Assembly (NCBI RefSeq): GCF_002355415.1
Contig: NZ_AP014936.1
Location: 558,001-622,000 of the forward strand
DNA: 64,000 nt
Direction of reading: 5' to 3'
Source: Sulfurifustis variabilis
Lineage (GTDB): Bacteria; Pseudomonadota; Gammaproteobacteria; Acidiferrobacterales; Sulfurifustaceae
Shown here: positions 1 to 64,000 of the stretch, piece after piece
Position numbering within the stretch: position 1 is the stretch's first letter
How the letters are laid out: every line of letters starts with the position of its first letter
Made by a program: the position numbers and the translations under genes
The notes under the pieces: generated by a model
Database searches by the model: none
Told to the model about the DNA's origin: nothing
Seen by the model: the letters and a program-made list of their open reading frames with translations, nothing else

Positions 1-933
1 CGCCACCTGATCGACCAAAAGCAGTGGGAGAAGGCGCGCGACGAGTTCAAGCGGGTCGCGGAGGAGGCGCCGGAGGACGCCGACGCCGTCTACGCCGTGG
101 GGCTTCTCGCGCTGCAGACGAACCGGCTGGACGAGGCGGAGCGCTTTCTCGAGCGCACCGTCGAGCTGCGCCCCCAGAACGACCAGGCCCGCATCTACCT
201 GGGACAGGTGGTGGAGCAGAGCAAGCGCTACGGCGAGGCGGCGCGCTGGTACGGCGAAGTGAGCGCGGGCGAGAGCTTCTTCGAGGCGCAGACGCGGCTC
301 GCCATCGTGACCGCCAAACAGGGCGATCTCGGCAAGGCCCGCCAGCATCTGCGCGCGATCAATGCCGAGAACGATCAGCAGCGCGTGCAGCTGGTGCTCG
401 CCGAGGAACAGATGCTGCGGGACGCCAAGCGGTACGACGAGGCGCTCACGGTGCTCAACGGTGCGCTGGAGCGCATGCCGGAAGACAAGGATCTTCTGTA
501 CGCGCGCGCCCTGATCGCCGAGAAGCTCGACAAGCTTCCCCTCGTCGAATCGGACCTGCGGACGATCCTCCAGAAGGACCCGCAGAACGTCAACGCGCTC
601 AACGCGCTCGGCTATACGCTCGCCGACCGTACGGACCGCTACTCCGAGGCGCAGGAGTATCTCGCCCGCGCGCTCGAGCTCAAGCCGGACGACCCCTTCG
701 TGCTCGACAGCATGGGCTGGCTGCAGTACCGGACCGGGAACAACGTCGAGGCGATCAGATACCTCAAGCGCGCCATCGCCATCCGCAACGACGCGGAGAT
801 CGCCGCCCATCTGGGAGAGGTCCTCTGGGTGGCCGGAGACAGGAGCGAGGCTCGCTCCGTCTGGACGCGCGCGCTGCGCGAGACGCCGGAGAGCGAAGCG
901 CTGCGGGACGTCATCAAGAAATTCATGCCGTGA
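1..933 (+). CDS. TPR-repeat protein, 3' part (start lies before the window)
   Basis: The frame is open from the first base, so this is the C-terminal part of a longer protein; about 310 residues are visible. They form consecutive tetratricopeptide units with the usual alternation of small residues and aromatic or acidic positions, for example ALGYTLADRTDRYSEAQEYL followed by ALELKPDD, and a final unit around DSMGWLQYRTGNNVEAI. Such proteins are helical scaffolds for protein interaction. The stop overlaps the lolB start by GTGA, so the two are probably co-translated. A TPR protein just before lolB is common in beta/gamma-proteobacteria. The exact partner cannot be read from the sequence. Confidence 0.85.
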   Translation, partial: RHLIDQKQWEKARDEFKRVAEEAPEDADAVYAVGLLALQTNRLDEAERFLERTVELRPQNDQARIYLGQVVEQSKRYGEAARWYGEVSAGESFFEAQTRLAIVTAKQGDLGKARQHLRAINAENDQQRVQLVLAEEQMLRDAKRYDEALTVLNGALERMPEDKDLLYARALIAEKLDKLPLVESDLRTILQKDPQNVNALNALGYTLADRTDRYSEAQEYLARALELKPDDPFVLDSMGWLQYRTGNNVEAIRYLKRAIAIRNDAEIAAHLGEVLWVAGDRSEARSVWTRALRETPESEALRDVIKKFMP

Positions 934-1571
934 GAATCCGGGCGTTCTGGCTCGCCGCCGCTTTCCTTGCGGGATGCGCGAGCCTGCCCGAGCCCGCCCC
1001 GCCCGGAGACCCCGAAGCGCTGTTCGCCGCGCGCCGCGCGGAGCTCGTCGCCCTCACCGTGTGGGAGCTCCGCGGACGCGTGGCCCTGCGCGCGCCGGGC
1101 GAGGGCTGGCAGGCGGGCCTGCGCTGGCTGCACCGCGACGGCGCGCAGGCCCTCGACCTTACGGGCCCGTTCGGCGGCGGTTACCTGCGGCTCACCGAGG
1201 ATGACGGCGGGGCACGGCTGACGGACTCGTCCAGGCGCGTCTACGAGGCAGCCGACGCGACCATGCTGCTCGCGCGCACGACCGGCTGGCAGGTTCCGCT
1301 CGACGGCCTCGATCACTGGGTGCGCGGGCTTCCGCTGCCCGACGTACCGGCGCGCCGCGAGCTGGACGCCCACGGGAGATTGAAACGTCTCGTGCAGCGC
1401 GGCTGGAACATCGAGTATCTCGCTTACGCCGAATTCGCCGGGCACGAGCTCCCCAGCCGCCTCTACATCAGTCGCGAGCTGCCGGCGGAGCCCGCAGCCG
1501 GGCCCGAAGACCCCCGCCTGGAGGTCCGGCTCGCGATCCAGAGCTGGCGGCTCGCGGCCCGCGACTCGTGA
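930..1571 (+). CDS. lolB: Outer-membrane lipoprotein LolB
   Basis: LolB accepts lipoproteins from periplasmic LolA and inserts them in the outer membrane. The GTG start at 930 gives a clean lipoprotein signal: MRIRAF, a hydrophobic stretch and the lipobox LAGCAS with the lipidated Cys near residue 16. This start overlaps the stop of the preceding TPR gene. The mature part (about 195 residues) has LolB features such as the WELRGRVALR strand near the N-terminus and the FGGGYLRL segment. Size (213 aa) is normal. It is followed directly by ispE with a GTGA overlap, the usual lolB-ispE order. Confidence 0.93.
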   Translation: MRIRAFWLAAAFLAGCASLPEPAPPGDPEALFAARRAELVALTVWELRGRVALRAPGEGWQAGLRWLHRDGAQALDLTGPFGGGYLRLTEDDGGARLTDSSRRVYEAADATMLLARTTGWQVPLDGLDHWVRGLPLPDVPARRELDAHGRLKRLVQRGWNIEYLAYAEFAGHELPSRLYISRELPAEPAAGPEDPRLEVRLAIQSWRLAARDS

Positions 1572-2413
1572 ACCTTCCCGACCGCTGGCCGGCGCCGGCC
1601 AAGCTCAACCTCTTCCTGCATGTCGTCGGTCGACGTTCCGACGGGTACCACCTGCTGCAGACCGTCTTTCAGCTCCTCGACTTCGGCGACGAACTCCGCT
1701 TCGGCGTGACCTCCGACGGTGTCGTAGGACGGGCCGCGCCCGTTCCGGGGGTGCCCGAGGAGACTGATCTCACGCTGCGTGCCGCACGGCTGCTGAAGGA
1801 GCGGTGCGGCGTGCGGCGAGGGGTCAGGATCGGCATCGAGAAGCGGCTGCCTGCCGGCGGGGGATTGGGCGGGGGAAGCTCCGACTGCGCGACGACCCTC
1901 ATCGCCCTGAACGCGCTGTGGGGCGTGGGCTTGCGGCGCGCCGAGCTGCTGCGACTCGGGCTCGAACTGGGCGCGGACGTCCCGGTTTTCATCGGCGGGC
2001 GATCCGCCTGGGCGGAGGGGGTGGGCGAGATCCTGACGCCACTCGAGCTCGAGGACGCCTGGTATCTGGTCGTCGCCCCGCCGGTGCAGGTTTCGACCGC
2101 GTCGGTGTTCGCGGCCAGCGAATTGACACCCCATAGGCCCACCATCACAATACGCGCCTTTCGAACGGGGCAGGGGCGCAACGATCTCGAGCCGATCGTG
2201 CGCCGCCGGTATCCCGAGGTCGACGTCGCTCTTCGATGGCTCGCCGCTCACGGCGAGGCGCGTATGACCGGGTCGGGCGGCTGCGTATACGTCAGGGTTG
2301 CGAGCGCCGCCGCGGGGCGGCGTATTCTCGAGGAGGCACCGCCGGGCTACGGCGGGTTCGTCGCGCGGGGCGTGAACCGGCATCCTTTATATAGCCTGAC
2401 CCGCGATTCCTGA
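1568..2413 (+). CDS. ispE: 4-diphosphocytidyl-2-C-methyl-D-erythritol kinase
   Basis: IspE phosphorylates CDP-methylerythritol in the MEP route to isoprenoid precursors. The 281-residue protein is a GHMP kinase: the N-terminus PAPAKLNLFLHVVGRR is the family signature, and the ATP-binding glycine loop PAGGGLGGGSSD is near residues 96-107. The late MTGSGGCVYV matches GHMP motif 3. Start is GTG at 1568, overlapping the lolB stop. The cytosolic enzyme acts alone. The tRNA-Gln remnant begins immediately after the stop. Confidence 0.96.
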   Translation: MNLPDRWPAPAKLNLFLHVVGRRSDGYHLLQTVFQLLDFGDELRFGVTSDGVVGRAAPVPGVPEETDLTLRAARLLKERCGVRRGVRIGIEKRLPAGGGLGGGSSDCATTLIALNALWGVGLRRAELLRLGLELGADVPVFIGGRSAWAEGVGEILTPLELEDAWYLVVAPPVQVSTASVFAASELTPHRPTITIRAFRTGQGRNDLEPIVRRRYPEVDVALRWLAAHGEARMTGSGGCVYVRVASAAAGRRILEEAPPGYGGFVARGVNRHPLYSLTRDS

Positions 2414-2636
2414 CTGGGCGCCGTCAAGCGGTAAGGCACCGGTTTTTGATTGGTCGCCCCATCCGTGGGGCGAACCCTCGCTGCGTCGGGCTGACGCGCA
2501 AATTCGCTCCAAGCGAATTTGTCCGGCGTTCCCGGGTTCGACAAAATCGCCGGGGGCGATTCTGGACAGCGCGCACGGCGCGCTGACCCCAAAGGGGCGA
2601 GCCCCAGGGATGGGGCCAGCAATCCTGGCGCCCCAA
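2414..2636 (+). pseudogene. tRNA-Gln copy interrupted by two palindromic insertions
   Basis: Three colinear pieces match the intact tRNA-Gln downstream. Bases 2425-2451 match 2674-2700 (26 of 27 identical, same TTG anticodon at 2446-2448). Bases 2523-2541 match the T-arm region 2701-2719 (17 of 19). Bases 2621-2636 (AATCCTGGCGCCCCAA) equal 2719-2734. The pieces are separated by inserts of about 71 and 80 bases, one just after the anticodon loop and one in the T loop. The inserts are stacked perfect hairpins: TCGCCCC/GGGGCGA, CAAATTCGCT/AGCGAATTTG, AATCGCC/GGCGATT, CAGCGCGC/GCGCGCTG and GCCCC/GGGGC. The piece cannot fold as a normal tRNA. The middle match is the weakest of the three. Confidence 0.65.
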
Positions 2637-2662
2637 TCGGTATCATGGGTGCGCCGGCTTAC

Positions 2663-2737
2663 TGGGGCGTCGCCAAGCGGTAAGGCACCGGATTTTGATT
2701 CCGGCATTCCCAGGTTCGAATCCTGGCGCCCCAACCA
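2663..2737 (+). tRNA. tRNA-Gln (TTG anticodon)
   Basis: A complete cloverleaf is visible. The acceptor TGGGGCG (2663-2669) pairs with CGCCCCA (2727-2733), followed by discriminator A and an encoded CCA at 2735-2737. The anticodon stem CCGGA/TCCGG encloses the loop TTTTGAT with anticodon TTG at 2695-2697. The T loop contains GGTTCGAATCC. It is very close to the enterobacterial tRNA-Gln. Position between ispE and prs is conserved in many beta/gamma-proteobacteria. A weak -10-like TATCAT lies at 2641-2646. Confidence 0.96.
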
Positions 2738-2773
2738 ATCTCAAAGGCCCGCACGCGGGCCTTTGAGATTGGT
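2734..2773 (+). terminator. Perfect 19-bp inverted repeat ending the tRNA-Gln unit
   Basis: Arms 2734-2752 and 2755-2773 are perfect complements with a 2-base loop. The core AAAGGCCCGC/GCGGGCCTTT looks like a bidirectional intrinsic terminator. The left arm starts inside the tRNA, using its discriminator A and CCA end. The T-run is short (TTT), so termination strength is uncertain. From 2774 to the prs ribosome site I see no gene. Confidence 0.6.
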
Positions 2774-2881
2774 GCCGAAGGGCGCCGTACCGGACGTACG
2801 GCGCAATCCAGGCGCTCCGACCGGATCTACGAATGCCGCCGTCGTTCCCGTTCGACGGCGTTGCTGTTTGAGGGGAGAGCA

Positions 2882-3832
2882 GTGTCGTTAGACAACATGA
2901 TCGTCTTCACGGGGAACGCGAACCCGACCCTCGCGGACCTCGTGGTGCGCCATCTCGGGCTGCCGCTCGGCAAGGCGGTGGTCGGGCGCTTCTCGGACGG
3001 CGAGATCATGGTCGAGATCATGGAGCACGTACGCGGCAAGGACGTGTTCCTCGTTCAACCGACCTGCGCGCCGGCGGACGACAACCTGATGGAGCTGCTC
3101 ATCCTGATCGACGCGGTGAAGCGCTCCTCGGCACGGCGCATCACCGCCGTCATACCTTATTATGGGTACGCGCGGCAGGATCGCCGGCCGCGCACTGCGC
3201 GTGTCGCGATCACCGCCAAGCTCGTCGCCGACATGATCCAGACCGCCGGCGCGAACCGGGTGCTGACCATGGACCTGCATGCTGACCAGATCCAGGGCTT
3301 CTTCAGCATCCCGACGGACAACATCTACGCCTCGCCGATCCTGCTCGGCGACATCTGGCGGCACGAGTACGAGGACCTGCTGGTCGTGTCGCCCGACGTG
3401 GGGGGCGTCGTCCGCGCACGCGCGATGGCCAAGCATCTCGAAGCGGATCTCGCCATCATCGACAAGCGCCGGCCGCGGCCGAACGAGGCGAAGGTGATGC
3501 ACATCATCGGTGAGGTGCGGGGGCGTACCTGTATCCTGATGGACGACCTGGTCGACACCGCGGGGACGCTGTGCGAGGCCGCCTCGGCCCTGAAGAGCCA
3601 CGGTGCCCGCAAGGTGCTCGCCTACTGCACGCACCCCGTCCTGTCGGGAAGGGCGGTCCAGCGCATCGAAGGCTCCGAGCTCGACGAGCTCGTCGTCACG
3701 GACACGATTCCGCTGAGCCCCGAGGCCAAGGCCTGCCCGCGGATCCGACAGCTGAGCGTGGCGGAGCTGCTCGCCGAGTCCATGCGCCGCATCGCCGAAG
3801 AGGATTCCATCAGCTCCTTATTTATGGATTAG
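2882..3832 (+). CDS. prs: Ribose-phosphate pyrophosphokinase (PRPP synthetase)
   Basis: The enzyme makes PRPP from ribose 5-phosphate and ATP for nucleotide, His, Trp and NAD synthesis. Family motifs are the N-terminal FTGNANP, the [10 protein letters not shown] stretch in the ATP site, the catalytic K/R region [19 protein letters not shown] and the PRPP-binding loop [12 protein letters not shown]. The GTG start at 2882 is preferred because AGGGGAG sits just upstream (2871-2877) and the product is then 316 aa, the usual length. A TTG at 2861 and an ATG at 2897 are in frame but fit less well. Confidence 0.97.
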
Positions 3833-3845
3833 TTCTACCTGCTCC

Positions 3846-3870
3846 CCCTCTCCCGCCCAGCGGGAGAGGG
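3846..3870. repeat. REP-like palindrome (CTCTCCCGC / GCGGGAGAG type)
   Basis: An 11-bp perfect stem, CCCTCTCCCGC and GCGGGAGAGGG, with loop CCA lies in the 154-base gap between prs and rplY. The same stem core recurs at 56335-56356, and a related one at 39711-39748, always between genes. It may also end prs transcripts, but there is no T-run. Confidence 0.6.
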
Positions 3871-3986
3871 ATGGGGTGAGGGTTCCTTGCCTTGCTCTCC
3901 GATCGCAGGGGCGGGTGAGGGGCAAACGAAGCCACCGCGTACTTGGTCGCGAGTCCGGTGGCGGCATTTCAAACCAGGAGATCAAC

Positions 3987-4697
3987 ATGGCTACGAAGTT
4001 CGAAGTGAACGCCGAACCACGGTCGGGCAAGGGCACCGGTGCGAGCCGCCGCCTCCGCCGTGGCGGTAAAGTACCGGGCATCGTGTACGGTGCCGGCAAA
4101 GAACCCGTCATGGTCGCGTTCGAGCACGACGCGATGTACCACAACCTGCGCGCCGAGGCGTTCCATACCTCGATCCTCAGCCTCAAGCTGGACGGCGCGA
4201 CCGACCAGGCGATCCTGCGCGACTACCAGATGCATCCGTTCAAACCGCAGGTCCTGCACGTCGACCTGCAGCGCATCAGCGCGACCGAGAAGATCCACAT
4301 GAGCGTGCCGCTCCACTTCGTGGGACAGGACGTGGCGCCGGGCGTGAAGCAGCAGGGCGGTATCGTGAGCCACTTGATGACCGAGGTGGACGTGACCTGC
4401 CTGCCGCACCAGCTGCCCGAATTCCTCGAGGTCGACATGTCGAACATCAACCTGAACGAGTCGGTGCACCTCTCCGACCTCAAGCTGCCGGAGGGCGTGC
4501 AGATCACGAGCCTCGCCCACGGCGGCGACGACCTGGCGGTCGCCGCCATTACGGCCGTGCGCGAGGAGGTCGAGGAAGCGCCGGCCGCGGCGGCGGCCCC
4601 GGAAGCGGCGGCTGCGCCTGCCGCGGGCGCGGCTCCGGCGGCCGCCCCGGCCGCAGCCGAGGCCAAGAAGCCGGAGGGCAAGAAGGAGGGCAAGTAA
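3987..4697 (+). CDS. rplY: 50S ribosomal protein L25/general stress protein Ctc
   Basis: L25 binds 5S rRNA in the large ribosomal subunit. The ATG at 3987 is chosen because AGGAG lies at 3976-3980 and the product begins MATKFEVNAEPR, as in the long (TL5/Ctc) form. The N-terminal 5S-binding domain (about residues 1-95) contains GTGASRRLRRGGKVPGIVYG. A second beta domain follows (about 100-185). The final 40 residues are an Ala/Glu/Pro-rich, lysine-ended tail, common in this family. At 236 aa it is the two-domain type, not the 94-aa enterobacterial form. pth follows six bases later, the standard order. Confidence 0.96.
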   Translation: MATKFEVNAEPRSGKGTGASRRLRRGGKVPGIVYGAGKEPVMVAFEHDAMYHNLRAEAFHTSILSLKLDGATDQAILRDYQMHPFKPQVLHVDLQRISATEKIHMSVPLHFVGQDVAPGVKQQGGIVSHLMTEVDVTCLPHQLPEFLEVDMSNINLNESVHLSDLKLPEGVQITSLAHGGDDLAVAAITAVREEVEEAPAAAAAPEAAAAPAAGAAPAAAPAAAEAKKPEGKKEGK

Positions 4698-4703
4698 GAG
4701 GCT

Positions 4704-5288
4704 GTGTCCTCGGGCATCTCCCTCATCGTGGGGCTCGGCAACCCGGGCCCCGAGTACGCGGAAACCCGGCACAACGCCGGGTTCCGTTTTCTGGACGCCC
4801 TCCTGGCGGACAGCGGGGAGCGCCGGCGTCCCGAATCGCGGTTCACGGCCGAGGCGGCACGCCTGCGGATCGGCGGCAGCGAGGTCTGGCTGCTCGCCCC
4901 CATGACTTTCATGAACCACAGCGGGGAGGCCGTCTCGCGCTTCGCGCGCTACTACAAGATTCCGGTCGGGCAGATTCTCGTGGCCTACGACGAGATCGAC
5001 CTGCCGCCCGGGGCCGTGCGCCTGAAATGGGGCGGCGGCGCGGCCGGCCACAACGGCCTGACCGACGTCATCGAGCAACTCGGTTCGCCGGAGTTCCTCC
5101 GCCTGCGCATCGGCGTGGGGCACCCGGGTTCGGCGGCGCAGGTCGTCTCATACGTGCTGCGGCGGCCGCCGGTCGCCGAGCAGTCGCTCATCGACGAGGC
5201 GATCGCGGCGGCCAAGGACCACATCGGCGATATCGTCCAGGGGCAGTACCAGAAAGTGATGAACAGCCTGCACAGGCTCGGAAAGTGA
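4704..5288 (+). CDS. pth: Peptidyl-tRNA hydrolase
   Basis: Pth frees peptides from peptidyl-tRNAs dropped by ribosomes. The 194-residue product starts at GTG 4704 and shows the family pattern: IVGLGNPGPEYAETRHNAGF with the catalytic His in RHNAGF, PMTFMNHSGEAV carrying the conserved Asn, and the GGAAGHNGLTDV loop. Asp of the catalytic set is in YDEIDLPPG. The gene lies between rplY and ychF, the usual neighbours. Length and motifs are normal. Confidence 0.97.
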   Translation: MSSGISLIVGLGNPGPEYAETRHNAGFRFLDALLADSGERRRPESRFTAEAARLRIGGSEVWLLAPMTFMNHSGEAVSRFARYYKIPVGQILVAYDEIDLPPGAVRLKWGGGAAGHNGLTDVIEQLGSPEFLRLRIGVGHPGSAAQVVSYVLRRPPVAEQSLIDEAIAAAKDHIGDIVQGQYQKVMNSLHRLGK

Positions 5289-5300
5289 TGTGCCGAGCGC

Positions 5301-5378
5301 AGTAACGGAATGACGGGTGACGGCTGACCAGAGTCCGGCCGCCTGTCACGAACGACGAATCACTCTCACGGTCACCAG
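5301..5378. repeat. Decayed member of the 7-bp-period inverted-repeat family
   Basis: In the pth-ychF gap the left arm has TGAC at 5311, 5318 and 5325 (exact 7-base spacing). The right arm has CAC at 5347 and 5361 with GAC at 5354 between them, then looser CACs. The arms are inverted relative to each other around a GC-rich centre (CCGGCCG). It resembles the elements at 41494 and 53824 but is less regular. Confidence 0.45.
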
Positions 5379-5386
5379 GTTAGAAA

Positions 5387-6478
5387 ATGGGTTTCAAGTG
5401 CGGGATCGTAGGGCTGCCGAACGTCGGCAAGTCCACTCTCTTCAATGCGCTGACGCGCGCCGGCGTGCCGTCGGCCAATTATCCCTTCTGCACCATCGAT
5501 CCCCACGTCGGCATCGTCGAGGTGCCGGACCCGCGGCTGAAGCGGCTCGCGGAGCTCGCGAAGCCCGAGAAGATCCTTCCGACGACCATCGAGTTCGTCG
5601 ATATCGCCGGACTCGTCGCGGGCGCGTCGAAAGGCGAGGGGCTGGGCAACAAGTTTCTCGCCCATATCCGCGAGGTCGACGCGATCGCGCACGTCGTGCG
5701 CTGCTTCGAGGACCCGAACGTCACGCATGTCGCGGGCCGGGTGAGCCCGCGGTCCGACATCGAGACGATCGAGACCGAGCTCGCGCTCGCCGATCTCGAC
5801 ACGGTGGAAAAGGCCTGGAGCCGTGCGTCGGCGCGCGCGAAGAGCGGCTCGAAAGACGATATCAGGATGCGTGAACTGCTCGAGCGCGTGCGGAGTCACA
5901 TGAACTCCGGCGCGCCGTTGCGCGCCCTCGATCTGGGCACGGAGGAGCGGCAGATGCTCAAACCGCTCTGCCTGCTGACCGACAAGCCGACGATGTACAT
6001 CGCGAACGTGAGCGAAACCGGATTTCGCGACAATCCGCTTCTCGACGAGGTGCGCGCCATCGCCGAGGCCGAGGGCGCGGTCGTGGTGCCGGTGAGCGCG
6101 GCGATCGAGGCCGAGCTGGCGGACCTCGAGGGCGAGGAGCGGCAGGCATTCCTGGCCGACATGGGGCTCGAGGAGGCCGGGCTCGACCGCGTCATTCGGG
6201 CCGGCTACGCGCTCCTGGGCCTCATCACGTTCTTCACGGTCGGTCCCAAGGAGGTACGGGCTTGGACAGTACGGGCCGGCTCCGCCGCCCCGCAGGCCGC
6301 CGGGGTGATTCACACGGATTTCGAGCGCGGTTTCATACGGGCGGAAGTCATCGCTTACGACGATTACCTGCGCGCGGGCGGCGAGTCCGGCGCCCGGGAG
6401 GCGGGCAAGCTCCGGCTGGAAGGAAAGGACTATCGCGTCCAGGACGGGGACGTGATGCATTTCCGGTTCAACGTCTGA
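5387..6478 (+). CDS. ychF: Redox-regulated ATPase/GTPase YchF (Obg family)
   Basis: YchF is a universally conserved, ribosome-associated P-loop NTPase that prefers ATP. The 363-aa protein has the Walker A loop [14 protein letters not shown] (about residues 8-21), the G3 motif DIAGLV and a C-terminal TGS-like domain (about 278-363) ending in the family-typical [13 protein letters not shown]. Length equals the family norm. Start ATG 5387 follows the decayed repeat; no strong ribosome site is evident. It closes the conserved lolB-ispE-prs-rplY-pth-ychF neighbourhood. Confidence 0.97.
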
Positions 6479-6482
6479 CGCC

Positions 6483-6511
6483 TTGACTTGTCGGGGAGCC
6501 CCCTCGAAAAT
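6483..6511 (+). promoter_or_regulatory. Candidate sigma-70 promoter of tRNA-Met
   Basis: TTGACT at 6483-6488 is separated by 17 bases from GAAAAT at 6506-6511 (4 of 6 matches to TATAAT). A C-rich discriminator follows, typical of stable-RNA promoters under stringent control, and the tRNA begins about 20 bases later. Confidence 0.45.
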
Positions 6512-6532
6512 CCGCCCCCTCCTGTCGAATAT

Positions 6533-6609
6533 GGCTATGTAGCTCAGCTGGTTAGAGCGCGGCACTCATAATGCTGAGGTCGGCGGTTCGATCCCGCCCA
6601 TAGCCACCA
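6533..6609 (+). tRNA. tRNA-Met (CAT anticodon, elongator type)
   Basis: The full cloverleaf of 77 bases includes an encoded CCA (6607-6609). The acceptor GGCTATG pairs with CATAGCC. The anticodon stem CGGCA/TGCTG (one G-U pair) holds the loop CTCATAA with CAT at 6567-6569. The D arm AGCTCAGCTGGTTAGAGC and the T arm GGTTCGATCC are standard. The paired first acceptor base and the overall match to enterobacterial elongator tRNA-Met argue against an initiator. Confidence 0.95.
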
Positions 6610-6747
6610 GTCCTTTCCTCCTGCCTTCGTGCCCGTTTCGTCGCTTGCACGTGACCTTACATCGGGTGTGGCTTGCGACCCGGCTTCCAGAGACCACAAT
6701 TCCTGATGTAGGCGGCATGCGGAGCGTGCCGTTTTCCAGGAGGAAAG

Positions 6748-6909
6748 ATGTTGAAACTGGGTTTGTGGGTCGCAACGCCTTCGCTGGTCACCTTCCTGGC
6801 CTCGTCCAACCCGGTGCGTCTCGAAAACGCTCTTCTGATCTTCGCGCTGTCGGTGGTCGCGCTGCTCATGGGAATCGGGCCGCGCATCGGAGACAAGGCC
6901 GGACGCTGA
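6748..6909 (+). CDS. Small hypothetical membrane protein, 53 aa
   Basis: I do not recognise this protein. The ATG at 6748 has a perfect Shine-Dalgarno (AGGAGG at 6738-6743) and a strong intrinsic terminator follows 15 bases after the stop, so the unit looks like a real monocistron. The product has an amphipathic N-terminus (MLKLGLWVATPSLVTFLASS) and one clear transmembrane helix, ALLIFALSVVALLMGIG (about residues 27-43), with a short basic tail. It sits alone between tRNA-Met and miaB. Function is unknown. Confidence 0.7.
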   Translation: MLKLGLWVATPSLVTFLASSNPVRLENALLIFALSVVALLMGIGPRIGDKAGR

Positions 6910-6923
6910 AAGGCGGCAGGCAG

Positions 6924-6957
6924 GCGCGGGCGGGAAAAACCGCCCGCGCTTTTTTTT
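6924..6957 (+). terminator. Intrinsic terminator after the 53-aa membrane protein
   Basis: A perfect 10-bp stem (GCGCGGGCGG and CCGCCCGCGC, loop GAAAAA) is followed by eight T residues. It ends about 42 bases before miaB. Confidence 0.92.
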
Positions 6958-6999
6958 GCCTGGCATTCGCCCTGCCGGCCGGGCAGAATTTCGTCCGCC

Positions 7000-8448
7000 G
7001 TGCGCAAGCTCTACATCAAGACCTTCGGGTGCCAGATGAACGAGTACGACTCCGCCCGCATGGCGGATCTGCTCGCGGCCTCGCACGACCTGGTCGTCAC
7101 GGCCGATCCGGCGGAGGCCGATGTCCTTCTGCTCAACACCTGTTCCGTCCGGGAAAAGGCCCAGGAAAAGGTCTTCAGCCAGCTCGGGATGTGGCGTCTT
7201 TATAAGGAGGCGCGGCCCGGCGTGGTGATCGGCGTCGGCGGGTGCGTGGCGAGCCAGGAGGGGGAAGCCATCGTGCGCCGGGCGCCCTACGTGGACCTGG
7301 TGTTCGGCCCGCAGACGCTGCACCGGCTGCCCGAGATGCTCGCCCTCACGCTGACCCGGCGCCGCCCCGCCGTGGACGTCTCGTTCCCCGAGATCGAGAA
7401 ATTCGACCGGCTGCCCGAACCCCGCGCGGACGGCGTGCGCGCCTTTGTTTCGGTGATGGAGGGTTGCAGCAAGTACTGCACGTTCTGCGTGGTGCCGTAC
7501 ACCCGGGGCGAGGAGTTCTCGCGGCCGTTCGACGACGTCCTTGCGGAGGTGGCGGCGCTGGCTGCGCAGGGCGTGCGCGAGGTGACGCTCCTGGGCCAGA
7601 ACGTCAACGCCTACCGCGGCGCGATGCACGACGGCCGGATCGGGGACCTGGCGCTCCTCATCCGGTATATCGCCGAGATCGAGGACATCGGCCGCATCCG
7701 CTTCACGACCTCGCACCCGCTCGAATTCGACGATCGCCTGATCGCTGCCTTCGCGGACGTCCCCAAGCTCGCCGGACAGCTGCATCTGCCCGTGCAGAGC
7801 GGCTCCGATCGCATCCTGACCCTCATGAAGCGCGGGCACACCGCGCTCGAATACAAACAGAAGATCCGCCGGCTGCGCTCGGCAAGGCCGGACATCTCGC
7901 TGACCAGCGACTTCATCGTCGGTTTCCCGGGCGAGACCGAGGCCGACTTCGCGGCGACGATGCGGCTCATCGAGGAGGTGGAGTTCGACGGCGCCTTCAG
8001 CTTCCTCTACAGCCCCCGGCCGGGCACCCCGGCCGCGGACCTGCCTGATCCGGTTCCCCTCGGAATCAAGCAGCATCGGCTCGTGCGGTTGCAACGGCGG
8101 GTCGCGGAACTGGCCGCGCGCGCCGGCCGGCGCATGGTGGGGACCCGCCAGCGGATCCTCGTCGAGGGAGTTGCCCCGCGCGGGCAGGGGCGCCTCTCGG
8201 GCCGGACCGCGAACAATCGCGTGGTGAACTTCGAGGCCGAAGACCGCGAACTCATCGGGCGGTTCGTCGACGTGGCTATCCTGGAGGCCATGCCCAACTC
8301 GCTGCGCGGGCGGCTTTGCGGGCCGCCCTCCTCGCGGGCCGGCCGACAGGGTCACGCAACCCCACAGGATCCGAAGCTGGCGGCGACCGCCTGTCCGCCC
8401 GGGGACGGCCTCGCCCGTCCGGATCGGGAACGGTCCGAGCCGGCTTGA
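7000..8448 (+). CDS. miaB: tRNA-2-methylthio-N6-dimethylallyladenosine synthase MiaB
   Basis: MiaB is a radical-SAM methylthiotransferase that modifies A37 of tRNAs. The GTG start at 7000 gives [16 protein letters not shown], the start of the UPF0004 domain with the first cluster Cys; two further Cys are in NTCSVRE and GGCVASQ. The radical-SAM cluster motif CSKYCTFC is near residues 157-164. A TRAM domain follows (about 370-440). The last 45 residues are basic, Pro/Gly-rich and unlike the usual end, so the tail is somewhat long (482 aa). It heads miaB-ybeZ-ybeY-corC-lnt, as in many gamma-proteobacteria. Confidence 0.96.
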
Positions 8449-8488
8449 TTCGGCTTTTCGATTTCTGTCTACTTCGGGACATGTCCGT

Positions 8489-9504
<1,016 letters not shown>

Positions 9505-9508
<4 letters not shown>

Positions 9509-9954
9509 ACGTCCGACTGCGCGTCGACTACGCGTCGCAGCGACCGGCGCCCGGCCGCCGCACGCTCGCGCGGTGGGCGCAGGCGGCGCTCGCGGGTCTG
9601 AGGCGCCGCGCGGTCGCGATCGGCGTGCGAATCGTGAACGAGCGAGAGAGCGCCGCGCTCAACGCGCGCTACCGGGGCAAGGCGGGCTCGACGAACGTGC
9701 TGTCGTTTCCTTTCGAGGCCCCGCCGGGCGCGCGCACCGACCTGCTCGGCGATCTCGTCATCTGCGCCCCGGTGGTTGCCCGGGAGGCGCGCAACCAGGG
9801 AAAAAGCCCCCGGGCGCATTGGGCGCATATGGTGGTGCACGGTATAATGCATCTTCGCGGTTATGATCACCGGACGCGGCGCGAGGCCGCGCTCATGGAG
9901 CGCAGGGAAGCGGCGGTCCTCCGGCGGCTCGGCTATTCCGACCCGTACGCCTGA
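9505..9954 (+). CDS. ybeY: Endoribonuclease/rRNA maturation factor YbeY
   Basis: YbeY is a zinc metalloprotein needed for 16S rRNA 3'-end maturation and 70S quality control. The 149-aa product has the signature HMVVHGIMHLRGYDH near residues 111-125, giving the three zinc-binding His. The upstream STNVLSFPFE strand is also typical. Start overlaps ybeZ by ATGA, so translation is coupled with its ATPase partner. Length is normal. Confidence 0.96.
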
Positions 9955-9972
9955 GCTCACTGCTGTCAACGA

Positions 9973-10854
9973 ATGAACCGATCCGACGAAAGCCGAAGTA
10001 GTCACGAGGACGGCGGTCACCGCTCGCTCCTCGACCGCATCAGCCAGGCCCTGCTGGGCGAGCCGGGCTCGCGCGAGGAACTGATCGACATCCTGCGCGA
10101 CGCGACCGAGCGCGGCGTCATCGACCGGGACTCGCTCGACATGATCGAGGGCGTGTTCCAGGTCTCCGAGATGAAGGTGCGCGACATCATGGTGCCGCGC
10201 GCGCAGATGGACGTGGTCGATCGCAACGACCCCCCGGAGACCTACCTCCCGGCCGTGATCGCATCGGGCCACTCGCGTTTTCCGATGGTGGACGGCGACA
10301 AGGACAAGGTGGTGGGCATACTGCTTGCCAAGGACCTGCTGCGCTACTTCCAGCTCGACAAGAAGCGCCGTGCCCAGTTCAACCTGCACGACATGCTGCG
10401 GCCCGCGGTGTTCGTGCCGGAGAGCAAGCGCCTCAACGTGTTGCTGCGGGAGTTCAAGGCGAACCGCAACCACATGGCCATTGTCGTGGACGAGTACGGC
10501 GGGGTGGCGGGGCTCGTGACCATCGAAGACGTGCTCGAGCAGATCGTGGGCGAGATCGCCGACGAGTACGACATCGACGAGGACACCATGATCATGCCGC
10601 GCGAGAACGGCGAATACGTGGTGAAGGCGCTGACTCCGCTGGCCGATTTCAACGCGCACTTCAAGACGTCGTTCAGCGACGAGTCGATCGATACGATCGG
10701 AGGCCTGGTGCTGACGAGCCTGGGGCACCTGCCGCGCCGCGGCGAGCGCACGCGCATCGACGGTCTTCAGTTCGAGGTGCTGCGCGCGGACAGCCGACGG
10801 GTGCATCTGCTCAAGGTGTCGCGCGCCTCCGGCGCCGATCAGGCCGCCGAGTAG
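9973..10854 (+). CDS. corC: CBS-domain transporter-associated protein CorC/YbeX
   Basis: CorC (YbeX) is linked to magnesium/cobalt efflux and, through its operon, to ribosome metabolism. The cytosolic 293-aa protein has two CBS domains (about residues 70-190, starting at IMVPRAQMDVV and ending around DEYGGVAGLVTIEDVLEQIVG) and a C-terminal CorC_HlyC domain (about 205-285). It has no membrane segments, which separates it from full-length HlyC/CorC transporters. It lies between ybeY and lnt, the standard order. Confidence 0.94.
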   Translation: MNRSDESRSSHEDGGHRSLLDRISQALLGEPGSREELIDILRDATERGVIDRDSLDMIEGVFQVSEMKVRDIMVPRAQMDVVDRNDPPETYLPAVIASGHSRFPMVDGDKDKVVGILLAKDLLRYFQLDKKRRAQFNLHDMLRPAVFVPESKRLNVLLREFKANRNHMAIVVDEYGGVAGLVTIEDVLEQIVGEIADEYDIDEDTMIMPRENGEYVVKALTPLADFNAHFKTSFSDESIDTIGGLVLTSLGHLPRRGERTRIDGLQFEVLRADSRRVHLLKVSRASGADQAAE

Positions 10855-10963
10855 CCGCGCCCGCGCCACTTCACGCGCGCTTCTTCGCGGAAGATCCTTT
10901 GAGCCTCCCGACGTGCACGCCGAGCCACGAACCCGGCGTGGCGCGCGCGGTCGAACGCGGGAC

Positions 10964-12523
10964 ATGTCCGGCCGCGCATCCCCCATGCGAGTGACGACCG
11001 ACCGCTTCGTGCGGACGGCGCGCGCTCGCGCCGATGTCGCGGCGCTTCTGGCCGGGGTCGCCACCACGCTCGGTTTCGCGCCGTTCGGCCTCTTTCCGCT
11101 CGGCGTGCTCGCGCCCGCCGTGCTGTTCGTCGCATGGGACCACGCCACGCCGCGCCGCGCCGCCTGGCGCGGTTTTCTTTACGGACTCGGCCTCTTCGGT
11201 GTCGGTGTCTCCTGGGTCTACGTGAGCCTCCATACCTACGGCAACATGCCGGTGCCGCTCGCGGCATTCGCCGTCGTGCTGTTCGTAGCGGGCATGGCGC
11301 TCTATCCGGCGTCGCTCGGCGCATTGCAGGCCCGCCTGCGCGGTGCGCCCGCAGCGCTTCGGTGGACGCTCGCCGTGCCGGCGCTCTGGGCGCTCCTGGA
11401 GTGGATGCGGGGCTGGTTCCTCAGCGGCTTCCCGTGGCTCAACCTCGGCTACAGCCAGGTCGACAGCCCGCTCGCGGGCTACGCGCCGTGGGCGGGCGTG
11501 TACGGCGTCACGTTCGCGGCCGCGGTCTCGGCCGGCCTCATCGCCGCCGCCTGGCTTGATCGGCCTCGGGCGCTGCGCGCCTACCTGCCGATGCTGCTCG
11601 TCGTGTGGGTTCTCGGCTGGTTTGCGGGGCAGGTCGATTGGGTGCGCCCGGCGGGGGAGCCGCTGCGCGTCGCGCTCGTGCAGGCGAACGTGCCGCTCGC
11701 CTCGAAGTGGCGGCCCGACTCGCGCCAGGCGATCGTCGACCGCTACGTGCAGATGAGCGAGCAGGCGCCGAAGGTCGATCTGATCGTCTGGCCCGAGGCG
11801 GCCGTGCCCGGCTATCTCGACGAGCTCGGCCCGGGGCTGGTGCCGCGCCTCGAGCAGATCGCGCAGACGCGCGCCGCCGATTTCCTCTTCGGCGTGGTCG
11901 AGCGCGGCACGGATGCGCGCTCGTACTACAACAGCGTGGTGACCGTGGGAAGCGGCAAGTCCAATTATCGCAAGCGGCACCTGGTGCCCTTCGGAGAGTT
12001 CCTGCCCTGGCCCGGGCTCTTCGGCTGGCTGATCGAGCACCTGCAGATACCCATGTCCAACTTCAGCGCAGGCGCCCCGGGTCAGTCACCCTTGCCGGCG
12101 GCGGGACAACGCATCGGCGTCTCGGTGTGCTACGAGGACGCGTTCGGCGAGGAGGTCATTCGGATGCTTCCCGAGGCGACGCTGCTCGCGAACGTGAGCG
12201 AGGATGCGTGGTTCGGCGACTCGCTGGCGCCGCATCAGCGCCTGCAGATGGCCCGTCTGCGCGCGCTCGAGTCGGGACGCGCGATGCTGCGCGCCGCGAA
12301 CACCGGACCCTCGGCGGTGATCGATCACCGCGGTCGCGTGATCGCGCGCTCGCCGCAGTTCGTCGCGCACACGCTCGTGTCGGACGTGCAGCCGATGCAC
12401 GGCGCAACCCCCTACGCGCAACGCGGTAATTGGCCGGTCGTCATCGTCGCCGGGCTGCTCGCGCTCGGCGCCTTCGGATGGCGCTGGCGCGCCGGCGCGT
12501 GGTCCGCGAAGGAATCCTTGTGA
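10964..12523 (+). CDS. lnt: Apolipoprotein N-acyltransferase
   Basis: Lnt adds the third acyl chain to lipoproteins in the inner membrane, before Lol sorting. The N-terminal half has several hydrophobic segments (for example VAALLAGVATTLGFAPFGLF). The C-terminal half is a nitrilase domain with the catalytic Glu in IVWPEAAVPGY, Lys in YRKRHLVPFGEFLPW and Cys in VSVCYEDAFG. A last membrane helix (NWPVVIVAGLLALGAF) ends the protein. I chose ATG 10964 (519 aa); GTG 10913 and ATG 10985 are also in frame, and none has a strong ribosome site. Confidence 0.95.
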   Translation: MSGRASPMRVTTDRFVRTARARADVAALLAGVATTLGFAPFGLFPLGVLAPAVLFVAWDHATPRRAAWRGFLYGLGLFGVGVSWVYVSLHTYGNMPVPLAAFAVVLFVAGMALYPASLGALQARLRGAPAALRWTLAVPALWALLEWMRGWFLSGFPWLNLGYSQVDSPLAGYAPWAGVYGVTFAAAVSAGLIAAAWLDRPRALRAYLPMLLVVWVLGWFAGQVDWVRPAGEPLRVALVQANVPLASKWRPDSRQAIVDRYVQMSEQAPKVDLIVWPEAAVPGYLDELGPGLVPRLEQIAQTRAADFLFGVVERGTDARSYYNSVVTVGSGKSNYRKRHLVPFGEFLPWPGLFGWLIEHLQIPMSNFSAGAPGQSPLPAAGQRIGVSVCYEDAFGEEVIRMLPEATLLANVSEDAWFGDSLAPHQRLQMARLRALESGRAMLRAANTGPSAVIDHRGRVIARSPQFVAHTLVSDVQPMHGATPYAQRGNWPVVIVAGLLALGAFGWRWRAGAWSAKESL

Positions 12524-12652
12524 TTCGAGCGGTTGTAGTGCCTTCCGTCAAACCTTTCCAGTAAGATGTTTGAGTTCGAGCACCCGGTCACGGGTGCCGC
12601 AATAACAAGCAGGCGAGGGTAGAGGAGCCCATTCCCACGACGCTCGCGGCGC

Positions 12653-15600
12653 GTGTCGGTCCCGCCGCCCCTCCCGCTTCATGGCGAGACGCCGGAAGGA
12701 CACCGTCGCTTGAGCAAACCATCCGCACGCATCGAACAACAGGGCAGCCGCACGGGTTGTCTCGCCGGCGGCGGCGAGGCAGGTGCGCGGCTGCGCGCGA
12801 TCGACTGGCGCACCACTGCGCTCGGGCCGGTCGATCGCTGGTCCGCGAGCCTGCGCGCGGCGGTGGCGGTCGTGCTCGCCGCCCCGTCGCCGATGTGCCT
12901 CGCCTGGGGCGCGAACCGGATCCTCCTCTACAACGACGCGTTCGCGAAGCTGCGCTTCGTCGCGGGTCTGGACGGCCTTGGACGGCCGGCCAACCAGGCG
13001 CTCGGCGACGCGGGGGAGCGCCTCGCTCCGCTCCTGGACCGGGTGCACGCGTTCGGAGACGCAGTCGAGCACGCGCTGACGGGCCTGCCGGATAACGGAG
13101 ACGCCGGACAGACGCTGCGCCTGAGCCCGGTGGAAGGCAAGGCCGGCGAAACCGGCGGCGTACTGCTCGCGGTTCTGTCGCCCCGGCAGATGGACGAAGG
13201 GTCGCACGAGCGGAGGCCGCGTAACGATCCCGCGGGGATGCGCGCGTTCGGCGACGCCATGCCGGCGCTGATCGCTTACGTCGACAAGGACTTGCGCTAC
13301 CGCTTCAACAACAAGGAGTACGAGCGGTGGTTCGGCGTGAAGCCGGCGGAGCTCACCGGAAAACACGTCCGCGAGGTGATCGGGGACGCGGGACTCGAGG
13401 AGCTGAGGCCGTACATCGACGAGGCGCTGGCCGGCCGCCCGGTGCGCTACGAGCGCTGGGTGGTCCGCGCCGACGGGCGCCGCTACGTCGCCGCCGAGTA
13501 CGTGCCGGACCGTGCCGAGGACGGATCCGTCGCGGGGTTCTACGTGCTCGGCAACGACCTGACCGAGCGCAAGGAGTCGGAGGAGCGCCTGCGACGACGC
13601 GAGGAGGAGCTGCACCAGCTGGCGGACACCATGCCCGCGCTCATCGCCGACGTCGGACCGGATCTGCGTTACCGGTTCGCCAATCGGGCGTACGGCGAGT
13701 GGTTCCGGATCCCGCCCGAAGACATCGTCGGGCGACACGTGCGCGACGTCATCGGCGAGGACGCCTTCGAGACGATCCGAGCCGAGGTCGACGCGGCCCT
13801 CAACGGACACTCCGTCGCCTACCAGCGCTGGATACCCTACCGCACGGGCCGGCGCTTCGTGCATGCGGCGTTGACGGCGCGTCGTGCGGCGGACGGCCGG
13901 ACGGACGGCTTCTTCGTCCTCGTGACCGACATTACGACCCGGAGACAGATGGAAGAGGCGCTGCGCGCCAGCGAGGAGCGCCACCGCCACCTGATGAGCC
14001 TCCTGCCGGCGGCGGTGTACACCTGCGACGCGGAGGGGCGAATCACGTATTTCAATCGGCGCGCGGCGGAGCTCTGGGGCCGCGAGCCTCCGATCGGCGA
14101 GACGGACGAGCGCTTCTGCGGCTCGTACCGACTGTGGCGCCCGGACGGCCGTCCTCTGCCTCACGACGAGACGCCGATGGCGGTGGCGGTCCGCGAAGGC
14201 CGCGGCACGCGCAACGCGGAGGTCGTGATCGAGCGCCCGGACGCCTCGCGCATCACCGTATCCGTGAACATCGATCCGATGTACGACGCCGATGGCCGCG
14301 CCGCGGGCGCCATCAACGTGTTCCAGGACATCAGCGGCATCAAGCAGGTGGAGGCCGATCTGCGCTCGCGCGAGGCGGAGCTCCGCGTCATCACGAACTC
14401 GACCCCCGCGCTCATCGCCTACGTCGATCAGCACCGGGCTTATCGATTTGCCAATACGGTGTACGAGGAGTGGTTCGGCCTCGCTCCGGGGCAGGCCGTC
14501 GGCCGGTCCGTCCGGGAGGTATTGGGCGAGACGGCGTACGAACAGCTACGGGATCGTATCGATCGCGCGCTCGCCGGCGAGAGCGTGGAGTACGAGACGC
14601 AGATCCCGCACCGGTCGGGCGGCGTGCGCTGGGTGAAGGCCAGCTACGTACCCGACGTCGACGAGAGCGGCCAGGTGAAAGGTTTCTTCGCGCTGGTGAA
14701 CGACATCACCGGCCGCAAGGAGACGGAAGAGGCGCTGCGCCGGAGCGAGGAAGAGCTGAAGCTCATCACCGACACGATCCCGGCGCTCATCGCCTACATC
14801 GACCGCGACCTCCGTTACCGCTTCAACAACCTCGCCTACGAGAACTGGTTCGGACACGCGCGCGAAGAGGCCTACGGCCGGCACATGCGCGACGTGCTGG
14901 GCGAGGAGGCCTTCCGGGCGATCCGTCCCTATGCCGAGCGCGCGCTCGCCGGAGAGACGGTGCGCTTCGAGACGTGGGCCGATTACCGCGACGGCGGACG
15001 GCGCTACATCGATGCGACGTACATGCCAAGACGCGCGGCGGGAGGCGAGGTCGACGGTTTCTTCGTGCTCGTCGCCGATCTCACCGGACGGAAGCAGGCC
15101 GAGGACGCGCTGCGCCAGAGCGAGGAGCGTTACCGGCACATCTTCGAAACCGCCGAGGTGTCCATCTGGGAGGAGGACTACTCGCCGATCGAAGCCGATG
15201 TGGCCGCCCTGCGCGGGCGGGGCGAAGAGGACCTCCGCGCGTATCTCGCGGCGCACCCCGACCTCGTGGACGACGTCTTTCGCCGCGTGCGCATCGTGGA
15301 CATCAATGCGAACACCCTCGCGCTGTTCGGCGCCGCGTCCAAAGAGGAGCTCATCGCGTCCTGGGACCGGATCTTCGTGCCCGAGACGCGCGCCGCGCTC
15401 ATCGAGGAGCTGACCGCGATCATCGAGCGACGGACGCGCTATTCGGGCGAAACGGTGGTGCGAAATCTGCGGGGCGAGCGCCTCGATGTCGTCTTCAACA
15501 TGGTCGTTCCGGTGCCCGGCGATCTCCGCCGCGTGCTCATCACGCTCATGGACATCACGGCACGACGGCGTGCCGAAGAACAGAGCGCGTTCCTGGCGGA

Positions 15601-18600
15601 GGTCAGCACGATCCTCGCGGGGTCGCTCGATTACGAGAACACCCTCTCGCAAATCGCGCGGGCGGCCGTCCCGCGCATGGGCGACTGGTGCGCCGTGGAC
15701 ATCGTCGACGAGAACGGCCGTTTCCGCCGGCTCGACCTCGTTCACTGGGACGCGCAGCGTACCGCCGCCGCACGGGCGCTGATGGAGCGCTATCCGGTCA
15801 ATGCCGACGCCGATTACGGCACCTACCGGGTGGCGCGGCAGGCCCTCCAGTCGGGACATCCGGTGCTGGCTTCCGAGGTGAGCGACGACCTGCTCACGGC
15901 CATCGCCAGGGACGACGAGCATCTGACGCACCTGCGCGCGTTCGGGTTCAAGTCCTACATGTGCGTACCCCTCATTGCGCGCGGACGCGCGCTCGGCGTC
16001 CTGAGCCTGGCGTCGGCGGAGTCGGGGCGTCGCTATACGCCCGAGGACCTCTCGCTCGCGGAGGAAATCGCGCGGCGCGCGGGAATCGCCGTCGACAACG
16101 CGCGCCTCTACCAGGAGGCGCAACAGGAGCTCAAGCGCCGGCGCGCCACCGAGCAGGCGCTTCGGGACAGCCGCGAACGCCTGCGGCTCGCGCTCGGCGC
16201 GGGACGAATGGGCACCTGGTCCTTCGAGCTCGTTCCCGAGGAACGGGTCGTCTGGTCGCGCGAGCTCCAGGCGCTCGTGGGATTCGACGCCGGCGAATTT
16301 CCGGGCACGCTCGATGCCTTCCTCGAGGCGGTCGCCCCGGAGGACCGCGAGCGCATCGCCCGCCTCCTCGAGCAGGCGCGCGCGGGTGTCGGCGGGAACG
16401 AGATCGAGGCGGAATTCCGCGTTCACCGCCGGGACGGCGGCATGCTCTGGATGGTGGCGCGCGGCCGGGTCTACCTGGATCCGGACGGCCGGCCGGTGCG
16501 GATCGCCGGGATCGCGATCGACGTCACGGAGCGCAAGCAGGCGGAGCAGGCGCTCGAAGAGAGCCAGCGGCGCCTGCACGCCATCTTCACCAACGCGCTC
16601 GATGCCATCCTGCTGCTCGACGACGCGGGCCGCTGCATCGAAACGAACCCGGCGGCCGTGGGCCTGCTCGGTTACAGCCGCGAGGAGCTGCTGGGCATCG
16701 ACGTCCCGGCGCTGACGCCCGAGGAGCTTCGGCCGCGGGCCGCGGAGATGTGGAACGCGCTCCTCGCGGCCGGCGAGCAGGCCGGCGAGCAGGAGCTCGT
16801 CCGCAAGGACGGCCGGCGCGTGACGGTGAGCTACCACGCCGTCGCGCGCCTCCTCCCGGGTCTTCATCTTTTCATTCTGACCGACATCACCGACCGCAAG
16901 GCGGCCGAGGCCCTGCTCGAAGTGCGCGTGCGCCAGCAGCAGGCGGTCGGACGGCTCGGCCGGGCCGCGCTCGAAACGGACGATCTGCAGACGGTGTTCG
17001 ACATGGCGGTCGATCTCGTCGCGCAGACGCTCGACGCGGACTACTGCAAGGTGCTCGAGCTCCTGCCCGACGGGAACGAGCTCCGGCTGCGCGCCGGCGT
17101 GGGTTGGAAGGACGGCCTGGTCGGCCGCGCGACGGTCGGGACGGAGCTCGGCTCGCAGGCGGGCCATACGCTTCTCTCGAAGACCCCCGTCATCGTAGAC
17201 GACCTGCGGAGCGAGACGCGCTTTCAGGGCCCCCAGCTCCTGCACGACCACGACGTCGTCAGCGGCATGAGCGTGACCATCATGGACAGCCGCGAGCGCC
17301 CCTTCGGCGTGCTCGGGGTGCACACGCGCGCGTTCCGGCGTTTCTCGCCCGAGGACGTGAGCTTCCTGGAGGCCGTCAGCCACGTGCTGTCGGCGGCGAT
17401 CCAGCGCCACCGGGCCATGGACGAGATCCAGCAGGCGCGCACCGATCTCGAGCGCCGGGTGGAGGAGCGCACGACCGAGCTGGCGCGTCTCAATCAGTCG
17501 CTGCGCGACGAAATCGTGGAGCGCATGGGCGTGGAGGCGGCGCTGCGCGACTCGGAGGCGCAATACCGGCTGCTGTTCGAGCGCAACCCGCTGCCCGCAT
17601 GGGTGTTCGATCTCGATACCCACGAGATCCTGGCGGCGAACGAGACGGCGGTCTGGAAGTACGGCTACACGCGCGAAGACCTGTTGCGCATGCGCGTCGA
17701 CGAGCTCCACCCGCCGGAGGACCTCGAGGGTCCGCTCGACTACACGGAGCGTTTCCCGCCCGAGACCGCGTACATGGGCGCGTGGCGCCATCGCAAGCAC
17801 GACGACACCGTGGTCGACGTGGAGCTGTTCGCGTACGAGGTGCTGTTCCGGGGCCGCTGGGCTCGCCTCGTGCTCGCGAACGACATCACCGAGCGCAAGC
17901 GCGCCGAGCAGGAAGTGCGGGTGCTGGAAAGCATCGCCCGCGCGATCAGCGAGGCGGTCGATCTCGACGAGGCCCTGCATGCCGTGCTGTACCACGTCTG
18001 CCAGACCACCGGCTGGGTGCTCGGCGAGGCATGGGTGCCGGCCGCGGACGGAACACGTTTCGTGAAGAGCCCGGCATGGTACGGCGCGGCGGACGAGTTC
18101 GGGCCGTTCGTGGCGCAGAGCGCGGGCGCCCAGTTCCGGCCCGCCGAGGACATGGTGGGCCGGGCGTGGACGACGCGCCAGCCGGTCTGGGTGCCGGACG
18201 TCACGGTGGACGTGAACTTCCTCCGCGGCGAAGGCGCGCGCGCGGCCGGCCTCCGTTCGGGCATGGCATTCCCGGTCGTCGCGGGCGCCGAGGTGGTCGC
18301 GGTGCTCGCGTTCTTCCTCAAGGAGGAGCGTCGCGAGGACGAGCAGCTCATCAAGCTCGTCGCGACGGTCGCCGCGCACGTCGGCCTGGCGATCCAGCGC
18401 AAGCGCGCGGAGGAACGGCTGCGCGAGAGCGAGGAGCGCTTCCGGTGGCTGGTCGAGGGGGCGCACGACTACGGCCTGTACATGCTCGATCCGGACGGAC
18501 GAATCGCAAGCTGGAACCGGGGCGCGCAGCGCCTGAAGGGGTACGTCGAGGAGGAGGTACTCGGACGCTACTACTCCATGTTCTACACCGAGGAGGACAT

Positions 18601-20245
18601 CCGGCGCCTGGCGCCGCAGCGCGCGCTCGACCGCGCGGCGACGGAGGGCGTGTACGAGAGCGAGGGCTGGCGCGTGCGCAAGGACGGCTCGCGTTTCTGG
18701 GCGAACGCCACCATCACCGCCCTGCGCGACGCGAACGGCACGCTCCGCGGCTTCGTGAAAGTGACGCGCGACATCACCGAGCGCCGGGAGGCGGAGGAGC
18801 GGCTGCGCGAGAGCGAGGCACGCCTCGCCCGCGCGCAGGAGTTCTCGCTGCTCATGGTCGCGCACACGGCGCTCGACGGCCGCTGGCTCAAGGTGCCGCC
18901 GATGCTGTGTGCACTGCTGGGCTACACCGAGGAGGAGCTGCTCGCCGGTCGCTTCCGCGACGTGACGCATCCCGACGACTTCGAGGCCGAATGGGCGCTG
19001 TGCCAGCGCCTGATACGCGGCGAGGCGAAATCGTTCGATATCGAAAAGCGGTTCCTGCGGCGGGACGGGAGAGTGATCTGGGTGTACCAGAACACCTCCG
19101 TGGTGCTCGGCCCCGAAGACCGCCCGCTGCACTTCCTCACCTTCGTGCGCGACATCACCGAGCGGCGCGAGGCCGAGGAGCAGCTCAGGAAGAGCGAGCT
19201 CCAGCTTTCCGAGGCCCAGCGCCTGGCGCACCTCGGAAGCTGGGAATGGAACATCGCGGCGGGAAACGTCGAGTGGTCCGAGGAGCTGTACCGCATCTAC
19301 GGCGTGGAGCCCGGCACCCCGGTCACCTTCGAAGCGTATCTCGAGCACGTGCATCCCGACGACCGCGAGCGCGTGCAGGACGTCATCGCCCAGGCGATCC
19401 GCGGGCGCGAGCCGTTCACGATGGAAGAGCGCGTCGTGCGCGCGGACGGGGAGCTGCGCCACCTGCTGAGCCAGGGAGCGCTGATCGTGAACCCGAAAGG
19501 CGAGGTCGCGCGCATGGTCGGCGTTTGCCTCGACATCACCGAGCGCAAACGCGCCGAGGAAAGGGTGCGCGAATACGCCGGGCGCCTGCAGAGCCTCTCG
19601 CTCCGCCTGCTGGAGGCGCAGGAGACGGAGCGCCGTCGCATCGCGCGGGAGCTGCACGACCAGATCGGCCAGGACCTCTCCGTCATCAAGATCAACCTGC
19701 AGACGCTCAAGCGCCTCCCGGGCAGCGCCTCGCTCGGCAGCTATATCGACGAGACCATACGCGTCGTGGAAGGCGTGCTGGCCACCGCGCGCAATCTCTC
19801 GCTCGAGCTGCGGCCTTCCATGCTCGACGACCTCGGCCTCGCGGCGGCCCTGCGCTGGTACCTGGACCGGCAGGCGCAGCGCGCCGGCTTCGCGCTGCAT
19901 TTCGAGGCCGACGCGGCGGAGGAGCGCGTGCCGCCCGCGATCGAGACGGCCTGCTTCCGGCTCGCGCAGGAAGCGGTGACGAACGTGATGCGCCATGCGC
20001 GCGCCTCGCGCGTGGACGTCGAGCTCGCGCTGGACGAGCGCGCGCTGCGCATGCGCATCGCCGACGACGGCGAAGGGTTCGACGTGGAAGCGGCGCGACT
20101 GCGCGCGGCGCGCGGAGAGAGCTTCGGTCTCCTCGGCATGGAGGAGCGCGCCTTGCTCGCCGGGGGTCGTCTGGAAATAATATCGGCCCCCGGTCAGGGG
20201 ACCGAGATACACGTCCACTTCCCGCTCAGCGGAGATAACGAATGA
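12653..20245 (+). CDS. Giant soluble multi-PAS/GAF sensor histidine kinase (NarL-partner type)
   Basis: This 2,530-residue protein has no signal peptide or membrane helix. By eye the order is: an N-terminal PAS-like domain beginning IDWRTTALGPVDRW (about 45-180); PAS modules starting near 200, 325, 445, 580, 710 and 830; a GAF near 1000-1150; PAS near 1180 and 1310; GAF near 1440-1590; PAS near 1640; GAF near 1770-1920; PAS near 1930, 2060 and 2190. A HisKA_3 dimerisation domain follows (RELHDQIGQDL, His about 2335) with an HATPase (N-box Asn about 2444, DDGEGFD, GLLGMEERA). Most PAS modules end in D-I/L-T-E-R-K linkers. The start is uncertain: GTG 12653 gives the longest form, while TTG 12710 has a better ribosome site (GGAAGGA). 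It overlaps its response regulator by ATGA. Confidence 0.93.
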   Translation: MSVPPPLPLHGETPEGHRRLSKPSARIEQQGSRTGCLAGGGEAGARLRAIDWRTTALGPVDRWSASLRAAVAVVLAAPSPMCLAWGANRILLYNDAFAKLRFVAGLDGLGRPANQALGDAGERLAPLLDRVHAFGDAVEHALTGLPDNGDAGQTLRLSPVEGKAGETGGVLLAVLSPRQMDEGSHERRPRNDPAGMRAFGDAMPALIAYVDKDLRYRFNNKEYERWFGVKPAELTGKHVREVIGDAGLEELRPYIDEALAGRPVRYERWVVRADGRRYVAAEYVPDRAEDGSVAGFYVLGNDLTERKESEERLRRREEELHQLADTMPALIADVGPDLRYRFANRAYGEWFRIPPEDIVGRHVRDVIGEDAFETIRAEVDAALNGHSVAYQRWIPYRTGRRFVHAALTARRAADGRTDGFFVLVTDITTRRQMEEALRASEERHRHLMSLLPAAVYTCDAEGRITYFNRRAAELWGREPPIGETDERFCGSYRLWRPDGRPLPHDETPMAVAVREGRGTRNAEVVIERPDASRITVSVNIDPMYDADGRAAGAINVFQDISGIKQVEADLRSREAELRVITNSTPALIAYVDQHRAYRFANTVYEEWFGLAPGQAVGRSVREVLGETAYEQLRDRIDRALAGESVEYETQIPHRSGGVRWVKASYVPDVDESGQVKGFFALVNDITGRKETEEALRRSEEELKLITDTIPALIAYIDRDLRYRFNNLAYENWFGHAREEAYGRHMRDVLGEEAFRAIRPYAERALAGETVRFETWADYRDGGRRYIDATYMPRRAAGGEVDGFFVLVADLTGRKQAEDALRQSEERYRHIFETAEVSIWEEDYSPIEADVAALRGRGEEDLRAYLAAHPDLVDDVFRRVRIVDINANTLALFGAASKEELIASWDRIFVPETRAALIEELTAIIERRTRYSGETVVRNLRGERLDVVFNMVVPVPGDLRRVLITLMDITARRRAEEQSAFLAEVSTILAGSLDYENTLSQIARAAVPRMGDWCAVDIVDENGRFRRLDLVHWDAQRTAAARALMERYPVNADADYGTYRVARQALQSGHPVLASEVSDDLLTAIARDDEHLTHLRAFGFKSYMCVPLIARGRALGVLSLASAESGRRYTPEDLSLAEEIARRAGIAVDNARLYQEAQQELKRRRATEQALRDSRERLRLALGAGRMGTWSFELVPEERVVWSRELQALVGFDAGEFPGTLDAFLEAVAPEDRERIARLLEQARAGVGGNEIEAEFRVHRRDGGMLWMVARGRVYLDPDGRPVRIAGIAIDVTERKQAEQALEESQRRLHAIFTNALDAILLLDDAGRCIETNPAAVGLLGYSREELLGIDVPALTPEELRPRAAEMWNALLAAGEQAGEQELVRKDGRRVTVSYHAVARLLPGLHLFILTDITDRKAAEALLEVRVRQQQAVGRLGRAALETDDLQTVFDMAVDLVAQTLDADYCKVLELLPDGNELRLRAGVGWKDGLVGRATVGTELGSQAGHTLLSKTPVIVDDLRSETRFQGPQLLHDHDVVSGMSVTIMDSRERPFGVLGVHTRAFRRFSPEDVSFLEAVSHVLSAAIQRHRAMDEIQQARTDLERRVEERTTELARLNQSLRDEIVERMGVEAALRDSEAQYRLLFERNPLPAWVFDLDTHEILAANETAVWKYGYTREDLLRMRVDELHPPEDLEGPLDYTERFPPETAYMGAWRHRKHDDTVVDVELFAYEVLFRGRWARLVLANDITERKRAEQEVRVLESIARAISEAVDLDEALHAVLYHVCQTTGWVLGEAWVPAADGTRFVKSPAWYGAADEFGPFVAQSAGAQFRPAEDMVGRAWTTRQPVWVPDVTVDVNFLRGEGARAAGLRSGMAFPVVAGAEVVAVLAFFLKEERREDEQLIKLVATVAAHVGLAIQRKRAEERLRESEERFRWLVEGAHDYGLYMLDPDGRIASWNRGAQRLKGYVEEEVLGRYYSMFYTEEDIRRLAPQRALDRAATEGVYESEGWRVRKDGSRFWANATITALRDANGTLRGFVKVTRDITERREAEERLRESEARLARAQEFSLLMVAHTALDGRWLKVPPMLCALLGYTEEELLAGRFRDVTHPDDFEAEWALCQRLIRGEAKSFDIEKRFLRRDGRVIWVYQNTSVVLGPEDRPLHFLTFVRDITERREAEEQLRKSELQLSEAQRLAHLGSWEWNIAAGNVEWSEELYRIYGVEPGTPVTFEAYLEHVHPDDRERVQDVIAQAIRGREPFTMEERVVRADGELRHLLSQGALIVNPKGEVARMVGVCLDITERKRAEERVREYAGRLQSLSLRLLEAQETERRRIARELHDQIGQDLSVIKINLQTLKRLPGSASLGSYIDETIRVVEGVLATARNLSLELRPSMLDDLGLAAALRWYLDRQAQRAGFALHFEADAAEERVPPAIETACFRLAQEAVTNVMRHARASRVDVELALDERALRMRIADDGEGFDVEAARLRAARGESFGLLGMEERALLAGGRLEIISAPGQGTEIHVHFPLSGDNE

Positions 20246-20895
20246 AACCCATCCGCGTAGTGCTCGCCGACGACCACAGCCTGTTCCGCGCGGGCATACA
20301 GGCGCTGCTCACCCAGATCGAAGGCGTGGAAGTGGTCGGCGAAGCCGACAACGGGCGAGCCGCGCTCGACATGATCCGATCCCGCACGCCCGACGTGGTC
20401 TTGATGGACATCGCCATGCCGGAGATGAACGGCCTCGAGACCGCGGCACGCGCCTCCAAGGAATGCCCTAACTGCAAGGTGATCATGCTGTCGATGCACG
20501 CGGGCGAGGAGTACGTCATGCAGGCGCTTCGGGCGGGTGCGTCGGGCTACCTGCTGAAGGACGCCGCAACGTCCGAGCTCGAGCTCGCCGTCCGTGCGGT
20601 GGCGCGCGGCGAGACGTACCTGACGCCGACCATTTCCAAGCGCGTGATCGACGATTACCTCATGCGCACCACGGGTACGCACGGCCCGCTCGATCAGCTG
20701 ACCAAGCGTCAGCGCGAGATCCTGCAGCTCATCGCCAAGGGATACACCTCCAAGGAGATGGCGCAGATGCTGAACCTCAGCCCCAAGACGATCGAGACGC
20801 ACCGCACGCAGCTCATGAAGCAACTTGACATCCACGATGTCGCCGGCCTCGTGCGCTACGCGATCCGGGTGGGGCTCGTTACCCTCGACGCCTGA
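20242..20895 (+). CDS. LuxR/NarL-family response regulator
   Basis: The 217-aa regulator has an N-terminal receiver (about 1-120) with the acidic pair in LADDHSLF, the phospho-acceptor Asp in VVLMDIAMPEMNG and the Lys in YLLKDA. A C-terminal LuxR-type HTH follows (about 150-215): LTKRQREILQLIAKGYTSKE then LNLSPKTIETHRTQLMKQL. The start overlaps the giant kinase stop by ATGA, and HisKA_3 kinases pair with NarL-type regulators, so this is its likely partner. The target promoters are unknown. Confidence 0.95.
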   Translation: MKPIRVVLADDHSLFRAGIQALLTQIEGVEVVGEADNGRAALDMIRSRTPDVVLMDIAMPEMNGLETAARASKECPNCKVIMLSMHAGEEYVMQALRAGASGYLLKDAATSELELAVRAVARGETYLTPTISKRVIDDYLMRTTGTHGPLDQLTKRQREILQLIAKGYTSKEMAQMLNLSPKTIETHRTQLMKQLDIHDVAGLVRYAIRVGLVTLDA

Positions 20896-20911
20896 ACGGT
20901 TCCCCCCGACC

Positions 20912-20941
20912 GAGCCCGACCCTCCCCGCGGTCTCGGGCTC
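20912..20941 (+). terminator. Possible weak terminator hairpin
   Basis: GAGCCCGA (20912-20919) pairs with TCGGGCTC (20934-20941) just after the LuxR-type regulator. Only TTTT follows, a few bases later, so termination is uncertain. Confidence 0.35.
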
Positions 20942-21093
20942 AGGGTTTTCCCTGATCCCCTCTCGGGAAACCCCCGATCCGGCAGGCCGCTTCCCCCGGT
21001 AATATCGCCGGGCATTTTCCCGGTTACGCCTCCTCGATGCGCCCTGCTAGCTTTCGGTGCGGGGTGCCTTTTGGCCTCAACGAAGGAGGGGTC

Positions 21094-21162
21094 GTGCTGG
21101 AGAAAAGGCCAGGCAGCAGCAGTGGCGCGCGCGGTTGGGCGGAATGCGCGTACTCCTGGTAG
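21094..21162 (+). CDS. Possible 22-residue leader ORF overlapping the receiver gene
   Basis: The strongest ribosome site of the region, AAGGAGGGG (21083-21091), precedes a GTG at 21094 that opens a 22-codon frame ending TAG at 21160-21162. This frame runs through the ATG (21144) of the receiver gene in another frame. It may serve translational coupling rather than make a functional peptide. The peptide (rich in Ser, Gly, Arg and Trp) is not recognised. Confidence 0.25.
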   Translation: MLEKRPGSSSGARGWAECAYSW

Positions 21163-21521
21163 ACGACAACAGCCAGTTTGCCTCGGCCGCAACGCGGTTT
21201 CTGTCGCTCATCGGACAGCTCCACGTGGTCGGCTATGCCCGTTCGGGGCGCGAAGCACTGGAACAGGTGAACCGGCTCCAGCCCGATCTCGTGCTCATGG
21301 ACGTGATGATGCCGGACATGGACGGTCTCGAGGCGACGCGGCACCTGAAGGAGTCGCACGCCTCGGCGCGGATCGTGATCCTGACCCTGCACGACAGCGC
21401 GGAGTATCGCGCCAGGGCGCGGGAGGTGGGGGCCGACGCGTTCGTGAGCAAGGAGGAGTTCGGCACCGCGCTCCTCGACGTCATCGACCGCCTCGGGCTG
21501 GGGGAGGAGTCCGCGCAATGA
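21144..21521 (+). CDS. Stand-alone receiver-domain response regulator
   Basis: The 125-residue protein is a single CheY-like receiver: acidic pair in LLVDDNSQ, phospho-acceptor Asp in LVLMDVMMPDMDG, Thr in VILTLHD and Lys in FVSKEEF. There is no output domain, so it acts through protein contact or as a phosphate relay. ATG 21144 puts the first beta strand at the very N-terminus, as expected. It lies between the LuxR-type regulator and the TonB-dependent receptor gene. Its kinase could be either kinase in this block. Confidence 0.88.
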   Translation: MRVLLVDDNSQFASAATRFLSLIGQLHVVGYARSGREALEQVNRLQPDLVLMDVMMPDMDGLEATRHLKESHASARIVILTLHDSAEYRARAREVGADAFVSKEEFGTALLDVIDRLGLGEESAQ

Positions 21522-21600
21522 AAGGTGCGGCGTTCCCTGCTGTGGAAAGACGACATTAGACAGCCGGCATTCGAGAACCGGGCAACACCAGGGATAACTC

Positions 21601-23520
21601 ATGGCTCTACCCCCATCCGGCCGCGGTCCGGGTATCGCGGCGCGCCTGCTGCTCGCGTGCCTCGCGCCGCTCCTGCCCGCCCTCGCCGCGGGACAATCCC
21701 TCGACCTCGACATAAGGCGCCTCACGCTCGAGGAGCTCATGGACATCGACGTGTACAGCGTATCCCGCAAGCTCGAGCGGGTGCGCGGCACGGCCGCCGC
21801 GGTCTACGTGCTGACGTCGGAGGACATCCGCCGGTCGCGCGCCACCAGCCTCCCGGAGGCGCTCCGGCTGGTGCCCGGGGTGCAGGTTGCGCGTCTCGAC
21901 GCGAACAAGTACGCCATCGGCATACGGGGCATGAACGCACGCACCTCCAACAAGCTCCTCGTGATGATCGACGGCCGCACGATCTATGACCCGTTGTTCT
22001 CCGGGGTGTTATGGGAGGCGCGCGATGTCATGCTAGAGGACGTCGAGCGCATCGAGGTGATCCGCGGACCCGGCGGAACGCTGTGGGGTTCCAATGCCGT
22101 CAACGGCGTGATCAACGTCATCACCAGGAGCGCGCGCGACACGCAGGGAGGGCTCGTCGCGGTCGGGGCCGGAACCGAAGAGCGCGCCTTCGGGGCCGCC
22201 CGCTACGGCTGGAAGCCGGGCGAACGCAGCGCCGCACGCGTGTACGCCCAGGGCAACCGCCGCGACGAAAGCTTCGCATCGACGGGGGAGGCGTTCGACG
22301 ATTCGCAAAGGCGGCGCGGCGGTTTTCGTGTCGACTGGGAGCCGACCGGACGGGATCGGCTGCGCTTCTCGGGGGACGTGTACCGTGCGACCGCCGGCGA
22401 GGCGTTGCCGGCGCCGGTCGATTCGCAGGACGTGGAGCATCAAGGGGGGAACATCGTGGCGGCGTGGACCCGATCGCTGGGGGAGGGCTCGGAGCTCCGA
22501 CTCCGGTTCTACTACGATCGCGCGGAGATCGACAATCTGTACCTGGGCGAGGAACGCGACACGCTCGATTTCGAGACGCAGCACCGGTTCCGCATGTCTC
22601 CGCGACAGGAGCTCACGTGGGGCGTAGGACATCGCCAGAGCCGCGACGACATTCGCAGCAGCTCCGCGATCGCGATTGCGCCCGCCGAGCGCACCTTGCA
22701 ATGGACCAATGTGTACGCGCAGGACGCCGTCGCGCTCGTGCCCGGACGCTGGCGCCTGGTGCTCGGAACCAAGGTGGAGGAAAACGAGTACACCGGGGCC
22801 GAATGGCAGCCGAGCGTGCGAATCGCGCACACGCCGGACGACAAGCGCACGTACTGGGCTTCGGTGTCGCGCGCGGTCCGCACGCCGTCCCGTTTCGAAG
22901 CCGATCAGGTGGCGGGGACGGTGCGCATCGGCGAGAACTTCGGCGTGGAGAAGCTGGTGGCGTACGAGGCCGGTTACCGCGCCCAGCCCGACCGCTTCTG
23001 GTCGTGGGACGTCGCGTTCTTCTACAACGTTTACGACGAGCTGTTGACGCTGGAGCCGAGCGGCCTCCTCGCCAACGGCATGCAGGGCGAGACCTACGGC
23101 CTCGAGCTGACGGGGCGCTGGCAGGTACGCCCCGACGTCCGGTTGGAGGCGATATACGGCTATCTCGGCCAGGATCTCGAGCTGGAGGAGGGCAGCGGCG
23201 CCACGACGTGGCCGGCGCGCACCGAGCGCCTCAACCCGAAGCACGCCTTCTCGCTCCACGGCGCCTTCGACATCGCCCGGAACGTCGAGATCGACGCGAC
23301 CTTGCGCTTCGTGGACGAGCTGCCGGGGATCGAGGTGCCCGGCTTCACGGGCGACATCGCGGCCTACACGGAGCTCGACCTCGGCGTCGGGTGGCACGCG
23401 CGCCGCGACCTGGAGCTCTCGCTCGTCGGCCAGAACCTGCTCGATCCGCACCACCCGGAGCATTCGCTCGCGACCGAGGTGCAGCGCGGCGTGTACGGAA
23501 AAGTGACATGGCGATTCTGA
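21601..23520 (+). CDS. TonB-dependent outer-membrane receptor
   Basis: The 639-residue protein begins with a signal peptide (hydrophobic AARLLLACLAPLLPALAAG, cleavage near residue 31). A plug domain follows (about 55-165) with the typical SLPEALRLVPGVQVAR and IEVIRGPGGTLWGSNAVNGV, and then a beta barrel rich in alternating aromatic and charged strands ending with aromatic Phe (KVTWRF). A TonB-box-like LTLEELMDIDVYSV lies just after the signal. The ligand cannot be inferred. Its neighbours are a YfiR-like periplasmic protein and a membrane kinase, a grouping that suggests sensing rather than only uptake. Confidence 0.92.
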   Translation: MALPPSGRGPGIAARLLLACLAPLLPALAAGQSLDLDIRRLTLEELMDIDVYSVSRKLERVRGTAAAVYVLTSEDIRRSRATSLPEALRLVPGVQVARLDANKYAIGIRGMNARTSNKLLVMIDGRTIYDPLFSGVLWEARDVMLEDVERIEVIRGPGGTLWGSNAVNGVINVITRSARDTQGGLVAVGAGTEERAFGAARYGWKPGERSAARVYAQGNRRDESFASTGEAFDDSQRRRGGFRVDWEPTGRDRLRFSGDVYRATAGEALPAPVDSQDVEHQGGNIVAAWTRSLGEGSELRLRFYYDRAEIDNLYLGEERDTLDFETQHRFRMSPRQELTWGVGHRQSRDDIRSSSAIAIAPAERTLQWTNVYAQDAVALVPGRWRLVLGTKVEENEYTGAEWQPSVRIAHTPDDKRTYWASVSRAVRTPSRFEADQVAGTVRIGENFGVEKLVAYEAGYRAQPDRFWSWDVAFFYNVYDELLTLEPSGLLANGMQGETYGLELTGRWQVRPDVRLEAIYGYLGQDLELEEGSGATTWPARTERLNPKHAFSLHGAFDIARNVEIDATLRFVDELPGIEVPGFTGDIAAYTELDLGVGWHARRDLELSLVGQNLLDPHHPEHSLATEVQRGVYGKVTWRF

Positions 23521-23599
23521 GATGGCGTTTGCTGCGCGGCCGTTGCAGGGAGCGTGACGGGGCTCGCACAAGAACAACCGCAAAGGAGGCCGGCGACGG

Positions 23600-24151
23600 G
23601 TGCCAGGCATGGATAGGAAGAGAGGCGGTGGTGTCTATTCCGCGGTAGCCGCGTTCGCGCTCGTGCTGGCGGGCGCCGCGGCCGCGGAGCCCCCGCCGCT
23701 GGAGTACCAGGCGAAGGCGTCCTTTGTCTACAACTTCATCCAGTTCACCGACTGGCCGGACGACGTGTTCAGCGGCAACAACAGCTTCAATCTCTGCGTA
23801 CTCGGGCCCGACTCGTTCGGGCGGGCGCTCGACGCGCTCGCCGGCGAGCCGGCCACGGGGCACCCGATCGAGATCAAGCGCCTCGCGCGCGCCGAGACGG
23901 TCGCCGACGCGGGGTGTCACCTCGTGTTCGTGAGCGCGGCGCACCGTCCGAGCGTCGAGTTGCTGAAAAGCGTATCGGGACACGGCGTGCTCACCGTGGG
24001 CGAGGCCTCCGGCTTCACCGCGCTCGGCGGCGTCATCAACCTGTTCGAGGAGCGCGGGCGGCTGCGCTTCGAGGTCAACCGGCACGCCGCCCAGCGGGCC
24101 GGGCTGCAACTGAGCTCGCGTTTGCTCGAGCTCGCCGCGGAGCCCCGATGA
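23600..24151 (+). CDS. YfiR-like periplasmic protein (DUF4154)
   Basis: The 183-aa product has a signal peptide (SAVAAFALVLAGAAAAE) and then the DUF4154/YfiR pattern: EYQAKASFVYNFIQFTDWPDD at the start of the mature part, CVLGPDSFG, and GVLTVGEASGFTALGGVINLFEERGRLRFEVN near the end. In Pseudomonas, YfiR is a periplasmic repressor of the diguanylate cyclase YfiN; members next to TonB receptors and kinases are widespread. GTG 23600 is used because AAGGAGG lies at 23583-23589; ATG 23609 is possible. The stop overlaps the kinase start by ATGA. Confidence 0.88.
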   Translation: MPGMDRKRGGGVYSAVAAFALVLAGAAAAEPPPLEYQAKASFVYNFIQFTDWPDDVFSGNNSFNLCVLGPDSFGRALDALAGEPATGHPIEIKRLARAETVADAGCHLVFVSAAHRPSVELLKSVSGHGVLTVGEASGFTALGGVINLFEERGRLRFEVNRHAAQRAGLQLSSRLLELAAEPR

Positions 24152-26886
24152 GCGCGATCGCCGCCGTGGCGCCGAGACGGCCGTTGGGTACGCGTTCCAT
24201 CCGGTTCAAGCTCGTGGCCGTCATGCTCGGGGTGGCCGCGCTCACCCTCGCGCTCGCCGGCGCGGGGATCCTGGTCTACGCCCGGACCAGCTTCGACCGC
24301 CAGATGGCGCAGCAGCTCCAGACGCTCGCGGACGTGATCGCGCTGAACAGCACCGGCGCCCTCGCGTTCGGGGACGCGAAGGTGGCCACCGAAACGCTGT
24401 CGGCCTTGCGCGGAGACGCGCAGGTGCGCGCGGCGGCGCTCTACCTTGCCGAGGGCCGGCTCTTCGCGAGTTACGCGAGAGAGCCGGGAACGGTCGAGGT
24501 GCCCGACCGTCTGGACCTGCTGCCTTACTATGAGCACGCGGGCGACCGCGTCGTGCTGACCGATCTCGTCATGCTGAAGGATCGTCCGCTGGGCGCGCTC
24601 TATCTGGTCGCCGATACCACGCAATGGGACGAGATCTGGCACGGCTACACCGGGATACTCGTCGCCCTGTTCCTCGCCGTGCTCACGGTCGGTCTCCTGC
24701 TCTCCGTCTGGCTCCAGCGGCTGTTCAGCCGGCCGGTGCTCGACCTCGCGGGCCTCATGCACCGCATCGGGCGCGAGCGCGACTACACCCTCCGGGCCGG
24801 AAAATTCGCCGATGACGAGATCGGCGCGCTGGTCGACGGGTTCAACGACATGGTCGCGCAAATCGAGCGGCGGCGCCTGGAGGTCGAGCAGGCGCGCGCG
24901 GAGCTCGAGAGCCGGATCGTCGAGCTGAACGTCGAGATGGCCGAGCGCGAGCGGGCCGAGCAGGCGCTCCGGCGGAGCGAGGAGCGAGAGCGGGCCCACG
25001 CCGCCGAGCTGCAAAGCGTGATGGAGGCCGTGCCGGCGGTGGTGTTCGTCGCGCGCGACCCCGAATGCCAAATCGTCACCGCCAACCGCGCCGGTTACGA
25101 GTTGCTCGGTCTGCCTCCCGGGTCCAACGTCTCGAGGACGCCTTCGCCGGGAGCGGCGCCCCCGCCGTTCCGGGTGCTGCACGACGGCCGGGAGCTCCCT
25201 TCCGGTGAGCTGCCCGTGCAGCGCGCCGCCCGGACCGGGTCGGAGATCCGGAACTTCGAGCTCGAGGTCGCGCTCCCCGGCGGGAAACGGCACGTGCTTC
25301 TGGGAAGCGCCGTGCCGCTGCTCGGTCCCGACCGCAGGCCGCGCGGCGCCGTCGCGGTGTTCGTCGATATCGCCGAACGCAAGCGGGCCGAGGAGGCCCT
25401 GCGCGCGAGCGAGGAACGTTACCGGACACTCGTGTCCGCGACGACCTCGGTCGTCTGGACGACCGACCCGGCCGGCCGTTTCGTCGAGCCGCAGCCCGGC
25501 TGGCAGGCCTACACCGGACAGACCTGGGACGAGTACCGCGGGCTCGGCTGGCAGGAGGCGCTGCATGCCGACGACCGCGAGCGCGTCCTCGCGGCCTGGA
25601 AGCGCGCGGTCGAAACCGGCGAGGGTTACGAGTCGGAAACCCGGCTCTGGCACGCCCCGAGCGGGCGGTATCGGTACGTCGCCGCCCGCGCCGCGGCGCT
25701 GCGCGACCAGGCCGGCGGAATCCGCGAATGGATCGGCACCTTCTCCGACATCGACGACCGCAAGCGCGCCGAGGAGCAGTTCCGTCTCGCGGTGGAGGCC
25801 GCGCCGAACGCCATGGTCATGATCGATCAGGACGGCCGGATCCTGCTCGCCAATCGTGAGCTGGAGGCGCTCTTCGGATACGAACGCGAGGAGGTCATCG
25901 GCCAGCCGGTCGAGCTGCTGGTGCCCGAACGCTCCCGCGCGCTGCACCCGGATCAGCGCCGCGGCTTCTTCGCCGATCCGCGCGCCCGCACGATGGGCGC
26001 GGGACGCGAGCTCTACGGGCGCCGCAAGGATGGCCGGCAGGTCCCGGTCGAGATCGGGCTCAATCCGATCGTGACCAACGAGGGCGTGCTCTGCCTCGCT
26101 TCCATCATCGACATCACCGAACGCAAGCGCGCGGAGCAGGAGTTCCGGCGCTACACCGAGGAGCTCAAGCGCAGCAATCGCGAGCTCGCGCAATTCGCCT
26201 ACGTCGCCTCGCACGACCTCCAGGAGCCGCTGCGCGCCATCTCGGGATGCGTCCAGCTGCTTCAGCAGCGCTACCGCGGCAAGCTCGACCAGCGCGCCGA
26301 CGAGCTCATCGAGCACGCGGTCAGCGGCGCCGTCCGCATGCAGACGCTGATCAACGACCTGCTCGCTTACTCGCGCGTCGATTCGCGCGCCCGGCCGTTC
26401 GAGCGCTGCGACCTCGGTCAGCCGCTCGCGCAGGCGCTCGCGAACCTGCAGCTCGCGATCGCCGAGAGCGGGGCGACGGTCACGTCGGACGACATGCCCG
26501 TCATCACCGGGGATCCCGTGCAGATCACACAGCTCCTGCAGAACCTCATCGGAAACGCCATCAAGTTCCGCGGCGATCAGCCCCCGCGCGTGCACGTCGG
26601 CGTCGACCGCAAGGGCGAGCGGGTGCTCTTCTATGTCCGCGACAACGGCATAGGTATCGAGCCGCAGTACTTCGAGCGCATCTTCGGCGTGTTCCAGCGG
26701 CTGCACACGCGTACTCATTATCCGGGCACGGGGATCGGGCTGGCCATCTGCCGTAAGATCGTCGAACGGCACCACGGCCGGATCTGGGTCGAGTCGGCGG
26801 GAGGCAAGGGTTCCACGTTCTACTTCACCCTCCAGGCGGGAAGCGCGCAGGATGAGCAACCGGGGCAGTATCGGCATGGCGGATAG
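24148..26886 (+). CDS. Membrane CHASE8-HAMP-PAS3 sensor histidine kinase
   Basis: The 912-aa kinase has a first membrane helix (about 20-44), a periplasmic CHASE8-like domain (about 45-165, with IALNSTGALAFGD), a second helix (about 168-190) and HAMP (about 190-245). Three PAS domains follow (about 285-410, 420-540, 545-660), then a HisKA of the phytochrome-like type (YVASHDLQEPLRAI, His 689). The HATPase has N-box NLIGNAIKFRG, DNGIGIE and GTGIGLAICRKIV. It overlaps the YfiR-like gene by ATGA and the next receiver by up to 35 bases, so the three are very probably one operon. Confidence 0.94.
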   Translation: MSAIAAVAPRRPLGTRSIRFKLVAVMLGVAALTLALAGAGILVYARTSFDRQMAQQLQTLADVIALNSTGALAFGDAKVATETLSALRGDAQVRAAALYLAEGRLFASYAREPGTVEVPDRLDLLPYYEHAGDRVVLTDLVMLKDRPLGALYLVADTTQWDEIWHGYTGILVALFLAVLTVGLLLSVWLQRLFSRPVLDLAGLMHRIGRERDYTLRAGKFADDEIGALVDGFNDMVAQIERRRLEVEQARAELESRIVELNVEMAERERAEQALRRSEERERAHAAELQSVMEAVPAVVFVARDPECQIVTANRAGYELLGLPPGSNVSRTPSPGAAPPPFRVLHDGRELPSGELPVQRAARTGSEIRNFELEVALPGGKRHVLLGSAVPLLGPDRRPRGAVAVFVDIAERKRAEEALRASEERYRTLVSATTSVVWTTDPAGRFVEPQPGWQAYTGQTWDEYRGLGWQEALHADDRERVLAAWKRAVETGEGYESETRLWHAPSGRYRYVAARAAALRDQAGGIREWIGTFSDIDDRKRAEEQFRLAVEAAPNAMVMIDQDGRILLANRELEALFGYEREEVIGQPVELLVPERSRALHPDQRRGFFADPRARTMGAGRELYGRRKDGRQVPVEIGLNPIVTNEGVLCLASIIDITERKRAEQEFRRYTEELKRSNRELAQFAYVASHDLQEPLRAISGCVQLLQQRYRGKLDQRADELIEHAVSGAVRMQTLINDLLAYSRVDSRARPFERCDLGQPLAQALANLQLAIAESGATVTSDDMPVITGDPVQITQLLQNLIGNAIKFRGDQPPRVHVGVDRKGERVLFYVRDNGIGIEPQYFERIFGVFQRLHTRTHYPGTGIGLAICRKIVERHHGRIWVESAGGKGSTFYFTLQAGSAQDEQPGQYRHGG

Positions 26887-27340
26887 CGCGGCGAGGACGT
26901 GGCGGCCCGGCCGCCCGGCGCACATCCTGCTCGTCGAGGACAGCCCCACGGACGCCATGATGGTCCGCGAAATCCTCGCACAGGCGACGGTGCCGAGCGC
27001 ACTGCACGTCGTCGAGGACGGGCTCGAGGCGCTTGCGTTCCTCCGAAAGGAGAACGGCTACGGCGACGCGCCGCGCCCGGACCTGATCCTGCTCGATCTC
27101 AAGCTGCCGAGAAAGAACGGCCAGGAGGTGCTCGCCGAGATCAAGTCCGACGAGCGGCTTCGGACCATTCCGGTGGTCGTGCTGACGAGCTCGCACGAGC
27201 AGAGCGATGTCCTCGACGCCTACCGCCACTACGCGAACTCCTACGTCACGAAGCCGGTCGACTACGCGCGCTTTGCCGAGGCGGTGCGGCTGATCGAGCG
27301 TTTCTGGCTCGAGCTCGCGACGCTCGCGGAGAGGGACTGA
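26852..27340 (+). CDS. Rcp1-like single-domain response regulator
   Basis: The 162-aa protein is a receiver of the Rcp1 class that partners phytochrome-like kinases: ILLVEDSPTDAMMVREIL, an extended loop with LRKENGYGDAPRPDLILLDLKLPRKNG (phospho-acceptor Asp in LLLDLKLP-type strand), VVLTSS and the Lys of YVTKPVD. There is no output domain. ATG 26852 lies inside the kinase 3' end; ATG 26876 in the same frame is also possible. The next gene starts on the last base of this stop (TGATG). Confidence 0.93.
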   Translation: MSNRGSIGMADSAARTWRPGRPAHILLVEDSPTDAMMVREILAQATVPSALHVVEDGLEALAFLRKENGYGDAPRPDLILLDLKLPRKNGQEVLAEIKSDERLRTIPVVVLTSSHEQSDVLDAYRHYANSYVTKPVDYARFAEAVRLIERFWLELATLAERD

Positions 27341-28227
27341 TGCGCGAGCGCCCGATCACCGTGCTCCTGGTCGAGGACAGCCCCACCGACGCGCTCCTCC
27401 TGCGCGAGGCGTTGTCCGAGGAGCGCGCCGTACAGTTCCGCACGGCGCACGTCGAGCGCCTGGCCGACGCGCTGCGCTCGCTGCAGGAGCAGCAGTACGA
27501 CCTGATCCTGCTCGACCTGGGGCTTCCCGACAGCCAGGGGCTCGACACGTTCGCCCGGGTGCACGAGCAGGCCCCGCAGGTCCCGATCGTCGTGCTGACC
27601 GGCCTCGACGACGACCAGCTCGCGCTGCGCGCGGTGCAGGCGGGCGCGCAGGACTTCCTCACCAAGGGGCGGTTCGACCGGTACTGGCTGGTGCGCAACA
27701 TCCGCTACGCGCTCGAGCGCCACCAGATGTATCTCGAGGTGCACGCCCTCTCGCTCACCGACGGCCTCACCGGCCTCTACAACCGCCGCGGTTTCATCAC
27801 CCTCGCCGAGCAGCAGCTCAAGGTCGCCCGCCATACCGAGCGCGGCGTGATCCTGGTCTACGCCGATCTCGACCGGCTGAAATACATCAACGATACCTTC
27901 GGGCACCAGGAGGGCGACCGCGCGCTCGTGCACGCGGCCGAACTGCTCGAGCGCACGTTCCGCGCCTCCGATATCCTCGCGCGCATCGGCGGCGACGAGT
28001 TCGCGGCGCTGGCGGTTCGCGGCAGCACCGAGGGCATCGAGGCGATCCCGGTCCGCCTGCAGAAGGCGGTAAGCGACTTCAACGTGCAGCACACGCTTCC
28101 CTACGAGCTTTCGATCAGCCTCGGCTCCATGTATTTCGACCCCAAGACCACCACATCGATCGAAGAGATGATGCGCCGCGCCGATCAGGCGATGTACGAG
28201 CAGAAGCGCCGCAAGCGGGGGCACTGA
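27340..28227 (+). CDS. Response-regulator diguanylate cyclase (REC-GGDEF)
   Basis: The 295-aa protein joins a receiver (about 1-125; LLVEDSPTDALLL, Asp in LILLDLGLPDSQG, Lys in FLTKGRF) to a GGDEF domain (about 135-290). The catalytic motif GGDEF is intact in RIGGDEFAAL. RASD five residues before it is the RxxD inhibitory I-site, so product feedback by c-di-GMP is expected. It should make c-di-GMP from GTP when phosphorylated. It overlaps the preceding receiver by one base, tying the receptor-kinase operon to c-di-GMP output. Confidence 0.95.
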   Translation: MRERPITVLLVEDSPTDALLLREALSEERAVQFRTAHVERLADALRSLQEQQYDLILLDLGLPDSQGLDTFARVHEQAPQVPIVVLTGLDDDQLALRAVQAGAQDFLTKGRFDRYWLVRNIRYALERHQMYLEVHALSLTDGLTGLYNRRGFITLAEQQLKVARHTERGVILVYADLDRLKYINDTFGHQEGDRALVHAAELLERTFRASDILARIGGDEFAALAVRGSTEGIEAIPVRLQKAVSDFNVQHTLPYELSISLGSMYFDPKTTTSIEEMMRRADQAMYEQKRRKRGH

Positions 28228-28376
28228 GCGCGATTCGCCGGGCGACGGCGGGCCGGCGGGGGATTCCGCCGGGCGGACGGCGGCGCCCGTCGGGGCCACG
28301 GTTGCGCCGGATGGGCGCGAGGGTTAAAAAGCCCCTTGCCCGCGAAACGGCCTTTGGTTCGAGACGAGGATTCGAA

Positions 28377-28904
28377 ATGAAACACTGGATGCTGGCGGTC
28401 GTGTTCGCCGTGACCCTGCTCCCCGCCTGGCCGGGACCCGCTCTGGGAGCGGACGTCCGCATCGGCTACGTCGACATGCGCCGGGTGCTCACGGAGAGCA
28501 AGGCCGGCAAGCAGGTAAAGGCGGAGATCGAGAAGACGGTCAAGAAGCGCCAGGAGAAGCTGGCCGGCGAGGAGCAGAAGCTCAAGGAGATGCAGCAGTC
28601 CTACGAAAAGGACAAGCTGATCCTGTCCGAAGCGCAGCGCCAGGAGAAACAGAAGGAGTTCGAGCAGAGGCTCAACGCCTACCGCCAGGCGACGGCCGAG
28701 GCGCAGCGCGAGATACAGCAGCAGGAGCAGGCGTACACCAAGAAGGCGCTTCCGGAGGTGCGCGACATCATTCGCGATCTCGCGAAGGAAGAGAAGCTGA
28801 CGCTCGTGTTCGAGAAGCACGAAATGCCGGTGCTGTACGCGGCCGAGGGTCCCGACCTCACCGACAAGATCATCAAGCGCCTCGACGCGAAGCCGGGCAC
28901 CTGA
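28377..28904 (+). CDS. OmpH/Skp-family periplasmic chaperone-like protein
   Basis: The 175-aa product starts at ATG 28377 with a signal peptide (MKHWMLAVVFAVTLLPAW, cleavage after PALGA). The Skp/OmpH pattern follows: RIGYVDMRRVLTESKAGKQV, a long Lys/Glu/Gln-rich coiled coil (about 45-125) and a C-terminal strand segment around KLTLVFEKHEMPVLYA. Skp trimers hold unfolded outer-membrane proteins. It lies away from the usual bamA-lpxD context, so it is probably a paralogue; a link with the adjacent receptor is only a guess. Confidence 0.9.
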   Translation: MKHWMLAVVFAVTLLPAWPGPALGADVRIGYVDMRRVLTESKAGKQVKAEIEKTVKKRQEKLAGEEQKLKEMQQSYEKDKLILSEAQRQEKQKEFEQRLNAYRQATAEAQREIQQQEQAYTKKALPEVRDIIRDLAKEEKLTLVFEKHEMPVLYAAEGPDLTDKIIKRLDAKPGT

Positions 28905-29015
28905 TCCTTGGCCCGCGCCCGGGTTGCCAGCCGCCGGGCGTGGTTTATCATTCCCCTAAGGCTTTCCTCACGGTTTCCGCCGCGCGGAAGACGGGGGAGC
29001 CCCAAAGGAGGGGGG

Positions 29016-32000
29016 GTGCGAACGGGGCGTTCCGCCGGACTTCGCGCGCGTTTGCTGCTGGTGGTCGGCCTGGGCCTGCTCCCGGTAGCCGGCCTCGGCG
29101 CGTACCTCGTCCAGCACCAGTGGCGTTCTGCCACCCAGGCGGCCCAGGAAAACGCCCTGCGCGTCGCGCGACTGGCGGTCGCGCGGTTCGAGGGCCTCGC
29201 CCGAGGCGCCGAGCAGTGGCTGGCCGCGCTCGGGCGACTGCCTGAGATCCGTGCGCCCGGGGACGGGTGCGCCGGGCACTACGCGCAGCTTCTCGCCGAT
29301 CACCCGAGCTTCATCGATCTCGGTGTCGCGACGCCGGACGGATCGGTGCGCTGCAGCGCGCGGGCGCGCGAGCGGTTGCCGGAGGCGATCCATTTCGGCG
29401 AGGTGTTGGCCGCCCGCCCGTTCGCGGTCGGCGCGTGGCGGTCCGAGAGCGACCAGGCGGAGATCACGTTCGCGCACCGCCTGCACGACGCCCGGGGGAG
29501 CCCGACCGGAATCGTCTACGCCACGGTGGACCTCGCGTGGCTCGACCTGTTCGCCGCCGAGGCGCTGTTGCCCGAGCGCGCCAGCCTCAGCATCGTGGAC
29601 AGCGACGGGCGAATCCTCGCCAGCCTCCCTGCTTCGGCGCGGCCGGGCGTCGCCGAAGCGCGCGGCCCGGTCCCCCTCTTCGCCGCCGTCCTGCGGAACC
29701 GGGACGAGGGCACGGCCGAAGGGGAGGATTCGAACGGGGTCGCCCACCTCTACGCCTACAGCCCGCTCCCCGTCGTCACGCGACCGGGCAGCGCCTACGT
29801 CTTCGTCGCCATTCCGGCCGATGTCGCCTACGCCCGGGTCAGTCGCGTGCTGGGGCAGATCGTCGCCGGCGTCCTGATCGTCTCGTTCATGGTGCTGTTC
29901 GCCGTCTGGAAGGGGCTGGACCTCCTCGTGCTGCGCCACGTGCGCACGCTGCTCGAAACCGCGCGCCGCCTCGCGGCGGGCGATCTCTCGGCTCGAACCC
30001 GGATTCCCCACGATCGCGGCGAGATCGCGCAGCTCGCGCACCGCATCGACGACATGGCCGCGACGCTGCAGGCGCGCGACGTCGAATCGCGGCGGGCTCA
30101 GGAGGCGTTGATACGGAGCGAGGAACGCTTCCGTCGGCTCGCGGAGAACGCCCGCGACATCGTTTTTCGCGCGCGTGTGCACCCCGAATGGGCGTTCGAG
30201 TACGTGAGCGCGGCGGCCGCCGAGGTGACGGGCTACACGCCCGAGGAGCATTACCGGGACCCCGACCTGCTTCGCCGGATGGTGCATCCCGATGATCGGG
30301 TGATCCTCGAGCGGGCGATCCTGCGGCGCGCGTTCGACGAGCCGTTGCAGCTGCGCTGGATCCGCAAGGACGGCACCGTGATCTGGACCGAGCACAGCGT
30401 GTCACCGCTCCATGACGAGTCCGGCCGGCTCCTGGCGGTCGAAGGCATCGCGCGCGACATCACCGAGCGCCGGCGGACCGAGGAGGAGCTGCGGCTGCTG
30501 CAACGCATCTCGGCCGCGGTGGGCGAGGCCGAGGACGTGGACTCGGCGCTGGCGGTCGTGCTGCGCGACGCCTGCCGCGCGACCGGCTGGGCGATGGGGC
30601 AGGCATGGCTGCCTTACGGCGAGGGCGGGGCGCTCAAATGCAGCCCGGCGTGGTACGCCGGCGTCGACGGCCTCGAGGCGTTTCGGGCCGCGAGCGAGGT
30701 CTGGACGGTGCCGGCCGATTCGCCGGGGATGCTCGCCCGCGCCTGGCGCTCGCGCGCGCCGGTCTGGGTCAGCGACGTGTCGCTGGACGCCGGTTTCGGG
30801 CGCCGCGCCGAGGCGATGCGCGCGGGTCTGCGCGCCGCCATGGCCGTCCCGGTGCTCGCGGGAACCGATCTGCAGGCCGTGATCGAGTTCTACCTGCGGG
30901 AAGCGCGGCCCGAGGATCATCACTTCGCGCGCACGGTCTCCGGCGTCGCGGCCCAGCTCGGTGCCCTGATCCGTCGCAAGCGTTCCGAGGAGCGTCTCCT
31001 CTACCTGGCCCACCACGACGTGCTTACCGGGCTGCCCAACCGGGCGCTCTTCAACGACCGCCTGCGGCAGGCGATGGTGGAGGCGCACCGGCACGAGCGG
31101 CTCGTCGGCGTCGCCTTCATCGACATCGACCGCTTCAAGACGATCAACGACAGCCTGGGCCACGAGACCGGCGACCGCCTGCTCGAGGCGGTGGCCGGCC
31201 GGATCCAGGGCTGCGTGCGCGAAGGGGACACCGTCTCGCGCATCAGCGGGGACGAGTTCGCGCTGGTTCTCGCCGACATGGCGCACGTGGACGACGCGGC
31301 GAGGGTGGCGCGCAACATCCTCGACAGCTTCTCGCGCCCGTTCCACGTGGAGGGACACGATCTTTACGTGAGCGCGAGCGTCGGCATCACCATCTATCCC
31401 TTCGACGACCGCGATGTCGAAGGGCTGTTGCGGAACGCCGACGTGGCGATGTACCGCGCCAAGGAGCTCGGGCGCAACACGTATCAGTTCTACGCGGCCG
31501 AAATGACGGCCCGTGCCCGCGAGCGTCTCGCGCTCGAGGGCGCCCTGCGCCGCGCGCTCGAACGCGAAGAGTTCACGCTCCGCTACCAGCCCATCGTCGA
31601 CCTGCGCGGCGGCCGGGTGGTCGGTGTCGAGGCGCTGCTGCGCTGGCGGCATCCCGAGCGCGGCATGGTCATGCCGGAGCAGTTCGTGTCGATCGCCGAG
31701 GAGACCGGGCTGATCGTGCCGCTCGGCGAGTGGGTGTTGCGGACCGCGTGCGCGCAGTGCCGGGAATGGGAGGCGGCGGGCCTTCCGCCGCTGCGGCTCG
31801 GGGTGAACATCTCGGCGCGCCAGTTTCAGCGGCCCGACCTCGCCGACACGGTCGCACGGATCCTGGAGGAGACCGGCATGCCCCCGAAGCGCCTCGAGCT
31901 CGAGCTGACCGAGACGCTGCTGATGCAGAGCCTGGAAGCGACGATCGCGGCGATGCAGCGTCTGAGCGCGATGGGGGTCCAGCTCTCCATCGACGACTTC

Positions 32001-32345
32001 GGCACCGGCTACTCGAGCCTCGCCTACCTGAAGCGCCTTCCGATCGACCGCCTGAAGATCGACCGCAGTTTCGTGCAGGACATCCCGGGCGACCCGGACG
32101 ACGCGGCGATCGCGAGCGCGATCATCGCCATCGCGCACAAGCTCGATCTCACCGTCGTCGCCGAGGGGGTGGAGAGCGGGGCGCAGCTGGCGTTCCTGCG
32201 CTCGCACGGCTGCGACGTCATGCAGGGGTACTATTTCAGCGAACCCATCGAGCCCGCGGAGTTCGCGCACCTGCTCGCGACCGGACTGCCGGCCCTGCGC
32301 CCGCGGCCTGCACGAGCGGGCCCGCGCAAGGTGCGGGAATCCTGA
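29016..32345 (+). CDS. Membrane sensor with PAS, GAF, GGDEF and EAL domains
   Basis: GTG 29016 is preferred because AGGAGG lies at 29006-29011; the product is then 1,109 aa. It has a first helix (ARLLLVVGLGLLPVAGLGAY), a periplasmic dCache-like sensor (about 35-265), a second helix (VLGQIVAGVLIVSFMVLFAV), HAMP, PAS (about 370-485), GAF (about 500-640), GGDEF (about 660-820) and EAL (about 830-1085). The cyclase motif is SGDEF rather than GGDEF, with a REGD I-site before it. EAL residues look complete (EALLRW, the double Asp in DDFGTGYS, EGVES). It could cleave c-di-GMP, with cyclase activity uncertain. Confidence 0.94.
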   Translation: MRTGRSAGLRARLLLVVGLGLLPVAGLGAYLVQHQWRSATQAAQENALRVARLAVARFEGLARGAEQWLAALGRLPEIRAPGDGCAGHYAQLLADHPSFIDLGVATPDGSVRCSARARERLPEAIHFGEVLAARPFAVGAWRSESDQAEITFAHRLHDARGSPTGIVYATVDLAWLDLFAAEALLPERASLSIVDSDGRILASLPASARPGVAEARGPVPLFAAVLRNRDEGTAEGEDSNGVAHLYAYSPLPVVTRPGSAYVFVAIPADVAYARVSRVLGQIVAGVLIVSFMVLFAVWKGLDLLVLRHVRTLLETARRLAAGDLSARTRIPHDRGEIAQLAHRIDDMAATLQARDVESRRAQEALIRSEERFRRLAENARDIVFRARVHPEWAFEYVSAAAAEVTGYTPEEHYRDPDLLRRMVHPDDRVILERAILRRAFDEPLQLRWIRKDGTVIWTEHSVSPLHDESGRLLAVEGIARDITERRRTEEELRLLQRISAAVGEAEDVDSALAVVLRDACRATGWAMGQAWLPYGEGGALKCSPAWYAGVDGLEAFRAASEVWTVPADSPGMLARAWRSRAPVWVSDVSLDAGFGRRAEAMRAGLRAAMAVPVLAGTDLQAVIEFYLREARPEDHHFARTVSGVAAQLGALIRRKRSEERLLYLAHHDVLTGLPNRALFNDRLRQAMVEAHRHERLVGVAFIDIDRFKTINDSLGHETGDRLLEAVAGRIQGCVREGDTVSRISGDEFALVLADMAHVDDAARVARNILDSFSRPFHVEGHDLYVSASVGITIYPFDDRDVEGLLRNADVAMYRAKELGRNTYQFYAAEMTARARERLALEGALRRALEREEFTLRYQPIVDLRGGRVVGVEALLRWRHPERGMVMPEQFVSIAEETGLIVPLGEWVLRTACAQCREWEAAGLPPLRLGVNISARQFQRPDLADTVARILEETGMPPKRLELELTETLLMQSLEATIAAMQRLSAMGVQLSIDDFGTGYSSLAYLKRLPIDRLKIDRSFVQDIPGDPDDAAIASAIIAIAHKLDLTVVAEGVESGAQLAFLRSHGCDVMQGYYFSEPIEPAEFAHLLATGLPALRPRPARAGPRKVRES

Positions 32346-32390
32346 AACAGCGCCGAAGCGCGGGCTGCGCTATGCTTCTCACACCGCGCC

Positions 32391-33383
32391 ATGAAGGACA
32401 ACGTCACACCGCTCTTCGATGACCCCGCCGACGCGCAGACCGCGTCCGAGGCGGACGGGCTCGCCGCGCTGGAGAGCCGCGTCGGGCGCGTGCACCTGCG
32501 TCAGCGGCTCGGCCTCGAGGCGGACTACGAGGAGCGCGTGTTCCGCTTCGGCACGCACTTCTTCCATCTCGAGAACTGGTACTCGGTCCACGCCCTGATA
32601 CGCAACAGCCTGCGGCTCGTCGGCCTCCACGGGAGGGGCCGGCGCAACGCGCGAGCGGTGGTGCTGCGCGAGAACGAAGTCGCGCTCGAGGGCCTGCCGG
32701 CCGCGTTCGACGGTTACCGCGTCCTGCAGATCAGCGATCCGCATCTCGACATGAGCGAAGACATCACCGACGCGGTGATCGAGCGCGTGCGCGGCCTCGA
32801 GTACGATTTGTGCGTGATGACGGGGGACTACCGGGCGCGCACCTTCGGACCGTACCAGCCGACCCTCGCCGCCATGGCGCGCGTCCGCGAACATCTGCGC
32901 GGGACGATCGCCGCGGTTCTCGGCAACCACGACACCATCCGCATGGTGCCCGGCCTCGAGGCGATGGGCATACGCGTGCTCCTGAACGAGTCGATGGCGC
33001 TCGCGCGCGACGACGCCGAGATCCACCTCGCGGGGATCGACGACGCGCACTACTACCGACTCGACAACTTCGAGAAGGCGGCCGCCCGGATCCCGTCGAA
33101 CGCGTTCAGCATCCTGCTTTCTCACACCCCCGAGACGTACAAGCACGCCGGCCATGCCGGCTTCCGGTTGATGCTCTGCGGCCACACGCACGGCGGCCAG
33201 ATCTGCCTTCCGGGCGGGCTGCCGGTGATCACCGACGCCGACTGCCCGCGGCGCTACGTGCGCGGCCCGTGGCGCTACCACAGTCTGATCGGCTATACCT
33301 CGACGGGCTCGGGGTCGTCCATCGTGGACGTGCGCCTCAACTGTCCCCCCGAGGTCACGCTGCACCGCCTGCGCGCGATCTGA
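32391..33383 (+). CDS. Calcineurin-like metallophosphoesterase (YaeI-like)
   Basis: The 330-aa protein shows the metal-ligand motifs of the family in order: QISDPHLDMS (near 115), MTGDYRAR, LGNHDTIRM, SHTPETYKH and CGHTHGGQICLPGG. The GHTHGGQ form and spacing match YaeI-type phosphodiesterases. It has no clear signal peptide or membrane helix. About 90 N-terminal residues before the catalytic domain are of unknown role. It stands alone between the GGDEF-EAL gene and a convergent gene. The substrate cannot be inferred. Confidence 0.88.
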   Translation: MKDNVTPLFDDPADAQTASEADGLAALESRVGRVHLRQRLGLEADYEERVFRFGTHFFHLENWYSVHALIRNSLRLVGLHGRGRRNARAVVLRENEVALEGLPAAFDGYRVLQISDPHLDMSEDITDAVIERVRGLEYDLCVMTGDYRARTFGPYQPTLAAMARVREHLRGTIAAVLGNHDTIRMVPGLEAMGIRVLLNESMALARDDAEIHLAGIDDAHYYRLDNFEKAAARIPSNAFSILLSHTPETYKHAGHAGFRLMLCGHTHGGQICLPGGLPVITDADCPRRYVRGPWRYHSLIGYTSTGSGSSIVDVRLNCPPEVTLHRLRAI

Positions 33384-33483
33384 AAAGCAATTTTTAATTG
33401 TGAATGCTTAATGTTGAATTGATGAGCGCGCGCAGCGCGCGCCGGTTGATTCAACATTCAAAATTCAACATTAAAAATTGCTT
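33384..33483. repeat. Long inverted repeat with 7-bp-period arms
   Basis: The element fills the gap between two convergent genes. The outer arms AAAGCAATTTTTAAT and ATTAAAAATTGCTTT are perfect complements. The inner arms carry ATT at 33449, 33456, 33463, 33470 and 33477 (exact 7-base spacing) and the mirrored TGAATG/TTGAATT on the left. A CG-only palindromic core (GCGCGCGCAGCGCGCGC) is in the middle. It could act as a two-way terminator. Confidence 0.85.
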
Positions 33484-36809
<3,326 letters not shown>

Positions 36810-37340
36810 ATGGCGCCGCGTCGTATCGCTCTCGTCCTCGCCGCCCTTGCCGCACTGAACGCGTGCGGATTCCATCTGCGCGGCACCGGCGGTGCGGCCC
36901 TGCCCGAATCGCTCGCGATGCTGCGCGTCACGATGCCGGGACGCGGGACCGACGATCCCACGCTCGTCGCCGTGCGGCGCGCGTTCACGGCCGCCGGGGC
37001 GAGCCTCACGGAAGCGGCGGAGGCCCCCACGCTCGTGCTCCATGACGAGCGCGTGGAGACGCAGGTCATCTCGGTGAGCACGGTAACCGCGAAGGCCAAC
37101 GAGTACCGGCTGCGATACGGGCTCAGCTTCCGCCTGGATCGGGGCGGCACGGCGACCGTGCCGCAGACCGTCCGGCTGGTGCGGGAGTACACGTTCGACC
37201 CGACGCAGATCCTCGCCAAGGAGCAGGAGGAGCGCGAGCTCCTGCGCGAGATGCAGAGCGAAGCGGCGCAGCAGATCGTGCGCCGGGTCGCGCGACTGAA
37301 ACCGGCGGAACCGCCGGCCGGGGCGGATGAGGGCGAATAG
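36810..37340 (+). CDS. lptE: LPS-assembly lipoprotein LptE
   Basis: LptE plugs the LptD barrel and helps place LPS in the outer leaflet. The 176-aa product has a lipoprotein signal ending in the lipobox LNAC (lipidated Cys near residue 20), followed by GFHLRG, the standard LptE start. Weakly conserved strands and a C-terminal helix (EQEERELLREMQSEAAQQIV) fit the family. The ATG directly follows the leuS stop and holA comes 26 bases later. Confidence 0.93.
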   Translation: MAPRRIALVLAALAALNACGFHLRGTGGAALPESLAMLRVTMPGRGTDDPTLVAVRRAFTAAGASLTEAAEAPTLVLHDERVETQVISVSTVTAKANEYRLRYGLSFRLDRGGTATVPQTVRLVREYTFDPTQILAKEQEERELLREMQSEAAQQIVRRVARLKPAEPPAGADEGE

Positions 37341-37366
37341 TCCGGCGGCGCGCCGGTCCCAATGAC

Positions 37367-38407
37367 ATGCAGCTCAACGCCGACCAGCTGATACAGCAGC
37401 TCAAGCGCGGTCTCGCTCCGGTCTACCTGTTGACCGGCGACGAGCCCTTGCTCCTGCAGGAGTGCGCCGACGCGATACGCGCCACGGCACGGGCGCAGGG
37501 TTTCGGCGAGCGGGAACTGAGCGTGGTGGAGTCCGGCTTCGACTGGCCGGCTTTCTACGCGGGCACGCGCGCCGGCTCCCTCTTCGCGGAGCGGCGGTTC
37601 ATCGAGTTGCGCCTCCCGACCGGAAAGCCCGGCGAGGAGGGCGCGCGGACGCTGACGGAGATCGCGCAGGAGGCCGCCGCCGGGGACCTCGTGCTCCTCG
37701 TCGTCGCGGGCAAGCTCGACAAGGCGGCGCGCGCGGCCAAGTGGGTCTCGGCCCTCGAGCGCGCCGGGGCGATGGTGACGGTCTACCCGGTCGACGCGCG
37801 CGAGCTGCCGGCGTGGATCGGAAGGCGCATGCGCGCGAGCGGCTTGACGCCCGGTCCGGGGGTCGCGGACATGCTCGCCCATTACATGGAGGGAAATCTC
37901 CTCGCCTGCGCGCAGGAGATCGAAAAGCTCGCGCTCGCGGGACTCACGACCGTCAGCTCGGATGACATCGCCGGCGTGCTCGGCGACAATGCCCGGTTCA
38001 GCGTGTACGGGCTTTCGGACGCCTGTCTCGCGGGCGACGGCGCCGCCGGCCTGCGTATCCTGCGCAGCCTCGAGGCGGACGGCACCGCCCCCGCACTCGT
38101 CCTGTGGGCGCTTGCGCGCGAGGCGCGCGAGCTCGCGAGGATGAGCTCGGCGGTCTCCGCCGGGAGGCCGGAGGCCCAGGTGCTCGAGGAGTTCAAGGTC
38201 TGGCCGCGCCGGCGTAGCCTGATGCGGCGGGCGCTCGGGCGCCGGGACGCGGCCGGATGGCGCGACGTCCTGCAGACCGCGGCGCGCGTGGATCGCGTGG
38301 TCAAGGGCCGTGCGGACGGCTCGGCCTGGCTCGAGCTCGAACGCCTGGCGCTGGCGATCGCCGGCCAGGCTCCGGCGGGCCACTCATTGCGTGGAGGGTT
38401 TCGATGA
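37367..38407 (+). CDS. holA: DNA polymerase III delta subunit
   Basis: Delta opens the beta sliding clamp as part of the clamp loader. The 346-aa protein starts [32 protein letters not shown], the family signature, and has an AAA+-like core with a degenerate nucleotide site, as normal for delta, and a C-terminal helical collar domain. The stop overlaps the proA start by ATGA. Size and neighbours are standard. Confidence 0.95.
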
Positions 38408-39687
38408 AAGCGGCTACCGTACCGACGTCGACCGATATCCGGGACTACATGCGCGCGCTCGGCGAGCGGGCGCGCGCCGCCGCGCGCGTGCTCGCGCGCG
38501 CCGAGACCGCGGCGAAGGACGCGGCGCTGCTCGCCATGAGCGCGGCGATCGAGCGCAACCGCGCGATGCTGCTCGCCGAGAACCGCAAGGATCTCGAGGC
38601 GGGCGCCAGACAGGGTCTGGACGCCGCGATGCTGGATCGCCTGGAGCTCAATGACGCGCGCCTCGCTTCGATGGCCGAAGGCCTGCGTCAGATCGCCGCG
38701 CTGCCGGATCCGGTGGGCGAGATCAGCGACCTCAAGTACCGGCCCTCCGGCATCCAGGTCGGCCGCATGCGGGTGCCGCTCGGGGTCATCGGGATCATCT
38801 ACGAGTCGCGTCCCAACGTCACCGCGGACGCCGCCGGGCTTTGCCTCAAGAGCGGCAACGCCTGCATCCTGCGCGGCGGCAGCGAGGCAATCCACTCGAA
38901 CCGCGCCGTCGCCGAGTGCATCCAGGAGGGCCTGAAGCAGGCGGGCCTGCCGGCCGACGCGGTGCTCGTCGTCGAGACCACCGACCGCGCCGCGGTGGGC
39001 GAGCTCGTGCGCATGAAAGGGCACGTCGACGTCATCGTGCCGCGCGGCGGCAAGGGGCTCATCGAGCGGATCTCCGGTGAGGCGACCGTGCCGGTCATCA
39101 AGCACCTGCACGGCGTGTGCCACGTCTACATCGACGAGCGTGCCGATCTGGAGAAGGCCGCGCGCGTGGCGTTCAACGCCAAGTGCCAGCGGTACGGCAC
39201 GTGCAACACCATGGAAACGCTGCTCGTGCACCACGCGGTGGCGGAGCAGATCCTGCCGATGCTCGGCCGGATGTACCGGGAACAGGGCGTCGAGCTCCGG
39301 GTCTGCGAGCGCACGCGCGCAATCCTCGGGGACGCGAAGCCGGCGACCGAGGAAGACTGGTACACGGAGTACCTGGCGCCCATTCTGTCGATCCGCATCG
39401 TCGACGATCTCGACCAGGCGATCGACCACATCGCGCAGTACGGCTCGCAGCATACGGACAGCATCGTCACCGAGGACATCACGCGCGCCCGGCGCTTCCT
39501 GCGGGAGGTGGACTCCAGCTCCGTGATGGTCAACGCCTCGACGCGCTTCGCCGACGGGTTCGAGTACGGCCTCGGCGCCGAGATCGGCATCTCCACCGAC
39601 AAGATCCACGCCCGTGGTCCGGTCGGCCTCGAGGGACTCACCTCCCAGAAGTTCGTCGTGCTCGGTGACGGGCACGTCCGGTCTTGA
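38404..39687 (+). CDS. proA: Gamma-glutamyl phosphate reductase
   Basis: ProA reduces glutamyl-5-phosphate to the semialdehyde in proline synthesis. The 427-aa protein has the aldehyde-dehydrogenase fold, with the catalytic Cys in [15 protein letters not shown], the phosphate-binding [16 protein letters not shown] loop and [17 protein letters not shown] near the C-terminus. The start overlaps holA by ATGA. The usual partner proB is not next to it; the order holA-proA-nadD is seen in many beta-proteobacteria and some gamma-proteobacteria. Confidence 0.96.
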
Positions 39688-39710
39688 TGAGTGCGCCGGC
39701 GAACCTGCTC

Positions 39711-39748
39711 CCCCGCTCTCCTTGCGTGGCGAGCCGGGGGAGAGCGGG
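39711..39748. repeat. REP-like hairpin in the proA-nadD gap
   Basis: CCCGCTCTCC (39712-39721) pairs with GGAGAGCGGG (39739-39748). It is related to the CTCTCCCGC stems at 3846 and 56335 with the two halves rearranged. The rest of the 240-base gap (to 39927) holds further CTCTCCC/GGAGAG words (39820-39885) but no gene. Confidence 0.5.
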
Positions 39749-39927
39749 CATGTCGGGCGCGAGCGTGGCGTGCTGTCGTTGGTTACCTCGCTGAACCGGC
39801 TCGTCCCCGCACGCCAGTCCTCTCTCCCGAAAGCGGAGAGCGTGGCTTCTCCCGGACTCCCCTCCCGCGAGCCGGAGAGGAAACTTCCGAATGATCCGGG
39901 TCGAGGCGCGCTGCGCGCGCGTTTCAT

Positions 39928-40569
39928 ATGATCGGGATCCTCGGCGGGACGTTCGATCCCATTCATTACGGGCACCTGCGGCCGGCGCAGGACGCCGCGC
40001 GGCAGCTCGGGCTGACGGAGCTGCGGCTCGTGCCGGCGGCGACCCCACCCCACCGACGGCGCCCGGTCGCGCATGCGGCGCAGCGGCTGCGCATGGTCGA
40101 GCTGGCCGTCGCCGAGTTTCCCGGCCTGGCGGTGGACGATCGCGAGATACGCCGGGGCGGCCTCTCGTACACCGTGCCCACGCTCGAGTCCGTGCGCGCG
40201 GAGATCGGCACCACACCGCTTTGCCTGTTGCTCGGCACGGATGCCTTCCGCGACATCGAGAGCTGGCACCGCTGGTCACGGCTCCCCGAGCTCGCTCATC
40301 TCGTCGTGCTCGGCCGGCCCGGATTCCCGGCTCCCGATGCCGCCGACCTGCCTGTCTGGGCGCGCAAGCGTCTCGTGGCCGGCCCCGGCGAGCTGCGCAC
40401 GCGGAGCGCGGGAGGCCTGCTGTTCCTCGAGGTCGAGCCACACGACGTCTCGGCGACCCGCATCCGCGCCGCCATCGCCCGGGGCGAAACGCCGCCCGCC
40501 GAGTGGCTGCCGGCCTCCGTGCTGGACTACATCCGCCGAAACGGTATCTATCGAAGCGAGGCCGCATGA
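39928..40569 (+). CDS. nadD: Nicotinate-nucleotide adenylyltransferase
   Basis: NadD converts nicotinate mononucleotide and ATP to deamido-NAD. The 213-aa protein opens with the nucleotidyltransferase motif GILGGTFDPIHYGHLRPA, and VSATRIRAAIARG near the C-terminus is the second ATP-site motif (usually ISSTxIR). The start ATG 39928 is clear. It overlaps rsfS by ATGA, the standard nadD-rsfS pair. Confidence 0.96.
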   Translation: MIGILGGTFDPIHYGHLRPAQDAARQLGLTELRLVPAATPPHRRRPVAHAAQRLRMVELAVAEFPGLAVDDREIRRGGLSYTVPTLESVRAEIGTTPLCLLLGTDAFRDIESWHRWSRLPELAHLVVLGRPGFPAPDAADLPVWARKRLVAGPGELRTRSAGGLLFLEVEPHDVSATRIRAAIARGETPPAEWLPASVLDYIRRNGIYRSEAA

Positions 40570-40916
40570 CTACCCGAGCCGCCCAGCTGCGCAGGCAAAT
40601 CCGCGACGCGCTCGACGACGCGAAGGCGCGCGATGTCGTCCTCATCGATGTGCGCGACGTCGCGATGTTCACGGACTACATGTATATCGCCACCGGGACC
40701 TCGAACCGGCATGTGATGTCGGTCGCTGACCGCGTGATCGACAGGCTCCGGGAGCGGGGCCGCAAGCCCACGGGCGTCGAGGGCATGGAAGGGGGCGACT
40801 GGGTGCTGATCGACTACGGCGACGTGGTCGTGCACGTGATGCGCGAGCAGACGCGCGACTTCTACAACCTGGAGAAGCTCTGGGCCGAAGGCAAGCGGGT
40901 GGCCGAGAGGAAATGA
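40566..40916 (+). CDS. rsfS: Ribosome silencing factor RsfS
   Basis: RsfS binds protein L14 and blocks subunit joining in starved cells. The 116-aa product has the DUF143 core: DARDVVLIDVRDVAMFTDYMYIATGTSNRH, VEGMEGGDWVLIDYGDVVVHVM and REFY-like RDFYNLEKLW. The start overlaps nadD. The stop is followed at once by a 7-bp-period repeat that fills the space before rlmH. Confidence 0.96.
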   Translation: MTTRAAQLRRQIRDALDDAKARDVVLIDVRDVAMFTDYMYIATGTSNRHVMSVADRVIDRLRERGRKPTGVEGMEGGDWVLIDYGDVVVHVMREQTRDFYNLEKLWAEGKRVAERK

Positions 40917-41010
40917 AATCTTGAATGTTGAATTCTCAATGTCGAATCAAGGAGCGCACGCTGCGCGCGCTTCAATTCAGAATTGAGAATCTGACATTCG
41001 ACATTGCATC
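40917..41010. repeat. Inverted repeat with 7-bp-period arms, abutting the rlmH start
   Basis: The right arm has ATT (ATC once) at 40975, 40982, 40989, 40996 and 41003, exactly 7 bases apart. The left arm has TTGAATG and TTGAATT words with the same period. The core is GCGCACGCTGCGCGCGC. It reaches the base before the rlmH GTG, so it replaces any normal ribosome site there. Confidence 0.85.
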
Positions 41011-41478
41011 GTGCAGATCCACCTCATCGCCGTGGGCACGCGCATGCCGCAGTGGGTCGAAGAGGGCTACGCGGAGTACGCGAAGCGCCTCCCGACGCAG
41101 CTTCGCCTGACTCTCCGGGAGATCCCCGCCGGGCGGCGGACGAAGGGGGCGGATCTGGAGCGGTTGCTGCGCGACGAGGGCGAGCGCGTGCTGGCTGCGG
41201 TTCCGGCGCGCGCGCGCGTGATCGCGCTCGAGCGCACCGGGCGCAGCCTCGCCACGCGCGAGCTCGCCGCCGCCGTCCAGGCGCAGCTCGCCCGCGGCGC
41301 GGATCTCGCGCTGCTCGTGGGCGGTCCCGAGGGGCTGGCCCCGGCCTGTCTGGCGCGGGCGGACGAAACCTGGTCGCTGTCCGCGCTCACGCTCGCGCAC
41401 CCGGTGGTCCGGGTCGTGCTCGCCGAGCAGCTCTATCGGGCGTGGAGCATCATCGCGGGAACGCCTTACCATCGCTGA
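41011..41478 (+). CDS. rlmH: 23S rRNA pseudouridine-1915 N3-methyltransferase RlmH
   Basis: RlmH is a knotted SPOUT methyltransferase that modifies helix 69 of 23S rRNA on assembled ribosomes. The 155-aa product starts MQIHLIAVGTRMPQWVEEGYAEYAKRL and has the SAM-site loop LVGGPEGLAPAC and C-terminal HPVVRVVLAEQLYRAWSI. The GTG start lies right after the inverted repeat, and no Shine-Dalgarno is visible. Order rsfS-rlmH is conserved. Confidence 0.96.
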   Translation: MQIHLIAVGTRMPQWVEEGYAEYAKRLPTQLRLTLREIPAGRRTKGADLERLLRDEGERVLAAVPARARVIALERTGRSLATRELAAAVQAQLARGADLALLVGGPEGLAPACLARADETWSLSALTLAHPVVRVVLAEQLYRAWSIIAGTPYHR

Positions 41479-41493
41479 GGCGACGGCAAGCCC

Positions 41494-41576
41494 CAGGTCA
41501 CAGGTTCTGAGTAACATGTCGATGCTGCGCGCGAAGCGCTTCTCACGCTGATCACTTGTCACTTGTCTCTGACATC
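41494..41576. repeat. 7-bp-period inverted repeat, CACTTGT variant, before maf
   Basis: The right arm has CACTTGT at 41553 and 41560 and a degenerate third unit, and the left arm has GGTCACA and related words. The core GCTGCGCGCGAAGCGC matches the other elements of this family. It extends to the base before the maf ATG. Confidence 0.6.
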
Positions 41577-42158
41577 ATGATTTACCTTGCCTCCGCCAGT
41601 CCCCGTCGGCGCGAGCTCCTCGCCCAGGCCGGGCTCGCGTTCGAGGTCGTTCCCTCGAACATCGTCGAGCTGGCCCGGGAGGGCGAGCCGCCTGCCGAGT
41701 ACGTGCAACGCGTCGCGCTCGACAAGGCGCGCTTCGTCGCGAAGGTCGTCCGCGAGCGAGGCCTCCCGGCGCGCCCGGTCCTCGGGGCCGATACCGAGGT
41801 CGTGCTCGACGGCGCGGTCCTCGGCAAGCCGCGCGACCGCGCGGACGGCATTGCGATGCTGCGGCGACTGTCGGGCCGCGCGCACTCGGTGTTGACCGGC
41901 ATCGCGCTCGTGCATCAGGATGGAGAGTACGGCGCGCTTTCCGAAAGCCGCGTGACGTTTGCGCGGTTGACCGACGACGAGATCGCGCGCTACTGGGAGA
42001 CCGGCGAGCCGGCCGACAAGGCCGGGGGCTACGCCATCCAGGGTCGTGGCGCCGTTTTCATCAGCCGGATCGAGGGCAGCTATTCGGGGGTCGTGGGGCT
42101 GCCGCTGCACGAGCTCGCCGAGCTCCTCAAGCGGGCCGGAGCGGCCGCGCTTCCGTAA
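41577..42158 (+). CDS. maf: Maf-family nucleoside-triphosphate pyrophosphatase
   Basis: Maf proteins hydrolyse dTTP/UTP or modified nucleotides to monophosphates. The 193-aa product begins MIYLASASPRRRELLAQAGL, the phosphate-binding signature, and has GADTEVVLDG with the catalytic Asp and the KAGGYAIQGRGAVFI strand. ATG 41577 is chosen over the upstream TTG at 41556, which lies in the repeat. The typical Maf-rng order follows, but with a duplicated rng 5' end between them. The exact subfamily was not settled. Confidence 0.94.
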   Translation: MIYLASASPRRRELLAQAGLAFEVVPSNIVELAREGEPPAEYVQRVALDKARFVAKVVRERGLPARPVLGADTEVVLDGAVLGKPRDRADGIAMLRRLSGRAHSVLTGIALVHQDGEYGALSESRVTFARLTDDEIARYWETGEPADKAGGYAIQGRGAVFISRIEGSYSGVVGLPLHELAELLKRAGAAALP

Positions 42159-42168
42159 GGACGACCGG

Positions 42169-42387
42169 ATGAGCGAAGAGATTCTCATAAACGTTACCCC
42201 GCAGGAAACCCGCGCCGCCGCGATCGAGAACGGCGTGCTGCAGGGCGAGGCGGGGGCGTCGCGAATGCACTTAACGTGCATTCGCGCCGCCGAGCGCCCG
42301 GCCATGGATGGCCGGGCTGGGGTTCAACGGAGCGGTGACGTTACGCCAGGGATGGCTGGCACAGCCGCAGCACGCTATCGGGGATGA
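42169..42387 (+). pseudogene. Truncated rng copy 1, 72-codon ORF with the native ribosome site
   Basis: The ATG follows AAGGA (42157-42161), the likely original rng ribosome site. The ORF has 25 residues of RNase G (MSEEILINVTPQETRAAAIE and on) and then 47 residues read from the insert, ending in RYRG. Its TGA overlaps the ATG of copy 2. It lacks all catalytic parts. Confidence 0.75.
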
Positions 42388-42598
42388 GCGAAGAGATTCT
42401 CATAAACGTTACCCCGCAGGAAACCCGCGCCGCCGCGATCGAGAACGGCGTGCTGCAGGGCGAGGCGGGGGCGTCGCGAATGCACTTAACGTGCATTCGC
42501 GCCGCCGAGCGCCCGGCCATGGATGGCCGGGCTGGGGTTCAACGGAGCGGTGACGTTACGCCAGGGATGGCTGGCACAGCCGCAGCACGCTATCGGGG
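42169..42598 (+). repeat. Two identical 215-bp tandem units duplicating the rng 5' end
   Basis: Unit 1 is 42169-42383 and unit 2 is 42384-42598; I see no difference between them. Each has the first 75 bases of rng (ATG to CTGCAG) and then about 140 bases with two perfect hairpins, GCGAATGCAC/GTGCATTCGC and GCCCGGCCAT/ATGGCCGGGC, plus a CCAGGGATGGCTGG segment. A third copy of the 75 bases opens intact rng at 42599, with one base change (Ala to Val codon). Confidence 0.95.
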
Positions 42599-42602
42599 AT
42601 GA
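42384..42602 (+). pseudogene. Truncated rng copy 2, 72-codon ORF
   Basis: It is identical to copy 1 in sequence but preceded by CTATCGGGG instead of a ribosome site. Its TGA overlaps the ATG of intact rng (ATGA at 42599-42602). If made, it depends on reinitiation after copy 1. Confidence 0.7.
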
Positions 42603-44119
42603 GCGAAGAGATTCTCATAAACGTTACCCCGCAGGAAACCCGCGTCGCCGCGATCGAGAACGGCGTGCTGCAGGAGGTCTACGTCGAGCGCGCGCGCAGC
42701 CGGGGCATCGTCGGCAACGTCTACAAGGGTCGGGTCGCGCGCATCCTCCCGGGGATGCAGGCCGCCTTCGTCGACATCGGTCTCAATCGCGCGGCCTTCC
42801 TGCACGCCTCCGATATTCGTACGCCGGAGGCGCCGGCGCGCGAGCGCGCGGCGGTCGCCCTCGACCAGAGCGGCGCCGCCGTCGCCCGCGTGAGCAACGG
42901 CAACGCCTGGCCGGCGCCGCGCATCAACGAGCTGCTGCACGACGAGCAGGAGCTGGTGGTGCAGGTGGTGAAGGACCCCCTGGGCACGAAGGGCGCCCGG
43001 CTCACGACGCAGATCACGCTCCCCGCGCGCTACCTGGTCTACATGCCGTACTCGCGACACATCGGCGTTTCGCAGAGGATCGGCGACGACACCACCCGCG
43101 AGCGGCTGCGCAACCTTCTGCGCTCGCTCACCGAGAGCGACGAGGGCGGCTACATTCTCCGCACGATGGCGGAGACCGCGGCCGAGGAAGAGATCGAGAC
43201 GGACGTGCGCTACCTGCGGCGGATCTGGTCGGCGTGCCAGGAGCGCATCAAGAGCGCCAAGCCCGGGGAGCTCATCCACGAAGACCTGCCGCTCGCGCTG
43301 CGCGCCATGCGGGACCTCGTGCGCGCGAACGTCGAGAAGATCCGCATCGACTCTCGCGAGACGTACCTCAAGGCGATCGACTTCGCGATCAAGTTCATTC
43401 CCGAGACCGCCGAGCGCATCGAGTACTACCCGGGGGAGCGGCCGATCTTCGACCTGTACTCGGTCGAGGACGAGATCCAGAAGGCGCTCGCGCGCAAGGT
43501 GCTGCTGAAGAGCGGCGGCTACCTCGTGATCGACCAGACCGAGGCGATGACCACGATCGACGTGAACACCGGCGCGTATGTCGGGCGCAAGAGCCTCGAG
43601 GAGACGCTGTTCAAGACCAATCTCGAGGCGGCGCAGGCGATCGCGCGGCAGCTGAGGCTCCGCAATCTCGGCGGCATGATCATCGTCGACTTCATCGACA
43701 TGAGCGACCCGGACCACAAGCGCGCCGTGCTGCGCGCCCTCGAAAAGGCGCTCGCGCGCGACCGGACCAAGGTGTACATGACCGAAATGTCGCCGCTCGG
43801 TCTGGTCGAGCTCACGCGCAAGCGCACGCGCGAGTCGCTCGAGCATGTCCTCTGCCAGCCGTGCCCGGTCTGCCAGGGGCGGGGCACGCTCAAGACGCCG
43901 CAGACCGTCTGTTACGAGATCTTCCGCGAGATCCTGCGCGAGGCGCGCCAGTTCGGCGCCGACGAGTACCTGGTCGTCGCCTCGCAGGTCGTGATCGACC
44001 TCCTCCTGGACGAAGAAGCGACGAGCCTGCTCCAGCTGCAGGAGTTCATCGGGAAGCCGATCCAGCTCAAGGTGGAGCCGCTTTACCACCAGGAGCAGTA
44101 CGACGTCGTGCTGTTGTAG
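42599..44119 (+). CDS. rng: Ribonuclease G
   Basis: RNase G (CafA) trims 16S rRNA 5' ends and degrades some mRNAs. The 506-aa protein starts MSEEILINVTPQETRVAAIE, with an S1 domain (about 35-125; GNVYKGRVARILPGMQAAFVD), an RNase E/G nuclease core with catalytic Asp in TTIDVNTGAY and DFIDM, and the zinc-link motif CPVCQGRGTLKTP. Its 5' end is preceded by two tandem truncated copies, so its translation probably depends on ATGA reinitiation. Length matches RNase G rather than RNase E. Confidence 0.96.
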   Translation: MSEEILINVTPQETRVAAIENGVLQEVYVERARSRGIVGNVYKGRVARILPGMQAAFVDIGLNRAAFLHASDIRTPEAPARERAAVALDQSGAAVARVSNGNAWPAPRINELLHDEQELVVQVVKDPLGTKGARLTTQITLPARYLVYMPYSRHIGVSQRIGDDTTRERLRNLLRSLTESDEGGYILRTMAETAAEEEIETDVRYLRRIWSACQERIKSAKPGELIHEDLPLALRAMRDLVRANVEKIRIDSRETYLKAIDFAIKFIPETAERIEYYPGERPIFDLYSVEDEIQKALARKVLLKSGGYLVIDQTEAMTTIDVNTGAYVGRKSLEETLFKTNLEAAQAIARQLRLRNLGGMIIVDFIDMSDPDHKRAVLRALEKALARDRTKVYMTEMSPLGLVELTRKRTRESLEHVLCQPCPVCQGRGTLKTPQTVCYEIFREILREARQFGADEYLVVASQVVIDLLLDEEATSLLQLQEFIGKPIQLKVEPLYHQEQYDVVLL

Positions 44120-44203
44120 ACTCCGCTTCCCGATGTCCGACCGTCGCCGCAGGACCGGTGACCGGCGTTGAAACGCCGACCGGCGGCTCTCCGGCTCCTA
44201 ACC

Positions 44204-44209
44204 TATAAT
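44204..44209 (+). promoter_or_regulatory. Candidate -10 box upstream of yhdP
   Basis: A perfect TATAAT sits 41 bases before the yhdP ATG, in a region otherwise very GC-rich. No good -35 lies at 16-18 bases. A small hairpin, CGGCGTT/AACGCCG, is at 44163-44178 between rng and this box. Confidence 0.3.
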
Positions 44210-44250
44210 TTCCCAGTACCCGTTTCCGGCCGACGCGGCAGCCTGCCTGC

Positions 44251-47200
44251 ATGAAGCACCCGGTTGGTTCCACCGCCCGCCGCGCGGCCCGCTATGCGGT
44301 CTACGCGGCCGCCTCGATCCTCGTGCTGCTCGCCGGGCTGCACGTCGTCGCGCGGACGCTGCTCCCCCACCTCGCCGACCGCAAGGACGAGCTCGAAGCC
44401 TACCTCAGCGACAAGGCCCAGCGGGCGGTGCGGATCGACGGTCTCGAAGCCTACTGGGACGGTATCTATCCGGGCGCACACCTCCGCGGCATCGCGGTAT
44501 CGGCTCCGGAAGGAGGCGAGGCCGTGCGGCTGGCGGAAGTCCGCCTTACCATCCGGCTGCTCCCGCTGCTGCGCGGCGAGTTTCGCATTCACCGCCTGGT
44601 GCTCGTCCGTCCTTCGCTGACGCTCGAACGCCTTCCTTCCGGCGACATCCGGCTCGTCGGCCTCGGCGTCGATGCGGCCCGGCCGAACGGCGATGACCGG
44701 CTCACGCCCTTCCTGTTTCAGCAGGGACAGGTGCTCGTACGCGACGGCGACCTCACGTGGATCGATGCGCGCGAGGCGCAGGCGCCGGTGCGGTTGACGC
44801 AAGTCGCGTTGAGCCTGCGCAACAACGGGAACCGCCATCGGCTGGAGGCGGCCGCGCGCTTCCCGGACGCGATGTGCCGCGAATGCCGGCTCACGGCCGA
44901 TATCGACGGCAACCCGCTCGCGGGACGGGACTGGGAGGGCGAGATCCGGATCGAGGCCAGCGGGCTCGACGCATCGGCCCTGCCCCCGGTCGTGCGCGAG
45001 CGGCTGCCGGCGGAGTTCCGGGGAAGCTTCGACGTACGCCTCTGGACGGATTGGGCGGAGGGCCTGCCGCGGGCCGTGCGCGGCCCGGCCGCGGTCGCGG
45101 ATCTGCGGCTGCCGCTGCCCGGTTTCGGGCAGCCGCTCGCCGTCCACCGGGCCGCAGGCGACATCAACTGGAAGCGCCGCCGCGGGGGCTGGCAGCTCGA
45201 CCTCGACGGGCTCGTCCTCGGGCTGGCGGGCGAACCCTGGCGCGCGGAGCGGCTGCGCCTCGCGCACGCGGACGGGGAGAACGTCCTGCAGGTGAAACAT
45301 CTGAACCTCGACGACGTCACCGCGTTCGCGACGGCCGTGAAGGGAGAGCACGGATGGTTGAGTCGGTGGGCGGACCTGAGTCCCGAGGGCACCATCGACA
45401 ACCTGGATGCGCGCGTATATGGCCCGCTCGAAGCGCCGACGACCTTCGAGGTCACGGCCGACCTGAAGCGGGTCGGCATGACGGCCTACGAAAAGATCCC
45501 CGGCGTCCGCGGCGTCACGGGGCGCATCGAGGTCCAGCGGTACGGCGGCGAGATGATGCTCGACGCCGGCGACTTCGTGCTCGATCTGCCGCGTGTGTTC
45601 CGCGCGCCGCTCGCCATGCGCCGTGCGACCGGCAAGCTCGTCTGGGAGCGGACGTCCGCGCACTGGGCGATCGAGGGAACGGATCTGCGCGTGGCCGGCG
45701 AGGACGGGGAGGGCGAGGGCGCGCTCGAGCTGCTGATCCCGCACGACCGCGCCCGGTCCCCGGTGCTCAAGCTGCGCGCCGACTTCCGCAACGGCAACGG
45801 CGCCCACGCCGCCCGGTACTACCCGGTGAGGCACCTCCCGCCCCGCATGCTCGCCTGGATGGAGTCGGCCTTCGTGGGCGGACGTATCACGGCGGGGTCC
45901 CTCGTGTACGACGGCCCCATTCGCGCCTTTCCTTTCGAGGACGGCGAGGGGCGCTTCGAGCTGCGCGGCCAGGTGAAGGACGGCGTCTACCGCTTCCTGC
46001 GCGGGTGGGAGCCGGTCACGCATGCGCAGGCCGACGTGGAGATCCGCGGCTCGCACGTGAAGGTGACCGGACAGGGAAGGATCGGTCGGCTCCGGGCGAG
46101 CGACATCAACGTCGAGGTCCTCGGGCGGAAAGGTTCGCCGGAGCGCGAGGTGCGCGTGGAAGGACAGGTGCACGGCCCGGTGGGCGAGACCGTGCGGATA
46201 CTGCAGTCCGTCGAGCCGGCACGGTCCTGGCGCGCCTGGCTGCCGGACGGCTTGCGCGCGAGCGGGGACGGCGCCCTGGCGCTGCGTGTGCGGGTCCCGC
46301 TCAAGCGGCCGGGATACGAAATGCAGGGCGAGTACCGCGTGACGAACGCGACGGTGCGACTCGACGGCATGGCCGCGGCGGAGGGCGTCGGCGGCGGGGT
46401 GCGATTCAACGAGCGCGGTCTCGTCGGCGGCGATCTCGCCGGGCGACTCTTCGGCGGACCGGCATTGTTCCTGGCCGAGACGCGCGACGGGCGTTTACGG
46501 GTGGAGGCGAACGGAGAGGCGCTGGCGACCAGCCTGCTGTCCGTTCGTCCGGCCCTCGCCGACCGCGTGAGCGGCCTGGTCCCCTGGACCTTCGCCCTGG
46601 ATGCGGGCGCCGATGCGCAGGCCGTGCGGTTCGAGGCGCCGCTCGGCCAGGTGCGGTCGCAGTTGCCGTCACCGCTCGGTCCGAACCGGCTGCTCGACGA
46701 GAGACTCGTCGTCCAGACGGAGCTCAGTCGGCCGAGCGTGCACGTCCTGGACATCAAGGCCGGAAACGCGGCAGCCGGAAAGCTCGTGTTCACGCGCGAG
46801 GACGACCGCTGGCGTTTCGCGCGCGGCCGCGTGGAGCTGGGGGCCGGACAGGGCGAGCTGCCGCGCAACCCCGGCCTGCATCTGAACGCCGTCATCGACC
46901 ATGTCGACGTCGACGAATGGCTGCCGCTGCTCGGTGGCGACGCCGACGGTGAAGGGCCGCCGCCCGTGTCCCGCGTGACCGCGCGCGTCCGGCGACTGGA
47001 CATGCTCGACCGGAGCTGGGGACTTGCGACGTTCGATCTCGTGCCCAAGGACGGCGGCTGGCACGGCACCGTCGACGGTCAGGCGGCCGCAGGACGGGTG
47101 CGCTACCGCCACGGGTCGCGCGGGGCCGTGCAGAAACCGTCGCCGCCGCGCTTCGACCTCGACCTGCTGTTCCTGCGGCTGCCCGAAAAGAAGCATCCGG

Positions 47201-48069
47201 GGCGCGACACCGCCGTGGAGCCGCAGCGTCTGCCGGCCATTGCGCTCCGGGCCGGCGTGTACACCCACGGCGAGCGCACGCTCGGCGCCGTCGAGTTCGA
47301 GGCCGCCCCGTTCGAGCGCGGCTGGCGCATCGAGCGGTTCAGCCTCCGGCGTCCGGAGATGACCGTCGTCGGGCAGGGGGCCTGGCGCGCGGCCGGTAAC
47401 CGGCAGACGAGCGAAGTGAGCTTCGAGTTCCGCAGCAGCGACATGGGCGCGACCCTCGCTGCGTTCGGTGCGCCGGACCAGATGGCTCAGGGCGAGGCGC
47501 AGATGTCCGCGCGCCTGGCCTGGCCCGGCTCGCCGTCCAATCCGCGGCTCAACGGGCTCGACGGCGAGGTGAAGCTCTCCGCCGACAAGGGTCGCTTCCT
47601 GCAGGTGAAGCCCGGCGCGGCCCGGCTGTTCGGACTGCTTGACCTCAAGTCCATCGCCCGCTACTTCACCTTCGATTTCGCACCCGCCTTCGGCAAAGGC
47701 CTCGCATTCGACGAGATCCGCGGGCGCGTCCAGATCGAGCGCGGGAATGCCTACACCCAGGGCATGACGATAAAGGGTCCCTCGCTCGGTCTCGCCATCA
47801 ACGGGCGCGTCGGGCTCGCGGCCGAGGATTACGACCTCATCGTCGAGGCAAACCCGAAAATCAGCGACGCCGTGACCCTGACCAGCTGGGGGCTTTTCGG
47901 CCCGCAGGCCGCGGCCGCCGCGCTCGCGATCCAGAAGATCTTCAAGAAGCAGATCGCGAGCGGCACCCGCGTGACCTACGTGGTCAAGGGACCGTGGGAC
48001 GGACCGACGGTCACTCGTCTCGGCAAACCGGCAGGCGAGAACGGGTCGACCGAAAACGGCGGCGGCTGA
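44251..48069 (+). CDS. yhdP: AsmA-like inner-membrane protein YhdP
   Basis: YhdP is a long bridge-like protein that, with TamB and YdbH, moves phospholipids to the outer membrane. The 1,272-aa protein has one N-terminal membrane helix (AARYAVYAAASILVLLAGLHVV) and then a periplasmic repeat-rich beta structure (DUF3971 region about 40-700), with a C-terminal AsmA-like part: LKSIARYFTFDFAPAFGKGLAFDEIRG, GLAINGRVGLAAEDYDLIV and a final GTRVTYVVKGPWDGP. Length is normal. The order rng-yhdP-nit-tldD is widely conserved. Confidence 0.95.
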   Translation: MKHPVGSTARRAARYAVYAAASILVLLAGLHVVARTLLPHLADRKDELEAYLSDKAQRAVRIDGLEAYWDGIYPGAHLRGIAVSAPEGGEAVRLAEVRLTIRLLPLLRGEFRIHRLVLVRPSLTLERLPSGDIRLVGLGVDAARPNGDDRLTPFLFQQGQVLVRDGDLTWIDAREAQAPVRLTQVALSLRNNGNRHRLEAAARFPDAMCRECRLTADIDGNPLAGRDWEGEIRIEASGLDASALPPVVRERLPAEFRGSFDVRLWTDWAEGLPRAVRGPAAVADLRLPLPGFGQPLAVHRAAGDINWKRRRGGWQLDLDGLVLGLAGEPWRAERLRLAHADGENVLQVKHLNLDDVTAFATAVKGEHGWLSRWADLSPEGTIDNLDARVYGPLEAPTTFEVTADLKRVGMTAYEKIPGVRGVTGRIEVQRYGGEMMLDAGDFVLDLPRVFRAPLAMRRATGKLVWERTSAHWAIEGTDLRVAGEDGEGEGALELLIPHDRARSPVLKLRADFRNGNGAHAARYYPVRHLPPRMLAWMESAFVGGRITAGSLVYDGPIRAFPFEDGEGRFELRGQVKDGVYRFLRGWEPVTHAQADVEIRGSHVKVTGQGRIGRLRASDINVEVLGRKGSPEREVRVEGQVHGPVGETVRILQSVEPARSWRAWLPDGLRASGDGALALRVRVPLKRPGYEMQGEYRVTNATVRLDGMAAAEGVGGGVRFNERGLVGGDLAGRLFGGPALFLAETRDGRLRVEANGEALATSLLSVRPALADRVSGLVPWTFALDAGADAQAVRFEAPLGQVRSQLPSPLGPNRLLDERLVVQTELSRPSVHVLDIKAGNAAAGKLVFTREDDRWRFARGRVELGAGQGELPRNPGLHLNAVIDHVDVDEWLPLLGGDADGEGPPPVSRVTARVRRLDMLDRSWGLATFDLVPKDGGWHGTVDGQAAAGRVRYRHGSRGAVQKPSPPRFDLDLLFLRLPEKKHPGRDTAVEPQRLPAIALRAGVYTHGERTLGAVEFEAAPFERGWRIERFSLRRPEMTVVGQGAWRAAGNRQTSEVSFEFRSSDMGATLAAFGAPDQMAQGEAQMSARLAWPGSPSNPRLNGLDGEVKLSADKGRFLQVKPGAARLFGLLDLKSIARYFTFDFAPAFGKGLAFDEIRGRVQIERGNAYTQGMTIKGPSLGLAINGRVGLAAEDYDLIVEANPKISDAVTLTSWGLFGPQAAAAALAIQKIFKKQIASGTRVTYVVKGPWDGPTVTRLGKPAGENGSTENGGG

Positions 48070-48169
48070 GCGGGCGCCGCGCGTGTTATCCTAGTCGGCG
48101 ACGCGGCTGCTTGCCGCGGGACCCTCCCGTCTTCCGGAACTGCGCTCCGCAACAGGCCCCGCTACAACC

Positions 48170-48982
48170 ATGGATCGCCTCGCCGCCATACAAATGGCGT
48201 CCGGACCTCGCGTGGACGCCAATCTCGCGGAGGCCGAGCGGCTGGTGGCCCATGCGGCGCGCGCGGGCGCCCGGCTGGTCGCTCTGCCCGAAAACTTTGC
48301 CCTGATGGCACTGAACGACGCGGACCGTCTCGCCGCCGCCGAAGAGGAGGGCGACGGGCCGATCCAGGACTGCCTCTCCCGGCTCGCGCGGCAGCACGGG
48401 ATCTGGCTCGTCGGAGGCACGCTTCCCCTCAAGACGGCGGGGGCGACGCGGGTAAGGGCCGCTTGCCTCGTCTACGACCCGGACGGCCGGCGCGCCGCGC
48501 GCTATGACAAGATGCACCTGTTCGACGTGCGACTGGGAAACGGGGAGGAGTATCGCGAGTCGAACTCTATCGAGCCGGGCGGCGAGGCGGTCGTGGTGGA
48601 GACGCCCTGCGGGCGGCTCGGTCTCGCGATCTGCTACGACTTGCGCTTCCCCGAGCTTTTCCGGGAGCTTCTCGCGAAGGGCGCGGAGCTCTATGCGGTG
48701 CCCTCGGCCTTTACCGCCGTCACGGGGCGCGCTCACTGGGAGACCCTCGTGCGCGCGCGTGCAATCGAGAACCTCGCGTACGTCCTCGCCCCCGACCAGG
48801 GCGGGCGTCACGCAAACGGGCGCGAGACGCATGGCGAGACGTTGATCGTCAACCCGTGGGGCGAGGTCCTGGACCGCGTACCCAAAGGTGCAGGCATTGC
48901 AATCGCCGACCTCGACCTCGATTACCTTCGGGAGGCGCGTGAGCGTCTTCCGAGCATTCATCACCGGAGAATCAAGGCATGA
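48170..48982 (+). CDS. Nitrilase-family amidohydrolase (Nit/omega-amidase type)
   Basis: The 270-aa protein shows the nitrilase triad: Glu in LPENFALMA, Lys in [10 protein letters not shown] and Cys in [14 protein letters not shown]. The KMHLFDV and CYDLRFPE forms match the Nit subfamily, whose members hydrolyse deaminated glutathione or omega-amides; the substrate here is inferred only from the family. The cytosolic enzyme is encoded just before tldD with an ATGA overlap, a conserved pairing. Confidence 0.93.
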
Positions 48983-50421
48983 ATTTGGTGGAACAGGCGC
49001 GCAGATCACTCCTCGAGCCCGCGGGCATCGGTGAGAACGAGCTCACGAAGCTCATGGACCGGGTGATGGAGGGGCGCGTCGACTACGCCGACCTTTACTT
49101 CCAGTACAGCCGGCACGAGTCGTGGTCGCTCGAGGAGGGGCAGGTCAAGTCGGGCAGCCACAACATCGAGTCCGGCGTCGGCGTCCGCGCGGTGGCGGGA
49201 GACAAGTCGGGGTTCGCCTACTCGGACGACCTGGTGCTCCCGGCGCTGCTCGAGGCGGCGTCCGCCGCACGCGCGATCGCCGCGCAGGGGAACGAGACGC
49301 GCGTGCCGGTGCGCTGGCAGGGTGGGCCGGCGCTCGCCCTCTATCGGCCCATCGATCCGCTCGCGAGCCTCCCGGAGCAGGAAAAGGTGGCGCTGCTCGA
49401 GCGCGTCGAGCGCGCCGCGCGCGCCGAGGATCCGCGCATCAGGCAGGTGATGGCGAGCCTCTCCGGCGTGCACGAGGTGGTGCTCGTCGTGCGCAGCGAC
49501 GGCGTGCTCGCCGCCGACGTGCGGCCGCTCGTTCGGCTCAACGTCACCGTGATCGCGGAGCAGAACGGAAGGCGCGAGGTGGGGAACAGCGGCGGCGGCG
49601 GCCGCTTCGACTACGGTTACTTCCTCGACGACGACGCGGCGCTCGATTACGCCCGCGAGGCGGCGCGCCAGGCGATCGTGAACCTCGAGGCGGTCGACGC
49701 CCCGGCCGGCGCGATGCCGGTCGTCCTCGGACCGGGCTGGCCCGGCATCCTCCTGCACGAGGCCATCGGCCACGGGCTCGAGGGCGATTTCAACCGCAAG
49801 GGCACTTCGGCCTTCGCCGGCCGCATCGGCAGCCGCGTGGCGACGGACCAGTGCACGGTGGTCGACGACGGCACGCTGCCGAGCCGGCGCGGCTCGCTCA
49901 ACGTCGACGACGAAGGCACGCCTTCGCAGCGCACGGTGCTGATCGAGAACGGGATCCTCAAGGGCTACATGCAGGACACCCTCAACGCGCGCCTCATGGG
50001 CGTTCCGCCCACGGGCAACGGCCGCCGCGAGTCCTACGCGCACCTGCCGATGCCGCGCATGACCAACACCTACATGCTCGCGGGACGGTACGATCCGGCC
50101 GAGATCATCGCCTCCGTCGACCGCGGGCTTTACGCCGTCAACTTCGGCGGCGGGCAGGTCGACATCACCTCCGGCAAGTTCGTGTTCTCGGCGTCCGAGG
50201 CCTACCTGATCGAGAACGGGAAGGTGACCCGGCCGGTCAAGGGTGCGACGCTCATCGGCAACGGGCCGGACGTGCTCACGCGCGTCTCGATGGTCGGGAA
50301 CGACCTCGCGCTCGACTCCGGCGTCGGAACCTGCGGCAAGGACGGTCAGAGCGTGCCCGTGGGGGTGGGGCAGCCGACGCTCAAGATCGACAGCCTCACT
50401 GTCGGAGGGACGCAGGCATGA
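48979..50421 (+). CDS. tldD: Metalloprotease TldD
   Basis: TldD is the catalytic half of the TldD/TldE protease, which trims peptide antibiotics such as microcin B17 and degrades some antitoxins. The 480-aa product has the zinc-site signature [16 protein letters not shown] near residue 259, with further family segments [24 protein letters not shown] and [13 protein letters not shown]. The start overlaps the nitrilase gene by ATGA and the stop overlaps pmbA the same way. Confidence 0.97.
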
Positions 50422-51785
50422 TCGGGACCGCGCCGGCACGAACCGATGTCCCGGTCTTCGACGCCGCCACCCGCGAGCGTCTGGTCGACGTGGCGCAGAT
50501 CGCGCTCGAGGAGGCGCGGCGCCAGGGTGTGACCGCGGCCGAGGCGGGTGTGAACGTCTCGCAGGGGCTGTCGGTCAACGTCCGGATGGGCGAGGTCGAG
50601 ACGCTGGAGCACACGCGGGACAAGGGGCTCGGCGTCACGGTCTACTTCGGCCGCCGCACCGGTTCGGCGAGCACGACCGATCTCTCGCCCGCGGCGGTTC
50701 GGGACACCGTGCGGGCCGCGTGCGCGATCGCGCGTTTCACGGCCGAGGACGACTGCGCCGGCCTCGCCGAGCCCGAGCGGCTCGCGCGCGTGATCCCGGA
50801 GCTCGACCTGCTTCATCCCTGGAACCTGCCGGTCGACCACGCCATCGAACTGGCCCGCGGCTGCGAGGACGTCGCCCGCCGGCTCGACGCGCGCATCACC
50901 AACTCCGAAGGCGCGAGCCTTTCGACCCACGAAGGCCTGGAGGTTTATGCGAACACGCAGGACTTTATGGGCAGCATCGCCGGCACACGCCACAGCCTGT
51001 CGGCCGCGGTGATCGCCCAGGATGCGGGCGGCATGCAGCGCGACTACTGGTTCACCGTCTCGCGTCGCCCGGGCGAGCTCGAGGCGCCGGAGAGCGTCGG
51101 CAGGCAGGCGGCGAAGCGCTCGCTCGACCGGCTCGGCGCCCGCAAGCTCGCCACCCGGCGCGCGCCCGTGATCTACGAGGCGCCGAGCGCCGCGAGCCTG
51201 CTTTCCCACTTCGTGGGCGCCGTGCGAGGCGAGAGCCTCTACCGCGGCGCTTCCTTCCTGATCGACCATCTGGGCAAGCGCGTCTTCGCGCCGCACGTGC
51301 GCATCCACGAGCAGCCGCACCTTCCCGGGGCGCTCGGCAGCACACCGTTCGACAACGAAGGGGTGGCGACCGGGCCCCGCGACCTCGTGAAGGAGGGGGT
51401 CCTGCAGGGCTACGTCCTCGACTCGTACTCGGCCCGCAAGCTCAAGATGCAGACGACGGGCAACGCCGGCGGCGTGCACAATCTCACGATCGATCCCGGT
51501 CCGCTGGATCGCGCGGGCCTCCTCCGGGAGATGGGCACGGGGCTTCTCGTCACCGAGCTCATCGGCTTCGGCGTCAACCTCGTCACCGGGGATTACTCCC
51601 GCGGCGCCGCGGGCTTCTGGGTCGAGAACGGCGAGATCGCCTACCCGGTCGAGGAGATCACCATCGCGGGCAACCTGCGCGACATGTACCGAGGTCTGGT
51701 CGCGGTCGGCAACGACATCGACGTGCGCGGCAACGTGCGCACCGGGTCGATCCTCATCGAGAACGTGACGATCGCAGGAAGCTGA
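50418..51785 (+). CDS. pmbA: Metalloprotease-associated subunit PmbA (TldE)
   Basis: PmbA forms a heterodimer with TldD but lacks the zinc motif, as it does here. The 455-aa product has the family segments [55 protein letters not shown] and [11 protein letters not shown], and the end [11 protein letters not shown] 50418 overlaps the tldD stop (ATGA), which suits 1:1 production. An intrinsic terminator follows. Confidence 0.96.
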
Positions 51786-51799
51786 GCGGCCGAGACGCG

Positions 51800-51828
51800 G
51801 CCGTCGGCGCGGACCGACGGCTTTTTTT
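51800..51828 (+). terminator. Intrinsic terminator after pmbA
   Basis: GCCGTCGG and CCGACGGC form a perfect 8-bp stem with loop CGCGGA, followed by seven T residues. It closes the yhdP-nit-tldD-pmbA unit before mgtE. Confidence 0.9.
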
Positions 51829-51879
51829 GCGCTCGGCACGTGCAGCCAGTAGACTCTGGCGCCTTTCAGGGGGACAGCC

Positions 51880-53235
51880 ATGTCCAAGGCGCGCCAACAA
51901 AAGAAGCCGGACCATCTCAACGAGCTGCTGGCGGCCCTGGAGACGGGAGCGATCGAGAGCGTGCGCGCGATCCTCGTCGACCTCCATCCCGCCGACATCG
52001 CCACGCTCATCGAAGGCACGCCGCCCGAGAGCCGTCCGCTCGTCTGGACCCAGGTCGACGACGCCCGCAAGGGCGAAACGCTCCTCGAGCTCGCCGAGGA
52101 CGTCCGCGCCGATCTGCTGCGGCTGACCGACGACGCGGCGCTGGTCGCTGCCGCCCGCACGCTCGATACCGACGACATCGCCGACCTGATCCCGGAGCTC
52201 TCCGACGAGGTCATCGCCGAGATCCTGGCCGCTCTCGACAAGCAGAACCGTCAGCGGCTCGACGCGGTCCTCTCGTACCCCGAGGACACGGCCGGCGGCC
52301 TCATGAACGTCGACGCGATCACGGTGCGCGAGAACATCACGCTGGAGGTGGTGCTGCGCTACCTGCGCCGGCGCGGCGCTTTACCCGAAAGCACCGACAA
52401 GCTCTTCGTCGTCGATCGTCACGATGCGCTGATCGGGCAGCTCGAGATCGGGCGGCTGCTGACCACCGATCCGGACCGGCGCGTGTCGCAGGTGATGGAC
52501 CGGGAGGTGATCAGGTTTCCCGCGCTCGCGCCGCAGCAGGACGTGGCGAAGGCGTTCGAGGACTACGACCTGATTTCGGCGCCGGTCGTGGACGAGCACA
52601 ATCGCCTGATCGGCCGGATCACGATCGACGACGTGGTCGACGTGCTGCGCGAGGAGGCGGAGCACTCGATCCTCGCGCCGGCGGGCCTTTCGGAGGACGA
52701 GGACATCTTCGCGCCGCCGCTGCGGACCAGCCGCAGGCGTTCGGTCTGGCTCGCGGTCAATCTCGTCACGGCGATCATCGCCGCCGCGGTCGTCGGGCTT
52801 TTCGAGAGCACGATCGAGAAAGTGGTGGCGCTGGCCGTGATGATGCCGATCGTGGCGGGAATGGGCGGTAACGCGGGCACGCAGACCGTGACGGCCGTCA
52901 TCCGCGGCCTCGCCCTCGGCATCGTCAGCGAAAGCAACGCGCGCCGCCTCCTCACGCGCGAGCTCGCGGTCGGGGCGCTCAACGGGCTCGTCTTCGCGCT
53001 CGCGGTCGGCCTGATCGCCGTGCTCTGGCACAAGAACCTGATGCTCGGTCCGGTCATCGCCATGGCCATGGTGATCAATCTCACTTTCGCGGCGCTCTTC
53101 GGGGTGCTCATTCCGGTCGCCGTGCGCCGGCTGGGAATCGATCCGGCCCTCGCCTCGGGCGTGATCCTCACGACCGTGACCGATGTCGTGGGCTTCTTCT
53201 CCTTCCTCGGGCTGGCGACGATATTCCTGGTCTGA
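51880..53235 (+). CDS. mgtE: Magnesium channel MgtE
   Basis: MgtE imports Mg2+ and is gated by Mg2+ bound to its cytosolic part. The 451-aa protein has the N-terminal superhelical domain (about 10-135), two CBS domains (about 140-265; YPEDTAGGLMN at the boundary) and a C-terminal membrane part of about five helices. The membrane part has PIVAGMGGNAGTQT, the pore signature, and ASGVILTTVTDVVGFFSFLG with the conserved Asp. Start ATG 51880 follows a GGGGGA-type ribosome site. It appears monocistronic. Confidence 0.96.
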   Translation: MSKARQQKKPDHLNELLAALETGAIESVRAILVDLHPADIATLIEGTPPESRPLVWTQVDDARKGETLLELAEDVRADLLRLTDDAALVAAARTLDTDDIADLIPELSDEVIAEILAALDKQNRQRLDAVLSYPEDTAGGLMNVDAITVRENITLEVVLRYLRRRGALPESTDKLFVVDRHDALIGQLEIGRLLTTDPDRRVSQVMDREVIRFPALAPQQDVAKAFEDYDLISAPVVDEHNRLIGRITIDDVVDVLREEAEHSILAPAGLSEDEDIFAPPLRTSRRRSVWLAVNLVTAIIAAAVVGLFESTIEKVVALAVMMPIVAGMGGNAGTQTVTAVIRGLALGIVSESNARRLLTRELAVGALNGLVFALAVGLIAVLWHKNLMLGPVIAMAMVINLTFAALFGVLIPVAVRRLGIDPALASGVILTTVTDVVGFFSFLGLATIFLV

Positions 53236-53405
53236 GGCAGCGTCGAAACGCCGGTCGGCACCGATGAAAGCCGGGCGACCCGGACCCGCCCCGCCGCCGC
53301 GGCCCCCGGTCCCGCGCTGCCGCAGGTAGGTGGGGACCGACCCTTCATCCGCCCGCTTGTGGAAAGCCGGCAGGACCGTGCAATAGTTACCAGGGGAGGG
53401 TAGCG

Positions 53406-53807
53406 ATGTTGCCGAAGATCCTGCAGGTCCTGAGCCGGTCGATCAAGGAGCGCCGCTGCGTCGCGCTGCGCTACGGGGATCAGCGCGAAGTGCGCGTGGT
53501 GGAGCCGCATGCCATCTACACGGACGAGCGAAATCAGCTGGTTCTCGACGCCTATCAGATCCGCGGGTTCTCGGCCGCCGGCCGCCCGCCGCCCTTCTGG
53601 CGCCCCTTCCGGCTCAAGAAAATCAGCGCGCTCTCCGTGCTGAACGAACGCTTCCTGCCGCGTACCGCCGAGGGCTTCAGTACGGCCCGGCTCAAGTACA
53701 AGAGCGGACTCGTGGCGGTGGTGTCACAGCCGGAAACCGCCTTTGCCTATCCCGCGCAGCCCCCCGAGATCGGCCCGCCGCCTCCGCCTTGGCTGCGCCG
53801 AGCCTGA
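53406..53807 (+). CDS. Small WYL-domain protein
   Basis: ATG 53406 has a strong ribosome site (GGGGAGGG, 53393-53400). The 133-aa product resembles a WYL domain: IKERRCVALRYGDQREVRVVEPHAIY, then LVLDAYQIRG and WRPFRLKKISALSVL, the strand pattern that binds ligands in WYL regulators. The DNA-binding HTH found in most WYL regulators is absent, and the tail is Pro-rich. It stands alone between mgtE and the convergent ptsI. Role unknown. The 170-base gap before it shows no other gene. Confidence 0.7.
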   Translation: MLPKILQVLSRSIKERRCVALRYGDQREVRVVEPHAIYTDERNQLVLDAYQIRGFSAAGRPPPFWRPFRLKKISALSVLNERFLPRTAEGFSTARLKYKSGLVAVVSQPETAFAYPAQPPEIGPPPPPWLRRA

Positions 53808-53823
53808 GGCGTTTCTGCCGGCA

Positions 53824-53895
53824 AGTTCTGCTTGCTGAGTGACGCGCGCGCTTCGTGCGCTCATTAACTTATCACTTAGCACTTTGCACTAATCA
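53824..53895. repeat. 7-bp-period inverted repeat, CACT variant, at the ptsI end
   Basis: CACT occurs at 53873, 53880, 53887 and 53894, exactly 7 bases apart. The left arm has AAGTTCT-GCTTGCT-GAGTGAC words. The core is GCGCGCGCTTCGTGCGC. The right arm runs over the ptsI stop (TAG at 53889-53891, read on the minus strand) and supplies its last two codons. Confidence 0.7.
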
Positions 53896-55622
53896 CTGCC
53901 TTCATTTGCCTCGTCGACCAGCGCGTGCACCGCGTGCGTGTCCGGCGTCTTGAGCACCCGCCGGGCGAAGCGCGCGAGACTCTTCAGGTCGCTCGCACGC
54001 ACGTTCTGCTTTACCTGCAGCAGCGTCGCCGGGTGCATGCTGAACTCCTTCAGGCCCAGTCCGAGCAGGAGCCGCGTGTAGCGCGGATCGCCCGCCATCT
54101 CGCCGCACATCGCGACCGGGATGCGGGCCTTGCGGCCGGCCTCGAGCGTGAGCGCGATCAGGCGCAGCACGGCCGGGTGAAGCGGGTCGTAGAGATAGTT
54201 CACCGCGTCGTCGACGCGGTCGATCGCGAGCGTGTACTGGATGAGGTCGTTCGTCCCGATCGAGAAGAAGTCGAGATATGGCGCAAACAGGTCCGCGGAC
54301 AGCGCCGCCGCCGGGACCTCGACCATCCCGCCGATCGGCACTCGTGGGTTGAACTTCTCTCTCGCGCGCTTGAGGGAAGACTTCGTCTCCTCGACGAGGT
54401 CGAGCACCCGGAAGAGCTCGTCCTGCGACGAGAGCATGGGGATCATGATCCGCACCTTGCCGATCGCAGACGCACGCAGAATGGCGCGAAGCTGCGGCCG
54501 AAAGAGGGCCGGGTCGTGCAGGCACAGCCGCACGGCGCGCAGGCCGAGCGCCGGGTTCGCGGTGAGCGCGGTGCGGCCGTGGCCGTCCACCTGCTTGTCG
54601 GCGCCGAGGTCGAGCGTGCGGATGGTGACCGGTTTGCCGGCGAGCGCGCGCGCGACGCGCGCATAAGCCCGGAACTGCTCCTCCTCGTCGGGAGGCTGGG
54701 GCCGGTTCATGTACAGGAACTCGGTGCGATACAGGCCGATGCCTTCCGCGTGCGCCTCGACGGCCGCCTTCACGTCGCCGGGCAGCTCGATGTTGGCGTA
54801 GAGGCGCACGCGCTCGCCGTCGAGCGTGACCGCGCGCGCCTTCCGCAGCCGGGTGAGCGCCTCGCGGCGCTTCAGGATCTCGCGCTGACGCCGGCGGTAC
54901 TCGGTGATCGTCGCCTCGTCGGGCGAGACGATCAGCACCCCCCGCTTGCCGTCCACGATGACCTGATCGCCGCTGCGGACGTAGCGCGTGGCGTTGTGCA
55001 CGGACACGATCGCCGGGATGCCGAGGCTTCGCGCCAGGATCGCCGTGTGGGAGATCGGGCCGCCCATGTTGGTCACGAACGCGTGGACGCGCTTGTGCTT
55101 GAGCATCACCGTGTCGGCCGGCGTGAGGTCGTGCGCCACGACAATCTCGCTCTCGCCCAGTCGCTCCGTCTCGTCCTCGTCGGCCTTGGCGAGCAGGTTG
55201 CGCAGGATGCGGTCCACCACCTGGGCGACATCGGTCTTCTTGTTGCGCAGGTAGGCGTCGTCCATCCGCTCGAACATCTCGCCGAGGCGATCGCTCTGCA
55301 TCTTCAGCGCCCATTCGGCGTTGCGCCGCTGCTCGCGGATGATCTCCATCGGCGCCTCGGAGATCATCTTGTCGTCGAGGATCATCACGTGCGTGTCGAT
55401 GAAGCTGACCGCTTCGGCCGGGGCGTCGGGCGGGATGTGGTCGCGGATCTTCACGAGCTGGCGCCGCGCCGACTTGACGGCGTGGAGAAAGCGGGCGATC
55501 TCGGCGTCGAGCTGATCCGGGGCGAGCGTGTACTCCACGATCTCGGGCAGCTCGCGCGCGAGCACGGTCGCGCGTCCGACGCTGATGCCGTCGCTGACCC
55601 CGACCCCGTGGAGCGCCAGCAT
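53889..55622 (-). CDS. ptsI: Phosphoenolpyruvate-protein phosphotransferase (PTS enzyme I)
   Basis: Enzyme I takes phosphate from PEP and passes it to HPr. The 577-aa protein has the phospho-His in GGPISHTAILARSLGIP near residue 190, the PEP-site segments GIGLYRTEFLYM, SIGTNDLIQYTLA and the cysteine loop PVAMCGEMAGD. The length is normal. Its ATG overlaps the ptsH stop by one base (TAATG on the minus strand). With HPr, an EIIA-Man-like protein, RapZ, HprK and PtsN but no sugar permease nearby, it fits a regulatory PTS. Confidence 0.97.
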   Translation of the reverse strand: MLALHGVGVSDGISVGRATVLARELPEIVEYTLAPDQLDAEIARFLHAVKSARRQLVKIRDHIPPDAPAEAVSFIDTHVMILDDKMISEAPMEIIREQRRNAEWALKMQSDRLGEMFERMDDAYLRNKKTDVAQVVDRILRNLLAKADEDETERLGESEIVVAHDLTPADTVMLKHKRVHAFVTNMGGPISHTAILARSLGIPAIVSVHNATRYVRSGDQVIVDGKRGVLIVSPDEATITEYRRRQREILKRREALTRLRKARAVTLDGERVRLYANIELPGDVKAAVEAHAEGIGLYRTEFLYMNRPQPPDEEEQFRAYARVARALAGKPVTIRTLDLGADKQVDGHGRTALTANPALGLRAVRLCLHDPALFRPQLRAILRASAIGKVRIMIPMLSSQDELFRVLDLVEETKSSLKRAREKFNPRVPIGGMVEVPAAALSADLFAPYLDFFSIGTNDLIQYTLAIDRVDDAVNYLYDPLHPAVLRLIALTLEAGRKARIPVAMCGEMAGDPRYTRLLLGLGLKEFSMHPATLLQVKQNVRASDLKSLARFARRVLKTPDTHAVHALVDEANEGSD

Positions 55623-55891
55623 TACTCGTCCTCGCCGAAGCGGTTTTCGACGAGACCGCGCAGCGCCTCGACGGCCCTGGCCTCGTCGCGCCCCTCCGCG
55701 CAGATCTGGATCTCGGTACCCTTCGCGGCGGCGAGCATCATGATTCCCATGATGCTCTTCCCGTTCACCTGCTGCCCGTTACGGGACAGGGTGATGTCGC
55801 TCTTGAATTCCGCGGCGAGGCTGACGAACTTCGCCGAGGCGCGGGCGTGCAGGCCGAGCTTGTTCTGGATCGAGAGGGTGACGCACTTCAC
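55622..55891 (-). CDS. ptsH: Phosphocarrier protein HPr
   Basis: HPr (89 aa) relays phosphate between enzyme I and EIIA proteins. The phospho-His is in GLHARASAKF, and the regulatory Ser that HprK targets is in GKSIMGIMML. The GTG start at 55891 (MKCVTLSIQNKLG) gives the standard length and overlaps the EIIA stop by GTGA; longer N-terminal extensions in frame are not family-like. Presence of hprK three genes upstream fits Ser phosphorylation. Confidence 0.96.
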   Translation of the reverse strand: MKCVTLSIQNKLGLHARASAKFVSLAAEFKSDITLSRNGQQVNGKSIMGIMMLAAAKGTEIQICAEGRDEARAVEALRGLVENRFGEDE

Positions 55892-56313
55892 GGGCGCGCC
55901 TCCGTGCGCGGGCGGGACGGGCGGCCGGAATTGCCCGGGCACAGGATCCCCCCGGAGCCGCCGGTCAGCGCGCGCTCGATCAGCTCCGGAAGCGGGAGAT
56001 GCCGGTAGTTGAGCGCGCGCAGTAGCATGGGGACGTTCACGCCGGCGATGAGCTCGATCCGCCCGCGTTCCAGGAGCCGGCACGCGAGGTTCGTGTGCGT
56101 GGCGCCGTACACGTCCGCGAAGATCAGCACCCCGTCTCCGTCGTTCACCTCGGCGAGCCGCTGCTTCAAGAGCTCGTCGACGGCCTCGGGCGGCTGGGCG
56201 TAGTCGACGCCGACCGCCTCGAGGCGGGTAGGGCGCTCGCCGAGCGTGTGGACGGCCGACTCGAGGAGGCCGGCGGCGAGATCCTTTTGTGCCAGGATGA
56301 GCAAACCGATCAT
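55888..56313 (-). CDS. EIIA-Man-like PTS protein lacking the phospho-histidine
   Basis: The 141-aa protein matches the EIIA-Man fold family: MIGLLILAQKDLAAGLLESA, DGVLIFADVYGATHTNLACR, ELIAGVNVPMLLRALNYR. In active members the first strand ends in T-H-G and that His carries the phosphate; here the codons read A-Q-K, so position 9 is Gln (CAA). The GATPTN-type loop reads GATHTN. It sits between rapZ and ptsH as in many beta/gamma-proteobacteria. The gene is otherwise intact, so a non-phosphorylatable regulatory form is possible. Confidence 0.88.
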   Translation of the reverse strand: MIGLLILAQKDLAAGLLESAVHTLGERPTRLEAVGVDYAQPPEAVDELLKQRLAEVNDGDGVLIFADVYGATHTNLACRLLERGRIELIAGVNVPMLLRALNYRHLPLPELIERALTGGSGGILCPGNSGRPSRPRTEARP

Positions 56314-56334
56314 CTCGTTTTCTTCCTGCTCCTT

Positions 56335-56356
56335 CTCTCCCGCCGCAGCGGGAGAG
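56335..56356. repeat. REP-like palindrome between the EIIA gene and rapZ
   Basis: CTCTCCCGC (56335-56343) and GCGGGAGAG (56348-56356) form a perfect 9-bp stem with loop CGCA. It is the same core as at 3846-3870. The 136-base gap holds no gene. Confidence 0.6.
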
Positions 56357-56449
56357 CGTAAGGGGTGACGGAAACCTGGGTGGGTGGCATCACGCCATCC
56401 CCGGCAGCGCGGGAAGGGGTGCGCGAGGATTCGGCGGACCGCCGGCCGG

Positions 56450-57304
56450 TCACTTGAGCTCGCGGTGCCGCACCTGGGTCTTGTAGCCCTTCCCGCTGAA
56501 GTATGCCGCGAGGCGGTCCACGAGGTACACCGAGCGATGCATCCCGCCCGTGCAGCCGAGCGCGATCGTGACGTAGGAGCGGTCCTCCCGCTCGAAGCGC
56601 GGCAGCCAGGTCTCGAGGAAGCGCTGCAGCTCCTCCTGCATCTGCCGGACCTCGTCGTAGCGCCCCATGTACGCGCAGACCGGCTCGTCCAGGCCGGTAA
56701 ACCGCCGCAGTTCGGGCTCCCAGTAGGGGTTCGGCAGGCAGCGCACGTCGAACACGAAGTCGGCGTCGAGCGGCGTGCCGTGCTTGTAGCCGAAGGACTC
56801 GAACAGGAGCGTCATGCCCGTCGTTTCTTCGCCCCGCACGAAGTCGTGGATCTGGTGACGCAGCTCGTGGGGCGTGGTGCGGGTCGTGTCGATGCGCAGC
56901 GAAGCCTCGAAGGCGAGGGGCTCGAGCAGCTCCTTTTCGAGGCGGATGGCCTCGAGCAGGGAAGTGTCCTGGTCGACCATGGGGTGGCGCCGCCGCGTCT
57001 CCTTGTAGCGCTTGACGAGGATCGCCTCCTCGGCCTCGAGGAAGATGATGCGGTAGCGCACGCCCATCGCCTGCAGGCGCTCGAGCGCCCCGGTGACGTC
57101 GGCCAGGAACTCGCGGTTGCGCGCGTCCAGACCGAGCGCCGCCTGCTTCGCGCCGTTGCCGCCCCGTTCGCGGATGTGCTCCACGAACTGCGGGAGCAGC
57201 GCCGCCGGAAGGTTGTCGATCACGTAGAAGCCGGCGTCCTCGAGCGCCTGAAGCGCGATCGTCTTGCCCGAGCCCGACAGGCCGCTCACGATGAAGAAGT
57301 TCAT
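56450..57304 (-). CDS. rapZ: RNase adapter protein RapZ
   Basis: RapZ is a P-loop protein that in E. coli guides the small RNA GlmZ to RNase E and so controls glucosamine-6-phosphate synthase. The 284-aa product starts MNFFIVSGLSGSGKTIALQAL (Walker A) and has the Walker B-like region around IIFLEAEEAILVKRY and the C-terminal RNA-binding segment VTIALGCTGGMHRSVYLVDRLA. The start overlaps the hprK stop by ATGA. The cognate sRNA is not visible in this window. Confidence 0.96.
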   Translation of the reverse strand: MNFFIVSGLSGSGKTIALQALEDAGFYVIDNLPAALLPQFVEHIRERGGNGAKQAALGLDARNREFLADVTGALERLQAMGVRYRIIFLEAEEAILVKRYKETRRRHPMVDQDTSLLEAIRLEKELLEPLAFEASLRIDTTRTTPHELRHQIHDFVRGEETTGMTLLFESFGYKHGTPLDADFVFDVRCLPNPYWEPELRRFTGLDEPVCAYMGRYDEVRQMQEELQRFLETWLPRFEREDRSYVTIALGCTGGMHRSVYLVDRLAAYFSGKGYKTQVRHRELK

Positions 57305-58260
57305 TGGGGCGAGCGGTTGTTGTTCATGAGCGCCTGCTGACGCTGCATGAACTCCTTGAGCGTGTCGATCCCCCACATCCGCAGGATGTAGGACCGCACC
57401 GCGGCCTCGACGAGGACAGCGAGGTTGCGTCCGGCGCCGACGAAGAGCACGACTTCGGGAACGTCGACATCGAGGATCGCGCGGGTGAGCTGCTGCGCCT
57501 GCAGCCGGTCGAGCTTCTTGAGGCGCCGCTTGTCCATCCGTTCCATGCGCACGATGAGATGGAGCTTTTTCTTGTGACGCACGGCGGTCTCGCCGAACAT
57601 CGTGCGCACGTCGAGAATGCCCAGGCCCCGTACTTCGAGGTAATCCGACAGCGCGCCCCCCGGGCACTGGCCGACGAGCACGTCGGGACCGATGCGGATG
57701 AACTCGACGGCGTCGTCCGAGATCAGGCGGTGGTTGCGCGAGAGCAGCTCGAGGGCCAGCTCACTCTTGCCGATGCCGGACTCGCCCATGAGCAGGACGC
57801 CCATGCCCATGACCTCCATGTACACGCCGTGTACGGTGGTTCGCGGCGCGAGCGCGCGGGTGAGATGGTACTGGAGGTGGTCGATGACGACCGGGCTGGG
57901 AAGCGGCGAGGCCAAAAGCGGGAGATCGGCCTCGTCGGCCGCCCGCACCAGGTCGGCCGGCGGCCGCTTCCCGTTCGCCACTACGACGGCCGCGGTTCGC
58001 TCGCAGGTGAACAGCGCCTTTACCTGGGATGCCCGCTCGCCCTTGCGCAGGCGCTGCAGGTACTGAATCTCCGCCTCGCCGATGACCTGCACCCGGTTCG
58101 GGTGCACGAAGTTCAGATGTCCGACGAGCGCCATCCCCGGATGCCGCGCGGTCGCGGGTTCCAGCAGCCGGTCCCTGCCCGCGCGCCCGGCCGCCCAGGT
58201 CAGCTTGAGCGCGCCGGCCTGTGCCTCGAAGAGGTCACCGGTCGTGAGCTTGGGAGTCAT
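57301..58260 (-). CDS. hprK: HPr kinase/phosphorylase
   Basis: HprK phosphorylates and dephosphorylates the regulatory Ser of HPr. The 319-aa protein has an N-terminal MurF-like domain (about 1-130) and a C-terminal kinase domain with Walker A GESGIGKSELALELL near residue 157, the following ISDDAVEF, and the family signature around LEVRGLGILDVRTMFG. Its 5' end overlaps ptsN by 26 bases and its stop overlaps rapZ by ATGA. In proteobacteria it goes with a PTS that has no sugar permeases. Confidence 0.96.
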   Translation of the reverse strand: MTPKLTTGDLFEAQAGALKLTWAAGRAGRDRLLEPATARHPGMALVGHLNFVHPNRVQVIGEAEIQYLQRLRKGERASQVKALFTCERTAAVVVANGKRPPADLVRAADEADLPLLASPLPSPVVIDHLQYHLTRALAPRTTVHGVYMEVMGMGVLLMGESGIGKSELALELLSRNHRLISDDAVEFIRIGPDVLVGQCPGGALSDYLEVRGLGILDVRTMFGETAVRHKKKLHLIVRMERMDKRRLKKLDRLQAQQLTRAILDVDVPEVVLFVGAGRNLAVLVEAAVRSYILRMWGIDTLKEFMQRQQALMNNNRSPQ

Positions 58261-58720
58261 CGGGCCGGGCGGCGTCGCCCGTGAGGCGGGCGTAGAGGTC
58301 CTCGGGGGACCGTGCGGCGAGCAGGCCCTGACGCCAGGCCTTGTTGCTGAAGAGGCCGGCGAGCTCCGAGAGGATCTTCAAATGCTCCTCGTTCGCCCGT
58401 TCGGGCACGAGCAGCGCGAAGACCATGGTGACCGGTTTGTGGTCGATGGAATCGAAATCCATCGCCCGTTCGAGCGTGCAGAAGGCGCCGACCGGGCGGG
58501 CGAGACCCTTCACACGGCCGTGCGGCAACGCGACGCCTTCGCCGATGCCGGTACTGCCGAGGCGCTCGCGGTCGATCAGGGCCTGAAACGCCTGCTGGGC
58601 GTTGAGCCCGGCGGCGTCGTGTCCGAGGAGTTCGCCGAGCTTTTCGAGCAGGCGCTTCTTGCTCGATACCGGCATTCCCAGCAGCACGCGGCGCTGGGAG
58701 AGGAGATCCTGTATGTGCAT
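58235..58720 (-). CDS. ptsN: Nitrogen-regulatory PTS protein EIIA-Ntr
   Basis: PtsN is the terminal phospho-acceptor of the nitrogen PTS and regulates K+ uptake and other targets by its phosphorylation state. The 161-aa product starts at ATG 58720 (MHIQDLLSQRRVLLGM) and has the phospho-His in GVALPHGRVKGL and VPERANEEHLKILSELAGLFSN. Order rpoN-hpf-ptsN-hprK/rapZ is the classic rpoN cluster. The 3' end overlaps hprK by 26 bases. Confidence 0.96.
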   Translation of the reverse strand: MHIQDLLSQRRVLLGMPVSSKKRLLEKLGELLGHDAAGLNAQQAFQALIDRERLGSTGIGEGVALPHGRVKGLARPVGAFCTLERAMDFDSIDHKPVTMVFALLVPERANEEHLKILSELAGLFSNKAWRQGLLAARSPEDLYARLTGDAARPDDSQAHDR

Positions 58721-58788
58721 GGCGGGCAAGCGGTTCCGGAAGACCGGTGACGCGGCGGCCCCGCGGGGCGGGGCCGGGCGGGGGAGCA

Positions 58789-59112
58789 TTATATCAACTG
58801 CTTCTTGAGCGGCGCGTCGCTCGTGCGGTGGTTCGTCGTCTTTTCCTTGTGCTTGAGGACCTGGCGGTCCAGCTTGTCCGCCAGCGCGTCGATCGCCGCG
58901 TACATGTTCTCGCCGGTCGCGTCCGCGTGCAGCGTGGCGCCCTTGGCGTAAATCGTGGCCTCGGCCATGTGGTGGGTTTTCTCCACGTGCAGCACGACGT
59001 TGCCCGTGGTCATGTGGTCGAAGTGGCGCTGCAGGCGGCCGATCTTCTCGGACGCGTAGCTCTTGAGCGGCTCCGTGACCTCCACCTGCTGACCGCTGAC
59101 CGTGATTTGCAT
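58789..59112 (-). CDS. hpf: Ribosome hibernation-promoting factor, short form
   Basis: HPF binds the 30S channel and helps form inactive 100S ribosomes. The 107-aa product starts at ATG 59112 (MQITVSGQQVEVTEPLKSYAS) with the betaalphabeta fold segments VVLHVEKTHHMAEATIYAKG and MYAAIDALADKLDRQVLKHKEK. It lacks the C-terminal dimer domain of long HPF, as normal for the rpoN cluster. It is 20 bases after rpoN. Confidence 0.95.
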   Translation of the reverse strand: MQITVSGQQVEVTEPLKSYASEKIGRLQRHFDHMTTGNVVLHVEKTHHMAEATIYAKGATLHADATGENMYAAIDALADKLDRQVLKHKEKTTNHRTSDAPLKKQLI

Positions 59113-59132
59113 GTTGTCTTCCTCCACGCGGA

Positions 59133-60608
59133 TTAGATGATGGACTTGCGCTGGTTGGACGGCGGGATGCTGATCGATTCCCGGTACTTGGCGACGGTGC
59201 GGCGCGCCACATGAATGCCCTGCCCGGCGAGGATCTCGGCGATCTTGCTGTCGCTGATCGGCTTCGTCGGCGGTTCGTTTTCCACGAGCTTCTTGATCAT
59301 GGAGCGGATGGCCGTCGCGGAGCACGCGCCCCCGTCGGCGGTTCCCACGTGGCTCGAGAAAAAGTACTTGAGCTCGTAGATTCCGCGCGGCGTGAGCATG
59401 TACTTGTTGGTGGTCACGCGCGAGATCGTCGACTCGTGCATCGAGACCGCCTCGGCGATGTCGTGCAGCACGAGCGGCTTCATCGCCTCCGGACCGTGGT
59501 CGAAAAAGGCGCGCTGGCGGTCGACGATGGTGCGGGCAACCTTGAGCAGGGTCTCGTTGCGGCTGTTCAGGCTCTTGATGAACCAGCGCGCCTGCTGGAG
59601 CTGGTCCTGCAGATAGCGGTTGTCGCGGCTGCCGTCGCCGCGGTGGATCAGGCGCTCGTACATCCGGTTGATGCGCAGCCGCGGCGCGACTTCCTGGTTC
59701 AGGTCGGCGCGCCAGATGCCCCTGATCTTGCGCACGATGATATCCGGGACGATGTAGTTGGCCGCGACCGACTGGACCGTCCCGCCCGGCCGCGGGTTGA
59801 GCCGCTGGATGAGCTGCACGGCGTGGTGCAGGGTTTCGGGCGTCACCTTCAGATTGCGCCGCAGCTGGTTGTAGTCCCGCCCGCCGAGGAGCGCCAGGTG
59901 CTCGGGCGTCGCGAGCCGCAGGGCCTCACGGAGGTAGGGCGTTTCGGGATCGAGCGCCTTGAGCTGGAGCAGCAGGCATTCCGCCAGGTCGCGGGCGCCG
60001 ACGCCGATCGGGTCGAAGTTCTGGACCTGGTGCAGCACGGCCTCGATTTCGTCCAGCTCCGCCTGGGTCGGCGGCGACTCTTTCGCGAGGATCTGCTGGA
60101 CCTCCTCGAGCTTGCAGGTGAGGTAGCCGTCCTCGTTGATCGCGTCGATCAGGGCCTCGGCGACCCGCCGGTCCGTCACCGAGAAGGACGTCATGTGCAT
60201 CTGCCAGAGGAGATGCTCGCGGAGCGTTTGCGGACGGCTGTTGCGGGCGTCGATATCGGGTCGCTCGTCGCCCTCGTTCCGGCTGCCCGAAGCGAGGGGG
60301 AGGTCGAAGGCCTCGTCCCAGTCGCTTTCCGCCGAGGTTTCGCCGAGGTCCGCCTGTTCCATGTCGAGGTCCGCCGGCTCGGACGCCTCGGCCTCGTACT
60401 CGGTCTCCGACTCCCCCGCCTCGCCCTCGCCGTTGGCGTCGCGGTTCTCCGATTCCTCGCCTTCCTCGAGCAGCGGATTCGTTTCGAGCGCTTCCTGGAT
60501 CTCCTGCTGAAGCTCCACGGTGGACAGTTGCAGCAGGCGGATGGCCTGCTGCAACTGGGGGGTAATCGTGAGATGCTGACCTAGCCGAAGGTCGAGTGAC
60601 TGCTTCAT
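59133..60608 (-). CDS. rpoN: RNA polymerase sigma-54 factor
   Basis: Sigma-54 directs polymerase to -24/-12 promoters that need AAA+ activators. The 491-aa protein has the Gln/Leu-rich region I (LGQHLTITPQLQQAIRLLQL), a long acidic region II (about 60-110), the core-binding region and, at the C-terminus, the RpoN box ARRTVAKYRE (about 470) that reads the -24 element. Size is normal. It follows lptB on the same strand with a 118-base gap holding a sigma-54-type site in the opposite direction. Confidence 0.97.
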   Translation of the reverse strand: MKQSLDLRLGQHLTITPQLQQAIRLLQLSTVELQQEIQEALETNPLLEEGEESENRDANGEGEAGESETEYEAEASEPADLDMEQADLGETSAESDWDEAFDLPLASGSRNEGDERPDIDARNSRPQTLREHLLWQMHMTSFSVTDRRVAEALIDAINEDGYLTCKLEEVQQILAKESPPTQAELDEIEAVLHQVQNFDPIGVGARDLAECLLLQLKALDPETPYLREALRLATPEHLALLGGRDYNQLRRNLKVTPETLHHAVQLIQRLNPRPGGTVQSVAANYIVPDIIVRKIRGIWRADLNQEVAPRLRINRMYERLIHRGDGSRDNRYLQDQLQQARWFIKSLNSRNETLLKVARTIVDRQRAFFDHGPEAMKPLVLHDIAEAVSMHESTISRVTTNKYMLTPRGIYELKYFFSSHVGTADGGACSATAIRSMIKKLVENEPPTKPISDSKIAEILAGQGIHVARRTVAKYRESISIPPSNQRKSII

Positions 60609-60689
60609 AAAAACGCTGAGGCCTTCTTGTTCGCGTTTGGCTCGTCTTCCCCGTCCGTGGGGCCTCCCAACCCCATTCTAGCCCAGTTC

Positions 60690-60704
60690 TGGCACGCCCC
60701 TTGC
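60690..60704 (+). promoter_or_regulatory. Consensus -24/-12 (sigma-54) promoter-like site, pointing against lptB
   Basis: TGGCACGCCCCTTGC matches the sigma-54 consensus TGGCACG-N4-TTGC at every fixed base, with the GG and GC exactly 10 bases apart. It lies in the lptB-rpoN gap. On this strand it would transcribe to the right, antisense to lptB. Confidence 0.5.
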
Positions 60705-60726
60705 GGGGTCGCAACTGGCAGCGAAC

Positions 60727-61452
60727 CTAAAGGCGAAAATCCCTACCCAGGTAGACTCTTTTGACGTCTTCATTATACAGAATCTCCTCCGGGCCGCCCG
60801 CGGTCAGCACCCGCCCGTCGTTCAGGATGTAAGCCCGGTCGCAGATCTTGAGCGTCTCCCGCACGTTGTGGTCCGTGATCAGCACGCCGATTCCCCGCTG
60901 CTGCAGGTGCCGGATCAGGTGCTGTATTTCGATGACCGATATGGGATCGATCCCGGCGAACGGCTCGTCGAGAAGGATGAATCGGGGGCGGCTCGCGAGC
61001 GCCCGGGCGATCTCGACGCGCCGCCGCTCCCCGCCGGACAGGCTGATTCCCAGCGTGTCCCGGCGGTCGCCGATCTGCAGGTCGTGGAGAAGCTCGTCCA
61101 GCACGCGTTTTCGCTCCCCCCGGTCGAGGTCGCGTCGCGTTTCGAGGATGGCGAGGATGTTTTCGGCGACCGTGAGTTGCCGGAAGACGGACGGCTCCTG
61201 GGGCAGGTACCCGAGACCCAGGCGCGCCCGCTTGTGCATGGCGAGATGGGTGATGTCCTGGCCGTCCAGCCGGATGGTTCCGGCGTCGAGGGGGACGAGC
61301 CCCACGATCATATAAAAGCAGGTGGTCTTGCCGGCCCCGTTCGGTCCGAGCAGGCCTACGATCTCGCCGGCCCGCACCTCGAGGGACACGCCGTCCACGA
61401 CCTTGCGTGCCTGGTAATGCTTCGCCAGCCCGCTGGCCTCGAGCGCGCTCAT
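60727..61452 (-). CDS. lptB: LPS export ABC transporter ATPase LptB
   Basis: LptB powers LPS extraction from the inner membrane with LptFG. The 241-aa protein has Walker [17 protein letters not shown] near residue 35, the signature [16 protein letters not shown], Walker [13 protein letters not shown] and the switch His in [11 protein letters not shown]. The start overlaps the lptA stop by ATGA. LptFG genes are not in the window. Confidence 0.97.
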
Positions 61453-61964
61453 TTCGGGGTCTCGGCAGGGCGGGGCTGGATGACCGCCGTCACCTGGCCG
61501 TCGTTCGCGCCGCGCGCCGTGAACCGCTGGGTGTCGAGCTCGTAGCGCGCCGTCGCGCCGGTCACCACGTCTCCCCCGCGCTTGATCCAGACCTTGCCTT
61601 CCAGATCGACGACCCGGGTCCTGGCCCGATAGTCGATGCGCGTCGCATGCGCCCGGACCTCCTCCCCGGTATCCGCGAGGCTGCGCAGCCGGGCAGGCTT
61701 GCCGAAAGCCTTGGCCCGGTCGAGCCGGCCGTCGCGCATCGCGACGTCCACCCGGTCGGCCTCGAGCCGCAGGCTGCCCTGCGTCATCACCACGTTACCG
61801 CGGTACACGGCGTTGCCCGTCTTCTCGTTGGCGTCCACGCTTGCGGCGCGGATGTTGATCGGCTCGTTCGCGTCGCTCTTGAGCGCGAAGGCGGCCGGCG
61901 CGGCGCAGAGCGCGAGCGCGAATCCCGCCAGCCGGCACATCGCCAATGAGGCTCTGGGGATCAT
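61449..61964 (-). CDS. lptA: LPS transport periplasmic protein LptA
   Basis: LptA forms the periplasmic bridge for LPS. ATG 61964 gives a 171-aa product with a signal peptide ([19 protein letters not shown] preceded by a short basic stretch); ATG 61940 is the alternative. The mature part has the OstA-like strand pattern: [33 protein letters not shown], then [10 protein letters not shown] and ARATRIDY-like repeats. It precedes lptB with overlap and follows lptC, the normal order. Confidence 0.93.
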
Positions 61965-62070
61965 GATCGGGGCAAGGGGCGAATATCGTTTCCGGATGCC
62001 GAAGTGCGCCGGGACGGGGCGCGCCGCCGAAATCCTACATTTGAAATCGGGCATTCACCATTTTCTTGCG

Positions 62071-62505
62071 TCACCGGTCGAGCTCGATGCGCATCCGATC
62101 CGTGAGGATCTCGCCCCCGGCCGATTCCGGATCCGCGCCGCGGGCCGTGCGCACGTCGCCGCTCATCAGGATTTCCCGTCCGTCGCCCGGCATCAGGCCT
62201 TCCCGGGCGCGCGTATGGATGGGCGGACCGCCGTCCTCCGGGTACTGGACCAGGTACGGTTGCGTCAGGTGTGCCGTATCGTCGTCGGGGTAATGTACCA
62301 GCCGCTCGGCCTCGAGGCGGTACCGACGCTCGCCGCGCTCGTTGGTGGACCAGGAGGTGAACTGCTCGATCACGTAATCGGGATCGTGCCGGGTACGGGG
62401 ATCGGCGGTCGAGTCCGGCGGGGCGACGCTTCCGGTGAGCCACCACGACCCGAGCGCCGCGAGCGCAAGCAGTGCGCCGGCGATCCAGCGGCGCGCGTCG
62501 CTCAC
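62071..62505 (-). CDS. lptC: LPS export protein LptC
   Basis: LptC passes LPS from LptBFG to LptA. GTG 62505 gives 144 aa with a single N-terminal membrane helix (WIAGALLALAALGSWWLTG) and a periplasmic jellyroll: DPDYVIEQFTSWSTNERGE, the HYPDDDTAHLTQP strand and GREILMSGDV. This start overlaps the kdsC stop by GTGA; a longer frame upstream lies inside kdsC and is not family-like. Weakly conserved family, but context is decisive. Confidence 0.9.
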   Translation of the reverse strand: MSDARRWIAGALLALAALGSWWLTGSVAPPDSTADPRTRHDPDYVIEQFTSWSTNERGERRYRLEAERLVHYPDDDTAHLTQPYLVQYPEDGGPPIHTRAREGLMPGDGREILMSGDVRTARGADPESAGGEILTDRMRIELDR

Positions 62506-63098
62506 GGACCGGCGGGGCCGGGACCCTCCGGCGCCGCCCAGAGATAGACCTGCATCGCTGCGGTGTAATCGCCCCGCGCATGCAGCACCATCTCGCACAC
62601 GTCCCGGGCGGCGCCGGCGCCGCCGCCGCTCGGCGTCACCCAGTGGGCGTGCCGCTTCACCAGCCAGTGCCCGTTCTGCACGGCAATACCCAGCCCCACC
62701 TCCAGCATGATCGGCAGATCGACGACGTCGTCGCCCACGTACGCCGCTTCTTCCGGCGCGATGCCCAGATCCTTGAGCAGCCGGCGGCAGACCGGGAGCT
62801 TCTCCCGGCAGCCCTGATAGACGTGGCGGATGCCCAGATCGGCCACGCGGTGCTCCACCACTTTCGAAGTGCGGCCGGTGATGATCCCCACCGGCACGCC
62901 GGCGCGCTGGAGCATCTTGATGCCATGACCGTCGCGGGAATTGAACGCCTTATATTCCTGGCCATCGTCGGCAAGGATCAGCCGCCCGTCCGTCAGCACC
63001 CCGTCGACATCGAACAGCACGAGGCGGACGCGGTGCGCCAGATCGAGAACCCGGCCGGGCACCTCGAAGTCGGGGGCGAGGAGAGGGGTGCGAGTCAT
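62502..63098 (-). CDS. kdsC: 3-deoxy-D-manno-octulosonate 8-phosphate phosphatase KdsC
   Basis: KdsC releases KDO from its 8-phosphate in LPS inner-core synthesis. The 198-aa HAD-family protein has the nucleophile motif VLFDVDGVLTDG near residue 29, the second motif IITGRTS and the Mg-binding AYVGDDVVDLPIM. ATG 63098 is used; a longer in-frame extension would read into the inverted repeat upstream. The C-terminal tail is Gly/Pro-rich. Order kdsD-kdsC-lptC is standard. Confidence 0.95.
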   Translation of the reverse strand: MTRTPLLAPDFEVPGRVLDLAHRVRLVLFDVDGVLTDGRLILADDGQEYKAFNSRDGHGIKMLQRAGVPVGIITGRTSKVVEHRVADLGIRHVYQGCREKLPVCRRLLKDLGIAPEEAAYVGDDVVDLPIMLEVGLGIAVQNGHWLVKRHAHWVTPSGGGAGAARDVCEMVLHARGDYTAAMQVYLWAAPEGPGPAGP

Positions 63099-63198
63099 AG
63101 CAGAATGTTGAATGCTTAATCTTGAATGTTGAATCAATGAAGCGCGCTTCGCGCGCACCTCAATTCAACATTAAGAATTCAAAATTCGACATTGCCGT
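63099..63198. repeat. Inverted repeat with 7-bp-period arms between kdsD and kdsC
   Basis: ATT occurs at 63163, 63170, 63177, 63184 and 63191, exactly 7 bases apart. The left arm has GAATG-TTGAATG-CTTAATC-TTGAATG-TTGAATC words. The core AGCGCGCTTCGCGCGC is palindromic. It lies inside the minus-strand operon and extends from the kdsD end to the kdsC start, so it is probably transcribed. Confidence 0.85.
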
Positions 63199-63200
63199 CC

Positions 63201-64000
63201 CTACACGATCCGGCGCCGCAGCAGGTCGTGCATGTTGAGGGCGCCCGCCACCCGGCCGTCATCGTCGACGACGAAGAGCCCGTTGATCTTGAGCGAGCGC
63301 ATGAGCTCCACGGTCTCCGCGGCAAGGCGGTCCGGGCTCGTCACCTTGGGGTTCACCGTCATCACGTCTCGCACCTTCGCCGTGTGCACGTCGATCGCGC
63401 GGTTGAGAATGCGGCGCAGGTCCCCGTCGGTCAGGATTCCCAGGAGCCTTCGTTCGCCGTCCACCACGCCCGTCATGCCCAGCCCCTTGCTGGTCATCTC
63501 GAACAGCGCCTCCCGCAGACCCGCGTTCTCCCCGACCAGCGGCACCTCGTCGCCGGTATGCATGATGTCGCCCACATAGAGCAGCAGCCGCCGCCCCAGG
63601 CTTCCCGCCGGGTGCGAGCGCGCGAAATCCTCGCGCGTGAAGCCGCGCGACTTGAGGAGCGCAACGGCCAGGGCATCCCCCATGGCCAGCGCCGCGGTGG
63701 TGCTGGCGGTGGGCGCGAGGTTGAGCGGGCACGCCTCCTTCGCCACCGGGCAGTGCAGCACCGCGTCCGCCTGACGGGCGAGCGTCGAGGCCGGGTTGCC
63801 GGTGAGCGCGACGAGCTTCGCGCCCATGCGCTTGATGATCGGCAGGATCAGGAGGATCTCGTCCGTCTCCCCGGAGTTCGAGATGGCCAGCACCAGGTCG
63901 TGGGGCGTGATCATGCCGAGGTCGCCGTGCGACGCCTCGCCCGGGTGCACGAAGAAGGCCGGCGTGCCGGTCGACGCGAGCGTCGCGGCGATCTTGCCGC
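63201..64000 (-). CDS. kdsD: Arabinose-5-phosphate isomerase KdsD, 3' part (start beyond the window)
   Basis: KdsD makes arabinose 5-phosphate from ribulose 5-phosphate for KDO synthesis. About 266 C-terminal residues are visible; the frame is open to the right edge (ASTGTPAFFVHPGEASHGDLG), so the N-terminus is cut. The SIS domain has ISNSGETDEILL, and PTASTTAALAMGDALAVALL; two CBS domains follow (about the last 120 residues: VPLVGENAGLREALFEM and DRLAAETVELMRSLKINGLFVVDD). Separated from kdsC by the 7-bp-period repeat. Confidence 0.95.
   Translation of the reverse strand, partial: GKIAATLASTGTPAFFVHPGEASHGDLGMITPHDLVLAISNSGETDEILLILPIIKRMGAKLVALTGNPASTLARQADAVLHCPVAKEACPLNLAPTASTTAALAMGDALAVALLKSRGFTREDFARSHPAGSLGRRLLLYVGDIMHTGDEVPLVGENAGLREALFEMTSKGLGMTGVVDGERRLLGILTDGDLRRILNRAIDVHTAKVRDVMTVNPKVTSPDRLAAETVELMRSLKINGLFVVDDDGRVAGALNMHDLLRRRIV

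Follow-up and report, generated by a model that had tools for sequence, protein, structure and literature searches.

The window analyzed here is a stretch of 64,000 nucleotides of the Sulfurifustis variabilis genome (contig NZ_AP014936.1, positions 558,001 to 622,000), in which maf lies upstream of rng; all the features described below are on the forward strand. The maf gene (41577–42158, start codon chosen by eye) encodes a Maf-like nucleotide pyrophosphatase (Pfam PF02545, E-value 7e-60; TIGR00172), and rng (42599–44119) is an intact gene of 506 codons encoding ribonuclease G (NCBIfam NF008689, 703 bits, with a cut-off of 594).

Organization of the maf-rng Locus

Two 215-bp units showing 100% identity (42167–42381 and 42382–42596) stand in tandem before rng, each consisting of a 78-bp copy of the rng start (X; 76 bp from the ATG) and a 137-bp insert (42245–42381 in unit 1). 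X1 (42167–42244) is a displaced rng start in its native upstream context, X2 (42382–42459) is a second displaced start identical to X1, and X3 (42597–42674), the start of the working gene, matches X1 at 77 of the 78 positions. The sole mismatch (C, C, and T at 42215, 42430, and 42645) gives Ala at codon 16 in copies 1 and 2 and Val in copy 3. The original prediction, made from the letters of the window, had placed ATGs at 42169, 42384, and 42599 and described two identical units, and the sequence agrees on both points; the 75 bases said to be the same after each ATG are shared but fall one base short of identity, and the hairpin-rich insert, the hairpins of which recur in the consensus fold, is 137 and not 140 bp long. 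Chance can be excluded because the 215-bp tandem repeat is perfect and its insert has many relatives.

The insert of unit 1, E1 (42245–42381), is a structured repeat with a tail, and its core (42243–42356) matches model R1 with a score of 124.4 bits, which is not independent since E1 itself belongs to the training set. E2 (42460–42596, model core 42458–42571) is identical to E1. In the consensus fold, an outer stem (42245–42253/42287–42295) encloses hairpin 1 (42260–42286, loop TTAAC) and is followed by hairpin 2 (42296–42317, loop ATGGAT) and hairpin 3 (42345–42356, loop AGGGAT); the three pairs of the latter are invariant, so that covariation lends it no support.

The ORFs of copy 1 (42169–42387) and copy 2 (42384–42602) have 72 codons each and end with a TGA overlapping the ATG of the next copy, and since the unit length of 215 bp is not divisible by 3, every start lies in a new frame. 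The Shine-Dalgarno-like site AAGGA (42157–42161) was recognized by eye before copy 1 only; this site, the overlapping ORFs, and the changes of frame had been correctly predicted. A sigma-70 consensus scan of positions 41900–42800 detected no promoter of this type. Copy 3 is the working rng gene. It is probably reached through the two ATGA couplings, and the most likely process would be termination-reinitiation, because neither a ribosome site nor a promoter of its own was found; RNase G is thus predicted to be made only via two successive reinitiations. A lower RNase G output, or one tuned by unit number, as put forward in the original prediction, would be a speculative consequence. ATGA coupling was present in five of the seven cases in which E occurs at a protein gene. 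The use of copy 1 for protein is disfavored because codon 16 encodes Ala in copies 1 and 2. The 72-residue ORF product has no Pfam match, and NCBIfam matches its rng start only. Two further ways of connecting the left X with rng, intron-like removal and translational bypass, were also considered, and no evidence was obtained for either.

Structure and Distribution of Repeat E

The insert represents one copy of E, a structured repeat that is dispersed, about 115 nt long, and has three hairpins and no gene of its own; the rng case is one site of this element and is not specific to rng, a point that the original prediction had not anticipated. The left end of E follows GG, and the aligned copies begin with GGG[C/T/A]GA. 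Among 22 aligned copies, 99.5% of the cells are paired in the consensus fold, as against 29–41% when the fold is slid, and 16 of the 29 base pairs show compensatory changes on both sides. Loops of the form A-N-GGA were conserved in hairpin 3 (22/22) and hairpin 2 (21/22). Based on the covariance model, E is present in 19 of the 20 genomes of the Sulfurifustis family and in 13 of 369 sampled gammaproteobacteria, two of these 13 being members of that family. The copies sometimes form inverted pairs, and one genome (G075) carries an array of seven.

The mean identity between E copies was 0.759 at the same target in different genomes, 0.730 at different targets in the same genome, and 0.721 otherwise, which amounts to no more than weak clustering by target rather than by genome. 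The stretch between hairpin 3 and the right-hand X differs from one target to another and is alike across genera for a given target. In Rfam, no match reached the gathering score in 11 loci with E, and positions 42100–42700 of the window gave weak matches only. A phage search with positions 42150–42700 and a comparison of viral contigs with one exact E pattern yielded no match, while the plasmid search yielded one partial match, in Xanthomonas sacchari NZ_CP010410.1 (61% of the E core at 81%). No title or abstract opening found in the open-access literature describes E.

Duplicated Gene Edges at E

A duplicated flank ending at the GG|E junction was found in 41 of the 162 E copies examined, as compared with 34 of 648 control anchors; the other 121 copies have none at the threshold used. 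At many loci the layout is X-E-tail-X-rest, in which X begins at the mature end in the case of a tRNA gene and at the start codon in that of a protein gene, and stops at a GG that precedes an A or T. The right-hand X runs on into the intact gene, and the left-hand X lies in its native upstream context wherever this can be judged (the end of maf at rng and, by eye, the promoter spacing at a tRNA-Thr gene). Among 27 distinct target junctions, GG precedes the junction in 26 and A or T follows it in all 27; GG(G) alone is shared.

The edges of tRNA genes are the commonest duplicated targets, accounting for 29 of the 41 flanks (15 at 3' ends and 14 at 5' ends), and the rest are rng and further gene starts. 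X holds 16 tRNA nucleotides in the 3' cases (one reads 18), and in the 5' cases 18–19 (12 cases) or 30 (two cases). At the tRNA 3' ends (15 of the 29 cases), E lies in antisense orientation. The duplication begins 0–2 nt from the tRNA edge in 16 of the 29, and at the start codon or at most 2 nt from it at rng and at loci L022 and L030, whereas at loci L166 and L219 it extends 7–9 nt past the tRNA edge. In six of the 29 tRNA cases, it reaches a truncated left E, and the tRNA-Pro gene of genome G018 carries two different E units in succession. The units are mostly about 120–215 bp long, and 120–457 bp across the tRNA cases. Among 19 loci from outside the Sulfurifustis family, flank duplication at E was seen in 14, each of which contains a tRNA gene. 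The arrays of E and the duplications into a truncated left E resemble local tandem duplication, which counts against the entry of E as a cassette.

Between the start copies of protein genes, 19 differences are synonymous and four nonsynonymous, where 26% would be expected to be synonymous (p 1.7e-8); the rng pair in the window, with its one nonsynonymous difference, runs contrary to this trend. The rng start could be read in 16 family genomes, and in 13 of these the maf-rng region is plain, with a single start and no E; such relatives had been named as a check in the original prediction. The derived base common to X1 and X2 is absent from X3 and from all 15 relatives compared, as would be expected if the displaced copy had changed before the unit was duplicated. 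No direct sign of a foreign origin of the right-hand X at rng was detected, its distances to the relatives being the same in kind as those of the left-hand X.

Origin of the Duplicated Units

The fact that E recurs at tRNA and other gene edges in relatives makes it look like a little-known mobile repeat that spares its target gene. We consider it likely that E inserts into genes at GG|A/T and brings along a further copy of the gene edge, by which the gene stays whole and survives, and that at rng the unit was then duplicated once more. The moving unit would most likely be E-tail-X, with an edge copy of its own that stems from a diverged version of the target gene, and its transfer may be cassette-like or allelic, through a hypothetical activity. 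In S. variabilis, rng would have received one insertion, in codon 26; codon 16 of the displaced start X1 would later have changed from Val to Ala, and the X1-E unit would have been duplicated once after this change. Points that count against this account, besides the signs of local tandem duplication, are the weak clustering of E by target, the lack of a direct sign that the right-hand X at rng is foreign, the nonsynonymous difference of the rng pair, the 121 copies in which no duplicated flank reached the threshold, and the lack of a link between E and Y1 transposases. The anatomy and the order of events given in the original prediction hold: the plain relatives and the recurrence of E with duplicated flanks bear out the entry of a palindrome-rich element into the rng start with duplication of that start, and the base shared by copies 1 and 2 bears out the later duplication of the unit. 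Target duplication at entry stands as regards the gene start, but the bias toward synonymous differences and the target-specific tails are at odds with a target-site duplication of the plain kind.

Transposition of the ordinary kind, producing a target-site duplication that is long and varies in length, after which the displaced copy decays unselected and the unit later duplicates by recombination, would account for the direct-repeat X-E-X layout, the GG|A/T target, the empty sites in relatives, and the flanks running past the tRNA edge at L166 and L219. We find it unlikely, since there is no fixed terminus to the right of hairpin 3, the tails are target-specific and alike across genera, the differences between copies are mostly synonymous, and the duplication tends to begin at the tRNA edge or the start codon, native ribosome sites therefore not being carried along. 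As regards insertion-sequence features, the left end of E is fixed at GG|, the right end is variable, and the duplicated flank tracks gene edges. It is also unlikely that no special mobility was involved, and that an E pre-existing before the gene was copied in tandem along with the gene edge, through replication slippage or through unequal recombination where GG microhomology adjoins the hairpins, the left ends being lost later. The GG(G) shared alone at the junctions, the truncated left E copies, the seven-copy array, and the identical rng units are what such events would leave; however, every junction coincides precisely with the left end of E, the left X at rng is still joined natively to maf with no trace of E, and two different E units follow each other at the tRNA-Pro gene of G018.

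A selected control device, with E acting as a CsrA-type leader regulating rng or tuning it by the number of units, has some appeal in that ANGGA hexaloops bind CsrA, A-N-GGA occurs in both hexaloops, six CsrA-family genes are present in the S. variabilis genome, and the copies are probably translationally coupled. The lack of E at rng in most relatives and its antisense position at tRNA 3' ends nevertheless make this explanation improbable, and the E loops resemble the TwoAYGGAY motif (RF01731) only weakly, at 19 bits over 22 nt, below the gathering score of 43. An assembly artefact, with the unit in reality single or absent, could be suspected from the identity of the 215-bp units, but it is extremely improbable because the genome was sequenced by PacBio RS II at 210x from a 15–20 kb library (PMC5024460), and the same layout occurs in other genomes. 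Templating by RNA ends, with copies made from mature tRNAs, was raised to explain why the tRNA edges are exact; it was discarded because the protein-gene copies begin at ATG, where no RNA end is expected at rng.

Within the favored account, entry of E with a gene-edge copy, we put forward tentatively a more specific possibility: E-tail-X units might be gene-less integrative micro-cassettes (mostly 120–215 bp), composed of a conserved fold and a captured edge, which are placed at GG|A/T within tRNA genes or the starts of other genes by a hypothetical trans-acting inserter, restore the gene each time, and move between species of Gammaproteobacteria, the Escherichia coli tyrT repeats being a parallel or distant case. 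A search covering Y1 transposases revealed no trans-acting enzyme for E. If the cassette account were right, bacteria would hold a minimal gene-less mobile unit bearing the edge of its target, and the origin of partial tRNA copies and of repeat arrays beside tRNA genes, such as that at E. coli tyrT, would be explained. The odd duplication at rng is in any case tied to a structured element that several gammaproteobacterial families carry at gene starts and tRNA genes and that leaves these genes unbroken.

Comparison with Known Systems

REP/REPIN sequences, which are associated with RAYT (Y1) transposases, are like E dispersed palindromic repeats sometimes found in inverted pairs; E differs in its length of about 115 nt, its three hairpins, and the duplicated gene edges. 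REPs are palindromes of 20–40 bp with a GTAG/CGTC tag, according to one article (PMC3733652), and the left end of E (GGG[C/T/A]GA) is not the GTAG tag. When 30 of the 43 listed Y1 matches in the Sulfurifustis family were taken as loci of their own (13 being left out) and scanned over at most about 1.5 kb on each side, E was found at one of the 30 only, some 1.1 kb away. Rickettsia palindromic elements and other repeats of 100–150 bp such as ERIC are comparable to E in size, palindromic, and in some cases located in reading frames; they are not known to show duplicated gene edges.

Integrative elements such as prophages and genomic islands use tRNA ends or the 5' ends of genes, dusA being an example (PMC4482086). 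As with E, the displaced end of the gene lies on one side of them and a copy that restores the gene on the other. The differences between the two gene-end copies of integrative elements can also be mostly synonymous. The E unit differs from them in carrying no gene, and its 120–457 bp have no room for an integrase.

The closest known system is that of the tyrT/tyrV repeats of E. coli (RtT RNA, RF00391; gene rttR), in which 178-bp units adjoin a tRNA gene in tandem, each unit combining, as at E loci, a structured insert with a repeat of the tRNA 3' end. The RtT model matches K-12 tyrT four times; it gave no gathering-score match in the 11 E loci and none in positions 42100–42700 up to an E-value of 10. 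The E model scored at most 5.8 bits in K-12 tyrT, and no sequence relation was found. Tandem units each bearing a tRNA 3' end, the trait typical of RtT, were observed at some E loci (tRNA-Pro, tRNA-Glu, and tRNA-Arg), but not at rng. Unlike the tyrT/tyrV repeats, with which it was compared at K-12 tyrT alone, E also occurs at tRNA 5' ends and protein-gene starts and is dispersed.

The rng Locus

In the genome of S. variabilis, which consists of one contig of 3,958,814 bp, maf is separated from rng by a perfect tandem repeat of two 215-bp units, at 42167-42381 and 42382-42596, and the intact rng gene encoding RNase G (42599-44119) comes next. Each unit combines a 78-bp rng start with a 137-bp insert, composed of a structured element (E, about 115 nt, three hairpins) and a tail, while a third 78-bp copy, differing from the other two at a single base, runs into the intact gene. 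The presence of two truncated rng starts ahead of rng, as originally predicted, was found to be real; the genome report describes the assembly of strain skN76 as PacBio RS II, 210x, with a 15-20 kb library (PMC5024460). At codon 16, copies 1 and 2 encode Ala, whereas copy 3 and 15/15 relatives compared encode Val, and copy 3 is therefore the working rng. Most simply, the codon-16 change would have arisen in the displaced copy ahead of the doubling of the unit, and the order of events in the original prediction holds, namely entry of the element with duplication of the rng start, then duplication of the unit.

Among 19 genomes of the family (numbered G, own genome G000; loci numbered L) with an rng match, the full start was visible in 16. 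Thirteen of these carry a single start and no E within the 420 nt examined, several with a maf-rng ATGA overlap, and E flanked by two copies of the rng edge (left and right X) occurs in G000, G003, and G015. In G006 (L027), E precedes rng and the left copy is not clear; G015 has seven congeners in which the start is readable, and all of them are without the left copy. At tRNA-Thr, inspection by eye placed a -10-like box 17 nt ahead of the tRNA in the E-free genome G002, and 19 nt ahead of the left X in G011. Both the empty rng sites and the tRNA-Thr spacing place the left X in the native context, so what was added is E with its tail, plus the right X. Among the 19 genomes with the tRNA-Pro pattern, 7 have a left copy that is exact over 15 nt; in the others, the copies are altered, or remnants of E or nothing at all can be seen. 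In two relatives (L062 and L064), another repeat-like sequence fills the maf-rng gap in place of E.

A Dispersed Structured Element

The rng site is one of many at which a structured element occurs, and this element is distributed among several families of Gammaproteobacteria. DNA searches with the insert gave 31 matches in the own genome at E-value <=1, counting both window copies and those parts of them that are self-complementary, and 11 at <=1e-6, the window copies included; at 1e-6, 18/41 genomes were matched (18/20 within the family and 0/21 outside). With the covariance model R1, E was detected in 19/20 family genomes at E-value <=0.001, with up to 56 copies per genome, in 22/57 genomes of the order at 1e-9, and in 13/369 genomes of the class at 1e-12, including G000 and G004 from the own family. 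At the Rfam gathering score, tRNAs were the sole matches in 11 E loci, with none for E.

The alignment (22 copies, 117 columns) shows an outer stem interrupted where GA faces GA, a long hairpin 1 whose loop is TTAAC in most copies, and six-base loops holding GGA in hairpins 2 (21/22) and 3 (22/22). Both sides have changed in 16/29 pairs, and 99.5% of the cells are paired, versus 29-41% when the partner is slid; the covariation is silent on hairpin 3 because the latter is invariant. The RNA fold of a single unit is more stable than shuffles (z -3.5), its predicted minimum departing from the consensus near hairpin 2.

Head-to-head inverted E pairs, each about 230 bp long and embedded in GACAGGATTAACAGG...CCTGTTAATCCTGTC, occur at many loci, such as L216, L217, L218, and L220 in G004, L028, L167, L243, and L244 in G016, and L162, L181, and L236 in G011, and may be a recently moving form. 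By eye, a second E-like element, also after GG, lies inside the hairpin-2 loop of an E at L033, L039, and L012, and an E-like unit that is shorter and lacks hairpin 1 lies between two tRNA-end copies at tRNA-Pro loci L300, L307, and L313. In the plasmid collection, E has a partial match (61% of the core, 81% identity) in a record of Xanthomonas sacchari (NZ_CP010410.1, 11898-11965).

Gene Edges Duplicated at E

The flanks of 162 distinct E copies were analyzed, a subset of all copies comprising the best DNA-search and covariance-model matches and chosen stretches among the places listed. A duplicated flank, defined as sequence ending at the GG before E and found again downstream of E with a score of at least 12, was present in 41 copies and not in the other 121. 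Control anchors 23-43 nt away were positive in 34/648 cases, partly because long duplications extend to them. In 29 of the 41, the flank recurs in a tRNA gene (ARAGORN): 15 at the 3' end, in antisense, where X holds 16 tRNA nucleotides (18 in one case, in which the anchor is off by 2 nt), and 14 at the 5' end, in sense, where X holds 18-19 nt (D-loop GG) in 12 cases and 30 nt in 2. The duplication starts 0-2 nt from the tRNA edge in 16/29 cases, 3-9 nt outside it in 5, and 3 nt inside in 1 (mismatch), and extends 16-108 nt further in 7, reaching a second E copy that, by eye, is truncated except in L047.

The remaining 12 cases involve rng in three genomes (L001, L022, and L030), genes for a response regulator (L004) and a glycoside hydrolase (L003), a gene with two units in G012 (L179), a tRNA-Pro unit that has its copy in the unit that follows (L047), and four cases that are weak or borne by repeats (L248 twice, L267, and L282). 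Apart from maf, rng, and the tRNAs, genes were named by reading translations. By eye, parE of the own genome (L014) is an older case. Among 27 distinct target junctions, GG stands before the junction in 26, the exception being the 2-nt-off anchor, and A or T stands after it in 27. As read from these junctions, E appears to insert at GG|A/T, in tRNA genes as well as in gene starts, leaving the gene whole.

Outside the family, 19 loci (16 from the class search and 3 from G054 of the order) were analyzed, allowing three anchor offsets. The flank is duplicated in 14, all 14 of which contain a tRNA gene (ARAGORN) with X, by eye, as the tRNA end; no duplicated flank was found at L321, L323, L329, L332, and L333. 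In G075 (L330), a tRNA with anticodon CAT has arrays on both sides: 7 copies of 145 bp with pieces of the tRNA 5' half on its 5' side (777-1795), and, on the other side, a 142-bp unit that contains the tRNA 3' end and is repeated 2.7 times (1826-2204). By eye, a similar AGCGGCAGG/AGCGGCAAGG sequence, which may be the same gene end, precedes E at L024, L321, L323, and L332, in genomes of different families, with no duplication of the flank.

Origin of the Duplicated Edges

Transposition with a long target duplication is quite unlikely: plain target duplication predicts that the right end is fixed, that the duplication stops at random, and that the left copy decays without constraint. By contrast, the tails differ by target and are alike for the same target across genera (tRNA-Thr in G001, G011, and G016), the duplications track gene edges, and the copy pairs of protein genes differ by 19 synonymous versus 4 nonsynonymous changes (26% synonymous expected, p 1.7e-8; six pairs from five loci, the two L179 pairs not being independent, and L003 and L004, with identical coding copies, omitted). 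The window pair alone shows 0 synonymous and 1 nonsynonymous change. These three features fit a tentatively preferred reading, in which the E-tail-X unit would arrive with its own functional gene edge, derived from a diverged copy of the same gene. The other way to read the synonymous bias is selection on the left copy.

At tRNA-Pro of G018, two different E units follow each other, each with its own tRNA end. Several findings count against the arrival of a ready-made edge: no direct sign of foreign origin was found in the right X of rng, the clustering of E by target is weak (mean identity 0.759 for one target across genomes, versus 0.730 for different targets within a genome and 0.721 otherwise), and truncated left units and arrays resemble local tandem duplication. 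Slippage or recombination as the source of the copies is unlikely.

Expression and Possible Regulation

E enters at the same codon phase in all seven protein-gene cases (window, L022, L030, L014, L179, L003, and L004); in six, the fused frame stays open across E, and in five, L003 and L004 excepted, it ends in an ATGA overlapping the next start. Given these overlaps, and since neither a Shine-Dalgarno-like site (by eye) nor a promoter-like site was found for rng copy 3, two successive reinitiations would be the likeliest route to its translation. The GGA loops resemble CsrA sites, and the own genome carries six CsrA-family genes above the Pfam cut-off, at six places. The fact that E copies occur antisense to tRNA 3' ends makes a general regulatory role of E unlikely.

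Comparison with Known Systems

A dispersed element at tRNA genes and gene starts is a larger finding than the rng duplication itself. E was tested as a REP/RAYT element and did not correspond to one: among 30 Y1 transposase loci of the family, a single one contains an E, at a distance of about 1.1 kb. The nearest arrangement known to us comes from E. coli K-12, whose tyrT locus has 178-bp repeats containing copies of the tRNA-Tyr 3' end (compare PMC2864571). This locus gave four matches to RtT RNA and none to the E model (best 5.8 bits), and Rfam scans of 42100-42700 (up to E-value 10) and of 11 E loci (at the gathering score) gave no RtT match. E is not a member of RtT, but the two are alike in their layout at tRNA 3' ends.
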